From the NCBI GenBank assembly GCA_904420005.1, contig CAJFTT010000021.1, forward strand, positions 22,538-86,537: DNA of 64,000 nucleotides, given 5' to 3'. This document shows positions 1 through 64,000 of this stretch, piece after piece. The position numbers and the translations under genes were made by a program. Position 1 is the stretch's first letter. Each line of letters begins with the position of its first letter. The stretch comes from Candidatus Tabaqchalia intestinavium. GTDB taxonomy: Bacteria; Bacillota; Clostridia; Oscillospirales; CAJFTT01. The notes beneath the pieces were generated by a model. That model saw nothing but the letters and a program-made list of their open reading frames with translations, had not been told where the DNA came from and made no database searches.

Positions 1-954
1 GCGCTGCATTTCCTCCAGGACATACCGGTCGCCCACGCCCGTGACCCGGACGGCGATGCCGTTCTCCTTGGCGAAGGCGTAAAAGCCCATATTGGTCATG
101 GTGGTGACAACGGCTGTATCTCCGCGGAGCCGGCCCTGGCGCTTGAGGCGGCGGGCGAACACCGCGATCATACGGTCGCCGTCAATCTCCCGGCCCGCCC
201 GGTCGACGGCCAGGCAGCGGTCGGCATCCCCGTCGAAGGCGACGCCGATGTCGCAGTGCTGCTCGAGCACCGTGCGTTTGAGATTCTCCAGATGGGTCGA
301 GCCGCAGCCGTCGTTGATATTGATACCGTTGGGCTCGTCGCTGACGATGACGGCGTCCGCGCCCAGACGCTGGAATAACGCGCGCGCCGTCGTGGAAGCG
401 GAACCGTTGGCGCAATCGACCGCGACGCGCACGCCGGCCAGTCCCTCCGGGACGGTCGAGGCGAGAAACTCGACATATTTCTCCCGCGCATCTTCCGCCA
501 CCGTGCAGCGGCCCAGCGCCGCGCCGGATACCGGCGGGCCGGCCGGCGTCTCGCCCAGGATGACGGCCTCGATCTCCTCCTCGATGGCGTCGGCCAGCTT
601 GAAGCCCTGGCCGTTAAATATCTTGATGCCGTTATATTCAAAAGGATTGTGCGACGCGGAGATCATGATGCCCGCGTCGGCGTCCAGCTCCCGCACGAGA
701 TACGCCACGGCCGGCGTCGGCACCACGCCCAGCAGCACCACGTCCGCCCCGGCGGAGGTCACGCCGGCGGCCAGCGCATTCTCCAGCATATCGGAAGAAA
801 TGCGCGTATCCTTGCCGATGAGGATCTTCGGCTTTCTGCCGATGTCTCCGGTGAGCACGCAGGCCGCCGCATACCCCACCTTCACCGCCAGCGCGCAGGT
901 AAGCTCGGTGTTCGCCACGCCGCGCACGCCGTCCGTGCCAAATAATTTCCCCAT
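1..954 (-). CDS. glmM: Phosphoglucosamine mutase, C-terminus truncated by window edge
   Basis: Minus-strand translation MGKLFGTDGVRGVANTELTCALAVKVGYAAA...GIMISASHNPFEYNGIKIFNGQG...DGDADRCLAVD; TDGVRG, ASHNP and DGDADR motifs of GlmM. Confidence 0.95.
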   Translation of the reverse strand, partial: MGKLFGTDGVRGVANTELTCALAVKVGYAAACVLTGDIGRKPKILIGKDTRISSDMLENALAAGVTSAGADVVLLGVVPTPAVAYLVRELDADAGIMISASHNPFEYNGIKIFNGQGFKLADAIEEEIEAVILGETPAGPPVSGAALGRCTVAEDAREKYVEFLASTVPEGLAGVRVAVDCANGSASTTARALFQRLGADAVIVSDEPNGININDGCGSTHLENLKRTVLEQHCDIGVAFDGDADRCLAVDRAGREIDGDRMIAVFARRLKRQGRLRGDTAVVTTMTNMGFYAFAKENGIAVRVTGVGDRYVLEEMQR

Positions 955-1039
955 GGATCATCGTCCACCTTTCACAAAATTCAATCTGGAAAAGCCCCGG
1001 CCGGCGCGCCGATCGCACGGGCGCCAGTCCCCGCCGCGT

Positions 1040-2095
1040 TCATTCAAACAGCGTCGGCTGCTCGGCCGCGCCCTCCGGCGGCGTCATGCCGAGATGGTCA
1101 TACGCCAGCCGCGTCACGCACCGGCCGCGCGGCGTACGCGTGAGATAGCCGATCTGCATCAGGTACGGCTCATAGACGTCCTCAATGGTCACCGCTTCTT
1201 CCCCCACGGCCGCCGCCAGCGTCTCGATACCGACCGGGCCGCCGCCGTAATTGGTGATGATGGTCTTGAGCATGCGGCGGTCGATATTGTCCAGCCCCAT
1301 CGCGTCGATACCCAGCCGATCCAGCGCCGTGAACGCGATGTCGCGCTCGACGACGCCGTCGCCCAGCACCTGCGCAAAATCGCGCACCCGGCGCAGCAGC
1401 CGGTTGGCGATGCGCGGCGTACCGCGGGAACGGGACGCGATGGCCGCCGCGCCGTCCGGCGAAATCTCGATGCCGAGGATGCCCGCGCTGCGCAGGATGA
1501 TGGAAGCCAGTTCCTGCGGCGTATACAGCTCCAGCCGCAGCTGCACGCCGAAGCGGTCGCGCAGCGGGGAGGAAATCTGCCCGGCCCGCGTCGTCGCGCC
1601 GATGAGCGTGAATTTCGGCAGGTTGAGGTGATAAGCCGCGGCCCCCATGCCCTTGCCGGTGATGATGTCGATGGAGAAATCCTCCATCGCAGGATACAGC
1701 ACTTCCTCCACGGTGCGGGCCAGGCGGTGGATCTCGTCGATGAACAGGATATCGTTGGGTTCCAGCTGCGTCAGCAGCGACGCAAGGTCGCCCGGCCGCT
1801 CGATCGCAGGGCCGGAAGTGATGCGGATCTTGACGCCCATCTCGTTGGCGATGACGCCGGCGAGCGTGGTTTTGCCGAGGCCCGGCGGGCCGTAAAGCAG
1901 CACATGGTCCATCGCCTCGCCGCGCTGCCTGGCCGCCTGGATGAAGATCTTCAGATTTTCCTTCGCGCCGCTCTGCCCGATATACTCCTCGATGGTCTGC
2001 GGGCGCAGCGACAGCTCGTTGTCCGCGTCGAGCGGGTTATATTCCGGCGCCACGATCCGGTTCTCGAAATCCGACTCAAATTCCAATCGTTTCAT
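1040..2095 (-). CDS. ruvB: Holliday junction DNA helicase RuvB
   Basis: [39 protein letters not shown]. Confidence 0.98.
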
Positions 2096-2182
2096 CCTCC
2101 TGCCCTCCGCCCCGCCGCCAAGGCGGCGCGGAAACGCTCTTCTTTATTGTATGCCGGCGCGGGACAAACGGCTCCGTCCGGC

Positions 2183-2770
2183 TCATTTGGACAGCAGCTT
2201 GAGCGCCGCGGTGATGATCTGCTCGACGCTCTCGCACCCGGCGCAGCGGCCCGCCGCCGACGCCGCCTCCGTTTTCGTGAAGCCGAGCGCCGTGAGCGCC
2301 TGCACCGCGTCCTCCACCATGGAGACGTCCACCGGCGCCGCCGCGTTGCCCACCGCGGCGACAGGCGAAGCGGCGAGCTTGTCCTTCAATTCCAAAATAA
2401 TGCGCTGCGCCGTCTTGGCCCCCACGCCTGAGACGCGGGTGAGCGCACGGGCGTCCCCCGCCGCGACGGTCATCGCCAGCTGCGCCGGCGTCAGGTCGGA
2501 GAGGATCGCCAGCGCCATCTTCGGCCCGACGCCCGAAACCGCCAGAATCTTCCGGAAGCAATCGAGCTCCTCCTTCTCCGCGAAGCCGAACAAATCCAGC
2601 GCGTCCTCCCGGACATTCAGGTGCGTATACAGCGTCGTCTGCTGTCCTATCTGCCCCATGGTGCGCAGCGTATGCATGGTGGTGAGGCATTTGAACGCCA
2701 CGCCGCCGCAGCTGACGACGGCCATGCCCGGCTCCGAGGCGACATAGGTTCCCGTTAGGCTATAAAACAT
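2183..2770 (-). CDS. ruvA: Holliday junction DNA helicase RuvA
   Basis: Domain layout and gene order ruvC-ruvA-ruvB; FRKILAVSGVGPKMALAIL, RVSGVGAKTAQRIILELKDKL (HhH motifs). Confidence 0.95.
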   Translation of the reverse strand: MFYSLTGTYVASEPGMAVVSCGGVAFKCLTTMHTLRTMGQIGQQTTLYTHLNVREDALDLFGFAEKEELDCFRKILAVSGVGPKMALAILSDLTPAQLAMTVAAGDARALTRVSGVGAKTAQRIILELKDKLAASPVAAVGNAAAPVDVSMVEDAVQALTALGFTKTEAASAAGRCAGCESVEQIITAALKLLSK

Positions 2771-2780
2771 CCTGGCTCCC

Positions 2781-3293
2781 TCATTTTCTCGTAATGGTCT
2801 GAATCACTCTCGCGGACGCGGCGTTGCGCCGCAGGTTCGCGTGGCAGATGGCGATGGCGAGCGCGTCGGCGGCGTCGTCGGGCCGCGGAATTTTCTCCAG
2901 CGCGAGCAGGCGGCGCGTCATTTCCATGACCTGCTTCTTCTCCGCCCGGCCGTACCCGCACACGCCCTGCTTGACCTGCAGGGGCGTATATTCAAACACC
3001 GGCAGCCCTGCCCGCTCGGCCGCGAGCAGCACGACGCCGCGCCCCTGCCCCACGGCGATGGCCGTAGTGGAGTTGGTGTTGAAAAACAGCTCCTCGATCG
3101 CCATTTCATCGATGGGATACCGCGCCATCACCGCGCTGATCTGCTCATAAATCTGATTGAGCCGGGCCGGCATCCGCTCTCCCGCCTGCGTGGTCGCGGC
3201 GCCATATTCCAGCATGGAGAAGCGGTTGCCCTCCACGCGCACGACGCCATACCCCACGATGGCATAGCCCGGGTCGATCCCCAGAAAAATCAT
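2781..3293 (-). CDS. ruvC: Crossover junction endodeoxyribonuclease RuvC (start at MIFLGIDPG)
   Basis: MIFLGIDPGYAIVGYGVV...AIEELFFNTNSTTAIAVGQGRGV...DDAADALAIAICH. Confidence 0.96.
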   Translation of the reverse strand: MIFLGIDPGYAIVGYGVVRVEGNRFSMLEYGAATTQAGERMPARLNQIYEQISAVMARYPIDEMAIEELFFNTNSTTAIAVGQGRGVVLLAAERAGLPVFEYTPLQVKQGVCGYGRAEKKQVMEMTRRLLALEKIPRPDDAADALAIAICHANLRRNAASARVIQTITRK

Positions 3294-3463
3294 CTCTGCT
3301 CTTCTCCCGTTTTGCATTTCCTTGCGACTCGCAAGCTGCCGGCCCCTTTCCGCCCAGGCCGCGCTGCCGCCGCCCGCTGAAATCCCGGCGAATTCGACTC
3401 TTCTTCTCGCCGGCTGCGTGCCCGCCCGTCGCGGCCGGCGCGCCTCTCCGCCGCTTCCAAAGG

Positions 3464-3492
3464 AATGTTCTTATTATTATAGCATGTCCCGC
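3464..3492 (-). promoter_or_regulatory. Predicted sigma-A promoter for ruvCAB
   Basis: Minus strand TTGCGC-17-TATAAT with extended -10 TGCTATAAT, ~180 bp upstream of ruvC. Confidence 0.6.
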
Positions 3493-3660
3493 ACCCCTGC
3501 GCAAGGCCGGGAAGCGAGTTTCCGCCCCGTCGGCGCATCCGCCCGGCAAGGAAAAAACGGGCGCTCCCGCGAACGTGCCTGGCACCGGCTTTCCTTTCAT
3601 CGCGTTGCAAATCCGCCGCAATTTCGACTATGTTCCACGGTGCGCCACCCGCCTTGCAAA

Positions 3661-3694
3661 AAACTCCCGTATGTTCGGAGGAACATACGGGAGT
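3661..3694 (-). terminator. Intrinsic terminator following the M-box-like leader
   Basis: 14-bp perfect stem ACTCCCGTATGTTC/GAACATACGGGAGT, 4-nt loop, then T6 on the minus strand. Confidence 0.9.
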
Positions 3695-3713
3695 GATAAT
3701 GCTTGTGTGCATT

Positions 3714-3855
3714 CGTCTGAGTTTTGGCTCTGCAGGACAACGAAACCACAACATGGCACACCCTGATTTCTATGTCCTTTGTTCAAGCCAGCGCATGGCG
3801 TCTCCGCCATTTCGCGGCAACAGTCCGCATCCCTTGCAGGAGCCTCGCCTACCGG
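3714..3855 (-). ncRNA. Putative M-box (ykoK) Mg2+ riboswitch aptamer
   Basis: Minus strand GGTAGGCGAGGCTCCTGCA...CTGTTGCCGCGAAATGGCGGAGACGCCA...GTTGTCCTGCAGAGCCAAAACTCA resembles ykoK/M-box conserved blocks (GTGAGGCTCCT, CTGCTGCCC..GAAA.GTC..AGACGCCA, GTCCT..GCTAAAGCTC); CUC(C)UGCA/UGCAGAG stem; own TTGACA at 3885-3890 and terminator at 3661-3694. Confidence 0.7.
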
Positions 3856-3955
3856 ACGGCACGATCACTTGCATTTTTTGCACTTGTCAAGTCTTTGCCC
3901 CGCGCACAGGCAGGCCAAGCAGAAACATTGCTTCGCGTTTCATGCCCCGCGCAGC

Positions 3956-4804
3956 TTATTTCTTATTCTTCTTGACAATAACCACGATCACAACAACCAC
4001 AACGGCCGCCACGATCACGCCGATCACGATGGGCAAAACGATGTTGCCCCCGTCGCTGTCCGCCGCCTGGGAAGAGGTTGCTGCCGTCGCGCGGCTGGAA
4101 GTCGTCGTCGTTCTCGACGAGGTCGCGCTGGTGGAAGAGGTCTCTTCCTCGCTCGCCGCCTCGGAGGAGGTCTCCGGCTCGGAAGCCGTCGAGCTCACCG
4201 GACCCTCGAAATCCGGGTTGGCTTCGCCCGTCGTGTCATACACCGCAAACTCACGGATCGTCTGATTGGCCTTCAGATCGATGCAGGGCTTGAGGAGCAG
4301 GACGCGAACATACTGCGCCGTCACCGGCTCAGAGAAGGTGATGGTATCGACCGTGTTGTCAGCCACCTTCTGCCATTCCGCTGTGAACTCGGCGAACTGA
4401 TAATTCGCGTTCTCCGCGTCGGTCCACGTTTCTCCGTCGTCGGAAACCTGAATCTTGTAACCAGATTCGTCGCCGGCCGGGCGGTCCACGCTGAAGGTAA
4501 TCTCAATCTGGTCAAACGTCACTTCCATACCGAAATCGACGCCAAGATAGACTTCATTCTGGAAAGTTTTATCGCTATCGTTGAGCGTAACCGTATCCTG
4601 CGCCGCGGTCCACATGGTGGACGTGCTGCCATCGAGCGCATTCGACGCCGCTCTCGAGGAACCGTCGTCCCCCTGCGGCAGGTCGCCGGAGCTGATCCCG
4701 GTCATGCCGAGCGCAAGGTTCGTGTCCGCATCCGCAGCAAACGCAGTCGTCCCCATCGCCAGGACAAGCGACAGAGAGCACAACATTGCCAGTGCTTTTT
4801 TCAT
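3956..4804 (-). CDS. Secreted, C-terminally anchored F5/8 type C (discoidin-like) domain protein
   Basis: Signal peptide MKKALAMLCSLSLVLAMGTTAFAA; YKIQVSDDGETWTDAEN...AQYVRVLLLKP; S/T-rich linker, C-terminal TM plus KKNKK. Confidence 0.75.
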   Translation of the reverse strand: MKKALAMLCSLSLVLAMGTTAFAADADTNLALGMTGISSGDLPQGDDGSSRAASNALDGSTSTMWTAAQDTVTLNDSDKTFQNEVYLGVDFGMEVTFDQIEITFSVDRPAGDESGYKIQVSDDGETWTDAENANYQFAEFTAEWQKVADNTVDTITFSEPVTAQYVRVLLLKPCIDLKANQTIREFAVYDTTGEANPDFEGPVSSTASEPETSSEAASEEETSSTSATSSRTTTTSSRATAATSSQAADSDGGNIVLPIVIGVIVAAVVVVVIVVIVKKNKK

Positions 4805-5458
4805 TTTAACTTCCTCCCACTTGTTTTATACAAATTTGACTACAGTATAGCAGCAGCACCTGCGTTTGTCAATCGTTTTCTCCAAAATTCGCGATAGGCA
4901 TCTGCTTCTTCGCAAAATGCATTTCATAAATAATTTCCATTCTCTTATTCTTCTCTTGTTCAAAGCTGAAAAAATTTACCATTCATATGGAAAAAGCCTT
5001 CAACCGCAGTGCCTGGGCAAAAACGCCCGATCGCAAAGCACAGCCGCATGCCCTCGAGCATGGCGCTTTTCTGCACAATTTCTTCCTTTTCACCGCACAG
5101 GTTCAATCTGTACGTCGCCCGCGCCCGCGCCAGAAGCTCGCAAAGCAAAAGGTCCCGGTTCCTTTTTGTCCCCCCCAAATGAAAGCGTTTTCCGACCGTT
5201 TTGAATAAAAAGGTCGCGCGATGGCTATCCGCTTTCGGGCAGTAGAACAGAGGCGCAAGCGCAACGAATTTGAGTTTATCAGGGCATTAAAAATAAACAT
5301 TAGACACATCGGGAGTTTTTACATCTGAATTTATCGCTAAAATTTCTACCTTCGGTGAACAAGGGGCAATGCGCCCAGCGGCGGCTGGAACGGACGCGGA
5401 CGCGCATTCGGCAGGCGTCCCGTTTTATTAAAACCGGAATGGCGCACTCTGGCGCGCC

Positions 5459-5585
5459 CGCCGTCCTGCTGCGGTCTTGTTCGCGCCCCTTCCACCGCTG
5501 GGGCCATAGGGTTTTTCGGGTGGAAAACGGGCATAGATCCCGCCGACGCGGCGGCCGGGCGCTCGCCCGCGAGCGAGGAAAACAC
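5459..5585 (+). repeat. Dispersed intergenic repeat copy A (inverted partner at 63441-63572)
   Basis: CGTCCTGCTGCGGTCTTGT...CCGCTGGGGCCATAGGGTTTTTCGGGTGGAAAACGGGC...GGCGGCCGGGCGC...GAGGAAAACAC recurs as the reverse complement at 63441-63572. Confidence 0.75.
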
Positions 5586-5651
5586 GCAGCCATGCTCGCG
5601 CATTTTCCGTTTCAAGCGGTGCACTCGCCCACGGGCGAGGAAAACACAGCC
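5562..5651 (+). repeat. Two-copy phased repeat (62-bp phase)
   Basis: CTCGCCCGCGAGCGAGGAAAACACGCAGCC (5562) and CTCGCCCACGGGCGAGGAAAACACAGCC (5624). Confidence 0.7.
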
Positions 5652-5735
5652 GACTGTCTGTTTGGCATCACAAAAACCGCGTTCTCTTTTGTCCGCCAAG
5701 GGTACAGAACCACATGATAATCGCGTGGTTTTCGA

Positions 5736-5776
5736 TATACAAAGAGAGGAGCAATGAAAGTTCATCGCTCCTCTTT
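5736..5776 (-). terminator. Terminator hairpin of the microprotein transcript
   Basis: GAGGAGCGATGAACTTTCATTGCTCCTC hairpin; T-rich on both strands. Confidence 0.75.
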
Positions 5777-5820
5777 TACTCTTATTCACTTGTCTGGAGG
5801 GGATTTCCGCCCTCCGCATG

Positions 5821-5880
5821 TTACTTCTTTGGACCGTCCTCCGACGCTTTGAGTTCCAAACGTCTCATCAAACGTCCCAT
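5821..5880 (-). CDS. Candidate 19-aa microprotein MGRLMRRLELKASEDGPKK
   Basis: ATG...TAA, AGGAGG at 5889-5894 (8-nt spacing), inside a transcription unit with strong promoter (6158-6186) and terminator (5736-5776). Confidence 0.5.
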   Translation of the reverse strand: MGRLMRRLELKASEDGPKK

Positions 5881-5884
5881 GAGC

Positions 5885-6150
5885 AGAGCCTCCTATATTT
5901 CCTCAATATAGAAATCCCTCTTAAAATCAGGCGGGGAATCCACCCTTCGAGGAAAGCATCCCGCTCACACCGCGCCGACTGGTTATTTCCCTGAAAATCA
6001 AACCAACCGTTTCAAACTTGGATCCTTTGGTCAGGCCACCGGTGTGAGCCCGCAAACGCTCTCCATTTCAGAACAGTACACTGGACTCACCCCTTTCTGA
6101 AATTCAATCCTCTGGAAGGCTGCCACTCTGCAGCACCCTTTCCTTGATTG
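5885..6150 (-). ncRNA. Structured 5' leader RNA of unknown class upstream of the microprotein ORF
   Basis: Long-range 10-bp helix 5973-5982/6040-6049 (GCTCACACCG/CGGTGTGAGC), 9-bp hairpin 6065-6073/6095-6103, hairpin 6119-6134, 7-bp hairpin 5893-5899/5905-5911 abutting the SD. Confidence 0.5.
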
Positions 6151-6157
6151 CATCTAC

Positions 6158-6186
6158 AGTTTAGCATGCTTTTTCGTGTTTGTCAA
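6158..6186 (-). promoter_or_regulatory. Predicted sigma-A promoter of the microprotein unit
   Basis: TTGACA-17 bp-TAAACT with TGC extension (minus strand). Confidence 0.75.
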
Positions 6187-6283
6187 TAGTTTTCACTATA
6201 ATTTATGCAAAAAATTTGAAAAATGTTCCAATCGCTGCCAAGCTGCAAACGAAATTCCTCCCTCCGCCCTGGCAGGCGATCTA

Positions 6284-8125
6284 TCACGCCGCCTGGGAAG
6301 CCGCCGCGCCCGACGCCTGCTGCACATAATTCTCGACCTGCTGCCGCAGGATGGCGAAGCTCGTCGGGCCCGTGCGCAAAACCGCCTCATGGAATGCCGT
6401 GAGGTCAAACGCATCGCCCAGCGCGAGCTCCGTCTCGGTCCGCAGATCCTGAAGATAAAGCCCGTTGAGGAAATAGGTCAGATAATTCCCCGGCGTTTCC
6501 AGATTCAGCGCATATTGCGCGTCAATCGTTTCATCATCCAGGGACGGATTCAAATTCTCCCGCAGGAACCGCGCGAATTCGTCGCGCGTCCAGCCGTCAT
6601 AATGCAGCCCGATATCGGCCAGGCAGAGGCAGCACCCCGTGATCGCGGTATTAAGCGCCATAAGCTGCGCGGGCGCCTGATCCTCCACATCCGCATAGCG
6701 CCAGCTGTTGAATTCCACATATTCCGCCCAGCCCTCCGTATAGCCCTGCACGTCCAGCAGATACCGCACCGTGGGCAGCTCCAGCGAGCTGAAGTAGGCG
6801 TTTTGATACATATGCCCCGGATACCCCTCATGCGCGATCGTGGGGAACAGGCTCTGCGAATATTCGCCGTTGATATAGATCACTTCCGGCTCGCTTGGCT
6901 GTTTGTCGATCTTGGCGCTGAGATACGCGGCCGGGGAAAAATTATCCTTCATCGAGTCCGGCACCTGCTGCACCTTATACGTCAGTTCCCCGACCTGCGG
7001 GAAATCCTCCTGCATCCTCTCGCGCAGGTAGTCGAGCGTCTCTTCCACCGACTGGAAGCTGGAATAGCGCACATCCTCGCTGGTCTCGATCTCCATCAGT
7101 TGCGGATTTTCCAGCATCAGCTCCACCATCTGCCGCATATATTCCTCCATCTTGCCTTCGAGATAGGCGCGGATCTCCTCCACGCTGTCATCGATGCCCG
7201 TCTGCTGCCGCAGCAGCGCCTCGTAATATTCCTGGCCGCCCGGCAGCGCCGCGAGGCCGCCTTCCTCCGTTTTGACCTCGATCTTCCCCAGCGCCTCTGC
7301 CAGCGCGCGGTAGGCCGGGACGAGCGAATGGAGCACCAGCTCTTCGTTGCGCTCCTTCATGGACGTTTTTTCTTCCTGTGTGAGGAATTCCGCCGCGTCG
7401 AGCTTGTCGTTCATCGAGTCGATGAGGAACTGATTGTCGCGGGAGGAAAAATTCTCGCACTGCTCGATGACCGCGTCCATGATCCGCTCGCACATGCCCA
7501 CGCCCTGCGCCTGCCGCCGCTCTTCGTTGGCTGCGTAGGACAAAAATGTTTCCTCCGCGGTGCTGAGGATATGGAAATAGGACTCCACATCGGTCTTGTT
7601 CTTGATCGTGAATTCATTGAGCAGAAGCGGCAGCTGCGCCTGGAACCCCAGGAAGCTGCCCAGCGGGTTGTTGGCCAGATCATAATACGGCAGGATCGCC
7701 TGATCCCGCAGCAGCGAGTCCTTCAGAATGTCTTAGGTCAGCTGCTGCGCCTCGGTCAGCGCCTCGCGGTCGAATTCCTCCAGCTCGTCGAGCAGCGCCT
7801 GTGTGAACTGCGCTGCCTCCTCGGCATCCGTTTCGGAAATCGTGGGCAGCGTGAGCACCGTGCGTTCGATCCCGAACTGCGTCTCGTCATAAAACAGGAA
7901 ATTGACATCGAGCGAATCCGCCGGGATCAGCCGCGCAGGCAGCGCCAGCAGAAATTCGTCAAACGCCTGGCTCCCCTTTTTCTCCGCCTGGCCGGCAGAG
8001 GAGACGTTCTCCCCGCTCTGCGTCCCCTGCGGCTGCCCCGTGCAGCCCGCCGACAGCGCCAGGACGGCCGCCAGCAGCAGCGCCAAAAGCCGTTGCTTCC
8101 ATTTCTTTCCCCTATGCATTCCCAT
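6284..8125 (-). pseudogene. DUF885-family lipoprotein interrupted by in-frame TAA at 7733-7735
   Basis: N-terminal part MGMHRGKKWKQRLLALLLAAVLALSAGC (lipobox)...EAQQLT, stop, then same frame DILKDSLLRDQAILPYYDLANNPLGSF...AHEGYPGHMYQ; both ORFs share one frame with no other stop. Confidence 0.75.
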
Positions 8126-8271
8126 ACCTCCCTTATATCGTGGCGAGGCGCTCTGTCCTCGCCCGGTTCGCGAAATTCCCGCCCTCCGCCGGAGGGGGCG
8201 CACGCCGGCAGCTCGTCGCTGCAGGCGCCGCCTCCGTTTCATTGCATTATCTTATTGCATTCCGGTCCGGT

Positions 8272-9474
8272 TTATGCGCCGCGCGCAGGCCACGGAATCC
8301 GAAGAATTTCCCCGGAACCCGCCACCGTCGGCGCAACCAGATTGACCATACCGATGTAGAAAGATTCTCCGTCCGTCTCAAAGCTGAGCGGATTTTTCTG
8401 GGCAGAGAAGCGCAGCACCTGCGTAAAATTCTCCCCGTCCGTCGTCTTCTGCACCACCACCTGCTTTCCGCCCTGCGGATCCTCGCAGCAGGTCAGCGCA
8501 TACAGCGCATCGTCGTAGACCAGCAGATCCCACACGACAAAGTCCTCCAGCAGGCCGGCGTCCTCTATGTAGTTCGCGCCGTTAAAGCGCTTGAGCGTGC
8601 CGTTGGTGAACCAGTTGATCCCCCGCCACTCGACGGTGCTGCAAAACGGCGCGATACGATATCCCACCGCAGTTCCGGACAGCAGGCTGCTGTCCGCTTC
8701 CCCCACAACATCGAAGGCTTGCGCCGCCTGATTGTACCGCACGATACAATGCTGCGACTGCTGCTCGCCATCCAATAAAACCAAGCCGAAAAGCCCTCCG
8801 TTCTGGGCAAACAGGTAATAGCACCGCACCAGGGTATGGTTCGTTGTATCGATGACGTCCCCCTGCGCGCACAGCGGGACGTTCGTGAAGGTCGCGCCGC
8901 CATCCGAGGAGATGAGAATCGGGGACGAGCCCGGCGTCGCGCCGACAGCGGCAAAGAGCCGGCCGTCATATTCCAGCAGGTCGAAGCAGTGACGCGCCTC
9001 CGGCAAGACCCGGTGCTTGACCCACTGGCCGTCCTCCAGCTGATAATAATTCGCGGCTTCCCAGCCTTCCCGCGCGTCGGTGCCGGGAATGGTCAGCTGT
9101 CCGTCCACCGTCAGGAACCGCACGACAGCTTCTTCTTCGACGGTATAGCCGTCCAGCGTCCATTCGCCGGTCTGCGTGTCGTACCAGCTCAGAGGGACCG
9201 GCCCTGTGTTTTCATCGTAATCCCCCGCGCCGACATAGAGCTTGCCGTCCGCAAGCTTCATATCCCAGGGCACCAGGCTCACGTCTTCTTTGGAACGCAG
9301 CAGATACTGCTCTCTATAAGGGGTGCCGAGGCTCTCCACCTCGCCGGTGAGGTCGTTGTAGGGCGTGAGAAAGCGCGACACACCCCAGGCCAGCCCCAGA
9401 ACCAGGCACAGCCCTATTGCGGAACCGATCAGGAAACGCTTCGTTTTCCAGTGCATGGATTTTCGAGCACGCAT
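8272..9474 (-). CDS. Membrane-anchored protein, possible beta-propeller/BNR-like repeats, unknown function
   Basis: N-terminal TM (FLIGSAIGLCLVLGLAWGV), motif SPILISSDGGATFTNVP. Confidence 0.7.
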   Translation of the reverse strand: MRARKSMHWKTKRFLIGSAIGLCLVLGLAWGVSRFLTPYNDLTGEVESLGTPYREQYLLRSKEDVSLVPWDMKLADGKLYVGAGDYDENTGPVPLSWYDTQTGEWTLDGYTVEEEAVVRFLTVDGQLTIPGTDAREGWEAANYYQLEDGQWVKHRVLPEARHCFDLLEYDGRLFAAVGATPGSSPILISSDGGATFTNVPLCAQGDVIDTTNHTLVRCYYLFAQNGGLFGLVLLDGEQQSQHCIVRYNQAAQAFDVVGEADSSLLSGTAVGYRIAPFCSTVEWRGINWFTNGTLKRFNGANYIEDAGLLEDFVVWDLLVYDDALYALTCCEDPQGGKQVVVQKTTDGENFTQVLRFSAQKNPLSFETDGESFYIGMVNLVAPTVAGSGEILRIPWPARGA

Positions 9475-9540
9475 ATCGTCTGACTCCCTTCTGCTGTTTC
9501 GCGCGTATCGTCTCTTTTGGAGTTATCGTCCAAGCCACTG

Positions 9541-9655
9541 TTAGAGCTTCTTCCTTGCCATGGCGACAATCCAGCTGCACGCCGCCAATAGACGGCGAAG
9601 GTTCAGCCTCACGCTCAGAATCACGCTGAAGATCCCCAGCGGTGCCAGAAGATCG
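9541..9655 (-). pseudogene. C-terminal remnant of a tandem duplicate of the adjacent membrane protein gene
   Basis: Minus translation DDLLAPLGIFSVILSVRLNLRRLLAACSWIVAMARKKL* parallels FDLLHPLGIFSVILGVALNLAVYWVVYSWILTMTHRRL of the 9656-10354 CDS. Confidence 0.7.
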
Positions 9656-10354
9656 TCAGGAAAAGGAATACTTTCTCTGCTCGCGCTGATCCTGCTCAAA
9701 CAGCCACCTGTCATACAGCCGCCGGTGCGTCATCGTCAGTATCCAACTGTACACCACCCAATACACCGCGAGATTGAGCGCCACGCCCAAAATCACGCTG
9801 AAAATCCCCAGCGGGTGCAGCAGATCGAAAAACGCATGCTGCGGCTTGAAAAAGGTGAGGCCGAAATCCAACAATGAAGTGCCTGACGCTCTATTGAAAA
9901 TTATATTCTGCGGCGCCGTATCCAAAAACCAGGAAACGGCGCAGGTGAAGGCCGGGAACGCCAGCAGCACCGCGTAAAGCCACAGCTGGGAATGCAGGAC
10001 TTCCGACAGGTTTGCGCGGAAATCCTTCTTGAAATCGAACGGATTGTGCGCCTGCAAATTCTCCGCCTGCGAATTCAGATATTGAATTCGATACGGATAC
10101 CGGGCGCGATACCACAGAAAAATCACGAGAAAAAAGAAGAAAATCAGGGCAAATGCCTGGAACCAGAAATATGGGCCGGACAGCACCAAACGCTTATTAT
10201 CGCTCGTCACGTTCGCGCCGCTCGCCTGCAAAATCAGAAGGATCGGCAATCCCACCAAATCGGTCAGGAAAAACGCCGCAAAGCTGGTAATGAGCCAGAA
10301 AAGCAGAAAGCGAATCACGGTTTTCAATCGCTGCAGCCATTGCATAAACAACAC
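9656..10354 (-). CDS. Multi-pass membrane protein, unknown function
   Basis: Several hydrophobic segments; promoter-like TTGACA upstream near 10630. Confidence 0.75.
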   Translation of the reverse strand: MLFMQWLQRLKTVIRFLLFWLITSFAAFFLTDLVGLPILLILQASGANVTSDNKRLVLSGPYFWFQAFALIFFFFLVIFLWYRARYPYRIQYLNSQAENLQAHNPFDFKKDFRANLSEVLHSQLWLYAVLLAFPAFTCAVSWFLDTAPQNIIFNRASGTSLLDFGLTFFKPQHAFFDLLHPLGIFSVILGVALNLAVYWVVYSWILTMTHRRLYDRWLFEQDQREQRKYSFS

Positions 10355-11185
10355 TCCCTTTTCTATCCATCTGTCCGTCTCTGTTTTCGTCCATTTTCAC
10401 ACCCAAGAATACATCGCTTCTCCCCGGTCGGGCCGGGCGGCCCGCGTTCCGCGCATTTCTTGCTGCCCCCAGCGCCCGGAGCCGCCTGCACAGCCTGCGC
10501 CGCGGCAATGCGCGAAAAGCGCTGTACCCAGCGGCCGCAGCATATAGAGGGGCGCAACCGCAACGCAAATTTTTCCCATATTTATATATATTTTGGAATT
10601 ATATTACCACTAAATGTTCTATTTTGTCAAGTTTTTCTTTCATTTTTATTTATTTTTCTTGCGTTTTTGAAGAAAAGTTGGAAGTATTCGCGTGATATCT
10701 TTTTCATCGCGCCGCAAATCCTGGCAATTTTTCGCAGTGCGCTGTCCAACTTTGCAAAAAAAGCTCGGCGCCGCCAACGCCCCGCAGGCGGCAAGCATTG
10801 CTTGCTCCGGGCATAGTCGCGCGCAAACGCGCAACGCGCTCCCGCGTCGGCGGCGGGCGTTCCTCCCTGCGGAAAACGCCGGCTCCCCTTCCCTGTGGGA
10901 ACAGGTCGCGACCGTGCGTGCAAAAGCGAATTTTCCCCGCAGAAAGCATCGCAGCAATCGCGAGCGCAGTCCGATTGCCGACAGCGCGGCGCGCGCCGGG
11001 GCGGCCAGACCGGCGGCGCCCGGTCGCCCCTGCCAGAACGAACCGGCGGAAACGTCGGCAACGCCGATCATGCATCGCGCCCCGTTCGAGGAATCGCCCG
11101 GATTTGTACGGTAAATTTCATAAAAATCCTGCTGTGGCAGCCGCGCAATCTGAGCATTTTCACAAAAATTTATTATTTTTCCCTC

Positions 11186-11214
11186 TTGACTTTTCCCCGA
11201 TCGGCTTGCATAAT
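11186..11214 (+). promoter_or_regulatory. Predicted promoter for the DUF2961 gene
   Basis: TTGACT-17-CATAAT, ~200 nt upstream of the start. Confidence 0.6.
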
Positions 11215-11414
11215 AGTATCGTATCGCTGATAACAATAAATTCACCATATTGGAACAGTTTATTCAAAATATGTTGTATACATAAATTTGTTTGGTACAA
11301 AATTCCAGTGTGTTTATGATCTTCGCAGCGCCCCCAACTTCTGCAATCGCAACGCCACAAGCGTTCCGATCATAAAGCAAATAAAAAAACAACCGTCATA
11401 AGGAGGAAACAAAC

Positions 11415-12482
11415 ATGCTTGGAGATCTCACCCCTTTGAGCAAAATCCGTCAGAACGTGCAGACGCGTTCCATCAGCGCGGAGAACTTCACCGGTGCCAA
11501 GGGCGGCGGTGCGCAGGCCACGGAGGGCATGGGCGCGGACGCCGCGCGCGAGCTGGGAAAGGGCTGGAAAATTTCCCCCTGCATCGTGGTCGGCCCCGGC
11601 CAGACCGTGACGCTCGCGGAAATCGACGGACCTGGCATCATCAAACACATCTGGATGACCGAGAGCTGCGCGCGCAACCGCGCGATGATCCTGCGCATGT
11701 ATTGGGACGACCAGGAGGAGCCTTCTGTGGAGACGCCGCTGGGCGACTTTTTCGCCAGCGCCGACCTGCAGGAATTCTCGCAGCTGACGTCGCTGGCCGT
11801 GTGCATCAACCCCCTGCGCGCGCTCAACTGCTATTGGGAAATGCCGTTTTATAAAAAGGCGCGCATCACCATCGAGAACATCGACCATGAAGGCACGTTC
11901 CTGTTCTACCAGATCGATTACCAGCTGCAGGATCTGGAGCCGGGTTATGGGTATTTCCATGCGCAGTTCCGCCGCTCCAACCCCCTGCCCTATAAGCAGG
12001 ATCACGTCATTCTAGACGGCGTGCGCGGCAAGGGCCAATATGTGGGCACCTACATGTTCTGGGGCGTCAACAACAACGGCTGGTGGGGCGAAGGCGAAGT
12101 CAAATTCTTCATCGACGGCGACAAGGAATACCCCACCATCTGCGGCACCGGGACGGAGGACTATTTCTGCGGCTCGTATGACTTCGAGGTGGCGGGCAAA
12201 TACGTCACCTACTGCACGCCTTACGCCGGACTCGCGAAGGTCACGAAAACCGACGGGACTTACAAGTGCCAGCAGCGCTTTTCGATGTACCGCTGGCATA
12301 TCTGCGACCCGATCTATTTCGACTCCGACCTGCGCGTGACGACGCAGGCGCTGGGCTGGCGGTCGAATCACCGCTATCTGCCGCTGCAGGATGACATCTC
12401 TTCCGTGGCCTACTGGTACCAGGATACGCCCGCGCCGAGCGGCTCCGTGCTGGGCACGAAGGACGATCTGGAGATCATCTGA
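11415..12482 (+). CDS. DUF2961 (GH172-like) glycoside hydrolase family protein
   Basis: ENFTGAKGGGAQATEG...GPGIIKHIWMT...GTGTEDYFCGSYDF; RBS AAGGAGG. Confidence 0.85.
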   Translation: MLGDLTPLSKIRQNVQTRSISAENFTGAKGGGAQATEGMGADAARELGKGWKISPCIVVGPGQTVTLAEIDGPGIIKHIWMTESCARNRAMILRMYWDDQEEPSVETPLGDFFASADLQEFSQLTSLAVCINPLRALNCYWEMPFYKKARITIENIDHEGTFLFYQIDYQLQDLEPGYGYFHAQFRRSNPLPYKQDHVILDGVRGKGQYVGTYMFWGVNNNGWWGEGEVKFFIDGDKEYPTICGTGTEDYFCGSYDFEVAGKYVTYCTPYAGLAKVTKTDGTYKCQQRFSMYRWHICDPIYFDSDLRVTTQALGWRSNHRYLPLQDDISSVAYWYQDTPAPSGSVLGTKDDLEII

Positions 12483-12547
12483 CCGGCCGGCAGCGCCGCT
12501 GCACACGAAGGCAGCAGCGTGAGAGAACCTCCTTCGCATAAAGCTCC

Positions 12548-12595
12548 GCCCCCGCATCCGGCAGCAATACGCTGCTGGGTGCGGGGGCGTTTTTC
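12548..12595 (+). terminator. Terminator of the DUF2961 gene
   Basis: CGCCCCCGCA...TGCGGGGGCG then T5. Confidence 0.85.
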
Positions 12596-12796
12596 GGCCG
12601 GGCCGGCGCCGCCGAGGCCGGCAACGCCGCGCACCGCAGCAAGGCTGGGCTGCAGCGCCGCGGGGATGCGGTTCTCCCTGCCGGCGCGGAGTCTTCGGCC
12701 GGTGGGCAGGACCGCAGCGCCCCAGGAACACGGCCGGCAGGATGTCCCCGGCAGGGAGAGGCCGCAGCGGAGCGCGCCGCGGCATATGGCGTTTGC

Positions 12797-13164
12797 GCCA
12801 AGCGCGGGTAGGCGGCCGCGATTCCGGTCCGCATGTGCCGTCCGTTTTGACGGTTCACCCGAGCGCAGGTAGGCGGCGATTTTTGACGGTCTACGCCAGG
12901 GGGAAATCCAAGGGTTGCGCCAAGCGCGGGTGGACGGCGGCGTTCCAGCGGGGCCGCTCAAGAACACCGGAACAGGTTGCGCTGAGCGCGGGGGGATGGC
13001 GGGGCGGAAGGCAGGCGGCACAGCCCCGTGCATAAAGGCGGCCCGTTTCTATTGGAGCATTCGGCCTCATAACTTTGGCCCAGCCCCGCGCACGAAGGCA
13101 GCCCCTCACGCTTCTGTGCTTTGTTCATCTGTGTTACGGCCCAGCCCCGCGCGCGAGGGCCGCC
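12797..13164 (+). repeat. CRISPR-like phased repeat array (degenerate, 60-62 bp phase)
   Basis: GCCAAGCGCGGGTAGGCGG-type units at 12797, 12858, 12919, 12981; 28-bp units GGCCCAGCCCCGCGCACGAAGGCAGCCC at 13017, 13077, 13137 separated by 32-bp unrelated spacers. Confidence 0.65.
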
Positions 13165-13184
13165 CACAAGCAGGCTATAGGCAC

Positions 13185-13226
13185 AAACAGCGGGACAGGA
13201 AACCCGCCGGCCTCCTGTCCCGCTGT
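13185..13226 (-). terminator. Hairpin downstream of the DUF3006 gene
   Basis: AAACAGCGGGACAGGA/TCCTGTCCCGCTGTTT. Confidence 0.7.
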
Positions 13227-13467
13227 TTATGTCCTGCGCAGCGCCACAGCTCCCGCGACGCCCCGGTTTCCCGCCGGCAAGCGGCAGCAGATGCGACGAG
13301 CCGCGCGGCCGCCCGAGCCGCCCGGCCGCCAAATTCCCGCCGCGCCGGAGCGCCGCCCCGGGCGCTTCCCTCCCGCCAGGCGCAGCGCTCCGCACGGCCC
13401 CGCGGACACGGCCGCCATTGGTTCATCCCTTCCCCTGCTGCGCATTTTTCCACGCCCGGTTTTGGCT

Positions 13468-13686
13468 TCACCGCTTCTTTTTCAGCCGCTGGAACCGATC
13501 CTCCACCGCAGCGCGGCGGGCCGCGGTGCCCGGCTCGTCGACGCGCAACACCCCGTCCTCGCGGAGGAGCACATCGCCCTCGCGCGCGCCCTGCGGCAGC
13601 GCCGCGCGCGGGAGCTTCTCCATGCCGCCGTCCGTCTCGCAGACGGCCCAGTCCCCTTCGATCCGGTCAATCAGCCACCGCTGCAT
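13468..13686 (-). CDS. DUF3006 family small protein
   Basis: WLIDRIEGDWAVCETDGGMEKLPRAALPQGAREGDVL. Confidence 0.8.
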   Translation of the reverse strand: MQRWLIDRIEGDWAVCETDGGMEKLPRAALPQGAREGDVLLREDGVLRVDEPGTAARRAAVEDRFQRLKKKR

Positions 13687-13698
13687 CGCGCCGCCTCC

Positions 13699-14100
13699 TC
13701 ATTCACGGTCAAGCGTGCGCTGGATGCCGTCGGGCTGCATCTGCATCAGCTCGATGCGGTTGCCGTCCGGATCGGCCAGCCACGCCTGATAGTTGCCATC
13801 CTCGCCGAGCGAAACGTCGCCCACTTGCACGCCCAGCGCTCGCAGCCGGGCGACCTCCTGCTCAATCTCCGTCACCTGCAGGCACAGGTGGGAGAAGCAC
13901 TGCTTCTCCCGCTGCGCCGCCTCCTTCTCCGGGAACAGCTCAATATACTGCCCGTGGCTGACGCGCAGATACACCAGCCACGGCGCGTCGTCGCTCCCGA
14001 GGTGGAACAGCCGCCGCAGCCCCAGCTTCTGCATATAAAATTCCAGCGCCGTGTCCAGATCCCGGACGCAAAACGCCAGATGCCCGATCCCCTGAATCAT
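13699..14100 (-). CDS. VOC/glyoxalase family protein
   Basis: MIQGIGHLAFCVRDLDTALEFYMQKLGLRRLF...HLCLQVTEIEQ...ADPDGNRIELMQ. Confidence 0.9.
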   Translation of the reverse strand: MIQGIGHLAFCVRDLDTALEFYMQKLGLRRLFHLGSDDAPWLVYLRVSHGQYIELFPEKEAAQREKQCFSHLCLQVTEIEQEVARLRALGVQVGDVSLGEDGNYQAWLADPDGNRIELMQMQPDGIQRTLDRE

Positions 14101-14201
14101 GACAGAACCGCTCCTTTCCATACCCGCAGCGGCAAGCTGACGCACTCCGCGCGCCCACTTGACTTCCCGCCGCTGCCGCGCCGTTTGTCAATTGTTTTGC
14201 C

Positions 14202-15107
14202 TCACGCCGCGCCGGCCTGCGTGGTGAACGTCACGCCGTTGCCCTGTGTGCTGGCGACGACCGTCCCGTCCTCATCCGTGCGGAACACCTCGGTCCCCAG
14301 CGCCGCGAGACGCTCGAGCGTCTCTGCATGCGGATGGCCGTAGCTGTTGCCCTCGCCGCACTGGATGACGGCGTATTGCGGCCGGATGGCAGCGAGGAAT
14401 TCCTCTTCATTATTCTCGGCGCTGCCGTGATGCGCCACTTTATAGACCGTCGAGCGCAGCGTGCGCCCCGAAGCGAGCATTTCGCCGTTGGGGATTTTGC
14501 CGCTGTCGCCGGTGAACAGGAAGCTGTCCGCGCCGTATTCTACACGCAGCGCGATGGAATAATCATTCAGATCGCTGTAATCGTTTCTTTGCGGCGAGAG
14601 GATCGTGAAGGTCGCGCCGCCGAGCGTATATTCTTCCCCCACTTCCGGGATCGTGATTTCGAGATTCTTCGCTTCGATCGCGTCGAGCATATCCTCAAAG
14701 GTCTTGGAGGTGTGCGACTTATCCGGCAGCAGCACATCCTGCACGCCGAACGCCGCGATCACGTCATCCAACCCGCCGATATGATCCTCATGCGGATGCG
14801 TGCCGACGACATACCGCAGCGTCTCGACTCCCTGGTCCTGCAAATACCGCACGACGTTCTGCCCCTGCTCGTTGGTGCCCGCGTCGATGAGCATCGCTTC
14901 CCCGTCGCAGACGAGCAGCGTGCTGTCCGCCTGGCCGACGTCGAGGAAATGCACCTGCAGCCCGTCGCCCGGCAGCGCCGGCGCTTGGGAACTGCCGGTG
15001 GGAAAATCCCACTGAAACGAAAATTCACACGCGCTCAGCAGCGCCAGGCAAGCCGCCAGCGCACCCGCCAGGAGCATTTTTCCAATTTTCCGCTTTCTCC
15101 ACCGCAT
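14202..15107 (-). CDS. ComEC/Rec2-type metallo-beta-lactamase fold lipoprotein
   Basis: Lipobox LALLSAC; VHFLDVGQADSTLLV, GTHPHEDHIGGLDDV, KVAHHGS. Confidence 0.92.
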   Translation of the reverse strand: MRWRKRKIGKMLLAGALAACLALLSACEFSFQWDFPTGSSQAPALPGDGLQVHFLDVGQADSTLLVCDGEAMLIDAGTNEQGQNVVRYLQDQGVETLRYVVGTHPHEDHIGGLDDVIAAFGVQDVLLPDKSHTSKTFEDMLDAIEAKNLEITIPEVGEEYTLGGATFTILSPQRNDYSDLNDYSIALRVEYGADSFLFTGDSGKIPNGEMLASGRTLRSTVYKVAHHGSAENNEEEFLAAIRPQYAVIQCGEGNSYGHPHAETLERLAALGTEVFRTDEDGTVVASTQGNGVTFTTQAGAA

Positions 15108-15208
15108 GGGGCAACCGCCTTTCTGTCCTCCCCGCCGCCTTGCACGGCGCGGGGGATCGATTGTGTCAACAGCCTCTTCCGCCGGACCGCCGCGCCCGGT
15201 CCGGCCGC

Positions 15209-17743
15209 TCATTCGTCGGCAAAATCCGCATTGTCCGCGCCGCCCACCGCGTCGTCGCGCGAAACATTCATCTCCAGCCACTGCTTGCGCGTCAGAAGCA
15301 CCTTCCGCGGCTTGCTGCCCTCAGCCGGGCCGATGATGCCGCGGCTCTCCATCTCGTCCATGATACGCGCCGCGCGGGCATAGCCCAGGCTCAGGCGCCG
15401 CTGCAGCAGAGAGGTGGACGCCATCCCGGCCTCAATGACGCATTCGATCGCCTCGCGCAGCTTGGCGTCGCTGGCGTCGGCCGTTTCCTTCTCGGCGGCC
15501 TTGGCCGCGCTCTTCTCCTTGACGGCGAGCTTGTCGATCTCGTCGAGGACCTTCTCGTCATAGCTGGGCGTGCCTGCCTGCTTGATGAAATCGATGACCG
15601 CTTCCACCTCCGCGTCGGAGACAAAGCAGCCCTGGATGCGCATGGGCTTGGAGGTGCCCATCGGGTGGAACAGCATATCGCCGCGGCCGAGCAGCTTCTC
15701 CGCGCCGCCGCTGTCGAGGATGGTGCGGCTGTCCACCTGGCTGGAGACGGCGAACGCCAGCCGCGAGGGGACGTTGGCCTTGATGATGCCGGTGATGACG
15801 TCGACCGACGGCCGCTGCGTCGCGATGACCAGATGCATGCCGGCGGCGCGGGCCATCTGCGCCAGGCGGCAGATGGATTCCTCGATCTCGTTGGGCGCGG
15901 TCATCATCAGGTCGGCCAGCTCGTCGATGATGATGACGATCTGCGGCATGCGCTTGAGGTCGTCCCGCTTGTCGGCCAGGGCGTTATAGCCCCGGATGTC
16001 GCGGACGTTATTCTCCGCGAAGGCGTTATATCGCTTGGTCATCTCGCCGACCGCCCAGCCCAGCGCGCCCGCCGCCTTGCGCGGGTCGGTCACGACAGGG
16101 ATGAACAGATGCGGGATACCGTTATAGATCCCCAGCTCCACCATTTTCGGGTCGATCATCATCAGCTTGACCTCGTCGGGCGTCGCTTTATACAGCAGGC
16201 TGATGATGAAGGAGTTGATGCACACCGATTTGCCCGAGCCGGTCGAGCCGGCGATGAGCAGATGCGGCATTTTCGACAGGTCCGCGACGGCGACGTTGCC
16301 GGCGATGTCCCGCCCGAGCGCCACGGTCAGCCGGCTCTCCGCCGAGCGGAAGGCCGGGGAATCGATCACTTCCCGCAGCCCGACCACCTGCACGCTCTTG
16401 TTGGGCACCTCGATGCCGACCGCCGACTTGTTGGGGATCGGCGCCTCGATGCGCACGCCGGAGGCGGCGAGATTGAGCGCGATGTCGTCGGCGAGGTTGG
16501 TGATGCGGCTGATTTTCACGCCGGCGCAGGGCTGCAGCTCATAGCGCGTGACGGCGGGGCCGCGGCTGATATTGAGGATGCGCGTCTCCACGCCGAAGCT
16601 GCGCAGCGTCTCCACCAGCCGCTCGGCGTTGGCGCGCAGCTCCTCGCTGCCGCCCGTCTGCGCGCTGGTGGTGTTTTTGAGCAGCGTAACCGGCGGCAGG
16701 ATGTAATCCGCTGTGGCGGGCGTATCCAGCGCCTCTTCCGGCACATCGACAGGAATGGGCGCTTCCTCCGGTTTCTTCTTGCCTTCCGTGCGCGCGACAT
16801 GATCGATCAGATCGTCCAGCTGCACGCCGGGCAGCGGCGCCGGCGCCGGCACGTCGATGGGCGGCGCCGGGATGAAAATCTCCGGCTGCTTAGCCTGGAG
16901 CGGCAACGCCTCCGGCGCGCTCTCCGGCTCCGGGCCGAGAGAAACATCGGGATTGAATTTGCTCCTGCGGCGGCGCGGCGCGCTCTCCGGCTCCGGGGCG
17001 ATCTCCGGCTGCGGCAGATCCTCCAGCAGGAAATCCTCGTCGTCCTCCTCGTCCCGCCGGCCGAACAGCTTCCGGAAGAACGCGACACAATCGGCCAGCG
17101 TGATGGAGCTGACCAGCAGGAAGAACAGCAATATCAGCAGCATAACGGCGATCACCGCGCCGACCTTGCGGAACGCGATCAGCAGCAGGCCGCCGAAAAT
17201 CGCGCCGATCACACCGCCGGAATGCCACCCGGAATGATAATACCGCGACATCGTCGCGCCGGAAAAGAGCGTCCCGGCGTCGAGATAGTCCTGTGTGAAA
17301 ATATGGATCGCCGCGCAAATCAGGCACACCAGCACAATCCCCTGGAACACCTTGGCGCGCATGGAAACCGGCTGCTTGTCCCGCACGGACAGCACCGCGA
17401 TGTAAACGAGCAGAAACGGGATAAAAAACGCGCAAATGCCGAACAGGCCGGAGAAAAAGGTCTTGATCCCGTTGCCCAGCACGCCCGACTCGCTGATGCA
17501 CAGCAGCGCGAACAGCATGATCGCCACGGCGATGGTCACCAGCGCTGCGGTCTGCCGCCGGCGGGCGCGCGCCGCAGCCGCCCGCGCCGCGGCGCGCTGT
17601 CTGGCCACTTTGGACGCTGCGGAAGATTTCCGCCCGCCGGCCGTACTGCGCCCGCCTGTGCCGCGGGACGACGCGCCGCGGCCGGACGATGCGCCGCGCG
17701 CGGAGGCGGATTTCCCCGCCGAAGTGGATTTTTTTGCAGCCAT
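15209..17743 (-). CDS. DNA translocase FtsK/SpoIIIE
   Basis: N-terminal TM bundle, AGSTGSGKSVCINSFI, C-terminal gamma winged helix (LLQRRLSLGYARAARIMDEMESRGIIGP). Confidence 0.96.
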   Translation of the reverse strand: MAAKKSTSAGKSASARGASSGRGASSRGTGGRSTAGGRKSSAASKVARQRAAARAAAARARRRQTAALVTIAVAIMLFALLCISESGVLGNGIKTFFSGLFGICAFFIPFLLVYIAVLSVRDKQPVSMRAKVFQGIVLVCLICAAIHIFTQDYLDAGTLFSGATMSRYYHSGWHSGGVIGAIFGGLLLIAFRKVGAVIAVMLLILLFFLLVSSITLADCVAFFRKLFGRRDEEDDEDFLLEDLPQPEIAPEPESAPRRRRSKFNPDVSLGPEPESAPEALPLQAKQPEIFIPAPPIDVPAPAPLPGVQLDDLIDHVARTEGKKKPEEAPIPVDVPEEALDTPATADYILPPVTLLKNTTSAQTGGSEELRANAERLVETLRSFGVETRILNISRGPAVTRYELQPCAGVKISRITNLADDIALNLAASGVRIEAPIPNKSAVGIEVPNKSVQVVGLREVIDSPAFRSAESRLTVALGRDIAGNVAVADLSKMPHLLIAGSTGSGKSVCINSFIISLLYKATPDEVKLMMIDPKMVELGIYNGIPHLFIPVVTDPRKAAGALGWAVGEMTKRYNAFAENNVRDIRGYNALADKRDDLKRMPQIVIIIDELADLMMTAPNEIEESICRLAQMARAAGMHLVIATQRPSVDVITGIIKANVPSRLAFAVSSQVDSRTILDSGGAEKLLGRGDMLFHPMGTSKPMRIQGCFVSDAEVEAVIDFIKQAGTPSYDEKVLDEIDKLAVKEKSAAKAAEKETADASDAKLREAIECVIEAGMASTSLLQRRLSLGYARAARIMDEMESRGIIGPAEGSKPRKVLLTRKQWLEMNVSRDDAVGGADNADFADE

Positions 17744-18152
17744 AGCACCGAAGCTCCCTGTCCCGGCGAAAAATTCAAACAGGGGCCAGCCGCGCCCGCC
17801 GGTGCGCGCCCCACTTTCTTCCATCCCACCCGCAGGCGGGTTTCCTCCCCAGTCCGCGCGCTGTCAGCGCCGCGGCGCCGACCATGACGCAATCCTGCGC
17901 AAGCCGGGGAAACGTACTGGTAACATATCGATTACTGATTCGCCGCCCGGCCCGACGACAATCTGGCCCGCGACGAAAGCCGCCGTCCTCCCACCGGGCG
18001 GGGACAAGCGCCAGCTCCGCCTTGGCGGCTGCCACGGCGCCTTTCCCCCACAGGAACGCCGCGCGGGAGCAACCGGCCCCCAGGGAGGCGGGAACTTGCC
18101 CAGACGCTTCCAGCATCTTCCCTGCGCCTCGCGGAATGCCCACACGGGAAAA

Positions 18153-18185
18153 GCGGACTCCCGCGATGCCGGAGTCCGCGCCGGG
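18153..18185 (-). terminator. Terminator of tepA-like gene
   Basis: GCGGACTCC.../GGAGTCCGC then TTTT on minus strand. Confidence 0.75.
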
Positions 18186-18201
18186 ATAAAAGGGGCCGCG
18201 G

Positions 18202-19014
18202 TCAAGCTTTGTCCTTTTCAGGCTGCCCGTCGCCGTTGGCTTTGCCTTCTTCGATCATACGGTGCAGGCACTCGATCGCGTCGTGCAGCGAGCCCAGCTG
18301 GTCGATCAGGCCCTCGCGCACCGCCGCCTCGCCATCGAGCACGCTGCCCACGTCGAGCACCAGCTCGCTGGTATTCATCATGAAGCCGGTCAGCCGCTCG
18401 GCGGAAATATGGCTGTTGCGCGTGATGAAATCCACGATGCGCTCCTGCATTTTCTGGAAATAATAAAACGTCTGCGGCACGCCCAGCACAAGGCCGGACA
18501 TGCGCACGGGATGGATCGTCATGGTGGCGCTGGGCACGATGAAAGACCGCTTCGCGCTCACGGCCAGCGGCACACCGATCGAGTGCCCGCCGCCCAGCAC
18601 GATGGAAACCGTCGGCTTCTTCATCCCGGCCAGCAGCTCCGCCAGCGCGAGGCCAGCCTCCACATCGCCGCCCACCGTATTGAGGATGACGAGCAAGCCC
18701 TCGATGTCGGGGCTTTCCTCAATGGCGACGATCTGCGGAATGATATGCTCATATTTGGTGGTTTTATTTTGCGACGGCAGAGAATAATGCCCCTCGATCT
18801 GCCCCACGATGGTCAGGCAATGAATGGTATGTTCGCCGTTGTTGGTGGTGATGGAACCAAAATCGCGCACCGCATCGGCGCGCGGCTGTTCCGATACCTG
18901 CTCCTCACTTTCCTGCCCGGGGGGATTCTGCTCCACGTCCGGCCGCGGCGCGGCAGGCGCGGGGATCTCCGAACGCTCACGATTCTCCAAATTTTCAAAG
19001 CGCATCGCTTCCAC
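18202..19014 (-). CDS. ClpP-fold translocation-enhancing protease (TepA/YmfB-like)
   Basis: [62 protein letters not shown]; adjacent to spoIIIE. Confidence 0.88.
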
Positions 19015-19140
19015 TTCCTTGCAATCTTTTTGCTGTTAGTGTGCCGCACGGCAAGCAAAAATATGCAGCGCTGGAAATGCACGGAGAATCAATTTATTAT
19101 AATTCTATTCGCGCGGGTTGTCAATCGGAATTATGTAAAT

Positions 19141-19222
19141 CTCGGACCCCGCCGGGGGCGGATTTTCCGCGAGTGAGCCCGTGTAGCTTCGTTGAGAAAC
19201 CTCGGGCCCCGCCGGGGGCGGA
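19141..19222 (+). repeat. Two-copy phased repeat, 60-bp phase
   Basis: CTCGGACCCCGCCGGGGGCGGA at 19141 and CTCGGGCCCCGCCGGGGGCGGA at 19201. Confidence 0.8.
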
Positions 19223-19498
19223 CGCCTTTCGGGACTGCGCTTATACGGTCACGTGCAAAATGGGCGCTTTTCTGCCCGCCGGCGCAGTCCGGCTTTCCTC
19301 CAACGCGCAGGGGGCGCGCGGCCGTTCCTGCGCGGCCCGCCCTATCGGGCACAGGGCCGGCAAGGGGGCGCCCCCGCCAGCAGCTATAGGGCGCAAGGCA
19401 TGTCGGCGGTGGGGGCGGCTGCCGGCGGATCCTTACGGCAGCCACCCTTAAAGCCGGCGCGGGTTGCCTGTGCAGCGCACGCCGCTGTTCGCGCGCCG

Positions 19499-20473
19499 TC
19501 AGGTATTCCTTTGCTTGGCCGGCGTATGCTGCACTTCGTCATACATCACCAGCTCCGACTGGCCCCAATGAAATTCTGCGCCGTCATACTGAATCGGAAT
19601 ATGCACTTCCCCATAAATATAGTATCCGTCATGATCAAACTCGTCCCAGAAATAGCTGCCGCAGTAGCCGATCGCATAATAGCAGAAATACATCTCCCCT
19701 GTTTGCTCGTCAATGCAGAAGGTCCCGTCGTTGTCTAGCAGAATACGCTCCTGATTGGTAATCCCCGGATAAATCGCAAAGGATGCGGAATTGGTCTGCG
19801 TACGAATCGTCACAACGCCATCCTGCAGCGACTCCGTCGCATAGGAAGGGATCCGGTCGCAATAGGTCTGCCAGAGGAGCGCCGCCTCGCAGCGATCCTC
19901 CGTCCAGTCAAGGACATAGAGACTTTCGCACGAAAAGTCCTCTCCGAAATTCAGAATACAGAGCAGCTCCTCCGTCCCGTCATGATCCAGATCGGTCTTG
20001 CGGAAAGACGCATCGTTGATCCCAACATCCCCATATAGCTGTGCAGGCTGTATCACATAGATAAAATCGTCATATACCACCAGCACCATTTTGAATTCGT
20101 CGTAATAGCATTCATAGGCCGCGGCTTCCACTGTTATTTCCCCATACTGATGCAATGTGTAGAAACGGAAACCGCTTCCCAGCGTCTCCAGCTGGAGCTC
20201 GCGAACCTCTGGGTGCGCCTCGTACAGTTTCTCAAGCTCCGTTTTTTCCGGCGGCTGCATTGGCGGCGGATTTTTCGACGAAGTCTGGGGGGCTGGCGTC
20301 TGAGATGCGGCCGCAGAAGAAGAATACGACGGTCCGGCCGCCTGCTGGCCGGCCGAAGAGAAATGCGCCGATTCGGCAGGATACGGCTCGGCCGGGGCCG
20401 GCTCGCATCCTGCCAGGCAGAAAATGGATACGATCAGCAACATGTAAGAAAACAAAATTTTCATCTTTTTCAT
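19499..20473 (-). CDS. Lipoprotein, unknown function
   Basis: MKKMKILFSYMLLIVSIFCLAGCEPAPAEP lipobox; proline/serine linker then globular domain. Confidence 0.85.
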   Translation of the reverse strand: MKKMKILFSYMLLIVSIFCLAGCEPAPAEPYPAESAHFSSAGQQAAGPSYSSSAAASQTPAPQTSSKNPPPMQPPEKTELEKLYEAHPEVRELQLETLGSGFRFYTLHQYGEITVEAAAYECYYDEFKMVLVVYDDFIYVIQPAQLYGDVGINDASFRKTDLDHDGTEELLCILNFGEDFSCESLYVLDWTEDRCEAALLWQTYCDRIPSYATESLQDGVVTIRTQTNSASFAIYPGITNQERILLDNDGTFCIDEQTGEMYFCYYAIGYCGSYFWDEFDHDGYYIYGEVHIPIQYDGAEFHWGQSELVMYDEVQHTPAKQRNT

Positions 20474-20732
20474 ACTAATCCCTCCATATTCTTTTTATTT
20501 TTGAAAATATTTTTAACTCAATTTTATAATAGTGCAACGCATCCATTTCGTCAACGCAAAAATAGAATAAATTTTTCTTCGAAAATGCTGTTTGCCATCT
20601 GGCTCCGCCCCGCGGGGCCCCGCACGGAGCCGATCGTCCGGCAGGGCGTTGAAAAAGCAGCGGCCCGTGCGGGGTATCCCCGTCCGGGCCGTTTCCTTGT
20701 TCGGTTTTGATCGTTTTCCTTAACAAGCGCGG

Positions 20733-21506
20733 TCAATTGCCGCATTCAATGCTGATCTCATTGAACAAAGACAGCAAATCCCCTACCTGCAGCTGCGCCT
20801 TCTCTTCACCCGTGCGGTCGAAGATGCATTTTCCTTCATGCATCATCACCAGCCGGTTTCCATATTCCACCGCGAAGCGCAGGTTATGCGTCACCATGAG
20901 CGTCGTCACGCCCTTCTCCCGCACGAACCGGTCGGTCAGCTGCATGATGCGCTCGGAGGATTTGGGGTCGAGCGCCGCCGTGTGCTCATCCAGGATCAGC
21001 AGGTCGATATCCGTCATGTTCGCGATGACCAGCGCCAGCGCCTGCCGCTGCCCGCCAGACAGCGAGCCGACCTGCACGCGCAGGCGATCCTCCAGGCCCA
21101 TGCCGCACCGCTCGAGCAGCGTACGGTAATATTCGATCCGGCGGCGGCTGACGGCGGGCGTCAGGCCGTAGCGCCCGCGTTTGCAGTCGGCCAGCGCCAT
21201 GTTCTCCAGAATGGTCAAGTCGGCGCAGGAGCCCTTCTGCGGATCCTGAAACACCCGGCCGATGAACGCCGCGCGCCGATGCTCCCGCATATGCGTGATG
21301 TCCCGCCCGTCAAAAAGGATCTTGCCTTCATCGACGGGCAGAGAGCCGCACAGAAGATTGAGCAGCGTCGTTTTGCCCGAGCCGTTGGAGCCGACGATGG
21401 AGACGAACTGCCCCCGCTCGACGGAGAAATTGAAGTGATCGAACAACGTCGTTTCGTCGGGCGTGCCGGCGTGAAAGCGCTTGACAATATCCTGCAACTG
21501 GATCAC
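20733..21506 (-). CDS. ABC transporter ATP-binding protein of the Trp-type uptake system
   Basis: [42 protein letters not shown]; overlaps permease start. Confidence 0.9.
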   Translation of the reverse strand: MIQLQDIVKRFHAGTPDETTLFDHFNFSVERGQFVSIVGSNGSGKTTLLNLLCGSLPVDEGKILFDGRDITHMREHRRAAFIGRVFQDPQKGSCADLTILENMALADCKRGRYGLTPAVSRRRIEYYRTLLERCGMGLEDRLRVQVGSLSGGQRQALALVIANMTDIDLLILDEHTAALDPKSSERIMQLTDRFVREKGVTTLMVTHNLRFAVEYGNRLVMMHEGKCIFDRTGEEKAQLQVGDLLSLFNEISIECGN

Positions 21507-22459
21507 AGCGCCTCTCCCCCTTTCTTGCGGTTGAGCGCATGGGTCGCCACCAGCGCCACGGTCAACAGCGCCGCCATGAGGAAATTGAGCAGCTCGGTGG
21601 GGAGCCCAAGCGTCATGGCGATGGTCAGGCAGGCCTTATAGACCAGCGCGCCGAGCACCACCTTGCTGGTCGGGCGCAGGAAGCGCACCTTGCGGAAAAT
21701 GCTCAGCCCCACGATGACCGACGCGAGGCCCAGCACGACCATCCCCGTCCCCATCTGCAGGTCGGCCGAGCCCTTCTGCTGGGCGATGACGGAACCCGCC
21801 AGCGCCGCGAGGCCGTTGCCCAGCGCCAGGCCGATGATGCGGGAGACGCCGGGATTTCGCGCGAGCATCGTGACGTACTGCGCATTGCTGCCCGCCGCGC
21901 GCAGCAGCATGCCGGAACGCGTCGTGAGATACCAGTCGAGCAGATATTTCACGATCAGCGCGATGATGAGCACCAGCACGATCGTGCGCAGCTGGAAGGC
22001 GCTGCCCGCGATCTGCACGGATTTCGGAATCAGCGTGGTGGGCGCCGTGGAGAAAATCGTCGGGTCGGTGAAGAAATTCGCAACCGTCACGCCGTCCGTC
22101 AGGCCGTTGGGGCCCTCCACGCGGGTCCCGGTTTTGACAATGAGCAGGTTGATGGAGATCAGCGACGTCATCACCAGGATACCGCACAGCAGCGGCCGAA
22201 TCTTGAGCTTAACGTTGAGCAGCCCCGTCACGCTGCCGGCGAGCGCGCCGCAGGCAAACGAAATCAGGCAACACAGCCAGGGATTGACCCCGTGCAGGAT
22301 CAGCACGCCTGTCACCACCGCGCCGAGCGGCACCGTACCGTCAACCGACAGATCCGGGAAATCCAAAATACTATAGGTGATATAAACGCCGAGCGCCAGC
22401 ACGGCATAAATAAAGCCTTCTGTCAGCGTCACACGCAATATGCCGAGAAATGCATCCAT
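21503..22459 (-). CDS. ABC transporter permease (Trp-type uptake system)
   Basis: ALGVYITYSILDFPDLSVDGTVPLGAVVTGVLI, polytopic. Confidence 0.9.
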   Translation of the reverse strand: MDAFLGILRVTLTEGFIYAVLALGVYITYSILDFPDLSVDGTVPLGAVVTGVLILHGVNPWLCCLISFACGALAGSVTGLLNVKLKIRPLLCGILVMTSLISINLLIVKTGTRVEGPNGLTDGVTVANFFTDPTIFSTAPTTLIPKSVQIAGSAFQLRTIVLVLIIALIVKYLLDWYLTTRSGMLLRAAGSNAQYVTMLARNPGVSRIIGLALGNGLAALAGSVIAQQKGSADLQMGTGMVVLGLASVIVGLSIFRKVRFLRPTSKVVLGALVYKACLTIAMTLGLPTELLNFLMAALLTVALVATHALNRKKGGEAL

Positions 22460-22581
22460 CTGATCGCCACGCCTTTCCGAACGTCCGGGCGCGCGACGCT
22501 GTTTCGCCGCGCGCCCGGATGCCCGTTTGATTGAAGTCATTCGCCGCGGGCCCGCCTGCGGCGGCCCGCGAAATTTACGGC

Positions 22582-23577
22582 TTACGCCGCCTGCGCCGTC
22601 ACCTGCTCCGCAGACTGATACTCCGCCGGAACGGCGAGGCCCAGCGCGGTCGCTACGTCAGGATTGACGACGGGTTTGCTGTCCTTGACAAGACCGACCG
22701 GCACCGTCGCGGCGTCCTGACCGCCGAGCACTTTCCCTGCGATGGCGCCCGTCTCGCGGCCGAGCGCGACGTAATCCAAACTTTCCGACGCAAGGCAGCC
22801 GTTGCGTACCTGCTCGATCTCCGAACCGTACACAGGAATCCCAGCATTGTTCGCCGCATCGAGCACCACGCCGAGATTGTTGACGACGTTGTTATCGTTG
22901 AGATTCGTCAAGCAGTCGACCTGGGTGACAAGCGTCGCAGCGGCCTGTGCCACCTCCGAACCGTTCTGCACGCCCTGCGTCACGATCTCAAAGCCGTATT
23001 CCGCCGCGTATTGCTGGAACTCCTGAATCTGCGAGCTGGAATTGGTCTCGTTGAAGGTATACAGGATCCCGATTTTCTTAGCGTCGGGCTGGAACGCGCG
23101 GATCATCTTGAGCTGCCCCTCGACGTTGAGCAGATCGGACGTGCCCGTGCAGTTGAGCCCCGGCGCGTCGAGCGTAGACACGAGTTTCGCGCTCACCGGG
23201 TCCGTCACCGCGCAGAAAACCGTGGGGATCTCCGTGTCGCGGCAGGCGGAGAAGGCCGCCGTTGCGGCGGGGGTCGCGATGCCGATGATGACGTCGTATT
23301 TTTTCGCGGCCATCGTCTGCGCGATCTGCGACGCCGTGTCGGAGGAATTGTTCGCGTTCTGGAAATCGATGGTGCAGGTTTCGCCGTCGGTATAGCCCGC
23401 TTCCTTGAGGCCCTCCAGCAGGCCCTGGTAGCAGTTGTCAAGGGACGCGTGGCTCGCGTACTGGATGACGCCGATGGTCTTCTTCCCGTCGTCCGGCGCG
23501 CTCTGGCAGGAGGCGAAGGCCGCGAGCGTCAGCGCGCCGGCGGTCAGCAGGGAGGCGAATTTGCAAAGCTTTTTCAT
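22582..23577 (-). CDS. ABC transporter substrate-binding lipoprotein (ABC_sub_bind/TrpX-like)
   Basis: MKKLCKFASLLTAGALTLAAFASCQS; GVIQYASHASLDNCYQGLLEGLKEAGY. Confidence 0.9.
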   Translation of the reverse strand: MKKLCKFASLLTAGALTLAAFASCQSAPDDGKKTIGVIQYASHASLDNCYQGLLEGLKEAGYTDGETCTIDFQNANNSSDTASQIAQTMAAKKYDVIIGIATPAATAAFSACRDTEIPTVFCAVTDPVSAKLVSTLDAPGLNCTGTSDLLNVEGQLKMIRAFQPDAKKIGILYTFNETNSSSQIQEFQQYAAEYGFEIVTQGVQNGSEVAQAAATLVTQVDCLTNLNDNNVVNNLGVVLDAANNAGIPVYGSEIEQVRNGCLASESLDYVALGRETGAIAGKVLGGQDAATVPVGLVKDSKPVVNPDVATALGLAVPAEYQSAEQVTAQAA

Positions 23578-23744
23578 GAGAGATTTCTCCTTTTCTTCAT
23601 TCAAAATGGTGTTGGTCAGCGGCGGGCGTTTCTCCCCGCGCGCCATCGCCGCGTCCCGGACAAAACGGGCTGTCGGCCCCGGTATGTCTCTCGCTGCATG
23701 TCCCGTTTCCCCCTTTCCGCGAAAAATCAAAATGGCAAAAATAA

Positions 23745-24025
23745 AACGCCCTCATCCCAACAACTTGGGACAAGAGCGAACTCCTGCGGTACCACCCATC
23801 TTCGCCTTTTCTCAAAGGCGCACTCAACGCCGCGCACCGTCATGCGCGCTCCCTTGGTAACGGGCGGAGATCCCGTCTCCCCTAACGCAAAACGCGCTCG
23901 GGTCGCCCTCATGAGCCCATTCATCGAGGTCCGCGCTGCCGCAATTGCACCGTCTGCGGCTCTCTGCAAGCGCTTTTCCCTGGATTACTCTCCTCAATCA
24001 TCGGTTTGGCGATTCATTTTTTATT
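23745..24025 (-). ncRNA. T-box leader with UGG (Trp) specifier
   Basis: GGGTGGTACCGC at 23786-23797, terminator CTTGTCCCAAGTTGTTGGGATGAG + T-run at ~23745-23777, specifier context GATGAATGGGCTC (TGG at 23917-23919), GAGGAGAGTA stem I 5' motif. Confidence 0.92.
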
Positions 24026-24054
24026 ATTATACGAGGCCCGGCGGATTTTGTCAA
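24026..24054 (-). promoter_or_regulatory. Promoter of the Trp T-box transporter operon
   Basis: TTGACA-17-TATAAT. Confidence 0.9.
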
Positions 24055-24209
24055 CCCCTTTTTGTGAAATGCAGCCATGTCTATTTCCGGGCGCGGGCAC
24101 ATATGCTGGATAAAGGAAAAGCGATCGCGCGCACGCGGCGGCCCGGCCGGGCCGGCAGCGCGCAATCCCACAGACCGGCGACAGCCTCGATTTTCTGAAA
24201 ACGGGTGCG

Positions 24210-24806
24210 ATGAATATGATGAATTACGTCTGGAGCGGCATGCTCCTGCTCTCCATTCTCGGCGGCCTGCTGACCGGGCGCATGGACGCGGTGGCGGCCG
24301 CCGCCATGTCCGGCGCGGCGCAGGGGGTGACGCTGTGCCTGTCGCTGGTGGGCATGCTCTGCCTGTGGAGCGGGCTGATGAAGGTCGCGCACGCGGCGGG
24401 CGTGACCGCGCTGTTCGCCCGGGCGCTGTCGCCGCTGATTCGGGTGCTGTTCCCGGGAGTCGATCCCAAGGGCAGCGCGGGAGAGGCGCTGTCGATGAGC
24501 ATGGCGGCCAATTTCCTCGGTCTCGGCAGCGCAGCGACGCCGCTGGGGATCAACGCCATGCGCGAGCTCGCGCGGGACGCGCCGCCCGGCGTCGCCTCGG
24601 ACAATATGGTCATGCTGGTCGTGCTCAACACCGCCTCCATCCAGCTCATCCCGACGACCATCGCCATGTACCGCCAGGCGGCGGGCAGCAGCGTGCCGTT
24701 CTCCATCCTGCCGGCGGTCTGGCTCGCCTCGGTGCTGTCGGTGGCGGCCGGCGTGCTGTGCGCAAAGCTGCTCGCCCGGCGCAAAAGGGGGCGCGCGCAT
24801 GGATAA
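24210..24806 (+). CDS. spmA: Spore maturation protein A
   Basis: MNYVWSGMLLLSILGGLLTGRMD...MSMAANFLGLGSAATPLGINAM. Confidence 0.92.
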   Translation: MNMMNYVWSGMLLLSILGGLLTGRMDAVAAAAMSGAAQGVTLCLSLVGMLCLWSGLMKVAHAAGVTALFARALSPLIRVLFPGVDPKGSAGEALSMSMAANFLGLGSAATPLGINAMRELARDAPPGVASDNMVMLVVLNTASIQLIPTTIAMYRQAAGSSVPFSILPAVWLASVLSVAAGVLCAKLLARRKRGRAHG

Positions 24807-25323
24807 GATCGGCAGCTTCGTGCTGCCCGCCGTCATTGCGCTCATTCTCGGCGCGGCGCTGTTTCGCGGCGTGAAGGCCTTCGACCTTTTCCTCGACGGG
24901 GCGAAAGACGGGCTGCGCACGGCGGTGGGCATTCTTCCCTCGCTCATCGGGCTTGTGACCGCCATCACCATGCTGTCGGCCTCCGGCGTGCTGGATATGC
25001 TCGTGCAGGCCGTCGCGCCCGCGACCAATCTTCTCGGCATCCCGGAGGAAACGCTGCCGCTGGCGCTGCTGCGCCCGCTCTCGGGCAGCGGCGCGCTCGC
25101 GGTGTATCAGGACATCATCACCAAGAACGGCCCCGACAGCCCCGTGGGTCTCATCGCCTCGACCATGATGGGCTCGAGCGAAACCACATTTTACACCATC
25201 GCCGTCTATTTTGGCACGCTGAAGATCTCCAACATCCGGCACACGCTGCCCGCGGCGCTGGCGGCGGACTTCGCGGGGTTCGTGGCCAGCGTGTTTGCCG
25301 TCTGGCTGCTCATGCTGCGGTGA
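24799..25323 (+). CDS. spmB: Spore maturation protein B
   Basis: FDLFLDGAKDGLRTAVGILPSLIGLVTAITMLSASGVLD...RPLSGSGAL...MMGSSETTFYTIAVYFG. Confidence 0.92.
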   Translation: MDKIGSFVLPAVIALILGAALFRGVKAFDLFLDGAKDGLRTAVGILPSLIGLVTAITMLSASGVLDMLVQAVAPATNLLGIPEETLPLALLRPLSGSGALAVYQDIITKNGPDSPVGLIASTMMGSSETTFYTIAVYFGTLKISNIRHTLPAALAADFAGFVASVFAVWLLMLR

Positions 25324-25483
25324 CGCGGCGGGGCGGGGCATTGCCTCCCGCGGCGCAGCGGGAAAAAGCGCGGCATGCCGGCGGCGCGCCGCTGTGCAGA
25401 TTATTGCTGTCAGTCAGGCCTTCACAAGAGGCGCGCCCCCGCCGCTGTGCAGGCACGTTAAACGCGTCGCCCAGAAACAAGCA

Positions 25484-25516
25484 AAGAGCGCATCCACACA
25501 GGGTGCGCTCTTTCCC
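25484..25516 (+). terminator. Terminator downstream of spmB
   Basis: AAAGAGCGCATCC/GGTGCGCTCTTT. Confidence 0.75.
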
Positions 25517-25561
25517 GCTATCATGGCACAAATACGCCGCTGTCCGGGCCGGCCGGCAGCG

Positions 25562-26833
25562 TCAATCCCGGCGCTGGCCGCGGATCTTCTCCCAATAGGC
25601 CTTGGCCGCCTGTTCGTTTTTGTTGTCACCCGGATGATAATACACCGCGTCGCGCAGCGCGTCGGGCAGGTACTGCTGCGGGCACCAGTGATTGGGGCAA
25701 TTATGCGGGTAAACATACGTCTGTCCGTGACCGAGCTTGCCCGCGCCCTGATAATGCGAATCCTTCAGATGCGCGGGGATATCCCCCAGCCGCCCGGCGT
25801 CGACGTCCGCCAGCGCCGCGTCAATGCTGCAGATGGTGGAATTGGACTTGGGCGCGGTGGCCAGCAGGATCACCGCTTCCGCCAGCGGAATGCGCGCCTC
25901 CGGCAGTCCCAGCTGCAGCGCCGCCTCCACGCAGGCGCGCGTGACCACGATGCCCATCGGGTAGGCAAGCCCGATGTCCTCCGCCGCGATGACCGTCAGG
26001 CGGCGGCAGATGGACGGCAGGTCGTCGGCCCGGCACAGCCGCGCGAGGTAATGCAGCGCGGCGTCGGCGTCCGAACCCCGGATGGATTTTTGCAGCGCGG
26101 AGACGATGTCATAGTGCATGTCGCCGTCCCGGTCATATTTCATGCTGCTGCGCTGCGCCACGTCCCGGGCCGTCTCCATCGTCACCCGCAGCGCGTCGGG
26201 CGTGCGCTCGGCCGCGAGGCAGCACAGCTCCACCGCGTTGATGGCTTTGCGCACGTCGCCCGCGCAGGCGACGGAAATATATTCCACGATTTCGTCGGAG
26301 ACCTCGATCGGCTTGCCGTATTCCTTCTCGCAGAAAGCGAACGCCCGCCGCACCGCGACGGCCACCTCCTGCGGCGTGACAGGACGGAACTCAAAGACCG
26401 TCGAGCGCGACAGAATCGCGTTGTAGACGTAAAAATACGGGTTGTCCGCCGTGGAGGCGATGAGGGTGATGTCGCCGTTTTCGATGAATTGCAGCAGCGT
26501 CTGCTGCTGCTTTTTGTTGAGATACTGGATCTCGTCCAGGTACAGCAGGATCCCGCCCGGCGCGCCGAGCGTGCCGATCTCGCCGATGACCTCCTTGATG
26601 TCGGCGGTGGAGGCCGTCGTGCCGTTGAGCTTATACAGCCGTTTGCCCGCCCGATCGGCGATGATACGCGCGAGCGTCGTCTTGCCGATGCCGGCCGGGC
26701 CGTAAAAAATCATATTCGGGATCTGCCCGCTCTCAATGATGCGGCGCAGAATCCCGTTCTTTCCGATCAGATGCCGCTGCCCTACCACGTCGTCGAGCGT
26801 GGCGGGGCGCAGGCGGTCCGCCAACGGCGTCAT
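25562..26833 (-). CDS. rarA: Replication-associated recombination protein A (RarA/MgsA AAA ATPase)
   Basis: LADRLRPATLDDVVGQRHLIG, FYGPAGIGKTTLARII, YLDEIQYLNKKQQQTLL, CPNHWCPQQYLPD. Confidence 0.93.
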   Translation of the reverse strand: MTPLADRLRPATLDDVVGQRHLIGKNGILRRIIESGQIPNMIFYGPAGIGKTTLARIIADRAGKRLYKLNGTTASTADIKEVIGEIGTLGAPGGILLYLDEIQYLNKKQQQTLLQFIENGDITLIASTADNPYFYVYNAILSRSTVFEFRPVTPQEVAVAVRRAFAFCEKEYGKPIEVSDEIVEYISVACAGDVRKAINAVELCCLAAERTPDALRVTMETARDVAQRSSMKYDRDGDMHYDIVSALQKSIRGSDADAALHYLARLCRADDLPSICRRLTVIAAEDIGLAYPMGIVVTRACVEAALQLGLPEARIPLAEAVILLATAPKSNSTICSIDAALADVDAGRLGDIPAHLKDSHYQGAGKLGHGQTYVYPHNCPNHWCPQQYLPDALRDAVYYHPGDNKNEQAAKAYWEKIRGQRRD

Positions 26834-27059
26834 GCCGCCGCCTCCTTTCCGTTTCTTCCGGCCGGGGGCCGCCGGATAGGCCGAGTTTGGTCTTGCAGCC
26901 CGCGATCGCCCCCGGGAAAGCGCCGGGGCCGCGGGGCATTTGGAGAGCGGTCAGGCGCTTTGCAGCACCGACCTGCCAGGCCCGCGGGGCGCAAGGGCCA
27001 TTTCATCCCGATGAGGGAAAGCGCCGGGATCAGGATGCCAGGCCCGCGGGGCACACGGG

Positions 27060-27821
27060 TCATTCCCCCAGGAAAAAGGCCAGCGCCTTTTGAATGTATG
27101 CATCCCAGAAATCCCAGTCGTGCCGGCCCGGCCCTTCGTCATAGGTATACGCAAAGCCGAGCGCGTCAAGCCGCCCGCGGAACTGGCGGTTCTCCTCATA
27201 GAGGAAATCCTCCGTCCCGCAAGCGAGATACACCCGCGTGCGCGCCTCTGCCGGCAGCTGCATCTGCTTGTGCGCGAGCAGGGAAAGATCGCACTCCGGC
27301 GGCTCGGTCTGCGCGTCGCCGACCACGCTGTCCACCAGCTTGTGCCGCTGCGGGTCGTCGCCACGGCGCGCATTCTGCACCGGCGTGATGGCGGCGGACA
27401 GCCCGGCGCAGGCGGCGAACTGCCCGGGCTGCCCGAGCCCCAGCTTCAGCGCGCCGAAGCCGCCCATCGACAGCCCGGCGACAAACGTGCCCGCCCGCGC
27501 GGCCGTGACCGGGAAGGTGCTGCGGATGAAATCCGGCAGTTCCCTGGCGATGTACGAGCCGTACATCCCCCCGTGTACCATATCGCAATAAAAGCTCAGC
27601 TGCGCGTCCGGCATCACGACCGCGAGAGAATAGCGCGCGGCATATTGCTCGATGCGCGTGTTGCGCAGCCATGAGGTATGGTCGTCGGACATGCCGTGCA
27701 GCAGATACAGCACCGGGAAGCCGCCATCGGGCGTCTGCTCCCGGTCGGTTGGCATGAGGATGTTGACCCCGGTGTTCATGCCGAGGAAATGGGAGCGCAG
27801 GGTCGTCTGAAACAGGGCCAT
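27060..27821 (-). CDS. Esterase family alpha/beta hydrolase (EstA/esterase D-like)
   Basis: VLYLLHGMSDDHTSW, FVAGLSMGGFGALKL. Confidence 0.88.
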   Translation of the reverse strand: MALFQTTLRSHFLGMNTGVNILMPTDREQTPDGGFPVLYLLHGMSDDHTSWLRNTRIEQYAARYSLAVVMPDAQLSFYCDMVHGGMYGSYIARELPDFIRSTFPVTAARAGTFVAGLSMGGFGALKLGLGQPGQFAACAGLSAAITPVQNARRGDDPQRHKLVDSVVGDAQTEPPECDLSLLAHKQMQLPAEARTRVYLACGTEDFLYEENRQFRGRLDALGFAYTYDEGPGRHDWDFWDAYIQKALAFFLGE

Positions 27822-28028
27822 GGGCCTCTCTCCTTTCTTCCAGCCGCCCGCGGCCGCAGGCGGGGCGCAGGCGGCATCGCGGCCGGGCCAGCCGGGCCGG
27901 AACGCAGCGCGCCGGGCCTCGCGGCGCAACGCTGCCCCGCAGCGCCCGGCGCCGCTCTCCATCCGGCGGGAGGCACCGCCGGCGCGCCTCCGGCCGCCGC
28001 GGCGTCTCCCGCACGCAGTATCATTAAT

Positions 28029-29279
28029 TCAGTACAGCGGATATTCCTCGCAGATGGCCTGCACCATGCCGCGCACTTCGTCCGCGCTGGCCTCGAAATC
28101 CGTCGCCGTGCGGAAAATGCACTCCGCGATCTTGTCCATATCCTTCTCTTTGAGTCCGCGGCTCGTGACCGCCGGGGTGCCGATGCGCACGCCGCTGGTG
28201 ACGAAGGGACTCTGCGGGTCGTTGGGAATGGCGTTTTTATTGACGGTGATATACACCTCGTCCAGCCGGTGCTCCAGCTCCTTGCCGGTGATGCCCATGT
28301 TGCGCAGGTCGACGAGCATGAGGTGGTTATCCGTGCCGCCCGTCAGCAGCGAGAAGCCGCGGCGCACCAGCCCGTCCGCCAGCGCGGCGGCGTTCTTGAC
28401 GATCTGCGCCTGATAGGTCTTAAATTCCGGGGAAAGCGCCTCGCCCAGGCAGACGGCCTTCGCGGCGATGACGTGCATCAGCGGGCCGCCCTGGCTGCCC
28501 GGGAAAATGGCCTTGTCGATCTTCTTCGCCAGCTCCTCGCGGCACAGGATCATGCCGCCGCGCGGGCCGCGCAGCGTCTTATGCGTGGTGGTGGTGACAA
28601 CGTCGGCATAGGGCACGGGGCTCTGATGCAGGCCCGCGGCGACGAGGCCCGCGATGTGCGCCATATCGACCATGAAATAGGCCCCGACCTCTTTGGCGAT
28701 CTTGCCGATGCGCTCGAAATCGATGGCGCGCGGATACGCCGAAGCGCCCGCGACGATGAGCTTCGGCCGGATCTCCCGGGCCTGCGCCTCCATCTTGTCG
28801 TAATCGATCCGGTGCGTCTCGTCGTCCACGAGATACGGCACAAAGTGATACAGCACGCCGCTCATGTTGACCGGGGAACCGTGGGTCAGGTGCCCCCCGT
28901 GCGCGAGGCTCATGCCCATGACGGTGTCGCCCGGCTGCAGCAGCGCGAAATACACGGCCAGGTTCGCCTGCGCCCCGCTGTGCGGCTGCACATTGGCATG
29001 CTCGGCGCCGAAGAGCTTCTTCGCGCGCTCGATGGCGATGTTCTCCACCACGTCGACGCATTCGCAGCCGCCGTAGTAACGCTTGCCGGGGTAGCCCTCG
29101 GCATATTTATTGGTCAGCACGCTGCCCATCGCGGCCATGACCGCGCCGGAGACAATATTCTCCGAAGCGATCAGCTCGAGATTCCGCCGCTGGCGCGCCA
29201 GCTCCCGGCCCATCGCTTCGCCGACCTCGGCGTCAAATTTCGAAACAAAGCCGATGCTGTCCATCAGTTCCATATTCAT
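28029..29279 (-). CDS. glyA: Serine hydroxymethyltransferase
   Basis: [54 protein letters not shown]. Confidence 0.98.
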
Positions 29280-29621
29280 TCTTCATCCCTGGCCTTTCCT
29301 GCGTTAGCAAATGATAGTTTATTATACAACACTTTCCCTGCTTCGGCAAGGGTGCCAGCGTCGAATTCTGTCAGAATTGATTGAAAAAATCGCCGCGATG
29401 TGCTATGCTGGGAATATATTGCAGCGGGCAAGCATCGGCGCGCGCCCCGGCAGCCGCGGCGGGCGCCGCCCCCGGGCGGGAAGCCGCGTCCTCCGCCCCG
29501 CCCAAAATAGCGGAATTTTTTCTCTCCCTCAGCGCCGGGAACCCCCGCGGGAGGGAGGCCGCGCGCCGGCCGGCGGCGCACGCGCGGCCCGCATTCCCCG
29601 CCGGAGAAACGGAGCTTTCTC

Positions 29622-30263
29622 ATGACCAAGAAGGAACGTCTCGCCATCATCCTCGAGCGGCTCGCCGCGCGGTATCCCAACGTCGCCTGCGCGCTGGAAG
29701 CGCAGGAGCCCTATCAGCTGCTCATCGCGGTGCGCCTGTCCGCGCAGTGCACCGACAAGCGCGTCAATATGGTCACGCCCGCGCTGTTCGCGCATTTCCC
29801 TTCGGTGGAGGCCTTCGCCAACGCCGACGTGACGGAGATCGAGGAATATATCAAATCCTGCGGGCTTTACAAAACCAAAGCCAAAAGCATCAAGGAGATG
29901 TGCACCGACATCCTCACCCGGTTCGGCGGGCGCGTACCCGACACGATTGAGGAGCTCACGACCCTCTCCGGCGTGGGGCGCAAGACCGCGAACCTCATCG
30001 TCGGCGATGTTTACGGCAAGTCGGCGGTGGTCGTGGATACGCATTTCATCCGCTTATCCAACCGCATGGGGCTGACGAAATCGGACAACCCCGTCGTCAT
30101 CGAGCGGGAGATGCGCCGCCTGCTGCCGCCCGAGGAAAGCATGAAATTCTGCCACCGCATCGTGTGGTTTGGCCGGGAACAGTGCCCCGCGGCGCGCCCG
30201 CTGTGCAGCACCTGCCCGCTGGCCGACGTCTGCCCCAAGGTGGGCGTGACGAAAAGCCGCTGA
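29622..30263 (+). CDS. nth: Endonuclease III
   Basis: LIAVRLSAQCTDKRVN, LSGVGRKTANLIVGDVYGK, VDTHFIRLSNRMGL, C-terminal CxxxxxxCxxCxxxxxC cluster. Confidence 0.96.
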   Translation: MTKKERLAIILERLAARYPNVACALEAQEPYQLLIAVRLSAQCTDKRVNMVTPALFAHFPSVEAFANADVTEIEEYIKSCGLYKTKAKSIKEMCTDILTRFGGRVPDTIEELTTLSGVGRKTANLIVGDVYGKSAVVVDTHFIRLSNRMGLTKSDNPVVIEREMRRLLPPEESMKFCHRIVWFGREQCPAARPLCSTCPLADVCPKVGVTKSR

Positions 30264-30461
30264 CCGGCGGGCGCCAGCCGGCTCGCCGATGAAACGGAGC
30301 TCGGCCGCAGGCGTTTCGCGCAAAAGGCGCGCCCGTGTTTTGTGCTTGGCCCGTGTTTTTCCCGTTGCAGCCCCATGGACCGCGCAGCGGACGGATGCGA
30401 AAAACGCAGTCACCCGCGGCGGGTGGTTCTTTGTTGCGCCCCGCCGCCTGAAAGCAGAAAA

Positions 30462-30512
30462 AAGAACGAGAGCCGGGAGACGTTTGCGGGCGTCCCCCGG
30501 CTCTCGCCGCCT
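30462..30512 (-). terminator. Terminator of the 30538 gene
   Basis: GAGAGCCGGG..CCCGGCTCTC then TTCTTTTTT on minus strand. Confidence 0.8.
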
Positions 30513-30537
30513 GTACGCGAACGCGGCTTCGCTGGCT

Positions 30538-30969
30538 TCAGAGATATTTTTTCATTTCCTCGATGTTTTTCTGCTCCGTCTGCACGAGCTTCTCCGCCAG
30601 CGCCTGCGTCTGCGGATCGGTCAGCGGCAGCTCTTTGCGGTGCTTCGTGATCTCCACCACGCCCATGGTGCTGCCCTGGATCATCATCCGGGCCATGTTG
30701 GAAGGCGTCTTGTCCTTCATGGTGTTGATCTTGAGCATCAGGCTGGAGGACATCTTGGCATAGCCCGGGATGTCGGATGCGGTGACGCCCTTTTTCTGCG
30801 AAAGGCTCTGCGCGCTGTCGACAATGTTCTGGTATTCCGTCAGCTGGGTCTCCAGCGCGCGGCGGAACGGAATGTCGTCGGTGATCTTGATGAGCTGGGT
30901 GATGGTTTCCGTCCCCATCTGCGCGTTCTGATTGATGAAGCTGAGCAGCTGTTCGTCCTGTTGCAGCAT
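30538..30969 (-). CDS. Small helical protein of unknown function
   Basis: MLQQDEQLLSFINQNAQMGTETITQLIKITDDIPFRRALE; RBS AGGAGGC upstream. Confidence 0.75.
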   Translation of the reverse strand: MLQQDEQLLSFINQNAQMGTETITQLIKITDDIPFRRALETQLTEYQNIVDSAQSLSQKKGVTASDIPGYAKMSSSLMLKINTMKDKTPSNMARMMIQGSTMGVVEITKHRKELPLTDPQTQALAEKLVQTEQKNIEEMKKYL

Positions 30970-31044
30970 GAAAATGCCTCCTTCTGGTGATGAAATCTCC
31001 CTGTTAGGATGCCGGATTTCCACGCTGTTTATGCATCACGCGGG

Positions 31045-31644
31045 TTACGCCGCTTTGCCGCGCAGGATGGGCGAGATTTTCTTATAGATCAAAAACGTCA
31101 GCAGCACGCTGCACAGCCCCTTGCCGAACGTGAAGGGAAGATTGAACACAAGCAGCGCCTGCCAGAGATTCTGGATGCTGGGCAGGATGGTCTGGTACAT
31201 GCCGAGGATCGCCTCGGTGGGCATACCGATCTGGCCATAGAGCGGATAAACGATAAAATAATTCGTCAGCACGCCGCCCGCCGCCATGGCAAGCGCGCCG
31301 ACCAGCGACGCCAGCAGCGCGCTGCCCCGGCCTTTATGCCGGCGGTAAATCAGGCCAGCCGGCAGCACAAACAGCGTGCCCAGCAGAAAATTGGACAGCT
31401 CCCCCACGCCGGCGGTCGAGGTAAAAAACAGATGGATCAGATTCTTGAAAAAGCAGACCGCCACGCCGCTGAGCGGCCCGAGCGAGAACGAGGCCAGCAG
31501 CGCCGGGAAATCCGAGAAATCCAGCGACAGGAACGACGGCATGAACGGCAGCTTGATGGTGAAAAACATCAGCACCGTCCCGACGGCGGAGAGCATGGCG
31601 ATCATCGCGATGCGCCACAGATGCAGATAACTTTTGTTGACCAT
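31045..31644 (-). CDS. ribU: ECF transporter S component, riboflavin type
   Basis: FFTIKLPFMPSFLSLDFSDFPALLASFSLGPLSG...KNLIH; FMN riboswitch upstream. Confidence 0.93.
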   Translation of the reverse strand: MVNKSYLHLWRIAMIAMLSAVGTVLMFFTIKLPFMPSFLSLDFSDFPALLASFSLGPLSGVAVCFFKNLIHLFFTSTAGVGELSNFLLGTLFVLPAGLIYRRHKGRGSALLASLVGALAMAAGGVLTNYFIVYPLYGQIGMPTEAILGMYQTILPSIQNLWQALLVFNLPFTFGKGLCSVLLTFLIYKKISPILRGKAA

Positions 31645-31705
31645 GGGAAAAACCTCACAATGCAGAAAATTTTCAGGCTTGTGAGAAGCGCGGCCCGCGC
31701 CAAAA

Positions 31706-31744
31706 AACAAAACCGCCCTGTCTGCCGCAGCAAACAGGGCGGAT
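31706..31744 (-). terminator. Terminator of FMN riboswitch expression platform
   Basis: CCGCCCTGTTTGCTGCGGCAGACAGGGCGG then TTTTGTTTTTT. Confidence 0.9.
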
Positions 31745-31767
31745 CTTCCTCGCAAGAAGCCGCTGAA

Positions 31768-31900
31768 CCTTCTTCCATCCGGACTCACGCACGTCGTGCG
31801 GTCACCGTCGGTCCTGGATTCCAACCAGCGTCAGCTTTCGCTCGCGGACTCGTCGCTCAAGGCGCTTCACCGCCGGTGGGGAATTGCACCCCGCCCTGAA
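31768..31900 (-). ncRNA. FMN (RFN) riboswitch
   Basis: TTCAGGGCGGGGTGCAATTCCCCACCGGCGGT...GAGTCCGCGAGC...GACCGACGGTGA...GAGTCCGGATGGAAGAAGG. Confidence 0.97.
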
Positions 31901-32082
31901 TTGAGTCCAGTATACGCCGTGCGCGCAGATTTGTCAACAGCAAATCCGAAGAGCGCCGACGCCGCGCCGGCCAATCGGGGGACTGGCGAGCGCCGCCCCA
32001 GGCCGCACGGCCAGGCGCGGCCGAATGCCGCGGGGCTCAAAGCTGGCGCTGCCGGATCAGGCACGGCCAGCCTCGCCCGAAA

Positions 32083-32170
32083 ACCGTATCCATGCAGGCG
32101 CGGAGCGGGTTAGAAAAAGATCGGGCAAAATCGCGGCCTGCCGACCGCATCCATGCAGGAAAAGCGGGGG
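32083..32170 (+). repeat. Two-copy phased repeat, 61-bp phase
   Basis: ACCGTATCCATGCAGGCGCGGAGCGGG (32083) and ACCGCATCCATGCAGGAAAAGCGGG (32144). Confidence 0.7.
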
Positions 32171-32181
32171 ACGCGCGGGCC

Positions 32182-32262
32182 GGCGCGGCCCCGCCGGAGA
32201 ACGGCCGCACAGGCGGGATGGGCGCGGCCCCGCCGGAGAACGGCCACGCGGGCGGGATGGGC
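32182..32262 (+). repeat. 39-bp tandem repeat x2
   Basis: GGCGCGGCCCCGCCGGAGAACGGCC(GC/AC)... GGCGGGATG repeated at 32182 and 32221. Confidence 0.8.
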
Positions 32263-32367
32263 GCCCCATTGTCGGCCGCTCCCCGGTCTTATCCGCAACG
32301 GCCGCGCAGGCAAAAGCCGGCCCTTTTCGCCGCGCGCCGCCGGCCTTGTCAACCGGCCGGCGGCCTG

Positions 32368-34362
32368 TCAGCCGCGCGGCTCGCGGTTGATCAGGCTGCG
32401 GCTGCCCCAATAGGTCATGGCAAAATACGCGCCGTAGATCACCACGAGGAAAAACGCAGTGGCAACAAGGCTGGGAGCAATCTCCACCTGCCCGAATTCC
32501 AAAATGGCTTTGTGCGCGGCGGCCAGCCCCGCGACCGAATGCACCACAGCGAGCGCCAGCGGCAGCAGGAAATACGCGAGAATCTGGCGCAGCAGCGCAC
32601 GGTTGCGCATTTTCCGGTCGGCGCCGAGCTTGCGCAGCAGGTCGTAGCGCGCCTGGTTGTCGGCCGTCTCGGACAGCTGCTGCACCGCCAGAACGGCTGC
32701 GCTGGCGATCATGAACACAAAGCCCAGGTAAATGGCGAGAAAGGCCACCATCGCTTTGTCGGAAAGCGCGTCGGCATAGATGTCCTGCTTGCTGTCACAG
32801 CGCAGGAACGCGCAGTCCACCGTCGTTTCCTGGTAACGGTCCAGCGCGCGCTGCACGCCGGCGGCCGCAGCCTCATCCGTACACTGGAGATTGAGCATCT
32901 GCTGGCGCACCTGCAACCCCTGCGTGCGCGCGTCCTCAACGACAAACACGATGCCGCCGAAATACATGTTCGTGAAAGCAAGCGGCTCCACTGTCCCGGA
33001 GGGGCGCAGCGCCGTCTCGCCCAGCGACACGGAAAGGTTCTGGTCCCGGAATTGCGAAGCGAAGGCACGCAGCGTTTCATCCTGGAAAACGATGTGATAT
33101 TCCCCCGCTTCCAGCGGCTGGGCTTCCTTTCCCTGCAGCGCGCACAGCGCTTCATATTCCGAAACGCCCAGAAAATACAGCGGCGACCCGCTGACATCGG
33201 TGGACAGAATGGAAAAATCAAGATCGTAATCCCCATAGCGCCCGCCCTGCGCGTCCAACACGTGCAGCGCGCATTCCGCATGGCGCGCAATCCCCGGATC
33301 GCTCCGCAGGCTGTCCGGCAGGTTCTCCCAGATGGGCGCGGCATCGTCTTTTCCTTCGCGATAAAACGCGTTCAGCGTCAGGTCATAGGGCGCAGACTGC
33401 CGCAGGTGCTCCGACAGGATGTCCTGCGCGCTGTAGCCCGTGGAGAAAATCACAATCACGACCAGCAGCGTCAGGCACACCACCGACAGGGAGACGAAAT
33501 TGGTATTGATCCGGCTGCTCAGCTGCCGCAGCACAAACAGATTGAGTCCCTTGTAATACAGTTTCTTCCGCCGCTGGATCAGGTGAAGCAGCAGGCCGGA
33601 CAGCGAAAAGAAGAACAGCAGCGTTCCCGCCGCGCCAAGCACGAGCGAGAGCGTCGTCTGCGCGTCCACCTCGAGCAGCGAATTGCGCAGAATCAGCGTA
33701 TACGCGCCGGCCAGCAGCGCGAGCGACAGCGCGAACAGGGCCGCGCACAGCGGCAGACTGCGCAGGCGCGGCGTCTCGTTCTTGCGCCCGCCGGAGAGCA
33801 GGTCGATCAGGCGCACCTTCCCCACCACCAGGGTGTTAAACACCGCCACCACGACGAACACAACCGCAAAATAGACGATGCTTTTGCCCGCCGCAGGCAG
33901 AGAGAACAGAAATTTATATCCCGTCAGGTCGGCTTCAAACAGGTTGGCCGTGAAAACCGACATAAACAGCGAGCCAAAGACGCCGAGCAGCAGCCCCGCG
34001 CCGAGCGCCGCCAACGCCAGCAGCGAAGTTTCCAGCAGCAGGACAAGCGAAACCCGCGCGCGCGTCATGCCGAGCGTGAGATACACGCCGAGCTCTTTTT
34101 TCCGCCGCCGGAGGAAGAAGCCGTTGGCATAGACGATCAGAAAGCCAAGGATCACAGCGACGAACAGCGAGATATATTGCAGCAGCTCGCCGATGGCCGT
34201 CATCGCCTGGTCGGCGCTCTCCGTGATGTGCATGATCTCCCGCTGGGTGTAAATCGAGCCGAACATATAAAACACGCTCACGCCCAGCGTCAGGGTGAGA
34301 AAATAAATCGCATAGTCGCGCAGGCTCTTGCAGAGATTTTTGAACGCGAGCTTAATCAGCAT
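32368..34362 (-). CDS. BceB-like FtsX-type ABC transporter permease
   Basis: Large permease [34 protein letters not shown]; ~200-aa extracellular insert; with 34352-35116 ATPase. Confidence 0.9.
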   Translation of the reverse strand: MLIKLAFKNLCKSLRDYAIYFLTLTLGVSVFYMFGSIYTQREIMHITESADQAMTAIGELLQYISLFVAVILGFLIVYANGFFLRRRKKELGVYLTLGMTRARVSLVLLLETSLLALAALGAGLLLGVFGSLFMSVFTANLFEADLTGYKFLFSLPAAGKSIVYFAVVFVVVAVFNTLVVGKVRLIDLLSGGRKNETPRLRSLPLCAALFALSLALLAGAYTLILRNSLLEVDAQTTLSLVLGAAGTLLFFFSLSGLLLHLIQRRKKLYYKGLNLFVLRQLSSRINTNFVSLSVVCLTLLVVIVIFSTGYSAQDILSEHLRQSAPYDLTLNAFYREGKDDAAPIWENLPDSLRSDPGIARHAECALHVLDAQGGRYGDYDLDFSILSTDVSGSPLYFLGVSEYEALCALQGKEAQPLEAGEYHIVFQDETLRAFASQFRDQNLSVSLGETALRPSGTVEPLAFTNMYFGGIVFVVEDARTQGLQVRQQMLNLQCTDEAAAAGVQRALDRYQETTVDCAFLRCDSKQDIYADALSDKAMVAFLAIYLGFVFMIASAAVLAVQQLSETADNQARYDLLRKLGADRKMRNRALLRQILAYFLLPLALAVVHSVAGLAAAHKAILEFGQVEIAPSLVATAFFLVVIYGAYFAMTYWGSRSLINREPRG

Positions 34363-35116
34363 GCAGATCGCCTCCCAACAGCGCGACGACCTCCATGATC
34401 CGGTCGAAAAATTCCCGCCGGCTCTGCTCGCCGCGCAGCAGCTGTGTGAAGATCTTGCCGTCCTTGATAAACAGGATCCGCCTGCAATAGCTCGCGGTGA
34501 AAGCGTCGTGCGTGACCATGAGGATGGTCGCGTGCATCTGCTCGTTGAGCGTGCGGAAGCTCTGCATAAGCAGGCGGGCGGACTTGGAATCCAGCGCGCC
34601 GGTCGGCTCGTCCGCCAGCACAAGGCTGGGGTTCGTGACGATGGCACGGGCGGCGGCCACCCGCTGCTGCTGTCCGCCGGAGAGCTGATAGGGATATTTC
34701 TCCAGCACCTCCCCGATGTCGAGCAGCGACGCGACTTTCCGCACGCGCGGTTCAATCTCCCCGGCGGGCGTGCCGAGGATCGTCAGCGCGAGGGCGATGT
34801 TCTCAAACGCCGTCAGCGTGTCCAGAAGATTGAAATCCTGGAAAATAAACCCCAGCTTCTCCCGGCGGAACCGGGCGAGCGCCGTCGGCTTCATGGCCGT
34901 GACGTCGCTGCCGTCGATGAAAATATGCCCCGCGGTGGCGGAGTCGATGGTCGAGACGCAATTGAGCAGCGTGGTTTTCCCGCTGCCGGACGCGCCCATG
35001 ATGCCCATAAACTCCCCCTGGCCGACCGAGAAGCTCACGCCGTCGACGGCTTTGGTAACGTTGCCCCGCGCGCCGTAATATTTCTCGAGATTCTCCACCT
35101 GCAAGACTTCCTGCAT
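34352..35116 (-). CDS. BceA-like ABC transporter ATP-binding protein
   Basis: [43 protein letters not shown]. Confidence 0.92.
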
Positions 35117-35767
35117 AAAATTCCCTCCTGACGCCCTCGCGCAGCCGGGACGCTGCGCGGACGGTATTCCCCGCCGGACCGCCGCAAGCGCGCGGCGGCC
35201 GCCTTCTTCCCGGCGCGGGCCCGCCGTCGCGCAACGAAGCAGGCCCGCCCCACGGGGTACCCCCAGTATAAAATAATTCGCCTGCCGCAGCCATGCATTT
35301 GGCTGACGGCAAACGAACAGTTTTGTCACCCAGACGCTGGGGCCGCGGCAGATCGGACGGCCGCTCGCCCCGGCGCACCCGGCGGCGCGCCTCTCCGGCG
35401 CCGCTTTCCCTCCGCCGCGGGGGCCGGATCTGTATGCGCAAGGCCCGGCCGCAGCGGCACAAGTCAAGTTTTTCCCGGGGCGGCCGATTTTATGTCTTTC
35501 CGCTCCATCCTGTACAGGCATCCGCGACCCGCAGCGGCGAGCGCCGCCCTGCCGCGCCGTCAGGCGACGCGGGGCCGGCGCTCGGGGTCGCTTCCTGCGC
35601 GGCGTCGCTTTCCCCGGCTCGGGGCGTTCTTGCATCTCGTAGGATTTGAAATAGGTCCTGAACGCGCGCCCGCCGCGGTTGGAGCGTCTCCCCTGCCCGC
35701 GCCGCGCCAATTGAATTTTCCATATTACTTGAACATCGTGGTTCGCATTTCCTCGGCCCGCGCCGCG

Positions 35768-36781
35768 TCAGTCCTGCAGAAGCGACCGGCTGTCCTTGGG
35801 GAACGCGATGGTCATCGTCGTCCCCTCTCCCGGCGTCGAGGCGGCGGTCAGCTGCAGATGCAGCTTCCGGCAGAGCCGACTGCAAAGGTACAGGCCGATC
35901 CCCGTGGATTTCCCGCGGCGCCGGCCGTTTTCGCCGGTGAAGCCCTTATCAAACACGCGCGGCAGATCTTCCGGCGGGATACCGGCGCCGTTATCGCGCA
36001 GCTGCAGCAGCACCGCATCCCCGCTCTCCCGCGCGCAGAAAGTCAGCCGCGGCGTGCCAGCGGTATACTGCAGGCTGTTGGCGATCAGCTGCCCGAGGAT
36101 GAAATCCAACCATTTGGGGTCGCAGTACACCGTCTGCTCCAGCCCGTCAAACTGCAGCTGCGTGTTGCGCGCGATGAGCGAGCGCGCGTGCTTTTTCACC
36201 GCCGCCTTGACGAGCGTGTCGAGCCGCAGCTCCCGCACGCTGTAATCCTGCTCCACATGCACGCTGCGCGCGTAATACAGCGCCTGCTCGACGTAGCGCT
36301 CAATCCGTTCCAGCTCTTCGCGAAGGCTGTCGGCCAGTTCGCCGGGATGATTCTCGCACAGCAAATCCGCGCAGGCGATGGGGATCTTGACTTCATGAAT
36401 CCACGCCTCGATATATTCGTGATATTCCGCCTGGCGCTGCCGCAGCGCGGCAAGCTCGTCCTGTGCGGCCTTGCCCGTCTGGCGCAGCACGTCGCAGAGG
36501 ATCTCCCCTTCGGCGAAATCGGGCGTTTCCAGCACCAGCGCGAGATATTGTTTCTGATCCAGGCGCTCCAAAGACGCGGCCAGCGCGCGGTAAAACCGGC
36601 GCTTGCGGAAAAACTCGGCCATGAGCCCAGCCGCGGAGACAGCCAGCAGGCAGGCGCCGAAAAACGCGACGCCCGCCGCCGGAAAATGCAGGCCGATCAG
36701 CAGCGCCACAAGCAGCGCGACCATCCCTGCCTGGCAAAGGAGGAACGTCCATTTATCTTTCAGAAACGCACGCAATCTCAT
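35768..36781 (-). CDS. BceS-like intramembrane-sensing histidine kinase
   Basis: Short two-TM sensor; EAWIHEVKIPIACADLL; DNGAGIPPEDLPRVFDKGFTGENGR. Confidence 0.92.
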   Translation of the reverse strand: MRLRAFLKDKWTFLLCQAGMVALLVALLIGLHFPAAGVAFFGACLLAVSAAGLMAEFFRKRRFYRALAASLERLDQKQYLALVLETPDFAEGEILCDVLRQTGKAAQDELAALRQRQAEYHEYIEAWIHEVKIPIACADLLCENHPGELADSLREELERIERYVEQALYYARSVHVEQDYSVRELRLDTLVKAAVKKHARSLIARNTQLQFDGLEQTVYCDPKWLDFILGQLIANSLQYTAGTPRLTFCARESGDAVLLQLRDNGAGIPPEDLPRVFDKGFTGENGRRRGKSTGIGLYLCSRLCRKLHLQLTAASTPGEGTTMTIAFPKDSRSLLQD

Positions 36782-37446
36782 ATTTGATACCCCTGTCCGC
36801 GTTTGGTCGTGATGAAATCCGCCGCGCCGATCTCCTCCAGCTTGCGGCGCAGGCGGTTGACGTTGACGGTCAGCGTATTGTCGTCGACGAACACGTCCGA
36901 TTGCCACAGCGCCTGCATCAGCTCGTCCCGGGAGACAATCCGCCCCGCATGACGCAGCAGATAGGAGAGGATCTTCTGCTCGTTCTTGGTCAATTCCGTC
37001 TCGCGTCCCGCATAGGCCGCTCTGCCCTGCGCGGCGTGCAGCGTCACGCCCTTATACTGCGCACGGTCGGCGTCCGGTTTGCCCGCGCGCTTGAGCACAG
37101 CGGCGATGTGCGCGAGCAGGATCTGCGGGTGATAGGGCTTCACGATGAAGTCGTCCGCACCCAGCTGCATGCTCATCAGCTCGTCGAGCTCCGTGCTGCG
37201 GCTGGTGACGACGAGCACCGGGACATCCGAATGCCGGCGGATCTCCCGGCAGACGCCATACCCGTCCTCGCCGGGCAGGTTGACGTCCAGCAGGATCAGA
37301 TCCGCCCCCGCTGCCAGCGCGCGGCGCGCCGTGTCCTCGAATTCCTCCTCAAACGTGCATCGATAGCCCTCCCGCTCGAGCAGCTTCACCAGCTCGCCGC
37401 GCAACTTGCCGTCATCCTCGATGAGATGAATATGCATGCCCTGCAT
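36778..37446 (-). CDS. OmpR-family response regulator (BceR-like)
   Basis: HLIEDDGKL, LILLDVNLPGEDGYGVCREIR, winged-helix C-terminus TLTVNVNRLRRKLEE. Confidence 0.94.
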   Translation of the reverse strand: MQGMHIHLIEDDGKLRGELVKLLEREGYRCTFEEEFEDTARRALAAGADLILLDVNLPGEDGYGVCREIRRHSDVPVLVVTSRSTELDELMSMQLGADDFIVKPYHPQILLAHIAAVLKRAGKPDADRAQYKGVTLHAAQGRAAYAGRETELTKNEQKILSYLLRHAGRIVSRDELMQALWQSDVFVDDNTLTVNVNRLRRKLEEIGAADFITTKRGQGYQI

Positions 37447-37799
37447 GGCCTCCTTTTTCCGTTGTCTGCCGCGGGCGGGTCCCCGTCACGGCCCCCACCG
37501 CGCAGCGCACGCCCGGGAGGCCGGCTGCGGCGCAATCGGCCCTTCGTTTCACGCCGCGCCGCCCGTTTCCGAAGCGCGCCGCCGGTCCCGCCCCCGCCGC
37601 CAGCGCTCTTTTGTGCTTATTATACCACACGCCGCGCCGCCCGCCAACCGTTGCGAACCGAAGTCGCCGGCAAACGGCGGGACCGGCCAAATGCCGGAGG
37701 GTCAGCCCCGCTGTCTCCCGGAAGGGAGCAAGCTGCAAACTGGAACAGCCGCGCATCGGCCCGGCCCCCGCCCAAGCCCAGGCGCTTTTCTGCATATAA

Positions 37800-37833
37800 A
37801 AAGCAGGAGGACGAAACGCCGTCCCCCTGCTCG
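37800..37833 (-). terminator. Terminator of the 37863 gene
   Basis: AGCAGGGGGACG...CGTCCTCCTGCT then TTTT. Confidence 0.85.
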
Positions 37834-37862
37834 TGTCCTATGGAATTGCGCCGTGTGGGATT

Positions 37863-38567
37863 TCACTGCACCAGGACGACCGAATCACGCAGCATCTGCG
37901 CATCAAGCCCAAACTGGCCGTTCATCTCTTCGATCAGATCAATGGTAAATGTAATCGATTCCTCCACATCCATCCCCTGGCTGAGGCAAACCGGTATCGT
38001 AGAGGAAAACACATACCGATTCGTGAAATCGGCGATTTCGCTTTCAAAACCGATGACGTTCTGCACACCCTTGCTCTTGAGCAGCGTGGCGAGATTGTCG
38101 GCCTGGGCGCCGCCCTCCGCGCTGCCGTTGGCCGCCAGAATCACCAGCTTCACATGAGACAGCGCATTGTCCGGCAGCGCTTCGATCTCGCTGAACAGGA
38201 GCATATCCTGCAGGTTCTGAGAAGCCCCGTTCAATGCCAACAACGATGTCTGAAAATCCAGCTCCCAGGCGGAATACCGGAGAAGCACCCAATAAGAAGA
38301 ATTCTGCAGATCTTCCAGCAGCGCCGTCTTAGTCGTAGTGGTCATCGCATTAATTTCGGAACAGCCGAGGTTGTCTGAATTAAGGTTCGCAAATGAGTTA
38401 TATACCATGTCTGCGTTGTTTTGTCCCAGTCCGCTGACACAGGCGCTGTAATCATTCCACGTGAACAGGAATTCCTTCTCGTCCTCCGCTGCAGCGGCCG
38501 GCACCGCCGCGATTCCCACCGCCAGGGCTGCCGCCATGACGACCGACAGGATCTTTTTCTTCAGCAT
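37863..38567 (-). CDS. Secreted protein, possible divergent CHAT/caspase-like fold
   Basis: Signal peptide; VKLVILAANGSAEGG...NLATLLKSKGVQNVIGFESEIADFTNRYVFSSTIPVCLSQGMDVEESI. Confidence 0.7.
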   Translation of the reverse strand: MLKKKILSVVMAAALAVGIAAVPAAAAEDEKEFLFTWNDYSACVSGLGQNNADMVYNSFANLNSDNLGCSEINAMTTTTKTALLEDLQNSSYWVLLRYSAWELDFQTSLLALNGASQNLQDMLLFSEIEALPDNALSHVKLVILAANGSAEGGAQADNLATLLKSKGVQNVIGFESEIADFTNRYVFSSTIPVCLSQGMDVEESITFTIDLIEEMNGQFGLDAQMLRDSVVLVQ

Positions 38568-38772
38568 ATCCTTTTCTCCTTTTCATGAAATCCGCTCGAG
38601 CTTTATCCATATATTACCATTTTAGGTATTTTTTGTCAATTGCGATCTTGTACCAAAAATTCGATGGAATTTTGGTGAAAACGCTAAATATAGCAGATAT
38701 GAATCAGAACAGATTGTTCTATTTTGCCAATTTCCGACCTGTTGCCTGCCGTCTTGCGGCGCCCTATATACA

Positions 38773-38816
38773 AAAGAAAGCGGACGCTGGAAAACCAACG
38801 TCCGCTCTCTTTCTCT
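38773..38816 (-). terminator. Terminator of trpB2
   Basis: GCGGACGTTGGTTTTCCAGCGTCCGC then TTTCTTTT. Confidence 0.85.
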
Positions 38817-38834
38817 TCCCCGTTGCCTGCGGTT

Positions 38835-40214
38835 TCATTCCTGGATACCGGGAATCTTCGGGAGCGAATCAAAGCCTTTTTGCAGCTCTTCGTCCGAGGG
38901 GATATGGTCGACCATACGCTTCTCCAGATAAGCGGAATACGCCGTCATATCGAAATATCCCGTCCCCGTCAGGCCGAACAGGATGGTCTTGGCTTCGCCC
39001 GTCTCGCGGCAGCGCAGCGCCTCATCGATCGCGGTGCGGATGGCGTGCGCGGATTCCGGGGCCGGCAGGATGGTTTCCTGCTTGGCGAACAGCACCGCCG
39101 CCTCAAATACGCGCGTCTGCTCGACGGAAACGGCCTCCATATAGCCGTCGTGATACAGCTTCGACAGGACGGGAGACATGCCGTGATACCGCAGGCCGCC
39201 CGCGTGGTTGGGGGACGGCATGAAGCCGGAACCGAGGGTATACATCTTGGCCATCGGGGTGATCTTCGCGGTGTCGCAGAAATCATAGGCATAGCGGCCG
39301 CGCGTGAAGGACGGGCAGGACGCCGGCTCGACGGCGATGATGCGGGGATCGGCTTTGCCGGTGAGCTTGTCGCGCATGAAGGGAGCGATAAGGCCGCCGA
39401 GGTTGGAGCCGCCGCCCGCGCAGCCGATGATGATGTCGGGGTATTCGTCGATCATTTCCATCGCGGTCATGGATTCCAGGCCGATTACCGACTGGTGCAG
39501 CAGGACCTGGTTGAGCACCGAGCCGAGCACGTAGCGGCAGCCCGGCGTCGTGACGGCCTTCTCCACCGCTTCCGAAATCGCGCAGCCCAGGCTGCCGCCC
39601 GTCTCGGGATTCTCCGCGAGGATCTTGCGGCCGGCTTCGGTGGTGTTGCTGGGGCTGGGAATGACGTCGGCGCCGAACGTCTGGATCACCGCCTTGCGGA
39701 AGGGCTTCTGCTCGTAGGAAACCTTCACCATATACACCGTCAGCGGCAGGCCGAAGAAGGAGCAGGCCTCCGCCAGCGCGGTGCCCCACTGTCCGGCGCC
39801 CGTTTCCGTCGTCAGGCTGGTCAGGCCCTGCTCCTTGGCGTAATAGGCCTGCGCCACGGCGGAGTTGAGCTTATGGCTGCCGGAAGTATTGTTGCCCTCG
39901 AACTTGTAATAGATCTTCGCCGGGGTATCCAGCGCCTTCTCGAGATTATAGGCCCGGATGAGCGGCGACGGACGGTACATTTTGTAAAATTCCAGTATTT
40001 CCTCGGGAATGTCGACAAAGCGCGTCTCGTTGTCCATCTCCTGATGCGCCAGCTTCTCGCAGAAAACGGGATACAGATCCGCTTCCACCGCCGGCTTGCC
40101 CGTGGCGGGATTGATCATCGGATCGGGCAGCTGCTTCATGTCGGCGCGCAGGTTGTACCATTGCCGCGGAATCTGGTCTTCGGTGAGGTAAATTCTGTGG
40201 GGAATGTTTTTCAT
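38835..40214 (-). CDS. TrpB2-type (stand-alone) tryptophan synthase beta subunit
   Basis: GRPSPL-equivalent YRPSPLIRAYNLEKALDTPAKIYYKFEGNNTSGSHKLNSAVAQAYYAKEQG, TETGAGQWG, GCAGGGSNLGG; no trpA nearby. Confidence 0.93.
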   Translation of the reverse strand: MKNIPHRIYLTEDQIPRQWYNLRADMKQLPDPMINPATGKPAVEADLYPVFCEKLAHQEMDNETRFVDIPEEILEFYKMYRPSPLIRAYNLEKALDTPAKIYYKFEGNNTSGSHKLNSAVAQAYYAKEQGLTSLTTETGAGQWGTALAEACSFFGLPLTVYMVKVSYEQKPFRKAVIQTFGADVIPSPSNTTEAGRKILAENPETGGSLGCAISEAVEKAVTTPGCRYVLGSVLNQVLLHQSVIGLESMTAMEMIDEYPDIIIGCAGGGSNLGGLIAPFMRDKLTGKADPRIIAVEPASCPSFTRGRYAYDFCDTAKITPMAKMYTLGSGFMPSPNHAGGLRYHGMSPVLSKLYHDGYMEAVSVEQTRVFEAAVLFAKQETILPAPESAHAIRTAIDEALRCRETGEAKTILFGLTGTGYFDMTAYSAYLEKRMVDHIPSDEELQKGFDSLPKIPGIQE

Positions 40215-40334
40215 GGGGATCCGCCTCTCTTTTTTGAAATTTTATCGCCAATTCCCGCAGCAAACGGAAATCTTTGAACGCCCTGCCCGCGCGCGGCCGT
40301 CGTGGATTTCGCAGCGCTTCGCCAAAAACAAAAA

Positions 40335-40630
40335 AGCCCTTGTCTCAGTTTCCACTGGGACAAGGGCTGTCGTTCAGCTCCTGCGGTACCACCCAAATTG
40401 ACGCGCCCCTTTCCGGACGCATCCGCTCCGCTCCGCGCACCATCATGCGCGCTTCCTTGGTAACGGGTGAAGCTCCCGTCGGGCACTACTGCGCATTCCT
40501 GCGGTTCGTCCCGCCCTCCTGAGTCCATTCAGCCGCCCCGCCCCGCTGCCTCGCACCAACCGGCAGTTCTCTGAACCGGGCAAACAGGAAGCTTACTCTT
40601 CTCAGTCATCGGTTTTGTTTGATTGGGCTT
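40335..40630 (-). ncRNA. T-box leader with UGG (Trp) specifier
   Basis: GGGTGGTACCGC (40383-40394), terminator AGCCCTTGTCCCAG...CTGAGACAAGGGCT + T6, specifier context GCTGAATGGACTC (TGG at 40525-40527). Confidence 0.92.
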
Positions 40631-40659
40631 ATTATAACGTCGTTTTCGCCCCTTGTCAA
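40631..40659 (-). promoter_or_regulatory. Promoter of the trpB2 T-box transcript
   Basis: TTGACA-17-TATAAT. Confidence 0.9.
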
Positions 40660-40676
40660 GAGTTTATTTTCAAAAA

Positions 40677-41630
40677 TCAAAACCACTTATTTTTGCGGAA
40701 GAGGAACACGCACAGCCCGACGGTCAGCACGCTGACCGCGATCACCAGCGGATACCCCCAGGGGCTCTGGTATTCCGGCATGTTGAAATTCATGCCGTAC
40801 CAGCCCGCAATGAGCGAAAGCGGCAGGAAAATGGCCGTCAGCACAGTAAAGACCTTCATGGTCTTGTTCAGGCTGATGTCCACCTGGGACTGGTAGGCTT
40901 CGCGGATCTGGGTGACGTATTCCGTCTGGGCCGAGACGCTTGCCAGCAGCCGGGAGGCGCGGCTTTTCTCGATTTTCAGCAGCTTTGCAGCACGCGTGTC
41001 CAGCAGCTTGTTTTCGTTGAGCAGCAGATATTCCATCGTCTCGATCAGCTGCGTATAATACCGCGAAAGATGCATCAGACGGCGGCGCAGCATGATAATA
41101 CGCCGGACGTAATCCCCGCGCTGCCGCTCGACGATGATCTCCCGCTCCAGCTGCATGATGCGCTCTTCCTGCCGCTCCAGCGCAGCACGGTCGCCGTCGA
41201 GAATCTGCTCAAACAGCCGGGCAAGAATCCTGCCAAAGCTCTCCGCCGGCGCGTCCGCCTGCCGGCAGAGGCGCGTCTCGAGCGTGGCGCGGTAGGCTTC
41301 GTCGCCGCAGAAAAGAACCAAATCGTCCTCCATCAGGAAAATATGCAGCACGCTACCGGAGTCCTCGGCCGCCACGGGGCCGTCCGCCACGCGCACGCAC
41401 AGCATATCCAGCCCCTCATGGCTCTCGAATCTTGGATACGGATTCTCCAGCGCGCGCTGCAGCAGGGTTTCCGGGATCCCTGTCTCCACTGCCGGATCCG
41501 GCGCTCCGCCCTTCGCAGGCCGATCTGCCGGCGCGCCCAGCAGCCAGAGCGTTTTTTCCCCCGGCACGTGCGGCGCATTCTCCGGCACGGCGGCGAGGCC
41601 CGCCGTGTCCAGTCGATACCGCATTTGCAT
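40677..41630 (-). CDS. CorA-family Mg2+/divalent cation transporter
   Basis: C-terminal two TMs with YGMNFNMPE (GMN motif); helical cytoplasmic domain. Confidence 0.93.
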   Translation of the reverse strand: MQMRYRLDTAGLAAVPENAPHVPGEKTLWLLGAPADRPAKGGAPDPAVETGIPETLLQRALENPYPRFESHEGLDMLCVRVADGPVAAEDSGSVLHIFLMEDDLVLFCGDEAYRATLETRLCRQADAPAESFGRILARLFEQILDGDRAALERQEERIMQLEREIIVERQRGDYVRRIIMLRRRLMHLSRYYTQLIETMEYLLLNENKLLDTRAAKLLKIEKSRASRLLASVSAQTEYVTQIREAYQSQVDISLNKTMKVFTVLTAIFLPLSLIAGWYGMNFNMPEYQSPWGYPLVIAVSVLTVGLCVFLFRKNKWF

Positions 41631-41975
41631 CCACCTCCATCCGCTTCCTGCCCCGATCGGGCGCAGTTGTGCTTCAAACTGTCCGGAAAGGCCATGGACA
41701 TCCGGAACGGATCCGCGATCTTTCCTTTTCTCTTATCGTACCGCTTGGAAAAAGAAATTGCAAGCCGCCAGGCGAATATTTTTGCAGCGTCCGCACCTCG
41801 CGGTTCCCCCGCCCGCGTTCTCCCTTTGCGCCGGCTGAACCGGCGCAAAGGGCCTGCCGCCCGTTTCCCGGCGGCAGGCCCTTTGTCGTGTTTTTATGCA
41901 TCCGGCCGTCGATTTTCCCGCATCGGCTTGCACGCGCGGCCGGGCGCGTGGTACGATAGCGGCGCAGCCCGCTTT

Positions 41976-43352
41976 TCAGTTGGAGCGCAGCTGCAGCGTC
42001 ACCTGCTCGCCTGTGTTGGTCTTGCAGGTTTTCTCCGTTTCCTCGCCCTTGGCGGAGATGGTGACGTCGAACGTGCAGCTGCCGATCGGCAGGCCGGAAA
42101 TATGCGCTTCCGTCACGCCCTGCGGCAGGCGCGGACGGAACGTGACCTCGCCGTCCTCCACCTTCGCGCCGAGAATGCAGTAGTAGATCAGCGACAGATA
42201 CGCCGTGGCGCTCCAGGTTTGGTGCGTGCAGGAGCCCCACTCTCCGATGTGCCCGTCGGCATATTCCTGCAGGCCGCCGTAAGGCTTGCCCGTTTCGGGA
42301 TGGTAGATCTCATGGAATTCCCCGTTCTCCACAGCGCGCTCTGCCAGCAGGCGCAGCTCCTTCTCGTATTTGTCCTCGAAGCCCGTCTCGAAGGCCGCGC
42401 GGGCGAAGAAGCCCTGCACATGCGGCCAGATCAGGCCCGCATGCCGGCCGTAATTGCCCAGGCGGGTATACCGCTCAAAGCAGGGCCAGACGCAGGCGAC
42501 GCCGCCCTCGGTGACCTGTGCGTTCTCCATGACGCGGCGCGCGCGGCCCGCGTCGGCCACGCCGAACAGGATCGCATAAGCGATCCCCATCCCTTCCTGG
42601 AAGTCGCATTCCTCCGCCATATAATCATAGCTGCCGATCTCTTCATTCCAGAAGCGGTCGTTGATGGCCTTTCTGAGCGCTTCGCCCTTCTTGCGGAAGC
42701 TGCCGCCGTCCATGCCCATCGCCTCGCACAGCTCGGCGCATACGACATACGCGCGATAATAGCAGCAGTTGGTCGACAGGGTGAACATCGGCACGCCGTG
42801 CCCCTTTTTCGGCACCATGCGGCGGTTCTCCCGGCGGGTGGGCCAGTTGGCGATGCCGGAATGGTTGGTGTTGGCGTATTTGTCCGGATAAGCCGAGACG
42901 CCGTCGCCATAGACCGCCGCGCCGCGGAACAGGCCGCGCTCCTTGTCAAATTCCTCGTCCTCGAGCAGCGCCAGCGTGTTGGCGATGGCCTCGCGCGCCG
43001 TCGAACGGAACGCCACGTCGCCCGTCACTTTGAGGTACTGGTCCGCGCCCTGCGCCCACAGGATGCAGTCCCAATATTCCCCGCCGATGCGCACCTTGCC
43101 GTCCGCGCCCTTTTCCAGAACCGAGCAGAGCGTATCCTTGGCCACCGTGCGGTCGCCCAGCGCCACTGCGTTCCAGACGTTGATGGCCGTGTCGCGCGTC
43201 CACGGCGTGTCGTAAAACGCGCCCGCCATCAGGCAGGGGCGCTCTTCTTCCAGCAGGCCCGCCTTATAGGGCTTGACGTTGCCGTTGACATCCTGCATCG
43301 CGATGGCAAACGCCTTCGTGAGGGTCTCGTCGTTACAGGTGAATTGAATCAT
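41976..43352 (-). CDS. (alpha/alpha)6-barrel glycoside hydrolase (amylo-alpha-1,6-glucosidase/MGH1-like)
   Basis: PWTRDTAINVWNAVALGDR, GEYWDCILWAQGADQYLKVTGD, GLIWPHVQGFFARAA. Confidence 0.75.
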   Translation of the reverse strand: MIQFTCNDETLTKAFAIAMQDVNGNVKPYKAGLLEEERPCLMAGAFYDTPWTRDTAINVWNAVALGDRTVAKDTLCSVLEKGADGKVRIGGEYWDCILWAQGADQYLKVTGDVAFRSTAREAIANTLALLEDEEFDKERGLFRGAAVYGDGVSAYPDKYANTNHSGIANWPTRRENRRMVPKKGHGVPMFTLSTNCCYYRAYVVCAELCEAMGMDGGSFRKKGEALRKAINDRFWNEEIGSYDYMAEECDFQEGMGIAYAILFGVADAGRARRVMENAQVTEGGVACVWPCFERYTRLGNYGRHAGLIWPHVQGFFARAAFETGFEDKYEKELRLLAERAVENGEFHEIYHPETGKPYGGLQEYADGHIGEWGSCTHQTWSATAYLSLIYYCILGAKVEDGEVTFRPRLPQGVTEAHISGLPIGSCTFDVTISAKGEETEKTCKTNTGEQVTLQLRSN

Positions 43353-43636
43353 GGTTTTGCCTCCTCATTCCCACGCGCGCCGCGTTTTTCTGCACGCGCT
43401 GCATTTGTTCCTATCATAGCATACCTCGCCGCAAAACGAAATAGTTTCTTTGAATTTTTAACGACATATCCAAATTTCCATTGCTATAAATCGATTGCCA
43501 GATCGGTCAAGCCTCTTTCCGAGAACAATGTGCCGATCCTTTGTTTGCAAAAAATTCGCCAAAATCGCTAACGCTTCCAAAAATTCCGCGACTATACAGT
43601 CGAGACATGCATGTTCCAACAGAAAGAAGGGGCCCC

Positions 43637-45265
43637 ATGAACGACATGATCCGGCGGCTGGAAGAGCCGGCGTTCCTCGACGCGCTGTACCGCTACGCCT
43701 ATCGGCGCTGCAACACTTCCTTTGAAGCCGAGGACCTGTGTTCGGAAATCACGCTGCGCCTTCTCCGGGCGCTGCGGCGCGGCGCCGAGGTCCGCAATTT
43801 CGAGGCGTTCGCGCGGACAGTGGCGCATCGAACCTACGCGGATTTCTGCGCGCGGCGTAAGCGCGACCGGGATGCGCTGCTGCCTGACGGGGATGCACCC
43901 GGCACGGCCGCCGCGCCCGATCCCATTGACGCGCTGGTCGACGCGGACGCCGACGCTGCCCTGCTCCGGCGCATCCTGCGCGAGATTTCCTTCCTGTCCC
44001 GCATACACCGCGAAGTAATGGTGCTGTACTACCTGGAGGAAAAAAGCGCAGCCGACATCGCCCGGACGCTGCATATCTCGGAAGCAGCCGTCCGGCAGCG
44101 CCTGTTCTCCGCCCGCAATATCATCAAGAAAGAGGTGCAAACCATGGAAAAAACCGTATCGCTGCAGCCTATTATCCTGGAATTCATCGGCACAGGCCAG
44201 CCGCTGGGCAACGACCCGTCGGAAAAGGTCGAACGCGCTCTGTCGAAAAATCTCCTTTATCTCTGCCGGCGGGAAGCCCGCAGCGCAAAAGAGCTCTCCG
44301 AGCAGCTGCAGATTCCCATGCCATACATAGAAGAAGAAATCGAGATCCAGCTGCACGGGTGCAACGGAACTTACGGCACGCTCGCAGACGCGGGAAACGG
44401 CAAATATATCGCCAATATCCTGCTGCCAACACCGCAGGAGTATCAGCAGGCCATCGCCGCCTATACCCGGCAGCTGCCCGACCTCTGCGCCGCGCTGCAA
44501 GATACCGTGGAACGCAACCGCCAAAGAATCCTTTCCTTCCCATACCGCAGCAGGCAAGACAACCTGTCGCTCCCACTCTGGCTGCTTATACACGCCGCCT
44601 CGCACACCGTCGTGCATGCGGTCCGGCAGCGCCTGCAGGAAGCGCATTTCCCCTGCGTGACGATTCCCCGCCGGGCCTTTTCCGTCGTCGGCCTGACAGG
44701 GCAGCCCGCGCTGGATTTGGCCCGGCAATGTTACGGCATGGACGGCATCGAAGCCGACGCGGTGGCGGGGTTCCGGCACGTCAGCGTCTCGAACCTATAC
44801 AGCGACCGGCTGGAAGCGCACTTCCACTGCGACCATAACCTCGCGACCGATCCCCTGCTGCTTCTGACGCTGCGCAGCCTTGATGGGCTGGAGGCTGCAT
44901 CGCTGGACGGGGAAGGAAAGGAAATCGCCGCCAAGGCCATCGCGTGCGGATATTTGCAAAAGCGCGGCGACCGTCTCCTGCCGAAAATCGTGGTCCTCGA
45001 CGCGGCGCAGATCGAAGATTTCTATGGTCTGCTGACGGACTGGCTGCCAGACGCCGCCGTGAAGGCCATCGCGGCCGAGCTGGCCGATATCATCCGCAAG
45101 GTCGTTCCCCGTCACCTGCTGGGCGACTATGCAATTTTCAACCAGCTGATCGCTTCCGTACGCTTCACCCATGACCTGCTGGAAGCCTGCATCGAGACGG
45201 GGCTGCTTGCGCCGCCCACGCAGCCGCTCTCCGCGGCGGGTGTGCTGATGACGGTCACGCGGTAA
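43637..45265 (+). CDS. Sigma-70 (ECF) family factor with ~350-aa C-terminal extension
   Basis: N-term DALYRYAYRRCNTSFEAEDLCSEITLRLLRAL...; sigma4 HREVMVLYYLEEKSAADIARTLHISEAAVRQRLFSARNIIKKE; long unknown C-terminal domain. Confidence 0.85.
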   Translation: MNDMIRRLEEPAFLDALYRYAYRRCNTSFEAEDLCSEITLRLLRALRRGAEVRNFEAFARTVAHRTYADFCARRKRDRDALLPDGDAPGTAAAPDPIDALVDADADAALLRRILREISFLSRIHREVMVLYYLEEKSAADIARTLHISEAAVRQRLFSARNIIKKEVQTMEKTVSLQPIILEFIGTGQPLGNDPSEKVERALSKNLLYLCRREARSAKELSEQLQIPMPYIEEEIEIQLHGCNGTYGTLADAGNGKYIANILLPTPQEYQQAIAAYTRQLPDLCAALQDTVERNRQRILSFPYRSRQDNLSLPLWLLIHAASHTVVHAVRQRLQEAHFPCVTIPRRAFSVVGLTGQPALDLARQCYGMDGIEADAVAGFRHVSVSNLYSDRLEAHFHCDHNLATDPLLLLTLRSLDGLEAASLDGEGKEIAAKAIACGYLQKRGDRLLPKIVVLDAAQIEDFYGLLTDWLPDAAVKAIAAELADIIRKVVPRHLLGDYAIFNQLIASVRFTHDLLEACIETGLLAPPTQPLSAAGVLMTVTR

Positions 45266-45394
45266 GCGTCCGATCCCACTGCAACAGCGGCGCGCCGCAT
45301 GTCGCATTCCCACCGCAACGGCGCCGGGCGAGAAACGGGCCGCCGCCCCCTGCGAGGCGTTTTCCCACTCGATCCTTCCGCGCTGATCGCTTAT

Positions 45395-45442
45395 AAAAGC
45401 CGGGAGCTGATCCTTTGCAAAGGACCGGCTCCCGGCTCTTTT
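45395..45442 (+). terminator. Terminator of the sigma-factor gene
   Basis: AGCCGGGAGC...GCTCCCGGCT then CTTTT. Confidence 0.85.
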
Positions 45443-45695
45443 GATTGGCGCCATCGGCAAACCGATTTTTCTTTTATGCGTTCACCAGGGCGGATTTTAC
45501 TCTTCGCGCACGGAAACGCTTTTCCCCAGAAAGCAGGGCCCGTTTCCGTCATGGACAGCGGCGCCGATTCCCTGGCCGCACGGGAACCCCCTCCTTTTCG
45601 CGCGGTCGGGCCTCTCCCCCGCTTTGCCTTTCTCCCTGCGATGTCTTCCCCAAGCAGCAAATTTGTACCATTGAGCAGGGAAATCACGTTTCCTT

Positions 45696-48191
45696 TCAAT
45701 TGACCGACGTATTTGTTATCGCCTCTATCGCCGCCCCTTCTTCCGCCACCCCATAATACTGCCCATCCAGGTAAAGCAAGGCGACTTTGTTCAAATACGG
45801 GTGGGTCCCGCTGATATAAGACGGAAGTCCCATTTGGCGTGTAAACAAACATTTGTGCAGCAGCTTCGTGTGATTTGTATTGACATACAGCAGACTTTTG
45901 CGCGGGTTGCATGGATTGGCAATAATCTGCATAATGACGTATTGGCATGCGCGATACTGTCCTTGATAAGAAAATCCTCGCGCATCCATTCGGATCGGCA
46001 GGCTGGCACGTATCCCCACCTCGTCGCGCATCGCATTATTATCCACCAAAACGATATTATGCGTGCGCCACGGCGCCTGCTCATATGGCACCATCGGATA
46101 GGCCACCTCCACATCGGGAAACGTGGCGCCTGTTTTGGGATTGGCTAATGCTTCCATCGTTTGGACAACAGCGGGATCTTTCTCCTGCGGAATCACAAAG
46201 GCAATCCCGTCCGCATAGATCTCCGTCAGCCCGCCGCCCTTGTGGGAAAGCGGCGCAGCGGACGGCGCCTCGCATTGACAAAGCCTCCCAGAACGATATG
46301 CAAAATGCACGCAATCTGGCGCATCAGCGCGCAAAAAGAAGCGTTTCCCGTTGAGGACGATCGTCATTGCCTTCCCCCGAAGATGCGGCGGACGCGTGAT
46401 GGAAATTCCCGTCGCGTGGCGCATTTGCACCATGATTGTATCCGCTTGCACCTTTGCATGCACATCGGCAGCAAGCGTTCCCTTTCGAATGCCATGCAGC
46501 GTCACCCAATAAGCGCGCCGGTACCGTTCGTTATCGCAGGAAAAAAACACTTCCTGCGGATATTCTTCTCTCCGGCATGCCAGCAACTGTCGAAGAAGGT
46601 CCTTTTTGTAAATATACTTCTCCATATAAACATGTCCAACATGCCGCAAACCGACGGCGTGATAGCGGGATTGTCCTTGCGCATCCCAGCCAAGCTCCCT
46701 CTTGCGCAAAGGTCGGCTTTCCAGATAGGACACTACATGAAACACAAAAACATTATGCAAATTCCGCACGGACGAGTAACGCGCCTCTCCCGAAACGCAA
46801 AACACGCCGGCAAACAGATGCGGCATCTTCTGCGCCAAGGTCAGCGCCGTATAAGCGCCGTGACAATAGCCCGCGAGATAAACCCGATCTTCATCCACGC
46901 TGTAGCGCGACTTGAGCTGTGAAAAGATATCCAGAAAGCTGGCAATCGAGATCGTCGACCCGGTCGTCATCCCCCGCAGCGGGAGCAGCACAAACAGCAC
47001 CGGTTCCTCTTTGTAACGAACAAAGTTTTCCAAATAGGGACAAAAGGTTCCCATATAGGCAAGCAAAACCACCGGATATTTCTTGCCGGGATCATACCCC
47101 TCGGGCACGGCGACCAGCAACGGAAACACCGCACCGTCAATGTTAGAAAAAAATATAGATTGACGGACGCCAGTTCCGACCGGCAATCCAATATAATCCG
47201 TCATCTTCTCCAAAGAAAACAAATCCAAAAGCTTCTGAATCTTGTCAATCCGAAACAGAATCATGATCGTCTCATCCTGCATTTCCGCAATCAGGCGATC
47301 GATTTCTTCCACTTCGCCAGCCCCCAGCTGCGCAAGCTGTTCGGATCTTTCCTCTCTCTGCGCACGAATCCAATCCATGTACGGTTGCAGACAATCAAAT
47401 ATGCCTAAAACATACTGCTTTCTATATGTGTGCTCCCCGCTTTGCAAGCAAACCTCCACATCCACATGGATCCGATGCGGAAACGCCGCGCGCCACTGCG
47501 CAACGGAAAAAATCAGCGGCGTTTTCAAACGGCCGGCCAACTGCGCAAGCGGTTGACCGCCGCAGGAAAAGCGCAGCATGCACGTCGGCTCCTCCTCGGC
47601 CAATTTCTCATCCAAGCAGAAAATCCAAAACCCGCGCTCGTCTTTCTGCAAAATTTCTTCCTGGATCGGAAGAATCAGAAGTTTGTTGTCATAATACAAA
47701 TTTTCAAACGCGACTGCATCTTCTCCCTGTGCAGTCGCCTCTTTCTTGGCCACGACCTGCAACGTATAAAGATTTCCCTGTTGCATGCGAGAGGACTCAA
47801 GCACGATCTGGTTCCATCCGCGCTGCATTCTGACCGTTACGCGGTTATCAAAATCGCCATCCACGAGAAATACCAATCTGCCGTTCACCCATAGCTTTTT
47901 GGAAGGTCCCGTGAAGCGAAGATCCAACGAAACATAGGGCTGCTCCGTGAAAACTTCAAACACATGGGCGACATGATGGTCCCAAAACGGCGAAATCCGC
48001 GGATCTTGTGTGTCCCCGATCGGATCATAAACAATTGGATCTTCCGTCCTGCATTGTGCAGCCTGCAACGCGCTTTGCAACTGCGCCGGCATGCTAAACG
48101 CCTCTCGGACATATGGTATCTCCGCCAAGTCCACAACCGTTAGATGGTCCAAGCAGATATTCTCCCGAACATACCGATATTTTGCAAACAT
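45696..48191 (-). CDS. Large alpha/beta-hydrolase (S9/esterase-like) with GYCHG nucleophile elbow
   Basis: GAVFPLLVAVPEGYDPGKKYPVVLLAYMG...DEDRVYLAGYCHGAYTALTLAQKMPHLFAGVFCVSG. Confidence 0.75.
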   Translation of the reverse strand: MFAKYRYVRENICLDHLTVVDLAEIPYVREAFSMPAQLQSALQAAQCRTEDPIVYDPIGDTQDPRISPFWDHHVAHVFEVFTEQPYVSLDLRFTGPSKKLWVNGRLVFLVDGDFDNRVTVRMQRGWNQIVLESSRMQQGNLYTLQVVAKKEATAQGEDAVAFENLYYDNKLLILPIQEEILQKDERGFWIFCLDEKLAEEEPTCMLRFSCGGQPLAQLAGRLKTPLIFSVAQWRAAFPHRIHVDVEVCLQSGEHTYRKQYVLGIFDCLQPYMDWIRAQREERSEQLAQLGAGEVEEIDRLIAEMQDETIMILFRIDKIQKLLDLFSLEKMTDYIGLPVGTGVRQSIFFSNIDGAVFPLLVAVPEGYDPGKKYPVVLLAYMGTFCPYLENFVRYKEEPVLFVLLPLRGMTTGSTISIASFLDIFSQLKSRYSVDEDRVYLAGYCHGAYTALTLAQKMPHLFAGVFCVSGEARYSSVRNLHNVFVFHVVSYLESRPLRKRELGWDAQGQSRYHAVGLRHVGHVYMEKYIYKKDLLRQLLACRREEYPQEVFFSCDNERYRRAYWVTLHGIRKGTLAADVHAKVQADTIMVQMRHATGISITRPPHLRGKAMTIVLNGKRFFLRADAPDCVHFAYRSGRLCQCEAPSAAPLSHKGGGLTEIYADGIAFVIPQEKDPAVVQTMEALANPKTGATFPDVEVAYPMVPYEQAPWRTHNIVLVDNNAMRDEVGIRASLPIRMDARGFSYQGQYRACQYVIMQIIANPCNPRKSLLYVNTNHTKLLHKCLFTRQMGLPSYISGTHPYLNKVALLYLDGQYYGVAEEGAAIEAITNTSVN

Positions 48192-48844
48192 ACGAGCCCC
48201 CCTTTTGCACCTTGTAAAGTAATCGTCCAAGAATCCACTCGGCCAGCAACGTGAACCACGGTTTTCGCGGCCAGGCAGGCAGCCGGCTGCGTTCTCCTCG
48301 CCTCCGGGCACGGGCCGGCCCTGTCCGTTTTGCCAGCCGCCTTCCCCTCGAAAAAACTGTGCCGATCTTGCGTCAGCCATTCCCAACGTCCGTTTCCTGC
48401 CGAAAGAACGCCACCTGCCGGCGAAAAAGGCCGGAGGCGCGCGGGCCGCAGCGCGACGGTAGGCTGACACACCTGCCCAGCGCGGCAACGCATCCGCCTA
48501 GCGCGAGAGCGCGTCCACGTCTGCTTCGGCTGCCGCTGGACCCGTCGTCCTTTCCCCGCCGAGGGGAATTTCTTATATTATACATTAAATTTCATAAAAG
48601 TATATAAATTTTTATAATATTTTTATAAAACGATCAAATACATAGGAATTATATCCGAATTAGAATGGTTTTTATCTGGAAAATCATACAGGCCTCTTGC
48701 CCGCCGTGGAAAGCGGGCCCAGCCAGGCGTCCACCCGGCCAATGCGGGAACAAGTCCCTTGCCCGCTGTGAAACGCATCCGTCGGCAATGCCAGCCTATC
48801 ACCTTTTCCGGTGTACAAGCGTACATTGGAGTGGAGGTGAGGAA

Positions 48845-50113
48845 GTGAAACTAAAATTTTTTCTCTCAATTCTTTTCGGCGGACTGTGGCTCGCCGTTTC
48901 GATTTATTTCGCCATCGGCTGGGCGCAGGAAATCTCGTATATATTCCCCAGTCTGTACGTCTGGTGGGTCATCGTCGGGATCGCCCTGCTCCCCGGATTT
49001 TTAATGAGCTCCATGTTCTTCTCCAATCTGCTGCATTGGAAGGTAAAGCGTTATCCGGACACCGCCGTGCCCACGACCGTCCTCATGTGCGCGCGCAATG
49101 AGGAACAGACGATCGCCCAGGCCATCCGCGCGATTTTTGCGCAGCAGTATGCCGGGCCGATCCGCCTGCTGGTCGTCGACAACGCATCCACAGACCGAAC
49201 GAAACAGGAAATCGCCGCCATGCAGGCGGCCTGTGCAAACCATGTGGAAATCGAATATATTTACTGCGGGCAGCCGGGAAAAGCGCACGCGCTCAACGCC
49301 GGCCTGGCCGCGGTGCGCACCCCGTATTTCATCACCGTGGACGCGGACACCTGTCTGGATCCGCGCGCGGTGCAAGCCATCATGAATCATATCGTCGCGC
49401 GGCAGAGCGCCTGCGTCGCCGGCAATCTGTTCGTGCAAAACGCCCGGGCTTCCCTGGCCGCCAAGATGCAAAATTACGATTACCTGCTCAGCATCGCCGC
49501 GATCAAGCGTTTCCAGGGCAGCTGTTCCTCCACGCTGGTGGCCCAGGGGGCCTTCAGCGCCTATCAGACGCAGGCGGTGCGGGACGTCGGCGGGTGGCGG
49601 GATGTGCTGGGGGAGGACATCGTCTTGACCTATCAGCTGCTTCGGCAGAAGCTCCCGTCCACGTATGAACCCGCCGCGGTCGGCTACACGACGGCCCCCG
49701 AAACGCTCAACGGCTTATATAACCAGCGCAAGCGTTGGGCGATCGGGATGCTGGAAGGCATCGCCGCCGTCGCGCCCTGGAAGCAGGGACGCGCCAGCTC
49801 GAAGTATTTTGCCTTTGTCAATCTCTCGGTCATTTATCTGGATCTTGCCTTTTTGTTCGGATTCCTTCCGGGCGTCATTCTGGCGTTGTTTGGGCATTTT
49901 TATTTCGCCGGGCTGCTCACGCTGGTCACGGTGGCCGTCTGCGCCCTGCTTTTCCTGAGCATGTACCTGTATCAGAAAAAGCTGAAAATCCCCTTTCAAA
50001 ACAGCCTGCTGGGATTCCTCTGTTTCCTTGTGTTCTTTCAGGCGATCCAGAGCGTGGCGGCGCTGCACGGCTATCTGACCCGCCTGCTGCGCAGGAAGGG
50101 GGCCTGGAAATGA
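48845..50113 (+). CDS. Membrane glycosyltransferase family 2 (PgaC/IcaA-like), GTG start
   Basis: VLMCARNEEQTIAQAIRAIFAQQY, VVDNASTDRT, VDADTCLD, QRKRW (QxxRW). Confidence 0.93.
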   Translation: MKLKFFLSILFGGLWLAVSIYFAIGWAQEISYIFPSLYVWWVIVGIALLPGFLMSSMFFSNLLHWKVKRYPDTAVPTTVLMCARNEEQTIAQAIRAIFAQQYAGPIRLLVVDNASTDRTKQEIAAMQAACANHVEIEYIYCGQPGKAHALNAGLAAVRTPYFITVDADTCLDPRAVQAIMNHIVARQSACVAGNLFVQNARASLAAKMQNYDYLLSIAAIKRFQGSCSSTLVAQGAFSAYQTQAVRDVGGWRDVLGEDIVLTYQLLRQKLPSTYEPAAVGYTTAPETLNGLYNQRKRWAIGMLEGIAAVAPWKQGRASSKYFAFVNLSVIYLDLAFLFGFLPGVILALFGHFYFAGLLTLVTVAVCALLFLSMYLYQKKLKIPFQNSLLGFLCFLVFFQAIQSVAALHGYLTRLLRRKGAWK

Positions 50114-50805
50114 AGCGAAAAAACGTCCTGTTCGGCGTATCGATCTGTCTGGCGGTGGCGCTGGTGACCTGCAGCCTGCTGGCGGGAACGCAGCGCCGCC
50201 TGCACCGCGAGGCGATCGCCGTGCAGCTCGACGACCAAAAGCCCATCGTGGCGCTGACCTTCGACGACGGTCCCAATCCCCGCTATACGCCGCAAGTGCT
50301 GGACGTCCTGTACGCGCATCAGGTGCCGGCGACCTTCTTCCTGGTGGGGGAAAACCTGCGCGAAAACGAGCTGCTGGTGCGCGAAATGCACGCCAGCGGG
50401 CACGAGATCGAAAGCCATACCTTCTCCCACCCGGATCTGACCACGCTGGACGCGGAGCAAATCCAGGAGGAAATCCGCCTGTCCCGCGACGCGCTGCGGG
50501 AAATCCTGCCCGACTACTCGTTGCGTTACCTCCGTCCCCCATATGGAAGATATACGCAGCAAGTCGAATGCGCGAGCGATCTTCCGCTCCTGCTCTGGAC
50601 CATCGACAGCGGCGACTGGTTGCACCCCGATGCGCAAGCGATCTATACCACCGTCGTGACCCACGTCCAGGACGGGGACATCCTCGTCTTCCACGATGAC
50701 AACGACCAAACGGCGCAGGCGCTGGAGCGGATCATTCCGGAGCTCAAAGCCAGAGGGTTCCAGTTCGCCACCGTATCCCAGCTGCTCGCCGCGCGGGCGG
50801 CATGA
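50110..50805 (+). CDS. NodB-type polysaccharide deacetylase
   Basis: ALTFDDGPNPRYTPQVLDVL, GHEIESHTFSHPDL, RPPYGRY; N-terminal TM anchor; ATGA overlap with GT2. Confidence 0.95.
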   Translation: MKRKNVLFGVSICLAVALVTCSLLAGTQRRLHREAIAVQLDDQKPIVALTFDDGPNPRYTPQVLDVLYAHQVPATFFLVGENLRENELLVREMHASGHEIESHTFSHPDLTTLDAEQIQEEIRLSRDALREILPDYSLRYLRPPYGRYTQQVECASDLPLLLWTIDSGDWLHPDAQAIYTTVVTHVQDGDILVFHDDNDQTAQALERIIPELKARGFQFATVSQLLAARAA

Positions 50806-50989
50806 TCCCGTCGAGCGAGGCGAACCCCGTTCTTCCCGCAGGCAAACGCCCGAACCGCCATCGGCTGGCGGCGCGGGCGTTCGCCCTTTCCCGCGGCGGC
50901 CGGCAGCGGCATTTCCAATCGCCGCCGGATATGTTATAATACAAGAAAAGAATTTCCCAACGGCAGGGAAACAAAGGCGGGGAAGGCAA

Positions 50990-53488
50990 ATGAAACAAGC
51001 TGCAAACACGCCGGGCGAGATCCGGATCCGGGGCGCCCGGGTACATAATCTGAAAAACGTGGACGTCAACGTCCCGCTCAACCGGATCGTCGGCGTCGCC
51101 GGCGTGTCCGGCTCGGGGAAATCCTCCCTCGCGCTGGGCGTGCTGTACGCCGAAGGATCCCGGCGCTATCTCGAGGCGCTGTCGACCTACACCCGCCGAC
51201 GCATGACGCAGGCCGCGAAGGCCGACGTCGACGAGGTGCTGTATGTTCCGGCGGCGCTGGCGCTGCATCAGCGGCCCGGCGTGCCCGGCATCCGCAGCAC
51301 CTTCGGCACCGGGACCGAGCTGCTCAACAGCCTGCGGCTGCTGTTCTCCCGGCTGGCCAGCCACCGCTGCCCCAACGGGCATTACCTGCCGCCGACGCTG
51401 GCCGTCGCGGCGGAGCAGGCGCTCGTCTGCCCGCAGTGCGGCGCGACGTTCTTCGCCCCGGGCGCGGAGGAGCTGGCCTTCAACAGCCAGGGCGCCTGCC
51501 GGACCTGCGGCGGAACGGGCGTCGTCCGCACGGTCGACCGGGCCACCCTCGTGCCGGACGAATCGCGCACCATCGACGAGGGCGCGGTCGCGCCGTGGAA
51601 CACGCTGATGTGGTCGCTGATGACCGACGTCTGCCGGGAGATGGGCGTGCGCACGGACGTGCCGTTTCGCGAGCTGACCGAGCGGGAGAAGGACATCGTC
51701 TATAACGGCCCCGCGGTCAAAAAGCATATCTTCTACCACGCCAAAGGCTCCAACCAGGCCGGCGAGCTGGATTTCACCTATTTCAACGCCGTCTACACGG
51801 TGGAAAACGCGCTGGCCAAGGTCAAGGACGAAAAAGGCATGAAGCGGGTGGAAAAATTCCTCAAGGAGGAAAGCTGCCCCGACTGCGGCGGCACGCGCCT
51901 GTCAGACGCGGCGCGCGCGCCCAAGCTGCGGGGCATCGGCCTGGACGAAGCCTGCCGGATGACGCTGCGCGAGCTTGTCCGCTGGGTGGAGGGCGTCCCC
52001 GCCTCGCTGCCGGAAGCGATGCGCCCCATGGCGCGCAGCATCTGCGAGTCGTTCCAAACCGTGGCCAGGCGGCTGATGGACCTGGGGCTTTCCTATCTCA
52101 CGCTCGACCGCGCCGCGGCGACGCTCTCCACCGGGGAGCGGCAGCGGATGCAGCTGGCCCGCGCGGTGCGCAACCGCACCACCGGCGTGCTGTATGTGCT
52201 CGACGAGCCGTCCATCGGGCTGCACCCGTCCAATATCGTCGGCCTGACCGCCGTCATGCGCGACCTGGTGGCGGATGGCAATTCGGTGCTGCTGGTCGAT
52301 CACGACACGCAGATCCTCTCGGAGGCGGACTGGATCATCGAGATGGGCCCGCAGGCCGGCGCGGAAGGCGGGCGCGTGATCGCCGAGGGGACGATCGGGG
52401 AAATCCAGGGCAACCCCGCGTCGCAGATCGGGCCGTTCCTCTCCGGGAAAGCGCCGGCCGAGGTCCGGCAGCGCGCGGCGGACGAGGAGATGTTCTCCCA
52501 AGGCAGGCTCCGCCTGATCACCGGCGCCATCCATACCGTCCATCCCCTCACGGTGGACATCCCCAAGGGACGGCTGACCGTGGTGACGGGCGTGTCCGGC
52601 TCCGGCAAGACGACGCTGGTGCTCGAAAGCCTCGTGCCGGCGCTGGAGGCCGCCATCGCGGGGAGCCGGCTGCCGGCGCATGTGGTCTCCGTCGAGGCCG
52701 CCGGCATCGAGCGGGTCCGGCTCATCGACGCCACGCCCATCGGGCTCAACGTGCGCTCCACCGTCGCGACCTATGCCAACGTGCACGATGAGCTGCGCAA
52801 AATTTACGCCAAAACGCCGGACGCCAAACGCCTGGGATATAAAGCCGGCGACTTTTCCTACAACACGGGCCGGCTGCGCTGCCCCACCTGCGACGGCACC
52901 GGCGTCATCAGCCTGGACGTGCAGTTCCTGCCCGACGTAGACATTCCCTGCCCCGATTGCCGCGGCTCGCGCTACGCCAAAGAAGCCGACCGCGTGCGCT
53001 ATCAAAACGCGGCGGGGACGGCCTTTTCCCTGCCCGCGCTGATGGCGATGGACATTCACGCGGCGCTCGCAGCCTGCGAGGACCTCGGCGTCGTGCGGCA
53101 GCGCCTGCAGGTGCTGCAAAGCCTGGGGCTGGGGTATCTGACCCTGGGAGAGGCGACGCCCAGCCTGTCCGGCGGCGAAGCGCAGCGGCTCAAGCTCGCC
53201 AGCGAGATGGGCCGGGGGCAGTCGGACGCCGTTTTCGTGTTCGACGAGCCGACCATCGGCCTGCATCCGCTGGACGTGCGCACGCTGCTGGGCGTGTTTG
53301 AGACCCTCCTCGGCGCCGGCGCCACCGTCATCGTCATTGAGCACGATCTGGACGTCATCCGCAACGCCGACTATATCCTCGACATGGGGCCGGGCGGCGG
53401 CCAGGAGGGCGGGCGGATCGTGGCGGCCGGCACGCCCCGCGACATCGCGCAGAACCCCGACAGCATCACAGGGCGTTTCCTGCGGTAA
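50990..53488 (+). CDS. UvrA-family ATPase, short class II (UvrA2-like) paralogue
   Basis: IRGARVHNLKNVDVNVPLNRIVGVAGVSGSGKSSLA; two zinc-binding regions; two LSGGEAQRLKLA/LSTGERQRMQLA signatures; sequence runs from EALSTYTRRR to CPQCG without an evident UvrB-binding insert. Confidence 0.92.
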   Translation: MKQAANTPGEIRIRGARVHNLKNVDVNVPLNRIVGVAGVSGSGKSSLALGVLYAEGSRRYLEALSTYTRRRMTQAAKADVDEVLYVPAALALHQRPGVPGIRSTFGTGTELLNSLRLLFSRLASHRCPNGHYLPPTLAVAAEQALVCPQCGATFFAPGAEELAFNSQGACRTCGGTGVVRTVDRATLVPDESRTIDEGAVAPWNTLMWSLMTDVCREMGVRTDVPFRELTEREKDIVYNGPAVKKHIFYHAKGSNQAGELDFTYFNAVYTVENALAKVKDEKGMKRVEKFLKEESCPDCGGTRLSDAARAPKLRGIGLDEACRMTLRELVRWVEGVPASLPEAMRPMARSICESFQTVARRLMDLGLSYLTLDRAAATLSTGERQRMQLARAVRNRTTGVLYVLDEPSIGLHPSNIVGLTAVMRDLVADGNSVLLVDHDTQILSEADWIIEMGPQAGAEGGRVIAEGTIGEIQGNPASQIGPFLSGKAPAEVRQRAADEEMFSQGRLRLITGAIHTVHPLTVDIPKGRLTVVTGVSGSGKTTLVLESLVPALEAAIAGSRLPAHVVSVEAAGIERVRLIDATPIGLNVRSTVATYANVHDELRKIYAKTPDAKRLGYKAGDFSYNTGRLRCPTCDGTGVISLDVQFLPDVDIPCPDCRGSRYAKEADRVRYQNAAGTAFSLPALMAMDIHAALAACEDLGVVRQRLQVLQSLGLGYLTLGEATPSLSGGEAQRLKLASEMGRGQSDAVFVFDEPTIGLHPLDVRTLLGVFETLLGAGATVIVIEHDLDVIRNADYILDMGPGGGQEGGRIVAAGTPRDIAQNPDSITGRFLR

Positions 53489-53743
53489 TCCCCCGCCGGG
53501 AAGCGCCAAGCCGCCGGGCCGGGCAGTCTCCGCCGCCGGGAAACGCCTGGCGGAACGCACCCGCCGGGAAATGCCCCGCCGGGAAAGGTCCGCCGGAACA
53601 CAACCGCCAAGAAGCACCTGCAAAGAGGCGGCCGCAGGCAGACGCGGCAGCCGGCAAAAGCGAGGGAAGCCGTACAGCCGCCGGGCCCCTATGGCGGGGC
53701 CGCGCGTCGCCTGCCGTGCGCGCCGTCTCGGGCGAGGCCGGGT

Positions 53744-55126
53744 TCAGAAGGTGACGACCGCTTCGCAGCAGCGATAATCCGTATCGATGTTGTGCGCGAT
53801 GAAACGCGCCTTGAAATTCCGCTCGTTGCAAAGGCTCTGGGTGTCTCCGCCCGAAACGTCCAGGCTCTCCGGCACCACAAATTTGATGCACTTGACCTGC
53901 ACGTCGCGGCAGGCGGGCGCGCTGTGCGCCGGGATGGTCATGGTCTTCATTCCGCGCTGATATTCCATGCCGTTTTCGTCGACCTCCGTCAAAATGGCGG
54001 CCAGCGCCACCCGTTTGCCGGGGCAGACGTTCTTGATCGTCACATCCATCTGGATGATCCGTCCCGTGGACTCCAGCGCAACGTCGCCCATATCCACCAC
54101 AACGGCGTCGGAGCAGCCCGTCACCGTGAGATCGACCGGCGTGGGGCACGGCTCCGGATTGACGACCACGTCGCACTCGACGATGACCGTCGGCTGCGGG
54201 AACACGACGATGTTCCCCTCCGTGTCGGAATAGTCGATGGACTCGTTGATCGGCTTGGTGCCCGGATCTTCGCCGACGTGCCGCACATAGAACTCCAGCA
54301 GCGCGCTCTCGCTGGCTGTCGTGCCCAGCTGCTGGATATTCCACCGGATCGAGCGGTCGTCGAGCATCGTCGCGGTGCCCTTGCTGGGCTGCAGCATGCT
54401 CGTGATGGTGAAATTCGACGTCACCTTTTCGTCGATGACGATATTGGTGGCGCCGGGTTTGGAGATATTGGCGGCCAATTCCGCAAACAGCTCTTCCAGG
54501 TCGGCCGCATCCGGCGTGATCGCCACGTGCGAGACGTCGGGCTCGGACGCCCAGTCGTTGAGCGCATCTACATCGATTCCATCCGAGCCGATCAGCCCGA
54601 TGCAATAGATGATCGCGCCGTCGGCCTTGGCCTGCGCCGCGACAGGCGCGGGCGGCGGCCCCGCGGTCGTCTTGCCGTCGGTGAACATAACGATCACTCT
54701 GGCGTTGCTCGAGGAAGGATCGAACAGGTCGATGGCCTTGCTGAAGCCGTCGGCATGGTTGGTGCTTCCAGCCGCCGCCAACGCATCCACGGCGTTTTTG
54801 AGCGCATCCACCGAGGTGATCAGCTGCGTGTTTTGCATGGCGGTGCTCGCGAAGCTGACGATGCCGATCCGGCTGCCGGAGCCGATCTGGCCGTCGGCCG
54901 TGCCGCCGGTGGCCTCTGCAATGATGTCGATGAACGTCTTGGCGCCGATCTTGAGATTGGCCAGCGGGGCGCCGGCCATGCTGCCCGAACGGTCAAGAAC
55001 CAGCACGATATCCGTGGGGTTGGTGATGATGTCCGGCGCAGCCGTCAGGGCGAGCGTGACAAGCAGCGACCCGTCGCAGGCGATCCGATCCGCATTGATG
55101 ACCTTATTGGAATTTGTAATTCCCAT
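53744..55126 (-). CDS. VWA domain protein with Cys-rich C-terminal domain
   Basis: DIVLVLDRSGSMAGAPLANLK (MIDAS DxSGS), VIVMFTDGKTT; no signal peptide seen. Confidence 0.88.
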   Translation of the reverse strand: MGITNSNKVINADRIACDGSLLVTLALTAAPDIITNPTDIVLVLDRSGSMAGAPLANLKIGAKTFIDIIAEATGGTADGQIGSGSRIGIVSFASTAMQNTQLITSVDALKNAVDALAAAGSTNHADGFSKAIDLFDPSSSNARVIVMFTDGKTTAGPPPAPVAAQAKADGAIIYCIGLIGSDGIDVDALNDWASEPDVSHVAITPDAADLEELFAELAANISKPGATNIVIDEKVTSNFTITSMLQPSKGTATMLDDRSIRWNIQQLGTTASESALLEFYVRHVGEDPGTKPINESIDYSDTEGNIVVFPQPTVIVECDVVVNPEPCPTPVDLTVTGCSDAVVVDMGDVALESTGRIIQMDVTIKNVCPGKRVALAAILTEVDENGMEYQRGMKTMTIPAHSAPACRDVQVKCIKFVVPESLDVSGGDTQSLCNERNFKARFIAHNIDTDYRCCEAVVTF

Positions 55127-55302
55127 GATTTTTTCCTCCTTTTTTCTTGGGGTTGTCCCCCATGTCATGCTATGCGTCTGCGGCGCTTTTTGCCACCTTG
55201 TTGACGATTTTCCCACAGCGGCGCGGCGGCCCCGGCCGGGCGGCCGGCGTTCTGCCGCGGGCACAATAGAACCACGCGACTATTGCGTGGTTTTCTTGAT
55301 AC

Positions 55303-55340
55303 AAAAAATCCCCGCCGGCCCCGGCAGGGATTTTTCTTTT
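55303..55340 (-). terminator. Terminator-like hairpin between mrp and VWA gene
   Basis: AAAAATCCCTGCCGGGGCCGGCGGGGATTTTTT. Confidence 0.7.
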
Positions 55341-55350
55341 ATTCTTATGC

Positions 55351-55499
55351 ATTTTCCGCGCCCGCGCGAGTCCAAGCAACCCCCGCTGGCATACAAGAAA
55401 CAAGATGGAGCCTTTTCCGCGCCCGCGCGAATCCAAGCATCGCGCAGCCCGCAAGCCCCTGAACCACAAGGCCTTTTCCGTGCCCGCGCGAGTCCAGGA
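55351..55499 (+). repeat. CRISPR-like three-copy array, 28-bp repeat with 32-33-bp spacers
   Basis: ATTTTCCGCGCCCGCGCGAGTCCAAGCA 55351-55378; CTTTTCCGCGCCCGCGCGAATCCAAGCA 55412-55439; CTTTTCCGTGCCCGCGCGAGTCCAGGAA 55472-55499; spacers unrelated. Confidence 0.75.
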
Positions 55500-55596
55500 A
55501 TCCGTCGGCGAGCGCGGGCTTCCTCGTCCTGGATTCCTCCGCCGTCCCGCGCCCCTGGAAAAGCGCGCGAGGCCGGCCTGCGCCGCCGCGCGGGCG

Positions 55597-56433
55597 TCAC
55601 GCCTCGTCGAGCGCTTCCAGCCGGTCGGCCACCGGCGCGAGCCATCCTCCCCGCACCGTTTCCACCGCGCCGGCGTCGCAGGCCGCGGCGATGGCGGGAT
55701 CGATGGGGATCTTGGCCGTGCAGGCAACGCCGTATTTGGCCGCGATGCCGTCCATATGCCCCGCGCCGAAGATGTCATGCCGCTTGTGGCAGTCGGGGCA
55801 CTCGAAATATGCCATATTCTCCACCATGCCCAGCACCGGGATCTGCATCTTTTCCGCCATTTTGACGGCTTTTTCCACGATCATGGACACCAGCTCCTGC
55901 GGGCTCGCGACCACGACGATCCCCTTGATGGGCAGCGACTGGAACACCGTCAGCGGCACGTCGCCCGTTCCCGGCGGCATGTCGACGAACATGAAATCCA
56001 CGTCGTTCCAGATCACGTCCGTCCAGAACTGCTTGACCGTGCCGGCGATGATGGGGCCGCGCCAGACGACGGGATCCGTCTCGTCCGGCAGCAGGAGGTT
56101 GAGCGACATGACCTGCACCCCGCCGCGCGACTGCGCCGGGAACAGGCCCAGGTCGTTGCCCTGCGCCATTTCATGGATCCCGAACAGCTTCGGGATGGAG
56201 GGGCCGGTGATGTCGGCGTCGAGCACGGCGGTACTATGCCCCCGGCGCTGCATCTCCACCGCCAGCAGAGACGTCACCAGCGACTTGCCCACGCCGCCCT
56301 TTCCGCTGACCACCGCGATCACGTTGCGCACGCTGGACATCTCGTGCGGCTGCTCGACCATGCTCTGTTTCTCCCTGCGCTCGGCGCAGCTCTCGCCGCA
56401 GCTGGCGCAATTGTGGGAACATCCTTCGCTCAT
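55597..56433 (-). CDS. mrp: Mrp/NBP35 family Fe-S cluster carrier ATPase
   Basis: VVSGKGGVGKSLVTSLLAVEMQRRG, DADITGPSIPKLFG, ECPDCHKRHDIFG. Confidence 0.93.
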   Translation of the reverse strand: MSEGCSHNCASCGESCAERREKQSMVEQPHEMSSVRNVIAVVSGKGGVGKSLVTSLLAVEMQRRGHSTAVLDADITGPSIPKLFGIHEMAQGNDLGLFPAQSRGGVQVMSLNLLLPDETDPVVWRGPIIAGTVKQFWTDVIWNDVDFMFVDMPPGTGDVPLTVFQSLPIKGIVVVASPQELVSMIVEKAVKMAEKMQIPVLGMVENMAYFECPDCHKRHDIFGAGHMDGIAAKYGVACTAKIPIDPAIAAACDAGAVETVRGGWLAPVADRLEALDEA

Positions 56434-56559
56434 TGTTCGTTTCTCCTTCCGTTTGGAATGCTGATTTTTCTGTAACGCTGCGGGACGCCCGTCCCGCGAA
56501 GGTCGCCCGTCTGCTCCGGCGCGCCGGGAACGGCAAAGCCGCAGGGCGCCGGCGGCCTT

Positions 56560-57294
56560 TTAGAGCACTATGCCGCCGTTCGGGCTGAGGATCTGCCCCG
56601 TGATGAAGGAAGCGTCGGACGAGGCGAGGAACAGCGCCGCGCCCGCGACTTCTTCCGCCGTGCCGATCCGCCCGAGCGGCGTCTGCGCCCGCAGCGCGTC
56701 CAAATCTTCCTCCCGCAGTCCGGCGTTCATCTCGGTATCGATCACGCCGGGGCACAGGCAGTTGACGCGCACGCCCGCGGGACCGACCTCCTGTGCGAGC
56801 GCTTTGGTCAGGCCGATGACCGCCGCTTTGGCCGCGGAATAGGCCACCTCCATCGACGCGCCGCACAGTCCCCAGATGGAGCTGACATTGACGATGGCGC
56901 CGCGATGCCGGGGCAGCATATGCCGCAGCGCCGCGCGCGAGCACAAAAACACGCCGCGCACATCCACGGCGAACACGCGGTCCCATTCCTCCGCCGGCAT
57001 CTCCTGCAGCAGTCCGCGCGCCGCGATGCCGGCGTTATTGACCAGCACGTCGGGCGCGCCGAATTCCGCCGCCGCGCGGGCGAACATTTCCTCCACCTGC
57101 GCTTCCTCCGCCACGTCCGCGCCGTAGCACGCCGCATCGACGCCCTGCGCCCGCAGCGCGTCGCACAGCGCCCGCGCCTGCGTCTCATGGGCATGGTAAT
57201 GCACGATCACCCGGTAGCCCGCCGCGCCGAACCGCAGCGCCATCTGCCGCCCGATCCCGCGGGACGCGCCCGTGATAAGCACCGTCTGCGCCAT
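56560..57294 (-). CDS. SDR family oxidoreductase (FabG-like)
   Basis: VLITGASRGIGRQMALRF, LVNNAGIA, SSIWGLCGASMEVAYSAAKAAVIGLTKALAQE. Confidence 0.93.
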   Translation of the reverse strand: MAQTVLITGASRGIGRQMALRFGAAGYRVIVHYHAHETQARALCDALRAQGVDAACYGADVAEEAQVEEMFARAAAEFGAPDVLVNNAGIAARGLLQEMPAEEWDRVFAVDVRGVFLCSRAALRHMLPRHRGAIVNVSSIWGLCGASMEVAYSAAKAAVIGLTKALAQEVGPAGVRVNCLCPGVIDTEMNAGLREEDLDALRAQTPLGRIGTAEEVAGAALFLASSDASFITGQILSPNGGIVL

Positions 57295-57904
57295 AATGCC
57301 TCCTTTTCCCCGCGGCCTCCCGCCGCGCAGCCGCCATCGGATGGACGCCCGCGCCTGCGCGCCCCGGTTTGCGGCGACGCCGCCGCAGCCGCCCAGCGGT
57401 AAGCACGGCCGCGAACGGCAGCTTCCCCGCCAGGGATGGGGCCCGCATCGCCCGCCACCGGCGCGCCTCGCCCAGACGCCCGCAGGAAGCGCGCCTTTCC
57501 CCCGTCCGGAGAACGCTGCAGCCCAGCAGCGTCCCAATGCCCGGGGCGCCGGCCCCACCGCCCGCATACGCCGCGCCCGCACTTCTCCCCTATGCGGCCA
57601 TCCCGCCAGCGAACGAGGCGAATCCGAAACCGGTCGCCGCGCTTCTCTCCTGCGATAATCCGTCCCTATTATACCCCATTTCCGCCGCTTGTCAAACCGG
57701 CCGGGGAAACAAGGCCGTCCCCCGCCCGGCGACGCGCCGCCCGGCAGGGGAAAGGCGCCCCGCGCAGAAAGCGCCACGGCGCGCGCAGCCCACCGCCGCC
57801 AGCCGATGCGGCTGCGCCTTTCGCCCAAAAGGCCGGGCGGGCCGGCCAAAATCGCCGCCCCCGGCAGCCGCCGCACAAAAGAGCGGCCGTGCGCGCAGGC
57901 CGCC

Positions 57905-58420
57905 GCCTCTGCCCGCGCAAAAAAGGGATCGCTACAACAATAACCCGGTTGACGCAGGGTGCTTGGGCTCGCCCACGCAAAAAGGGGGCCGCGCCCTGCG
58001 TTTCGCCGCGCCAGGCGAGGAAGTCCTGCCCCGCCCGCGCAAAAAGGGAACCCCACTGCCGAAAGGACGGAGCCCTTGATCGGCCGCCGCGCCTGCGCAG
58101 AAGCGGGGGAAACGAGGGAACACGGGCGGAATGTATCAAGAAGAGCGCCACCCCGCGCAGAAGCGGGGGAACAGCCGCGCAGAAAGCGCCACGGTTCCGC
58201 CGGCGAGCCGCGCCGCACAAAAGAAAGGCCGCCTGTTTGAACTGCCGATGGACGGCGTGCCGGCGAACCGCGCCGCGCAGAAGAAGGGCCGCCTGTTTGA
58301 ACTGCCGATGGACGGCGTGCCGGCGAGCCGCGCCGCGCAGAAGAAAGGCCGCCTGTTTGAACTGCCGATGGACGGCGTGCCGGCGAGCCGCGCCGCGCAG
58401 AAGAAGGGCCGCCCCGCAGG
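57905..58420 (+). repeat. Phased repeat array: heterogeneous ~60-bp units merging into exact 60-bp tandem repeats
   Basis: CGCGCA(A/G)AA..GGG cores near 57916, 57976, 58038, 58096, 58156, 58214, 58274, 58334, 58394; last units GCCGCGCCGCGCAGAAGAAGGGCCGCCTGTTTGAACTGCCGATGGACGGCGTGCCGGCGA nearly identical. Confidence 0.85.
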
Positions 58421-58455
58421 ACGGCCCCTCCCGGATTCGGCTTCCTACCGCGCGC

Positions 58456-60831
58456 TCAGCGGCGCTCCAGATACTGCCGGATGCTGCCCGCGCCGGCAAA
58501 TTTCTCCGCTCGGCCGCCGCCGACCACCACAAGCGTCGGCGCCTGGCGCACATCGTGGCTGCGCGTCAGCTCCGCCTGCTCCTCGGCGTCGATCTTCTCG
58601 AACGGGACGCCCGCCTTCTCCAGCAGGCCGGCCGCGATCTTGCAGTTGGGGCAGGTCTTGGTCGTGAAGAGCAGCACGCGCTCGCCGGCGTTATCCTGTG
58701 TCTGCGCGCCGGCCGGCGCCGCGTCCGCCTGCGGGGCGGGGCGATGCTCGCGCAGGTGCGATTTGCCGAGGTCGTAGAGCTTGCGGTCCTTGAATTCCTG
58801 CGCCTTGCCGTCGTTCCAGTTCTGCACCGGGCGGTAATAGCCGGTGATGCGGCTGTACACCTCCGTCGCCTCCCCGCAGTGCGGGCAGGTATACTGCTCG
58901 CCCGCGAGATATCCGTGCGAGCGGCAGACCGAATAAGTCGGAGAGAGCGTGTAATACGGCAGGCGGTAATTCTCCGCGATCTTGCGCACCAGCGTCGCCG
59001 CCGCCTTCCAGTCGGGCAGCTTCTCGCCGAGGAAGGCGTGGAACACCGTGCCGGAGGTATACAGCGTCTGCAGCTCGTCCTGGATGTCCAGCGCGGCGAA
59101 AATATCCTCCGTATAGCCGACCGGCAGATGCGAGCTGTTGGTGTAATACGGCGTGCCGCCCGGCTCCGCCGCCGTGATGATGTCGGGATAACGCGCGACG
59201 TCGTGCTTGGCGAAGCGATAGGTCGTGCTCTCGGCCGGCGTGGCCTCGAGGTTGTACAGGTCGCCGTATTCCTCCTGGTAATTCGCGAGGCGCTCGCGCA
59301 TATGGTTGAGCACGTCCTTGGCAAACTGCTGGGTCTTTTCATGCGTCATGTCGGCGCGCAGCCAGCGGGCGTTGAGGCCCACCTCGTTCATGCCGATCAG
59401 GCCGATGGTGGAGAAATGGTTCTCGAATGTGCCGAGATACCGCTTGGTGTACGGATACAGCCCCTCGCCAAGCAGCTTTGTGATGATGGTGCGCTTGACC
59501 TTCAGCGAGCGGGCGGAGATGTCCATCAGATGGTCGAGCCGGCGGTAAAATTCCCGCTCGTCCTCGGCGAGATAGGCGATGCGCGGCAGGTTGATGGTCA
59601 CGACGCCGACCGAGCCGGTGCTCTCGCCGCTGCCGAAGAAGCCGCCCGACTTCTTGCGCAGCTCGCGCAGGTCGAGGCGCAGGCGGCAGCACATGCTGCG
59701 CACGTCGCTGGGCTGCATGTCGCTGTTGATGTAATTGGAAAAATACGGCGTGCCGTATTTGGAGGTCATCTCGAAGAGCAGGCGGTTATTCTCCGTATCC
59801 GACCAGTCGAAATCCCGGGTGATCGAATAGGTCGGGATGGGGTACTGGAAGCCGCGGCCGTTGGCGTCGCCCTCGATCATCGTCTCGATGAAGGCCTTGT
59901 TGACCATGTCCATCTCGCGCTTGCAGTCTTTGTACTTGAAATCCATCTCCCGGCCGCCCACGATGGCCGGCTGCTCGGCCAGGTCGTCCGGCACGGTCCA
60001 GTCGAGCGTGATGTTGGAAAACGGCGCCTGCGTGCCCCAGCGGGACGGCGTGTTGACGCCGAAGATGAACGACTGGATGCACTTTTTGACCTCGCGGTAG
60101 GAGAGATTGTCCACCTTGACAAACGGCGCGAGATAGGTGTCGAAGGAGGAGAAGGCCTGCGCGCCGGCCCATTCGTTCTGCATGATGCCGAGGAAATTGA
60201 CCATCTGGTTGCACAGCGTCGCGAGGTGCTTGGCGGGCGAGGAGGTGATCTTGCCGGGGATGCCGCCGAGGCCCTCCTGGATCAGCTGCTTGAGCGACCA
60301 GCCCGCGCAGTACCCCGTAAGCATGGACAGGTCGTGGATGTGGATGTCGGCGTTGCGGTGGGCGCTCGCGATCTCCTCGTCGTAGATCTCCGACAGCCAG
60401 TAGTTGGCCGTGATCGCGCCGGAATTGGACAGGATCAGCCCGCCGACCGAATAGGTCACGGTGGAATTCTCCTTGACGCGCCAGTCGTTGACTTTGACGT
60501 AGTTGTCGACGATTTCCTTATAGTCCAGAATGGTCGACTTCATGTTGCGGATCTTCTCCCGCTGCTTGCGGTAAAGGATATACGCCTTGGCGACCTCGGC
60601 GTAGCCCGCCTGCACCAGCACGGACTCGACGCTGTCCTGCACGTCCTCCACCTGCACGAGCCCGTCGTGCACCTTCGGCGCAAAGTCGGCCGTCACCTTG
60701 AGCGCCAGCAGATCGATGATGCTGGGGTGATAGGGCGTCTCCTGCGCTTCAAACGCTTTCGTGATGGCGGCGCTGATCTTCTGCAGATCGAACTCTGCGA
60801 CCTTGCCGCCCCGTTTTACCACCTGGTACAT
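58456..60831 (-). CDS. nrdD: Anaerobic (class III) ribonucleoside-triphosphate reductase with C-terminal glutaredoxin-like domain
   Basis: ATP-cone N-term VVKRGGKVAEFDLQKISAAITKAFEAQ; CPHCGEATEVYSRITGYYRPVQNWN glycyl radical region; C-term VLLFTTKTCPNCKIAAGLLEKAGVPFEKIDAEE. Confidence 0.95.
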   Translation of the reverse strand: MYQVVKRGGKVAEFDLQKISAAITKAFEAQETPYHPSIIDLLALKVTADFAPKVHDGLVQVEDVQDSVESVLVQAGYAEVAKAYILYRKQREKIRNMKSTILDYKEIVDNYVKVNDWRVKENSTVTYSVGGLILSNSGAITANYWLSEIYDEEIASAHRNADIHIHDLSMLTGYCAGWSLKQLIQEGLGGIPGKITSSPAKHLATLCNQMVNFLGIMQNEWAGAQAFSSFDTYLAPFVKVDNLSYREVKKCIQSFIFGVNTPSRWGTQAPFSNITLDWTVPDDLAEQPAIVGGREMDFKYKDCKREMDMVNKAFIETMIEGDANGRGFQYPIPTYSITRDFDWSDTENNRLLFEMTSKYGTPYFSNYINSDMQPSDVRSMCCRLRLDLRELRKKSGGFFGSGESTGSVGVVTINLPRIAYLAEDEREFYRRLDHLMDISARSLKVKRTIITKLLGEGLYPYTKRYLGTFENHFSTIGLIGMNEVGLNARWLRADMTHEKTQQFAKDVLNHMRERLANYQEEYGDLYNLEATPAESTTYRFAKHDVARYPDIITAAEPGGTPYYTNSSHLPVGYTEDIFAALDIQDELQTLYTSGTVFHAFLGEKLPDWKAAATLVRKIAENYRLPYYTLSPTYSVCRSHGYLAGEQYTCPHCGEATEVYSRITGYYRPVQNWNDGKAQEFKDRKLYDLGKSHLREHRPAPQADAAPAGAQTQDNAGERVLLFTTKTCPNCKIAAGLLEKAGVPFEKIDAEEQAELTRSHDVRQAPTLVVVGGGRAEKFAGAGSIRQYLERR

Positions 60832-60866
60832 GCTCCCGCCTCCGTTTGTTTTTTGTTCATAATTGA

Positions 60867-60895
60867 ATTTTAGCACAGCCTATGGACCTTGTCAA
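60867..60895 (-). promoter_or_regulatory. nrdD promoter
   Basis: TTGACA-17-TAAAAT. Confidence 0.85.
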
Positions 60896-60904
60896 CTAGA
60901 AAAT

Positions 60905-60947
60905 TCGATATATGGGGTTTTATTTATTTTTCAGGCACTATATCTTG
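60905..60947 (-). promoter_or_regulatory. Candidate tandem NrdR boxes
   Basis: Minus-strand CAAGATATAGTG (60936-60947) and CCCATATATCGA (60905-60916), 31 bp apart, just upstream of the nrdD -35. Confidence 0.65.
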
Positions 60948-61244
60948 TTTTCCTCCGCCGCGCCCAGAATTTCCGCAATCGCTTCGTCCCGCACGGAAAA
61001 AACAGAGATTTTTTCCATTTGTCCGGCAAAAAATGTCTTTTCCCGCCCGGTGCAGACGCGAATGCGCGCCATTTTTTGACCGTCCTCGCCGCGTCCGCCG
61101 GGGCTGGCCGCGCGGGCTCGCGAATCCCCGCTTTGCCCTTGCATCGTCCGGCGTTCTCTGCTACTATTAATGCAGGAATATCCTCAATGGATAAAAACGC
61201 GAATCGACGACCGCCGGCCGGCGAAAAGAAAAGGAGGCAGCCAT

Positions 61245-61874
61245 ATGCCGCAAGTCACCGTTTTCGACCATCCGCTCATGCAACACAAGATTTCCTTCCT
61301 GCGCGACGTCAACACCGGCAGCAAACAGTTCCGCGAGCTGACCGGGGAGATCGCCGCGCTCATGGGGTTCGAGGCGCTGCGCGACCTGCCGCTGGAGGAG
61401 GTGGAGATCACCACCCCCATCGCCACGGCCAAGGTCCGCCGCCTCGCCGGGCGCAAAATTGTGCTGGTTCCCGTGCTGCGCGCCGGGCTGGGCATGGTGG
61501 GCGGATTGCTCTCCCTCGTGCCGTCGGCCAGGGTCGGGCACATCGGGCTGTACCGCGACGACGAGACGCTCGAGCCGCACGCTTATTACTGCAAGCTGCC
61601 CGCGCACATGGAGGACCGGCAGATCCTCGTGCTCGATCCCATGCTCGCGACGGGCGGCTCCGCGGCCGCGGCGGTGGATTTCATCAAGGCGCACGGCGGC
61701 AGGAAGATCAAATTCCTCTCCATCATCGCCGCGCCGGAAGGGCTCGAACGGCTGCGCACGGCGCACCCCGACATCGACATTTTCTGCGGCTGTCTGGACG
61801 AGCGGCTCAACGAAGCCGGCTACATCGTGCCGGGGCTGGGCGACGCGGGCGACCGCATCTTCGGCACGAAATGA
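61245..61874 (+). CDS. upp: Uracil phosphoribosyltransferase
   Basis: [62 protein letters not shown]. Confidence 0.98.
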
Positions 61875-61937
61875 GCGGCCGGCCGCGCCGATAAGACCGG
61901 GACGGCGCCGTCCCGGGAAAAGAAAGAAGGCTTCCCA

Positions 61938-62636
61938 GTGCTGATCCAAGGACTGCAAAAATTGACGCTGCTGGATTATCCCGGCGAAACGGCCTGTACG
62001 GTCTTTTTGGCCGGCTGTAACCTGCGCTGCCCTTTCTGCCACAACGCTTCGCTCGTGCGGCCGGGGGCGCGGGAGGGCGGCGTGGAGGAGGACGCGTTTT
62101 TCGCTTTCCTCGAGAAGCGGCGCGGCCTGCTCGACGGCGTATGCGTCACGGGCGGCGAGCCGCTGCTGCAGCCGGCGCTGCCCCGCCTGCTGCGGCGGAT
62201 CAAGGCGCTGGGCTATGCCGTCAAGCTCGACACCAACGGCTGCTTTCCCGCGCAGCTGGAGGCGCTCGTCGCGGCGGGGCTGGTGGACTTCGTCGCGATG
62301 GATGTCAAAAATTCCCCCGCGCGGTACGCCCAAACCGTGGGCGTGCCGGATTTCGACCTGCGGCCGGTGCAGCGCAGCGTCGCGTTTCTGCTGTCGGGCG
62401 CGGTGGACTATGAATTTCGCACGACCGTCGTGCGCGAGCTGCATACCGCCGGAGACCTGGCGGCGCTGGGCCGGTGGATCGCCGGCGCGCGGCGCTATTT
62501 TCTGCAGGCGTTCGTCGACTCGGGCGACCTGCTGCGCCCGGGCCTGACCGGCCTGTCCGGAGAAGAAATGGCGGCGCTGCTCGCGGCGGTGCGCCCCTTC
62601 GTCCCCGCCGCGGCGCTGCGCGGCGTCGGAGATTGA
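61938..62636 (+). CDS. nrdG: Anaerobic RNR activating radical SAM protein (NrdG-like), GTG start
   Basis: LTLLDYPGETACTVFLAGCNLRCPFCHNASLV (CxxxCxxC), VCVTGGEPLLQ. Confidence 0.92.
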   Translation: MLIQGLQKLTLLDYPGETACTVFLAGCNLRCPFCHNASLVRPGAREGGVEEDAFFAFLEKRRGLLDGVCVTGGEPLLQPALPRLLRRIKALGYAVKLDTNGCFPAQLEALVAAGLVDFVAMDVKNSPARYAQTVGVPDFDLRPVQRSVAFLLSGAVDYEFRTTVVRELHTAGDLAALGRWIAGARRYFLQAFVDSGDLLRPGLTGLSGEEMAALLAAVRPFVPAAALRGVGD

Positions 62637-62637
62637 T

Positions 62638-63080
62638 CTGTGCGCAGGGGCGGGCCGCGGCGGCGCTGCTCGTCACTGCGGGAAAGACTGGGCGCCGCGA
62701 TCGTCCGGCGGGGCCGTTTGCAGCAGGGGCAACCCGGCCGTGCGCCGACGAATCTAATCTGCATGCGGGCGGCGCAGTTTCTCTCTGCGCCGCCCGCTCG
62801 GCGAGCGCGGCCGACCTCTGCGCAGATGGGGCCATCCAGGCCAAGCAGAAGAAGCTCGCTGCCGATATAGGCGCCGCTGCGCGGCTGGGGCCATCCCCAT
62901 TCCGCACAGCGGCGCCTTGTGCCGATTCTCTGCCCTGCGCGCGGGCGGGAGAACGCCTATCTCATGGCAAACGAGTTCACGAGGCGCGGCCCGCCCGCCG
63001 CACGAGTGTGGGAACGCCTGTGGCGTTCAAAGCGCAGCGTGCGGCGCTGCCTTCCAGGCAGGTGGAAGACGGCCATTTCC
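62638..63080 (+). repeat. Degenerate ~59-63-bp phased repeats 3' of nrdG
   Basis: CTGCGC..GGGG cores at ~62638, 62759, 62818, 62877, 62935, 62998; CTGCGCAGATGGGGCCATCC / CTGCGCGGCTGGGGCCATCC, GGGAGAACGCCTAT / TGGGAACGCCTGT. Confidence 0.5.
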
Positions 63081-63440
63081 GTATGTTTCTCCCTCTGCAC
63101 CAGCAGCTGGCCTCCGCACGGGCCAAGGACGCCCCCGGCTCCCCGCGGTGGCGCACCGTCTCCGTCTGCCGGGCGGACAGAGGCGCCCCGCGCCACTGGC
63201 GCGAATCGCCCTCTGGCAAAGGAAGCCAGCCGGAGCCGTTCCCGCCATGCGAGTGCGGCAACGGCTGCCGCCTCCCTGCCGGCGCGCAGGGGCGGGCCCC
63301 TCTATGCCGTGGGGCCCGCCCCTGTTTTTCTTCCCTGCGCCTGTCAAAATTTTCCCGTCCGCTGCGCAAATTTTTTCCGCCGCGCGCCCTCGGTGAACAA
63401 GGGGAAAGACGGTTTTTCGGGGGCAAGCAAACGGCCGACC

Positions 63441-63572
63441 GTGTTTTCCTCATCCGCGGGAGCGCGCCCGGCCGCCTCGTCAGCGAGGTTTGCGCCCGTT
63501 TTCCTCCCGAAAAACTCTATGGCCCCGGCGGCGGAAGGAAAACGACTTGGACAAGGCCGCAGCAGGACGCCG
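63441..63572 (-). repeat. Dispersed intergenic repeat copy B (inverted partner of 5459-5585)
   Basis: Reverse complement CGTCCTGCTGCGGCCTTGT...CCGCCGGGGCCATAGAGTTTTTCGGGAGGAAAACGGGC...GGCGGCCGGGCGC...GAGGAAAACAC. Confidence 0.75.
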
Positions 63573-63896
63573 GGCTGACGCCCGCCGCGCAACGCCGTCT
63601 GCGCGCGACGATACAAGCTCTATAAAAAAGACGGCTGTGATTTTCACGTATTGGCGCGGCCCCGTTTCCCCGTCGCAAGCCCTTGGGAACCGCACGGCGG
63701 CGCTCGGCTCTGTCTCAGGGCAACAAGCCGCACCTTCGCGGGGGCATCGGCCCGCCCCGGCAGAAACCATCCGCCCGCCGCGCGCCAAACAGGCGGCGTC
63801 GGTTTTTCTCGCGTCCAGCCGCGCTCCAGGGCCGCCGAGGTCCGGCCGCCAAAATCGTCCGCCCGCCGCGCGCGCCGGGCGCTTTCCCCCGACAAA

Positions 63897-63923
63897 AACA
63901 AAAGCCCGTCGCAAACGACGGGC
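63897..63923 (-). terminator. Terminator downstream of tRNA-Gly
   Basis: AGCCCGTCGTTTGCGACGGGCT then TTTGTTTTTG. Confidence 0.85.
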
Positions 63924-63999
63924 TGGAGCGGATTACGAGGCTCGAACTCGCTACCTCCACCTTGGCAAGGTGGCGCTCTACCAGATGAGCTAAATCCGC
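63924..63999 (-). tRNA. tRNA-Gly (anticodon GCC), CCA encoded
   Basis: GCGGATTTAGCTCATCTGGTAGAGCGCCACCTTGCCAAGGTGGAGGTAGCGAGTTCGAGCCTCGTAATCCGCTCCA folds as a cloverleaf. Confidence 0.98.
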
Positions 64000-64000
64000 A

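Follow-up and report, generated by a model that had tools for sequence, protein, structure and literature searches.

The locus analysed here raises the question of why an M-box, a class of Mg2+ riboswitch, lies ahead of ruvC with no Mg2+ transporter gene after it. The window (the whole stretch of DNA that was analysed) is 64,000 nucleotides of contig CAJFTT010000021.1 from Candidatus Tabaqchalia intestinavium. The original prediction had described an M-box-like riboswitch on the minus strand with no Mg2+ transporter downstream and with ruvC as the next gene on the same strand, and Pfam searches bear out both statements about the neighbourhood. Three readings had been offered, namely Mg2+-dependent read-through into ruvCAB, a free-standing attenuated RNA, and a relic left after transporter loss. 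The last fits best, given the apparently decayed core and promoter and the missing transporter, and we consider it probable that the element is what remains of the leader of a Mg2+ transporter unit since lost, and that it exerts no control over ruvC. The features of the locus are as follows.

3956-4804, minus strand: upstream gene with an F5/8 type C (discoidin) domain (PF00754, E 4.2e-18)
3885-3890, minus strand: TTGACA, a perfect -35 box and probable promoter remnant (best -10 match 3/6)
3701-3863, minus strand: M-box (ykoK leader) Mg2+ riboswitch aptamer, apparently degenerate (RF00380, clade model, changed columns)
3663-3694, minus strand: intrinsic terminator, a perfect 14-bp stem followed by T6 (sequence, terminator scan)
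3597-3638, minus strand: possible leader-ORF remnant, MEHSRNCGGFATR and stop, with a GTG start, after AAGGCGGGTGGCG (pattern match)
3557-3570, minus strand: second, weak terminator-like hairpin, 5 pairs and a T-run (terminator scan)
3476-3504, minus strand: ruvC promoter, TTGCGC-N17-TATAAT with an extended -10 (TGC) (sequence; match in the nearest relative, G001)
2781-3317, minus strand: ruvC (PF02075, E 3.9e-50); the ORF opens at 3317 and the likely start is 3293
2183-2770, minus strand: ruvA (Pfam RuvA)
1040-2095, minus strand: ruvB (Pfam RuvB)

The RF00380 match covers 3863-3701 of the minus strand and the full model (1-169), with a score of 45.5 bits against a gathering threshold of 44 (E 1.1e-6). 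No Rfam family scored better on this segment, so the covariance search that had been proposed as a check returned a match over threshold and no better match to another RNA class. Because the Rfam margin is thin, a separate clade-specific covariance model was built with 21 M-boxes from the order to which this genome belongs, the window copy excluded; it scores the window M-box at 90.4 bits (E about 1e-19), the sole match in the 100 sequences searched. The two matches together establish the window M-box as genuine by descent, its function being doubtful. By both models it is the single M-box in the 2.13-Mb assembly, which represents about 82% of the genome.

Across the order an M-box is present in 33 of 396 genomes. 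Besides the window copy, 30 full-model loci were fetched, one of which ends at a contig end, and in all 29 with enough sequence a Mg2+ transporter gene follows: 22 are MgtE-type (by BLAST), and 2 CorA and 5 MgtA were assigned by NCBIfam. The window copy is the only one among the order M-boxes examined that no Mg2+ or metal transporter follows, and a search of 2781-3956 for an MgtE remnant found none. A single mgtE is present in the same genome (about 82% complete); it lies on contig C40 and is preceded by a promoter of its own and a short leader ORF but by no M-box. The genome also has one corA, located within the window. For MgtA the genome yielded only other P-type ATPases, the best at 430 bits against a cut-off of 610.75. 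The window holds two further RNA elements, a T-box leader at 40353-40618 (minus strand, 97.3 bits), which follows corA on the same strand without being its leader, and an FMN riboswitch at 31766-31907 (minus strand, 70.4 bits).

Set against its relatives, the window copy looks decayed. Conserved columns were defined as those at least 90% identical across 28 aligned relatives; the window copy deviates at 15 of these 68 columns, 13 of the changes being transitions, whereas the relatives, the two CorA-type copies excepted, deviate at a median of 0 columns and at no more than 6. The changes were mapped onto the solved B. subtilis M-box in 3PDR numbering, a single numbering offset of the B. subtilis sequence fitting 21 of 21 residue identities in PMC3764141. 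By this mapping A46, C99, A106 and A117, invariant in 28/28 relatives and in B. subtilis, have become G, A, G and G, respectively. All four fall in mapped tertiary contacts: C99 is placed near Mg1/Mg2, A106 belongs to the U24-G100-A106 triple, A117 makes an A-minor contact and A46 sits in a junction triple (PMC3764141). The window copy accordingly lacks part of the conserved P2/L4/L5 core that builds the Mg2+ sites, and its P5 stem is weakened. Between its M-box fold and its minimum-energy fold there is a difference of 25 kcal/mol, wider than in any other of the 29 compared, and the minimum-energy fold retains 6 M-box pairs, both being noisy measures since some intact relatives misfold too (L114 retains 6 pairs and L100 retains 7). 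We infer that Mg2+ sensing by this aptamer has probably been lost. Against a relic count the score above the Rfam threshold and the retention of P2, of the L4 tetraloop (GAGA) with its receptor G22, and of one P4 pair through a compensatory change (T-A to C-G); some constraint may therefore remain. It also counts against a relic that G001, which belongs to the same family, has no M-box in its genome, its mgtE included.

The promoter proposed for the element stands only in part. TTGACA is present at 3890-3885, but the best -10 at 15-19 nt from it is GATCGT, a 3/6 match, and a -10 spaced 17 nt from TTGACA would run into the start of the aptamer; among the relatives' M-boxes 29 of 30 have a -10 box of at least 4/6. 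The terminator is present at 3694-3663 just as described. Its 5' arm is identical at 12 of 14 bases to the terminator at the mgtA M-box L111; of 2000 shuffled arms, 24 did as well when compared with the whole set. A further DNA match, 29 of 32 bases in G255 across the 3' end of the M-box and the start of the terminator, was rejected as chance because it lies inside an ORF and no M-box is found there; judged by eye, that ORF presumably encodes an RNA methyltransferase-like protein.

These features bear comparison with the transcription-terminating M-box of B. subtilis (RF00380), which likewise has a full-model aptamer, the P2 and L4 motifs and a terminator a few nucleotides downstream; the window copy differs in having no transporter, no usable -10 and none of the four invariant tertiary-contact residues, and its predicted M-box fold is weak. 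Among the order's M-box leaders, which precede mgtA, mgtE or corA, it is closest to L099 and L104 in the aptamer tree and to L111 in the terminator stem. As in such leaders, a short ORF comes after the M-box; they differ from the window copy in their promoter, which fits the consensus, and in the intact transporter gene that lies 100-650 nt further on.

In the reading that we favour, a transporter gene would have been deleted or moved, and the degenerate M-box and the terminator, perhaps with a leader ORF, would have stayed behind. The promoter and the sensor core would then have decayed while the terminator remained sharp. No terminator was seen in a scan between the stop codon of the F5/8 gene (3956) and 3694; because the 14-bp terminator remains intact and no other credible one comes between it and that gene, it likely now serves to end the F5/8 transcript, and in doing so it would shield ruvC from read-through. 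The F5/8 protein appears to be secreted or anchored, with a Ser/Thr-rich linker and a C-terminal hydrophobic stretch, and no homologue of its gene occurs in any fetched locus, including those upstream of other M-boxes. The lost gene was perhaps an mgtA, because the aptamer groups with the mgtA-type L099 and L104 (80% bootstrap, on a long branch) and the terminator arm resembles that of L111; this is suggestive only.

The short ORF at 3638 could likewise be a remnant of the lost unit. It follows a strong Shine-Dalgarno-like stretch, sits where the relatives' post-M-box leader ORF lies, and matches a leader-ORF pattern found in 29 of 56 transporter leaders and in 1 of 69 ruvC control leaders. 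By position matrix (PWM) it ranks 82nd of 127,912, which is weak, and an nhmmer profile search did not detect it. That it is the remnant of a transporter leader ORF is therefore only suggested by its position and pattern.

A different reading, which we regard as unlikely, is that the element works as a free-standing Mg2+-responsive RNA or as a switch in a 3'-UTR. It would be part of the transcript of the F5/8 gene and would tune termination at 3694-3663 or govern the ORF MEHSRNCGGFATR. The perfect terminator, the aptamer score over the Rfam threshold and a short ORF at the position expected from relatives are consistent with this reading, and there is a precedent in the pe20/rv1535 M-box of M. 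tuberculosis, where a short ORF, not a transporter gene, also comes directly after the M-box and the switch controls this conserved small upstream ORF (PMC12810186). The M. tuberculosis switch affects translation as well as Rho-dependent termination, and its uORF is both expressed and conserved (PMC12810186), whereas the window ORF is weak and unconserved. Several further observations argue against such a switch: invariant residues of the Mg2+ core are altered, the missing -10 speaks against a free-standing attenuated RNA, and the 5' arm of the terminator pairs with upstream RNA at a mean of 0.34 in truncated transcripts as against 0.5-0.9 in most relatives. The more specific proposal of a stand-alone M-box 3' of a surface-protein gene, with a remodelled core and with Mg2+ setting termination or the expression of a 13-residue peptide, we consider decidedly improbable.

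It is also quite unlikely that the M-box unit was recently acquired or rearranged, by horizontal transfer or by the transposition of mgtE or mgtA away from it, and is not a long-resident relic. If neutral, the change at about 22% of conserved columns would make the loss younger than the split between G000 and G001 (ruvC 66% identical), and recent acquisition or rearrangement would thereby be favoured; the lack of an M-box in G001 and at the genome's own mgtE on C40 points the same way. Against this, no mobile element or transporter remnant was recognised beside the window M-box. The original prediction had also suggested looking for a lost mgtE in the synteny of relatives: the M-boxes of the order do precede transporter genes, and an mgtE adjoining ruvC had to be rejected, the coordinates of the two genes never being adjacent in relatives.

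There remains the relation to ruvC. The separate ruvC promoter had been placed at 3464-3492; it exists, but its true position is 3504-3476, about 12 nt away. In G001 ruvC has the same promoter type, TTGCG[G/C]-N17-TATAAT with an extended -10. We therefore expect independent transcription of ruvC, which the window M-box probably does not control. A link between M-boxes and ruvC elsewhere was rejected as well, since none was found at 109 ruvC loci of other genomes (about 10 with less than 400 nt upstream), these loci coming from two collections with possible overlap of species. Read-through that begins at the M-box and enters ruvCAB depending on Mg2+ would couple Holliday-junction processing to this ion. 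In its favour, ruvC comes next on the same strand and a strong terminator stands between the two, but the independent ruvC promoter shared with a relative that has no M-box, the 0/109 count, the second terminator-like hairpin at 3570-3557, the degenerate aptamer and a promoter of decayed appearance make it very improbable indeed.

The comparison of leaders also brought out an ORF pattern. A short leader ORF beginning M[D/E]xGS..., in most cases with a ribosome site of the AGGTGA type, is seen repeatedly ahead of mgtE at a distance of 90-320 nt, and also between M-boxes and mgtA or corA. It occurs in 15 of 27 transporter leaders without an M-box, in 14 of 29 with one and in 1 of 69 ruvC leaders. 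The genome's own mgtE on C40 has such an ORF (L115:265-363), and at L097 the M-box (1660) is followed by two leader ORFs in succession, MDAGSRRKYS... and MESGSKRSPEPDGRHRS..., ahead of mgtA. The recurring ORF may encode an mgtL-like leader peptide that responds to Mg2+. The literature searched yielded no description of this ORF, and no paper on a clostridial mgtE leader peptide or on orphan M-boxes.

Should the window element prove to work, it would represent an M-box without a transporter. As the probable relic of a lost transporter unit, it indicates that an M-box can score above the Rfam threshold and yet be an orphan, and Rfam matches without a transporter should therefore not be taken as new regulons. 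The leader-ORF pattern may merit more attention than the orphan M-box itself.

Follow-up and report, generated by a model that had tools for sequence, protein, structure and literature searches.

A whole small transcription unit can be read on the minus strand of the window, the 64,000-nucleotide stretch of DNA analysed here: a promoter, a leader, a Shine-Dalgarno sequence (SD), an ORF and a terminator (Table 1). We propose, at a probability of roughly one half, that this unit is a lineage-restricted sRNA gene that encodes a small protein and possibly has a dual function. Having a sigma-A-type promoter and an intrinsic terminator to itself, a free-standing sRNA gene of ~407 nt would be transcribed as a unit. 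Its 3ʹ part would carry the 19-codon ORF, whose strong ribosome-binding site is partly held in a hairpin, and a small, basic, non-membrane peptide would be produced at a low or conditional rate. The folded leader would shield the start or act on other RNAs. Transcription, translation and any role in trans of the RNA or the peptide are what we infer from the sequence. We favor this reading because, within the window, both the promoter and the SD-ATG signal show high specificity, because P1 starts at about the predicted +1 and the terminator directly follows the ORF, and because the next gene has its own promoter (4872). Furthermore, the RNA is not 6S and has no Rfam match beyond chance level, and a survey estimated that at least ~10% of bacterial sRNAs contain a coding ORF (PMC5521070), which also argues for a small-protein sRNA.

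Table 1. Predicted features of the transcription unit, by position in the window
Feature	Position	Strand	Remarks
Sigma-A-type promoter TTGACA-17-TAAACT, extended -10	6186-6158	minus	TG one base 5ʹ of the -10
P1, 5ʹ stem-loop	6150-6105	minus	Pair probabilities 0.65-1.0; starts one base past the predicted +1 (~6151)
P2 hairpin, ATTTCAGAA/TTCTGAAAT arms, 21-nt loop	6103-6065	minus	Leader folded alone
P3, long helix with an interruption (10 bp + 10 bp)	6064-5951	minus	Pair probabilities 0.82-1.0
P4, possible apical hairpin CGGUUGGUU/AACCAGUCG within P3	6009-5976	minus	MEA structure only, absent from MFE
GAGUCC in the P2 loop (6088-6083) with GGAUUC (5941-5936), possible long-range pairing or pseudoknot	6088-5936	minus	MFE of full transcript
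SD hairpin, 3ʹ arm over AGGA of AGGAGG	5913-5891	minus	Predicted fold
Shine-Dalgarno AGGAGG	5894-5889	minus	8 nt 5ʹ of ATG (5880)
19-codon ORF MGRLMRRLELKASEDGPKK	5880-5821	minus	ATG 5880, stop TAA 5823-5821
Intrinsic terminator, 13-bp stem	5774-5745	minus	Directly 3ʹ of the ORF; terminator-like on the plus strand too (TTTTACTCTTATT tail)

The predicted transcript extends from ~6151 to 5745 and includes a 271-nt leader. There are 10 promoters of the form TTGACA-16..18-TAnnnT in the window, against 0.1 expected for 64 kb, and the T-box and FMN leaders are each directly preceded by one of them. The start signal AGGAGG-N4..10-ATG occurs at 11 sites, and at all 10 of the others it heads an ORF of 72–460 codons. 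In simulated transcripts of the same composition, this signal precedes an ORF of 10–40 codons in only 2.5% of cases; with the SD ignored, 89% of the simulated transcripts contain an ORF of at least 18 codons. The specificity of the promoter and of AGGAGG-ATG in the window makes the transcription unit and its start codon credible by the genome's own standard. Judged from the start signal, the ORF is likely translated. By inspection, the peptide is small, basic and charged, and it has no hydrophobic segment. A preliminary description of this DNA had reported the promoter, a leader of ~270 nt, a hairpin ending inside the SD, and the 19-codon ORF followed by a terminator, all of which we confirm. 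A leaderless 40-codon frame from ATG 6153 was set aside because +1 is expected at ~6151.

The unit contains no metabolic or transport gene, and the terminator follows the ORF at once. The next gene downstream, for an F5/8 type C domain protein, lies ~940 nt further on and has a TTGACA promoter at 4872. With a promoter and a terminator to itself, and a separate promoter for the next gene, the unit heads no regulated operon. Hence, we favor an independent sRNA that carries a short ORF over a leader. The preliminary description had offered a riboswitch and a dual-function sRNA as options. The first of these stays at the level of a suggestion, with no regulated metabolic gene downstream and no homologue in the genomes searched, whereas the second is still the most economical, and is supported by the independent transcription unit and the credible translation start. 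The unit is embedded in ~1.4 kb of DNA that is apparently non-coding, and ORFs in the gap downstream match no Pfam family. Judged from distant matches and gene content, the genome is probably that of a Clostridium relative. In the only synteny comparison, a genome of the same family (G001) has ruvC and ruvA in common with this one, and the upstream region is different. Relatives of the DUF885 gene are only ~30% identical and lack the RNA.

Folding the leader by itself gives high pair probabilities for P1, P2 and P3, and this structured 5ʹ part would probably give a stable RNA. Both perfect helices noted in the preliminary description are present, but the 10-nt arms GCTCACACCG (6049–6040) and CGGTGTGAGC (5972–5963), which lie in P3, are separated by 67 nt rather than 57. 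A perfect helix pair of 10 bp and 9 bp was found in none of 1000 shuffles, yet 3.5% of real window tiles have one. In the MFE structure of the full-length transcript, P2 is exchanged for the GAGUCC/GGAUUC pairing, which is 2–4 kcal/mol better than intact P2 without that pairing; conceivably, both could be present together as a pseudoknot. Folding energy has a z of -4.3 when the whole transcript is considered; this becomes -2.45 once the terminator is removed, and the leader by itself has a z of -2.2. The first value is less striking than it appears because the terminator supplies much of it. About 7% of the window's 200-nt tiles are equally extreme in folding energy, and the leader is only moderately low, not extreme, by this measure.

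What is the functional significance of a hairpin that overlaps the SD? Each of the first four bases of this motif has an unpaired probability of ≤0.03; that is, they are paired in nearly the whole ensemble. The preliminary description took the overlap to suggest translational control. However, when the upstream leader was shuffled, 30% of versions shut the SD equally well or better. Closure by itself is therefore no evidence of control, and the idea stays at the level of a suggestion. An alternative 7-bp pairing that was spotted post hoc, UUUCCUC/GAGGAAA, joins the 3ʹ strand of P3 to the SD hairpin and would partly free the SD (unpaired probabilities of 0.98, 0.62, 0.46 and 0.42), at a cost of ~7–8 kcal/mol.

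The leader had not been recognised as any riboswitch or T-box, and it had been proposed to look for a match to a known ncRNA in Rfam. This search was run at E values up to 10 and was negative: the unit has only chance-level matches, and neither a known family nor a riboswitch aptamer model fits it. An identity as 6S RNA was rejected, with no RF00013 match in the unit and the genome's 6S RNA on another contig; an Rfam match to SR1 is at chance level (14.3 bits versus 45).

Known dual-function sRNAs, such as SgrS/SgrT, SR1/SR1P and RNAIII/delta-haemolysin, have their own promoter and terminator, are 200–500 nt long and structured, and contain a short ORF with an SD. VcdRP is likewise a dual-function sRNA with a short ORF and its own SD (PMC8672173). 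The unit resembles these RNAs in its own predicted promoter and terminator, its length, its structured RNA, and its short ORF with an SD. In contrast to them, it has no homology, and its translation and any base pairing with a regulatory target are hypothetical. Like riboswitches that have translational expression platforms, it begins with a structured 5ʹ leader, and one of its hairpins overlaps the SD, but it has no Rfam match, no conserved aptamer and no controlled metabolic gene, only the 19-codon ORF and then the terminator. A structured leader that closes the SD of a tiny ORF is also seen in type I toxin mRNAs. A toxin is disfavored because the peptide carries charges and lacks any hydrophobic stretch; moreover, no sigma-70-type promoter was found on the plus strand across 5000–7000.

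An alternative explanation, possible but doubtful, is that the RNA is a purely noncoding sRNA in which the 19-codon ORF is incidental and rarely translated owing to the shielded SD. Transcripts of sRNA size very often contain short ORFs, both in our simulation and in the literature (PMC5521070). The nearly constant pairing of the first four SD bases is consistent with this explanation, as is the lack of peptide relatives in the genomes and collections searched. However, the AGGAGG-N4..10-ATG signal is gene-specific in this window (10/10 of the other sites head ORFs of 72–460 codons) and is rarely placed before a short ORF by chance (2.5% of simulated transcripts). We consider it unlikely that the unit is instead a cis-regulatory leader, riboswitch-like or an RNA thermometer, in which P1–P3 would sense a signal and the SD hairpin would be the switch controlling translation of the microprotein. 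The complex leader, the closure of the SD in the main fold, the partial freeing of the SD by UUUCCUC/GAGGAAA, and the possible long-range pairing of the P2 loop are all consistent with such a leader. Nonetheless, the alternative state costs ~7–8 kcal/mol, the shielding of the SD is ordinary relative to shuffled leaders, there is no Rfam riboswitch match (E up to 10), and the unit lacks a gene for metabolism or transport. In its boldest form, which we think hardly probable at all, the leader would be a new type of RNA sensor, for a metabolite or for temperature, with no other example known, and with strand exchange between P3 and the SD hairpin switching production of a 19-residue regulatory peptide. 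The predicted alternative pairings are the only positive evidence pointing to such a new riboswitch-microprotein pair.

It is very unlikely that the unit is a relic attenuator or leader, of the T-box or ribosome-stalling leader-peptide type, that has lost its target gene. The leader is similar in length to a T-box leader (RF00230), the genome has a real T-box, and the G-rich stretch GAAGGGUGGAUUCCCCGCC (~5948–5930) is faintly like the T-box sequence AGGGUGGNACCGCG. An ORF of leader-peptide size ahead of a terminator, the apparent lack of coding sequence in the surrounding ~1.4 kb, and gap ORFs downstream without a Pfam match also fit a relic. However, the Rfam T-box model is silent on the unit even at E up to 10, yet it detects the true T-box at 40353–40618 in the same window. 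Despite the faint motif, a T-box identity was therefore rejected. Furthermore, there is no downstream aminoacylation or amino-acid gene, and reading of the sequence revealed no antiterminator for the terminator at 5774–5745.

We return to a small-protein-coding sRNA gene as the preferred reading. Against it, we found no RNA or peptide homologue, ORFs of at least 18 codons are frequent in simulations (89%), and the leader fold is not extreme. A DNA search for the unit in 98 relatives yielded no homologue. Neither did searches with a covariance model, built from this single sequence, of 394 genomes of the order, 391 genomes of the class and 398 genomes of the phylum, or of the 38 nearest genomes; filters were strict in the large runs and laxer for the 38, and the genome sets overlap, comprising ~1,000 relatives in all. 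No homologue of the peptide was found in 295 genomes from the order or in the one other family member searched, and a degenerate pattern that covers residues 1–11 identified none across 84,980 species. Phage, plasmid and viral collections likewise contained no homologue of the RNA or the peptide. As far as these data go, the element appears to be a singleton among the genomes searched.

Several matches were rejected as homologues. Two of 24–25 nt were in other genomes (G006, in an unrelated sequence context, and G053), and a second match in the genome itself (contig C58) lies inside a gene that reads as an ArsR-like regulator. In another genome (G024), the match is confined to the P2 loop and its context is unrelated. 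The remaining genomic matches were weak and partial (G323, G262 and G127) or weak (G516, G759 and G544), and two viral pattern matches (L008 and L042) are due to chance.

If the unit is transcribed and translated, it would represent a lineage-restricted RNA gene and an unannotated peptide in a poorly sampled bacterial group. Orphans of this kind are missed by methods that depend on homologues. Are strong local signals sufficient to predict genuine small-protein genes? The unit is a clean test case for this question.

Other elements were observed in the same region. A palindrome-plus-tail repeat, CTCGCCCRCGRGCGAGGAAAACAC, occurs twice (5563–5585 and 5625–5647) in the non-coding gap downstream of the unit. 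An M-box riboswitch lies at 3863–3660 on the minus strand (45.5 bits versus a gathering threshold of 44). It is directly followed by a strong terminator-like hairpin and then by ruvC (start ~3293), not by a magnesium transporter. The M-box before ruvC is either an orphan or has an odd target; in G001, no match to an M-box was found near ruvC. The U-tract of the unit's terminator (window positions 5745–5790) is better on the plus strand (TTTTACTCTTATT), and this terminator may be bidirectional. All 10 of the TTGACA-16..18-TAnnnT sites (4872 to 60895) are on the minus strand and read TTGACAA, and they provide a useful local promoter standard.
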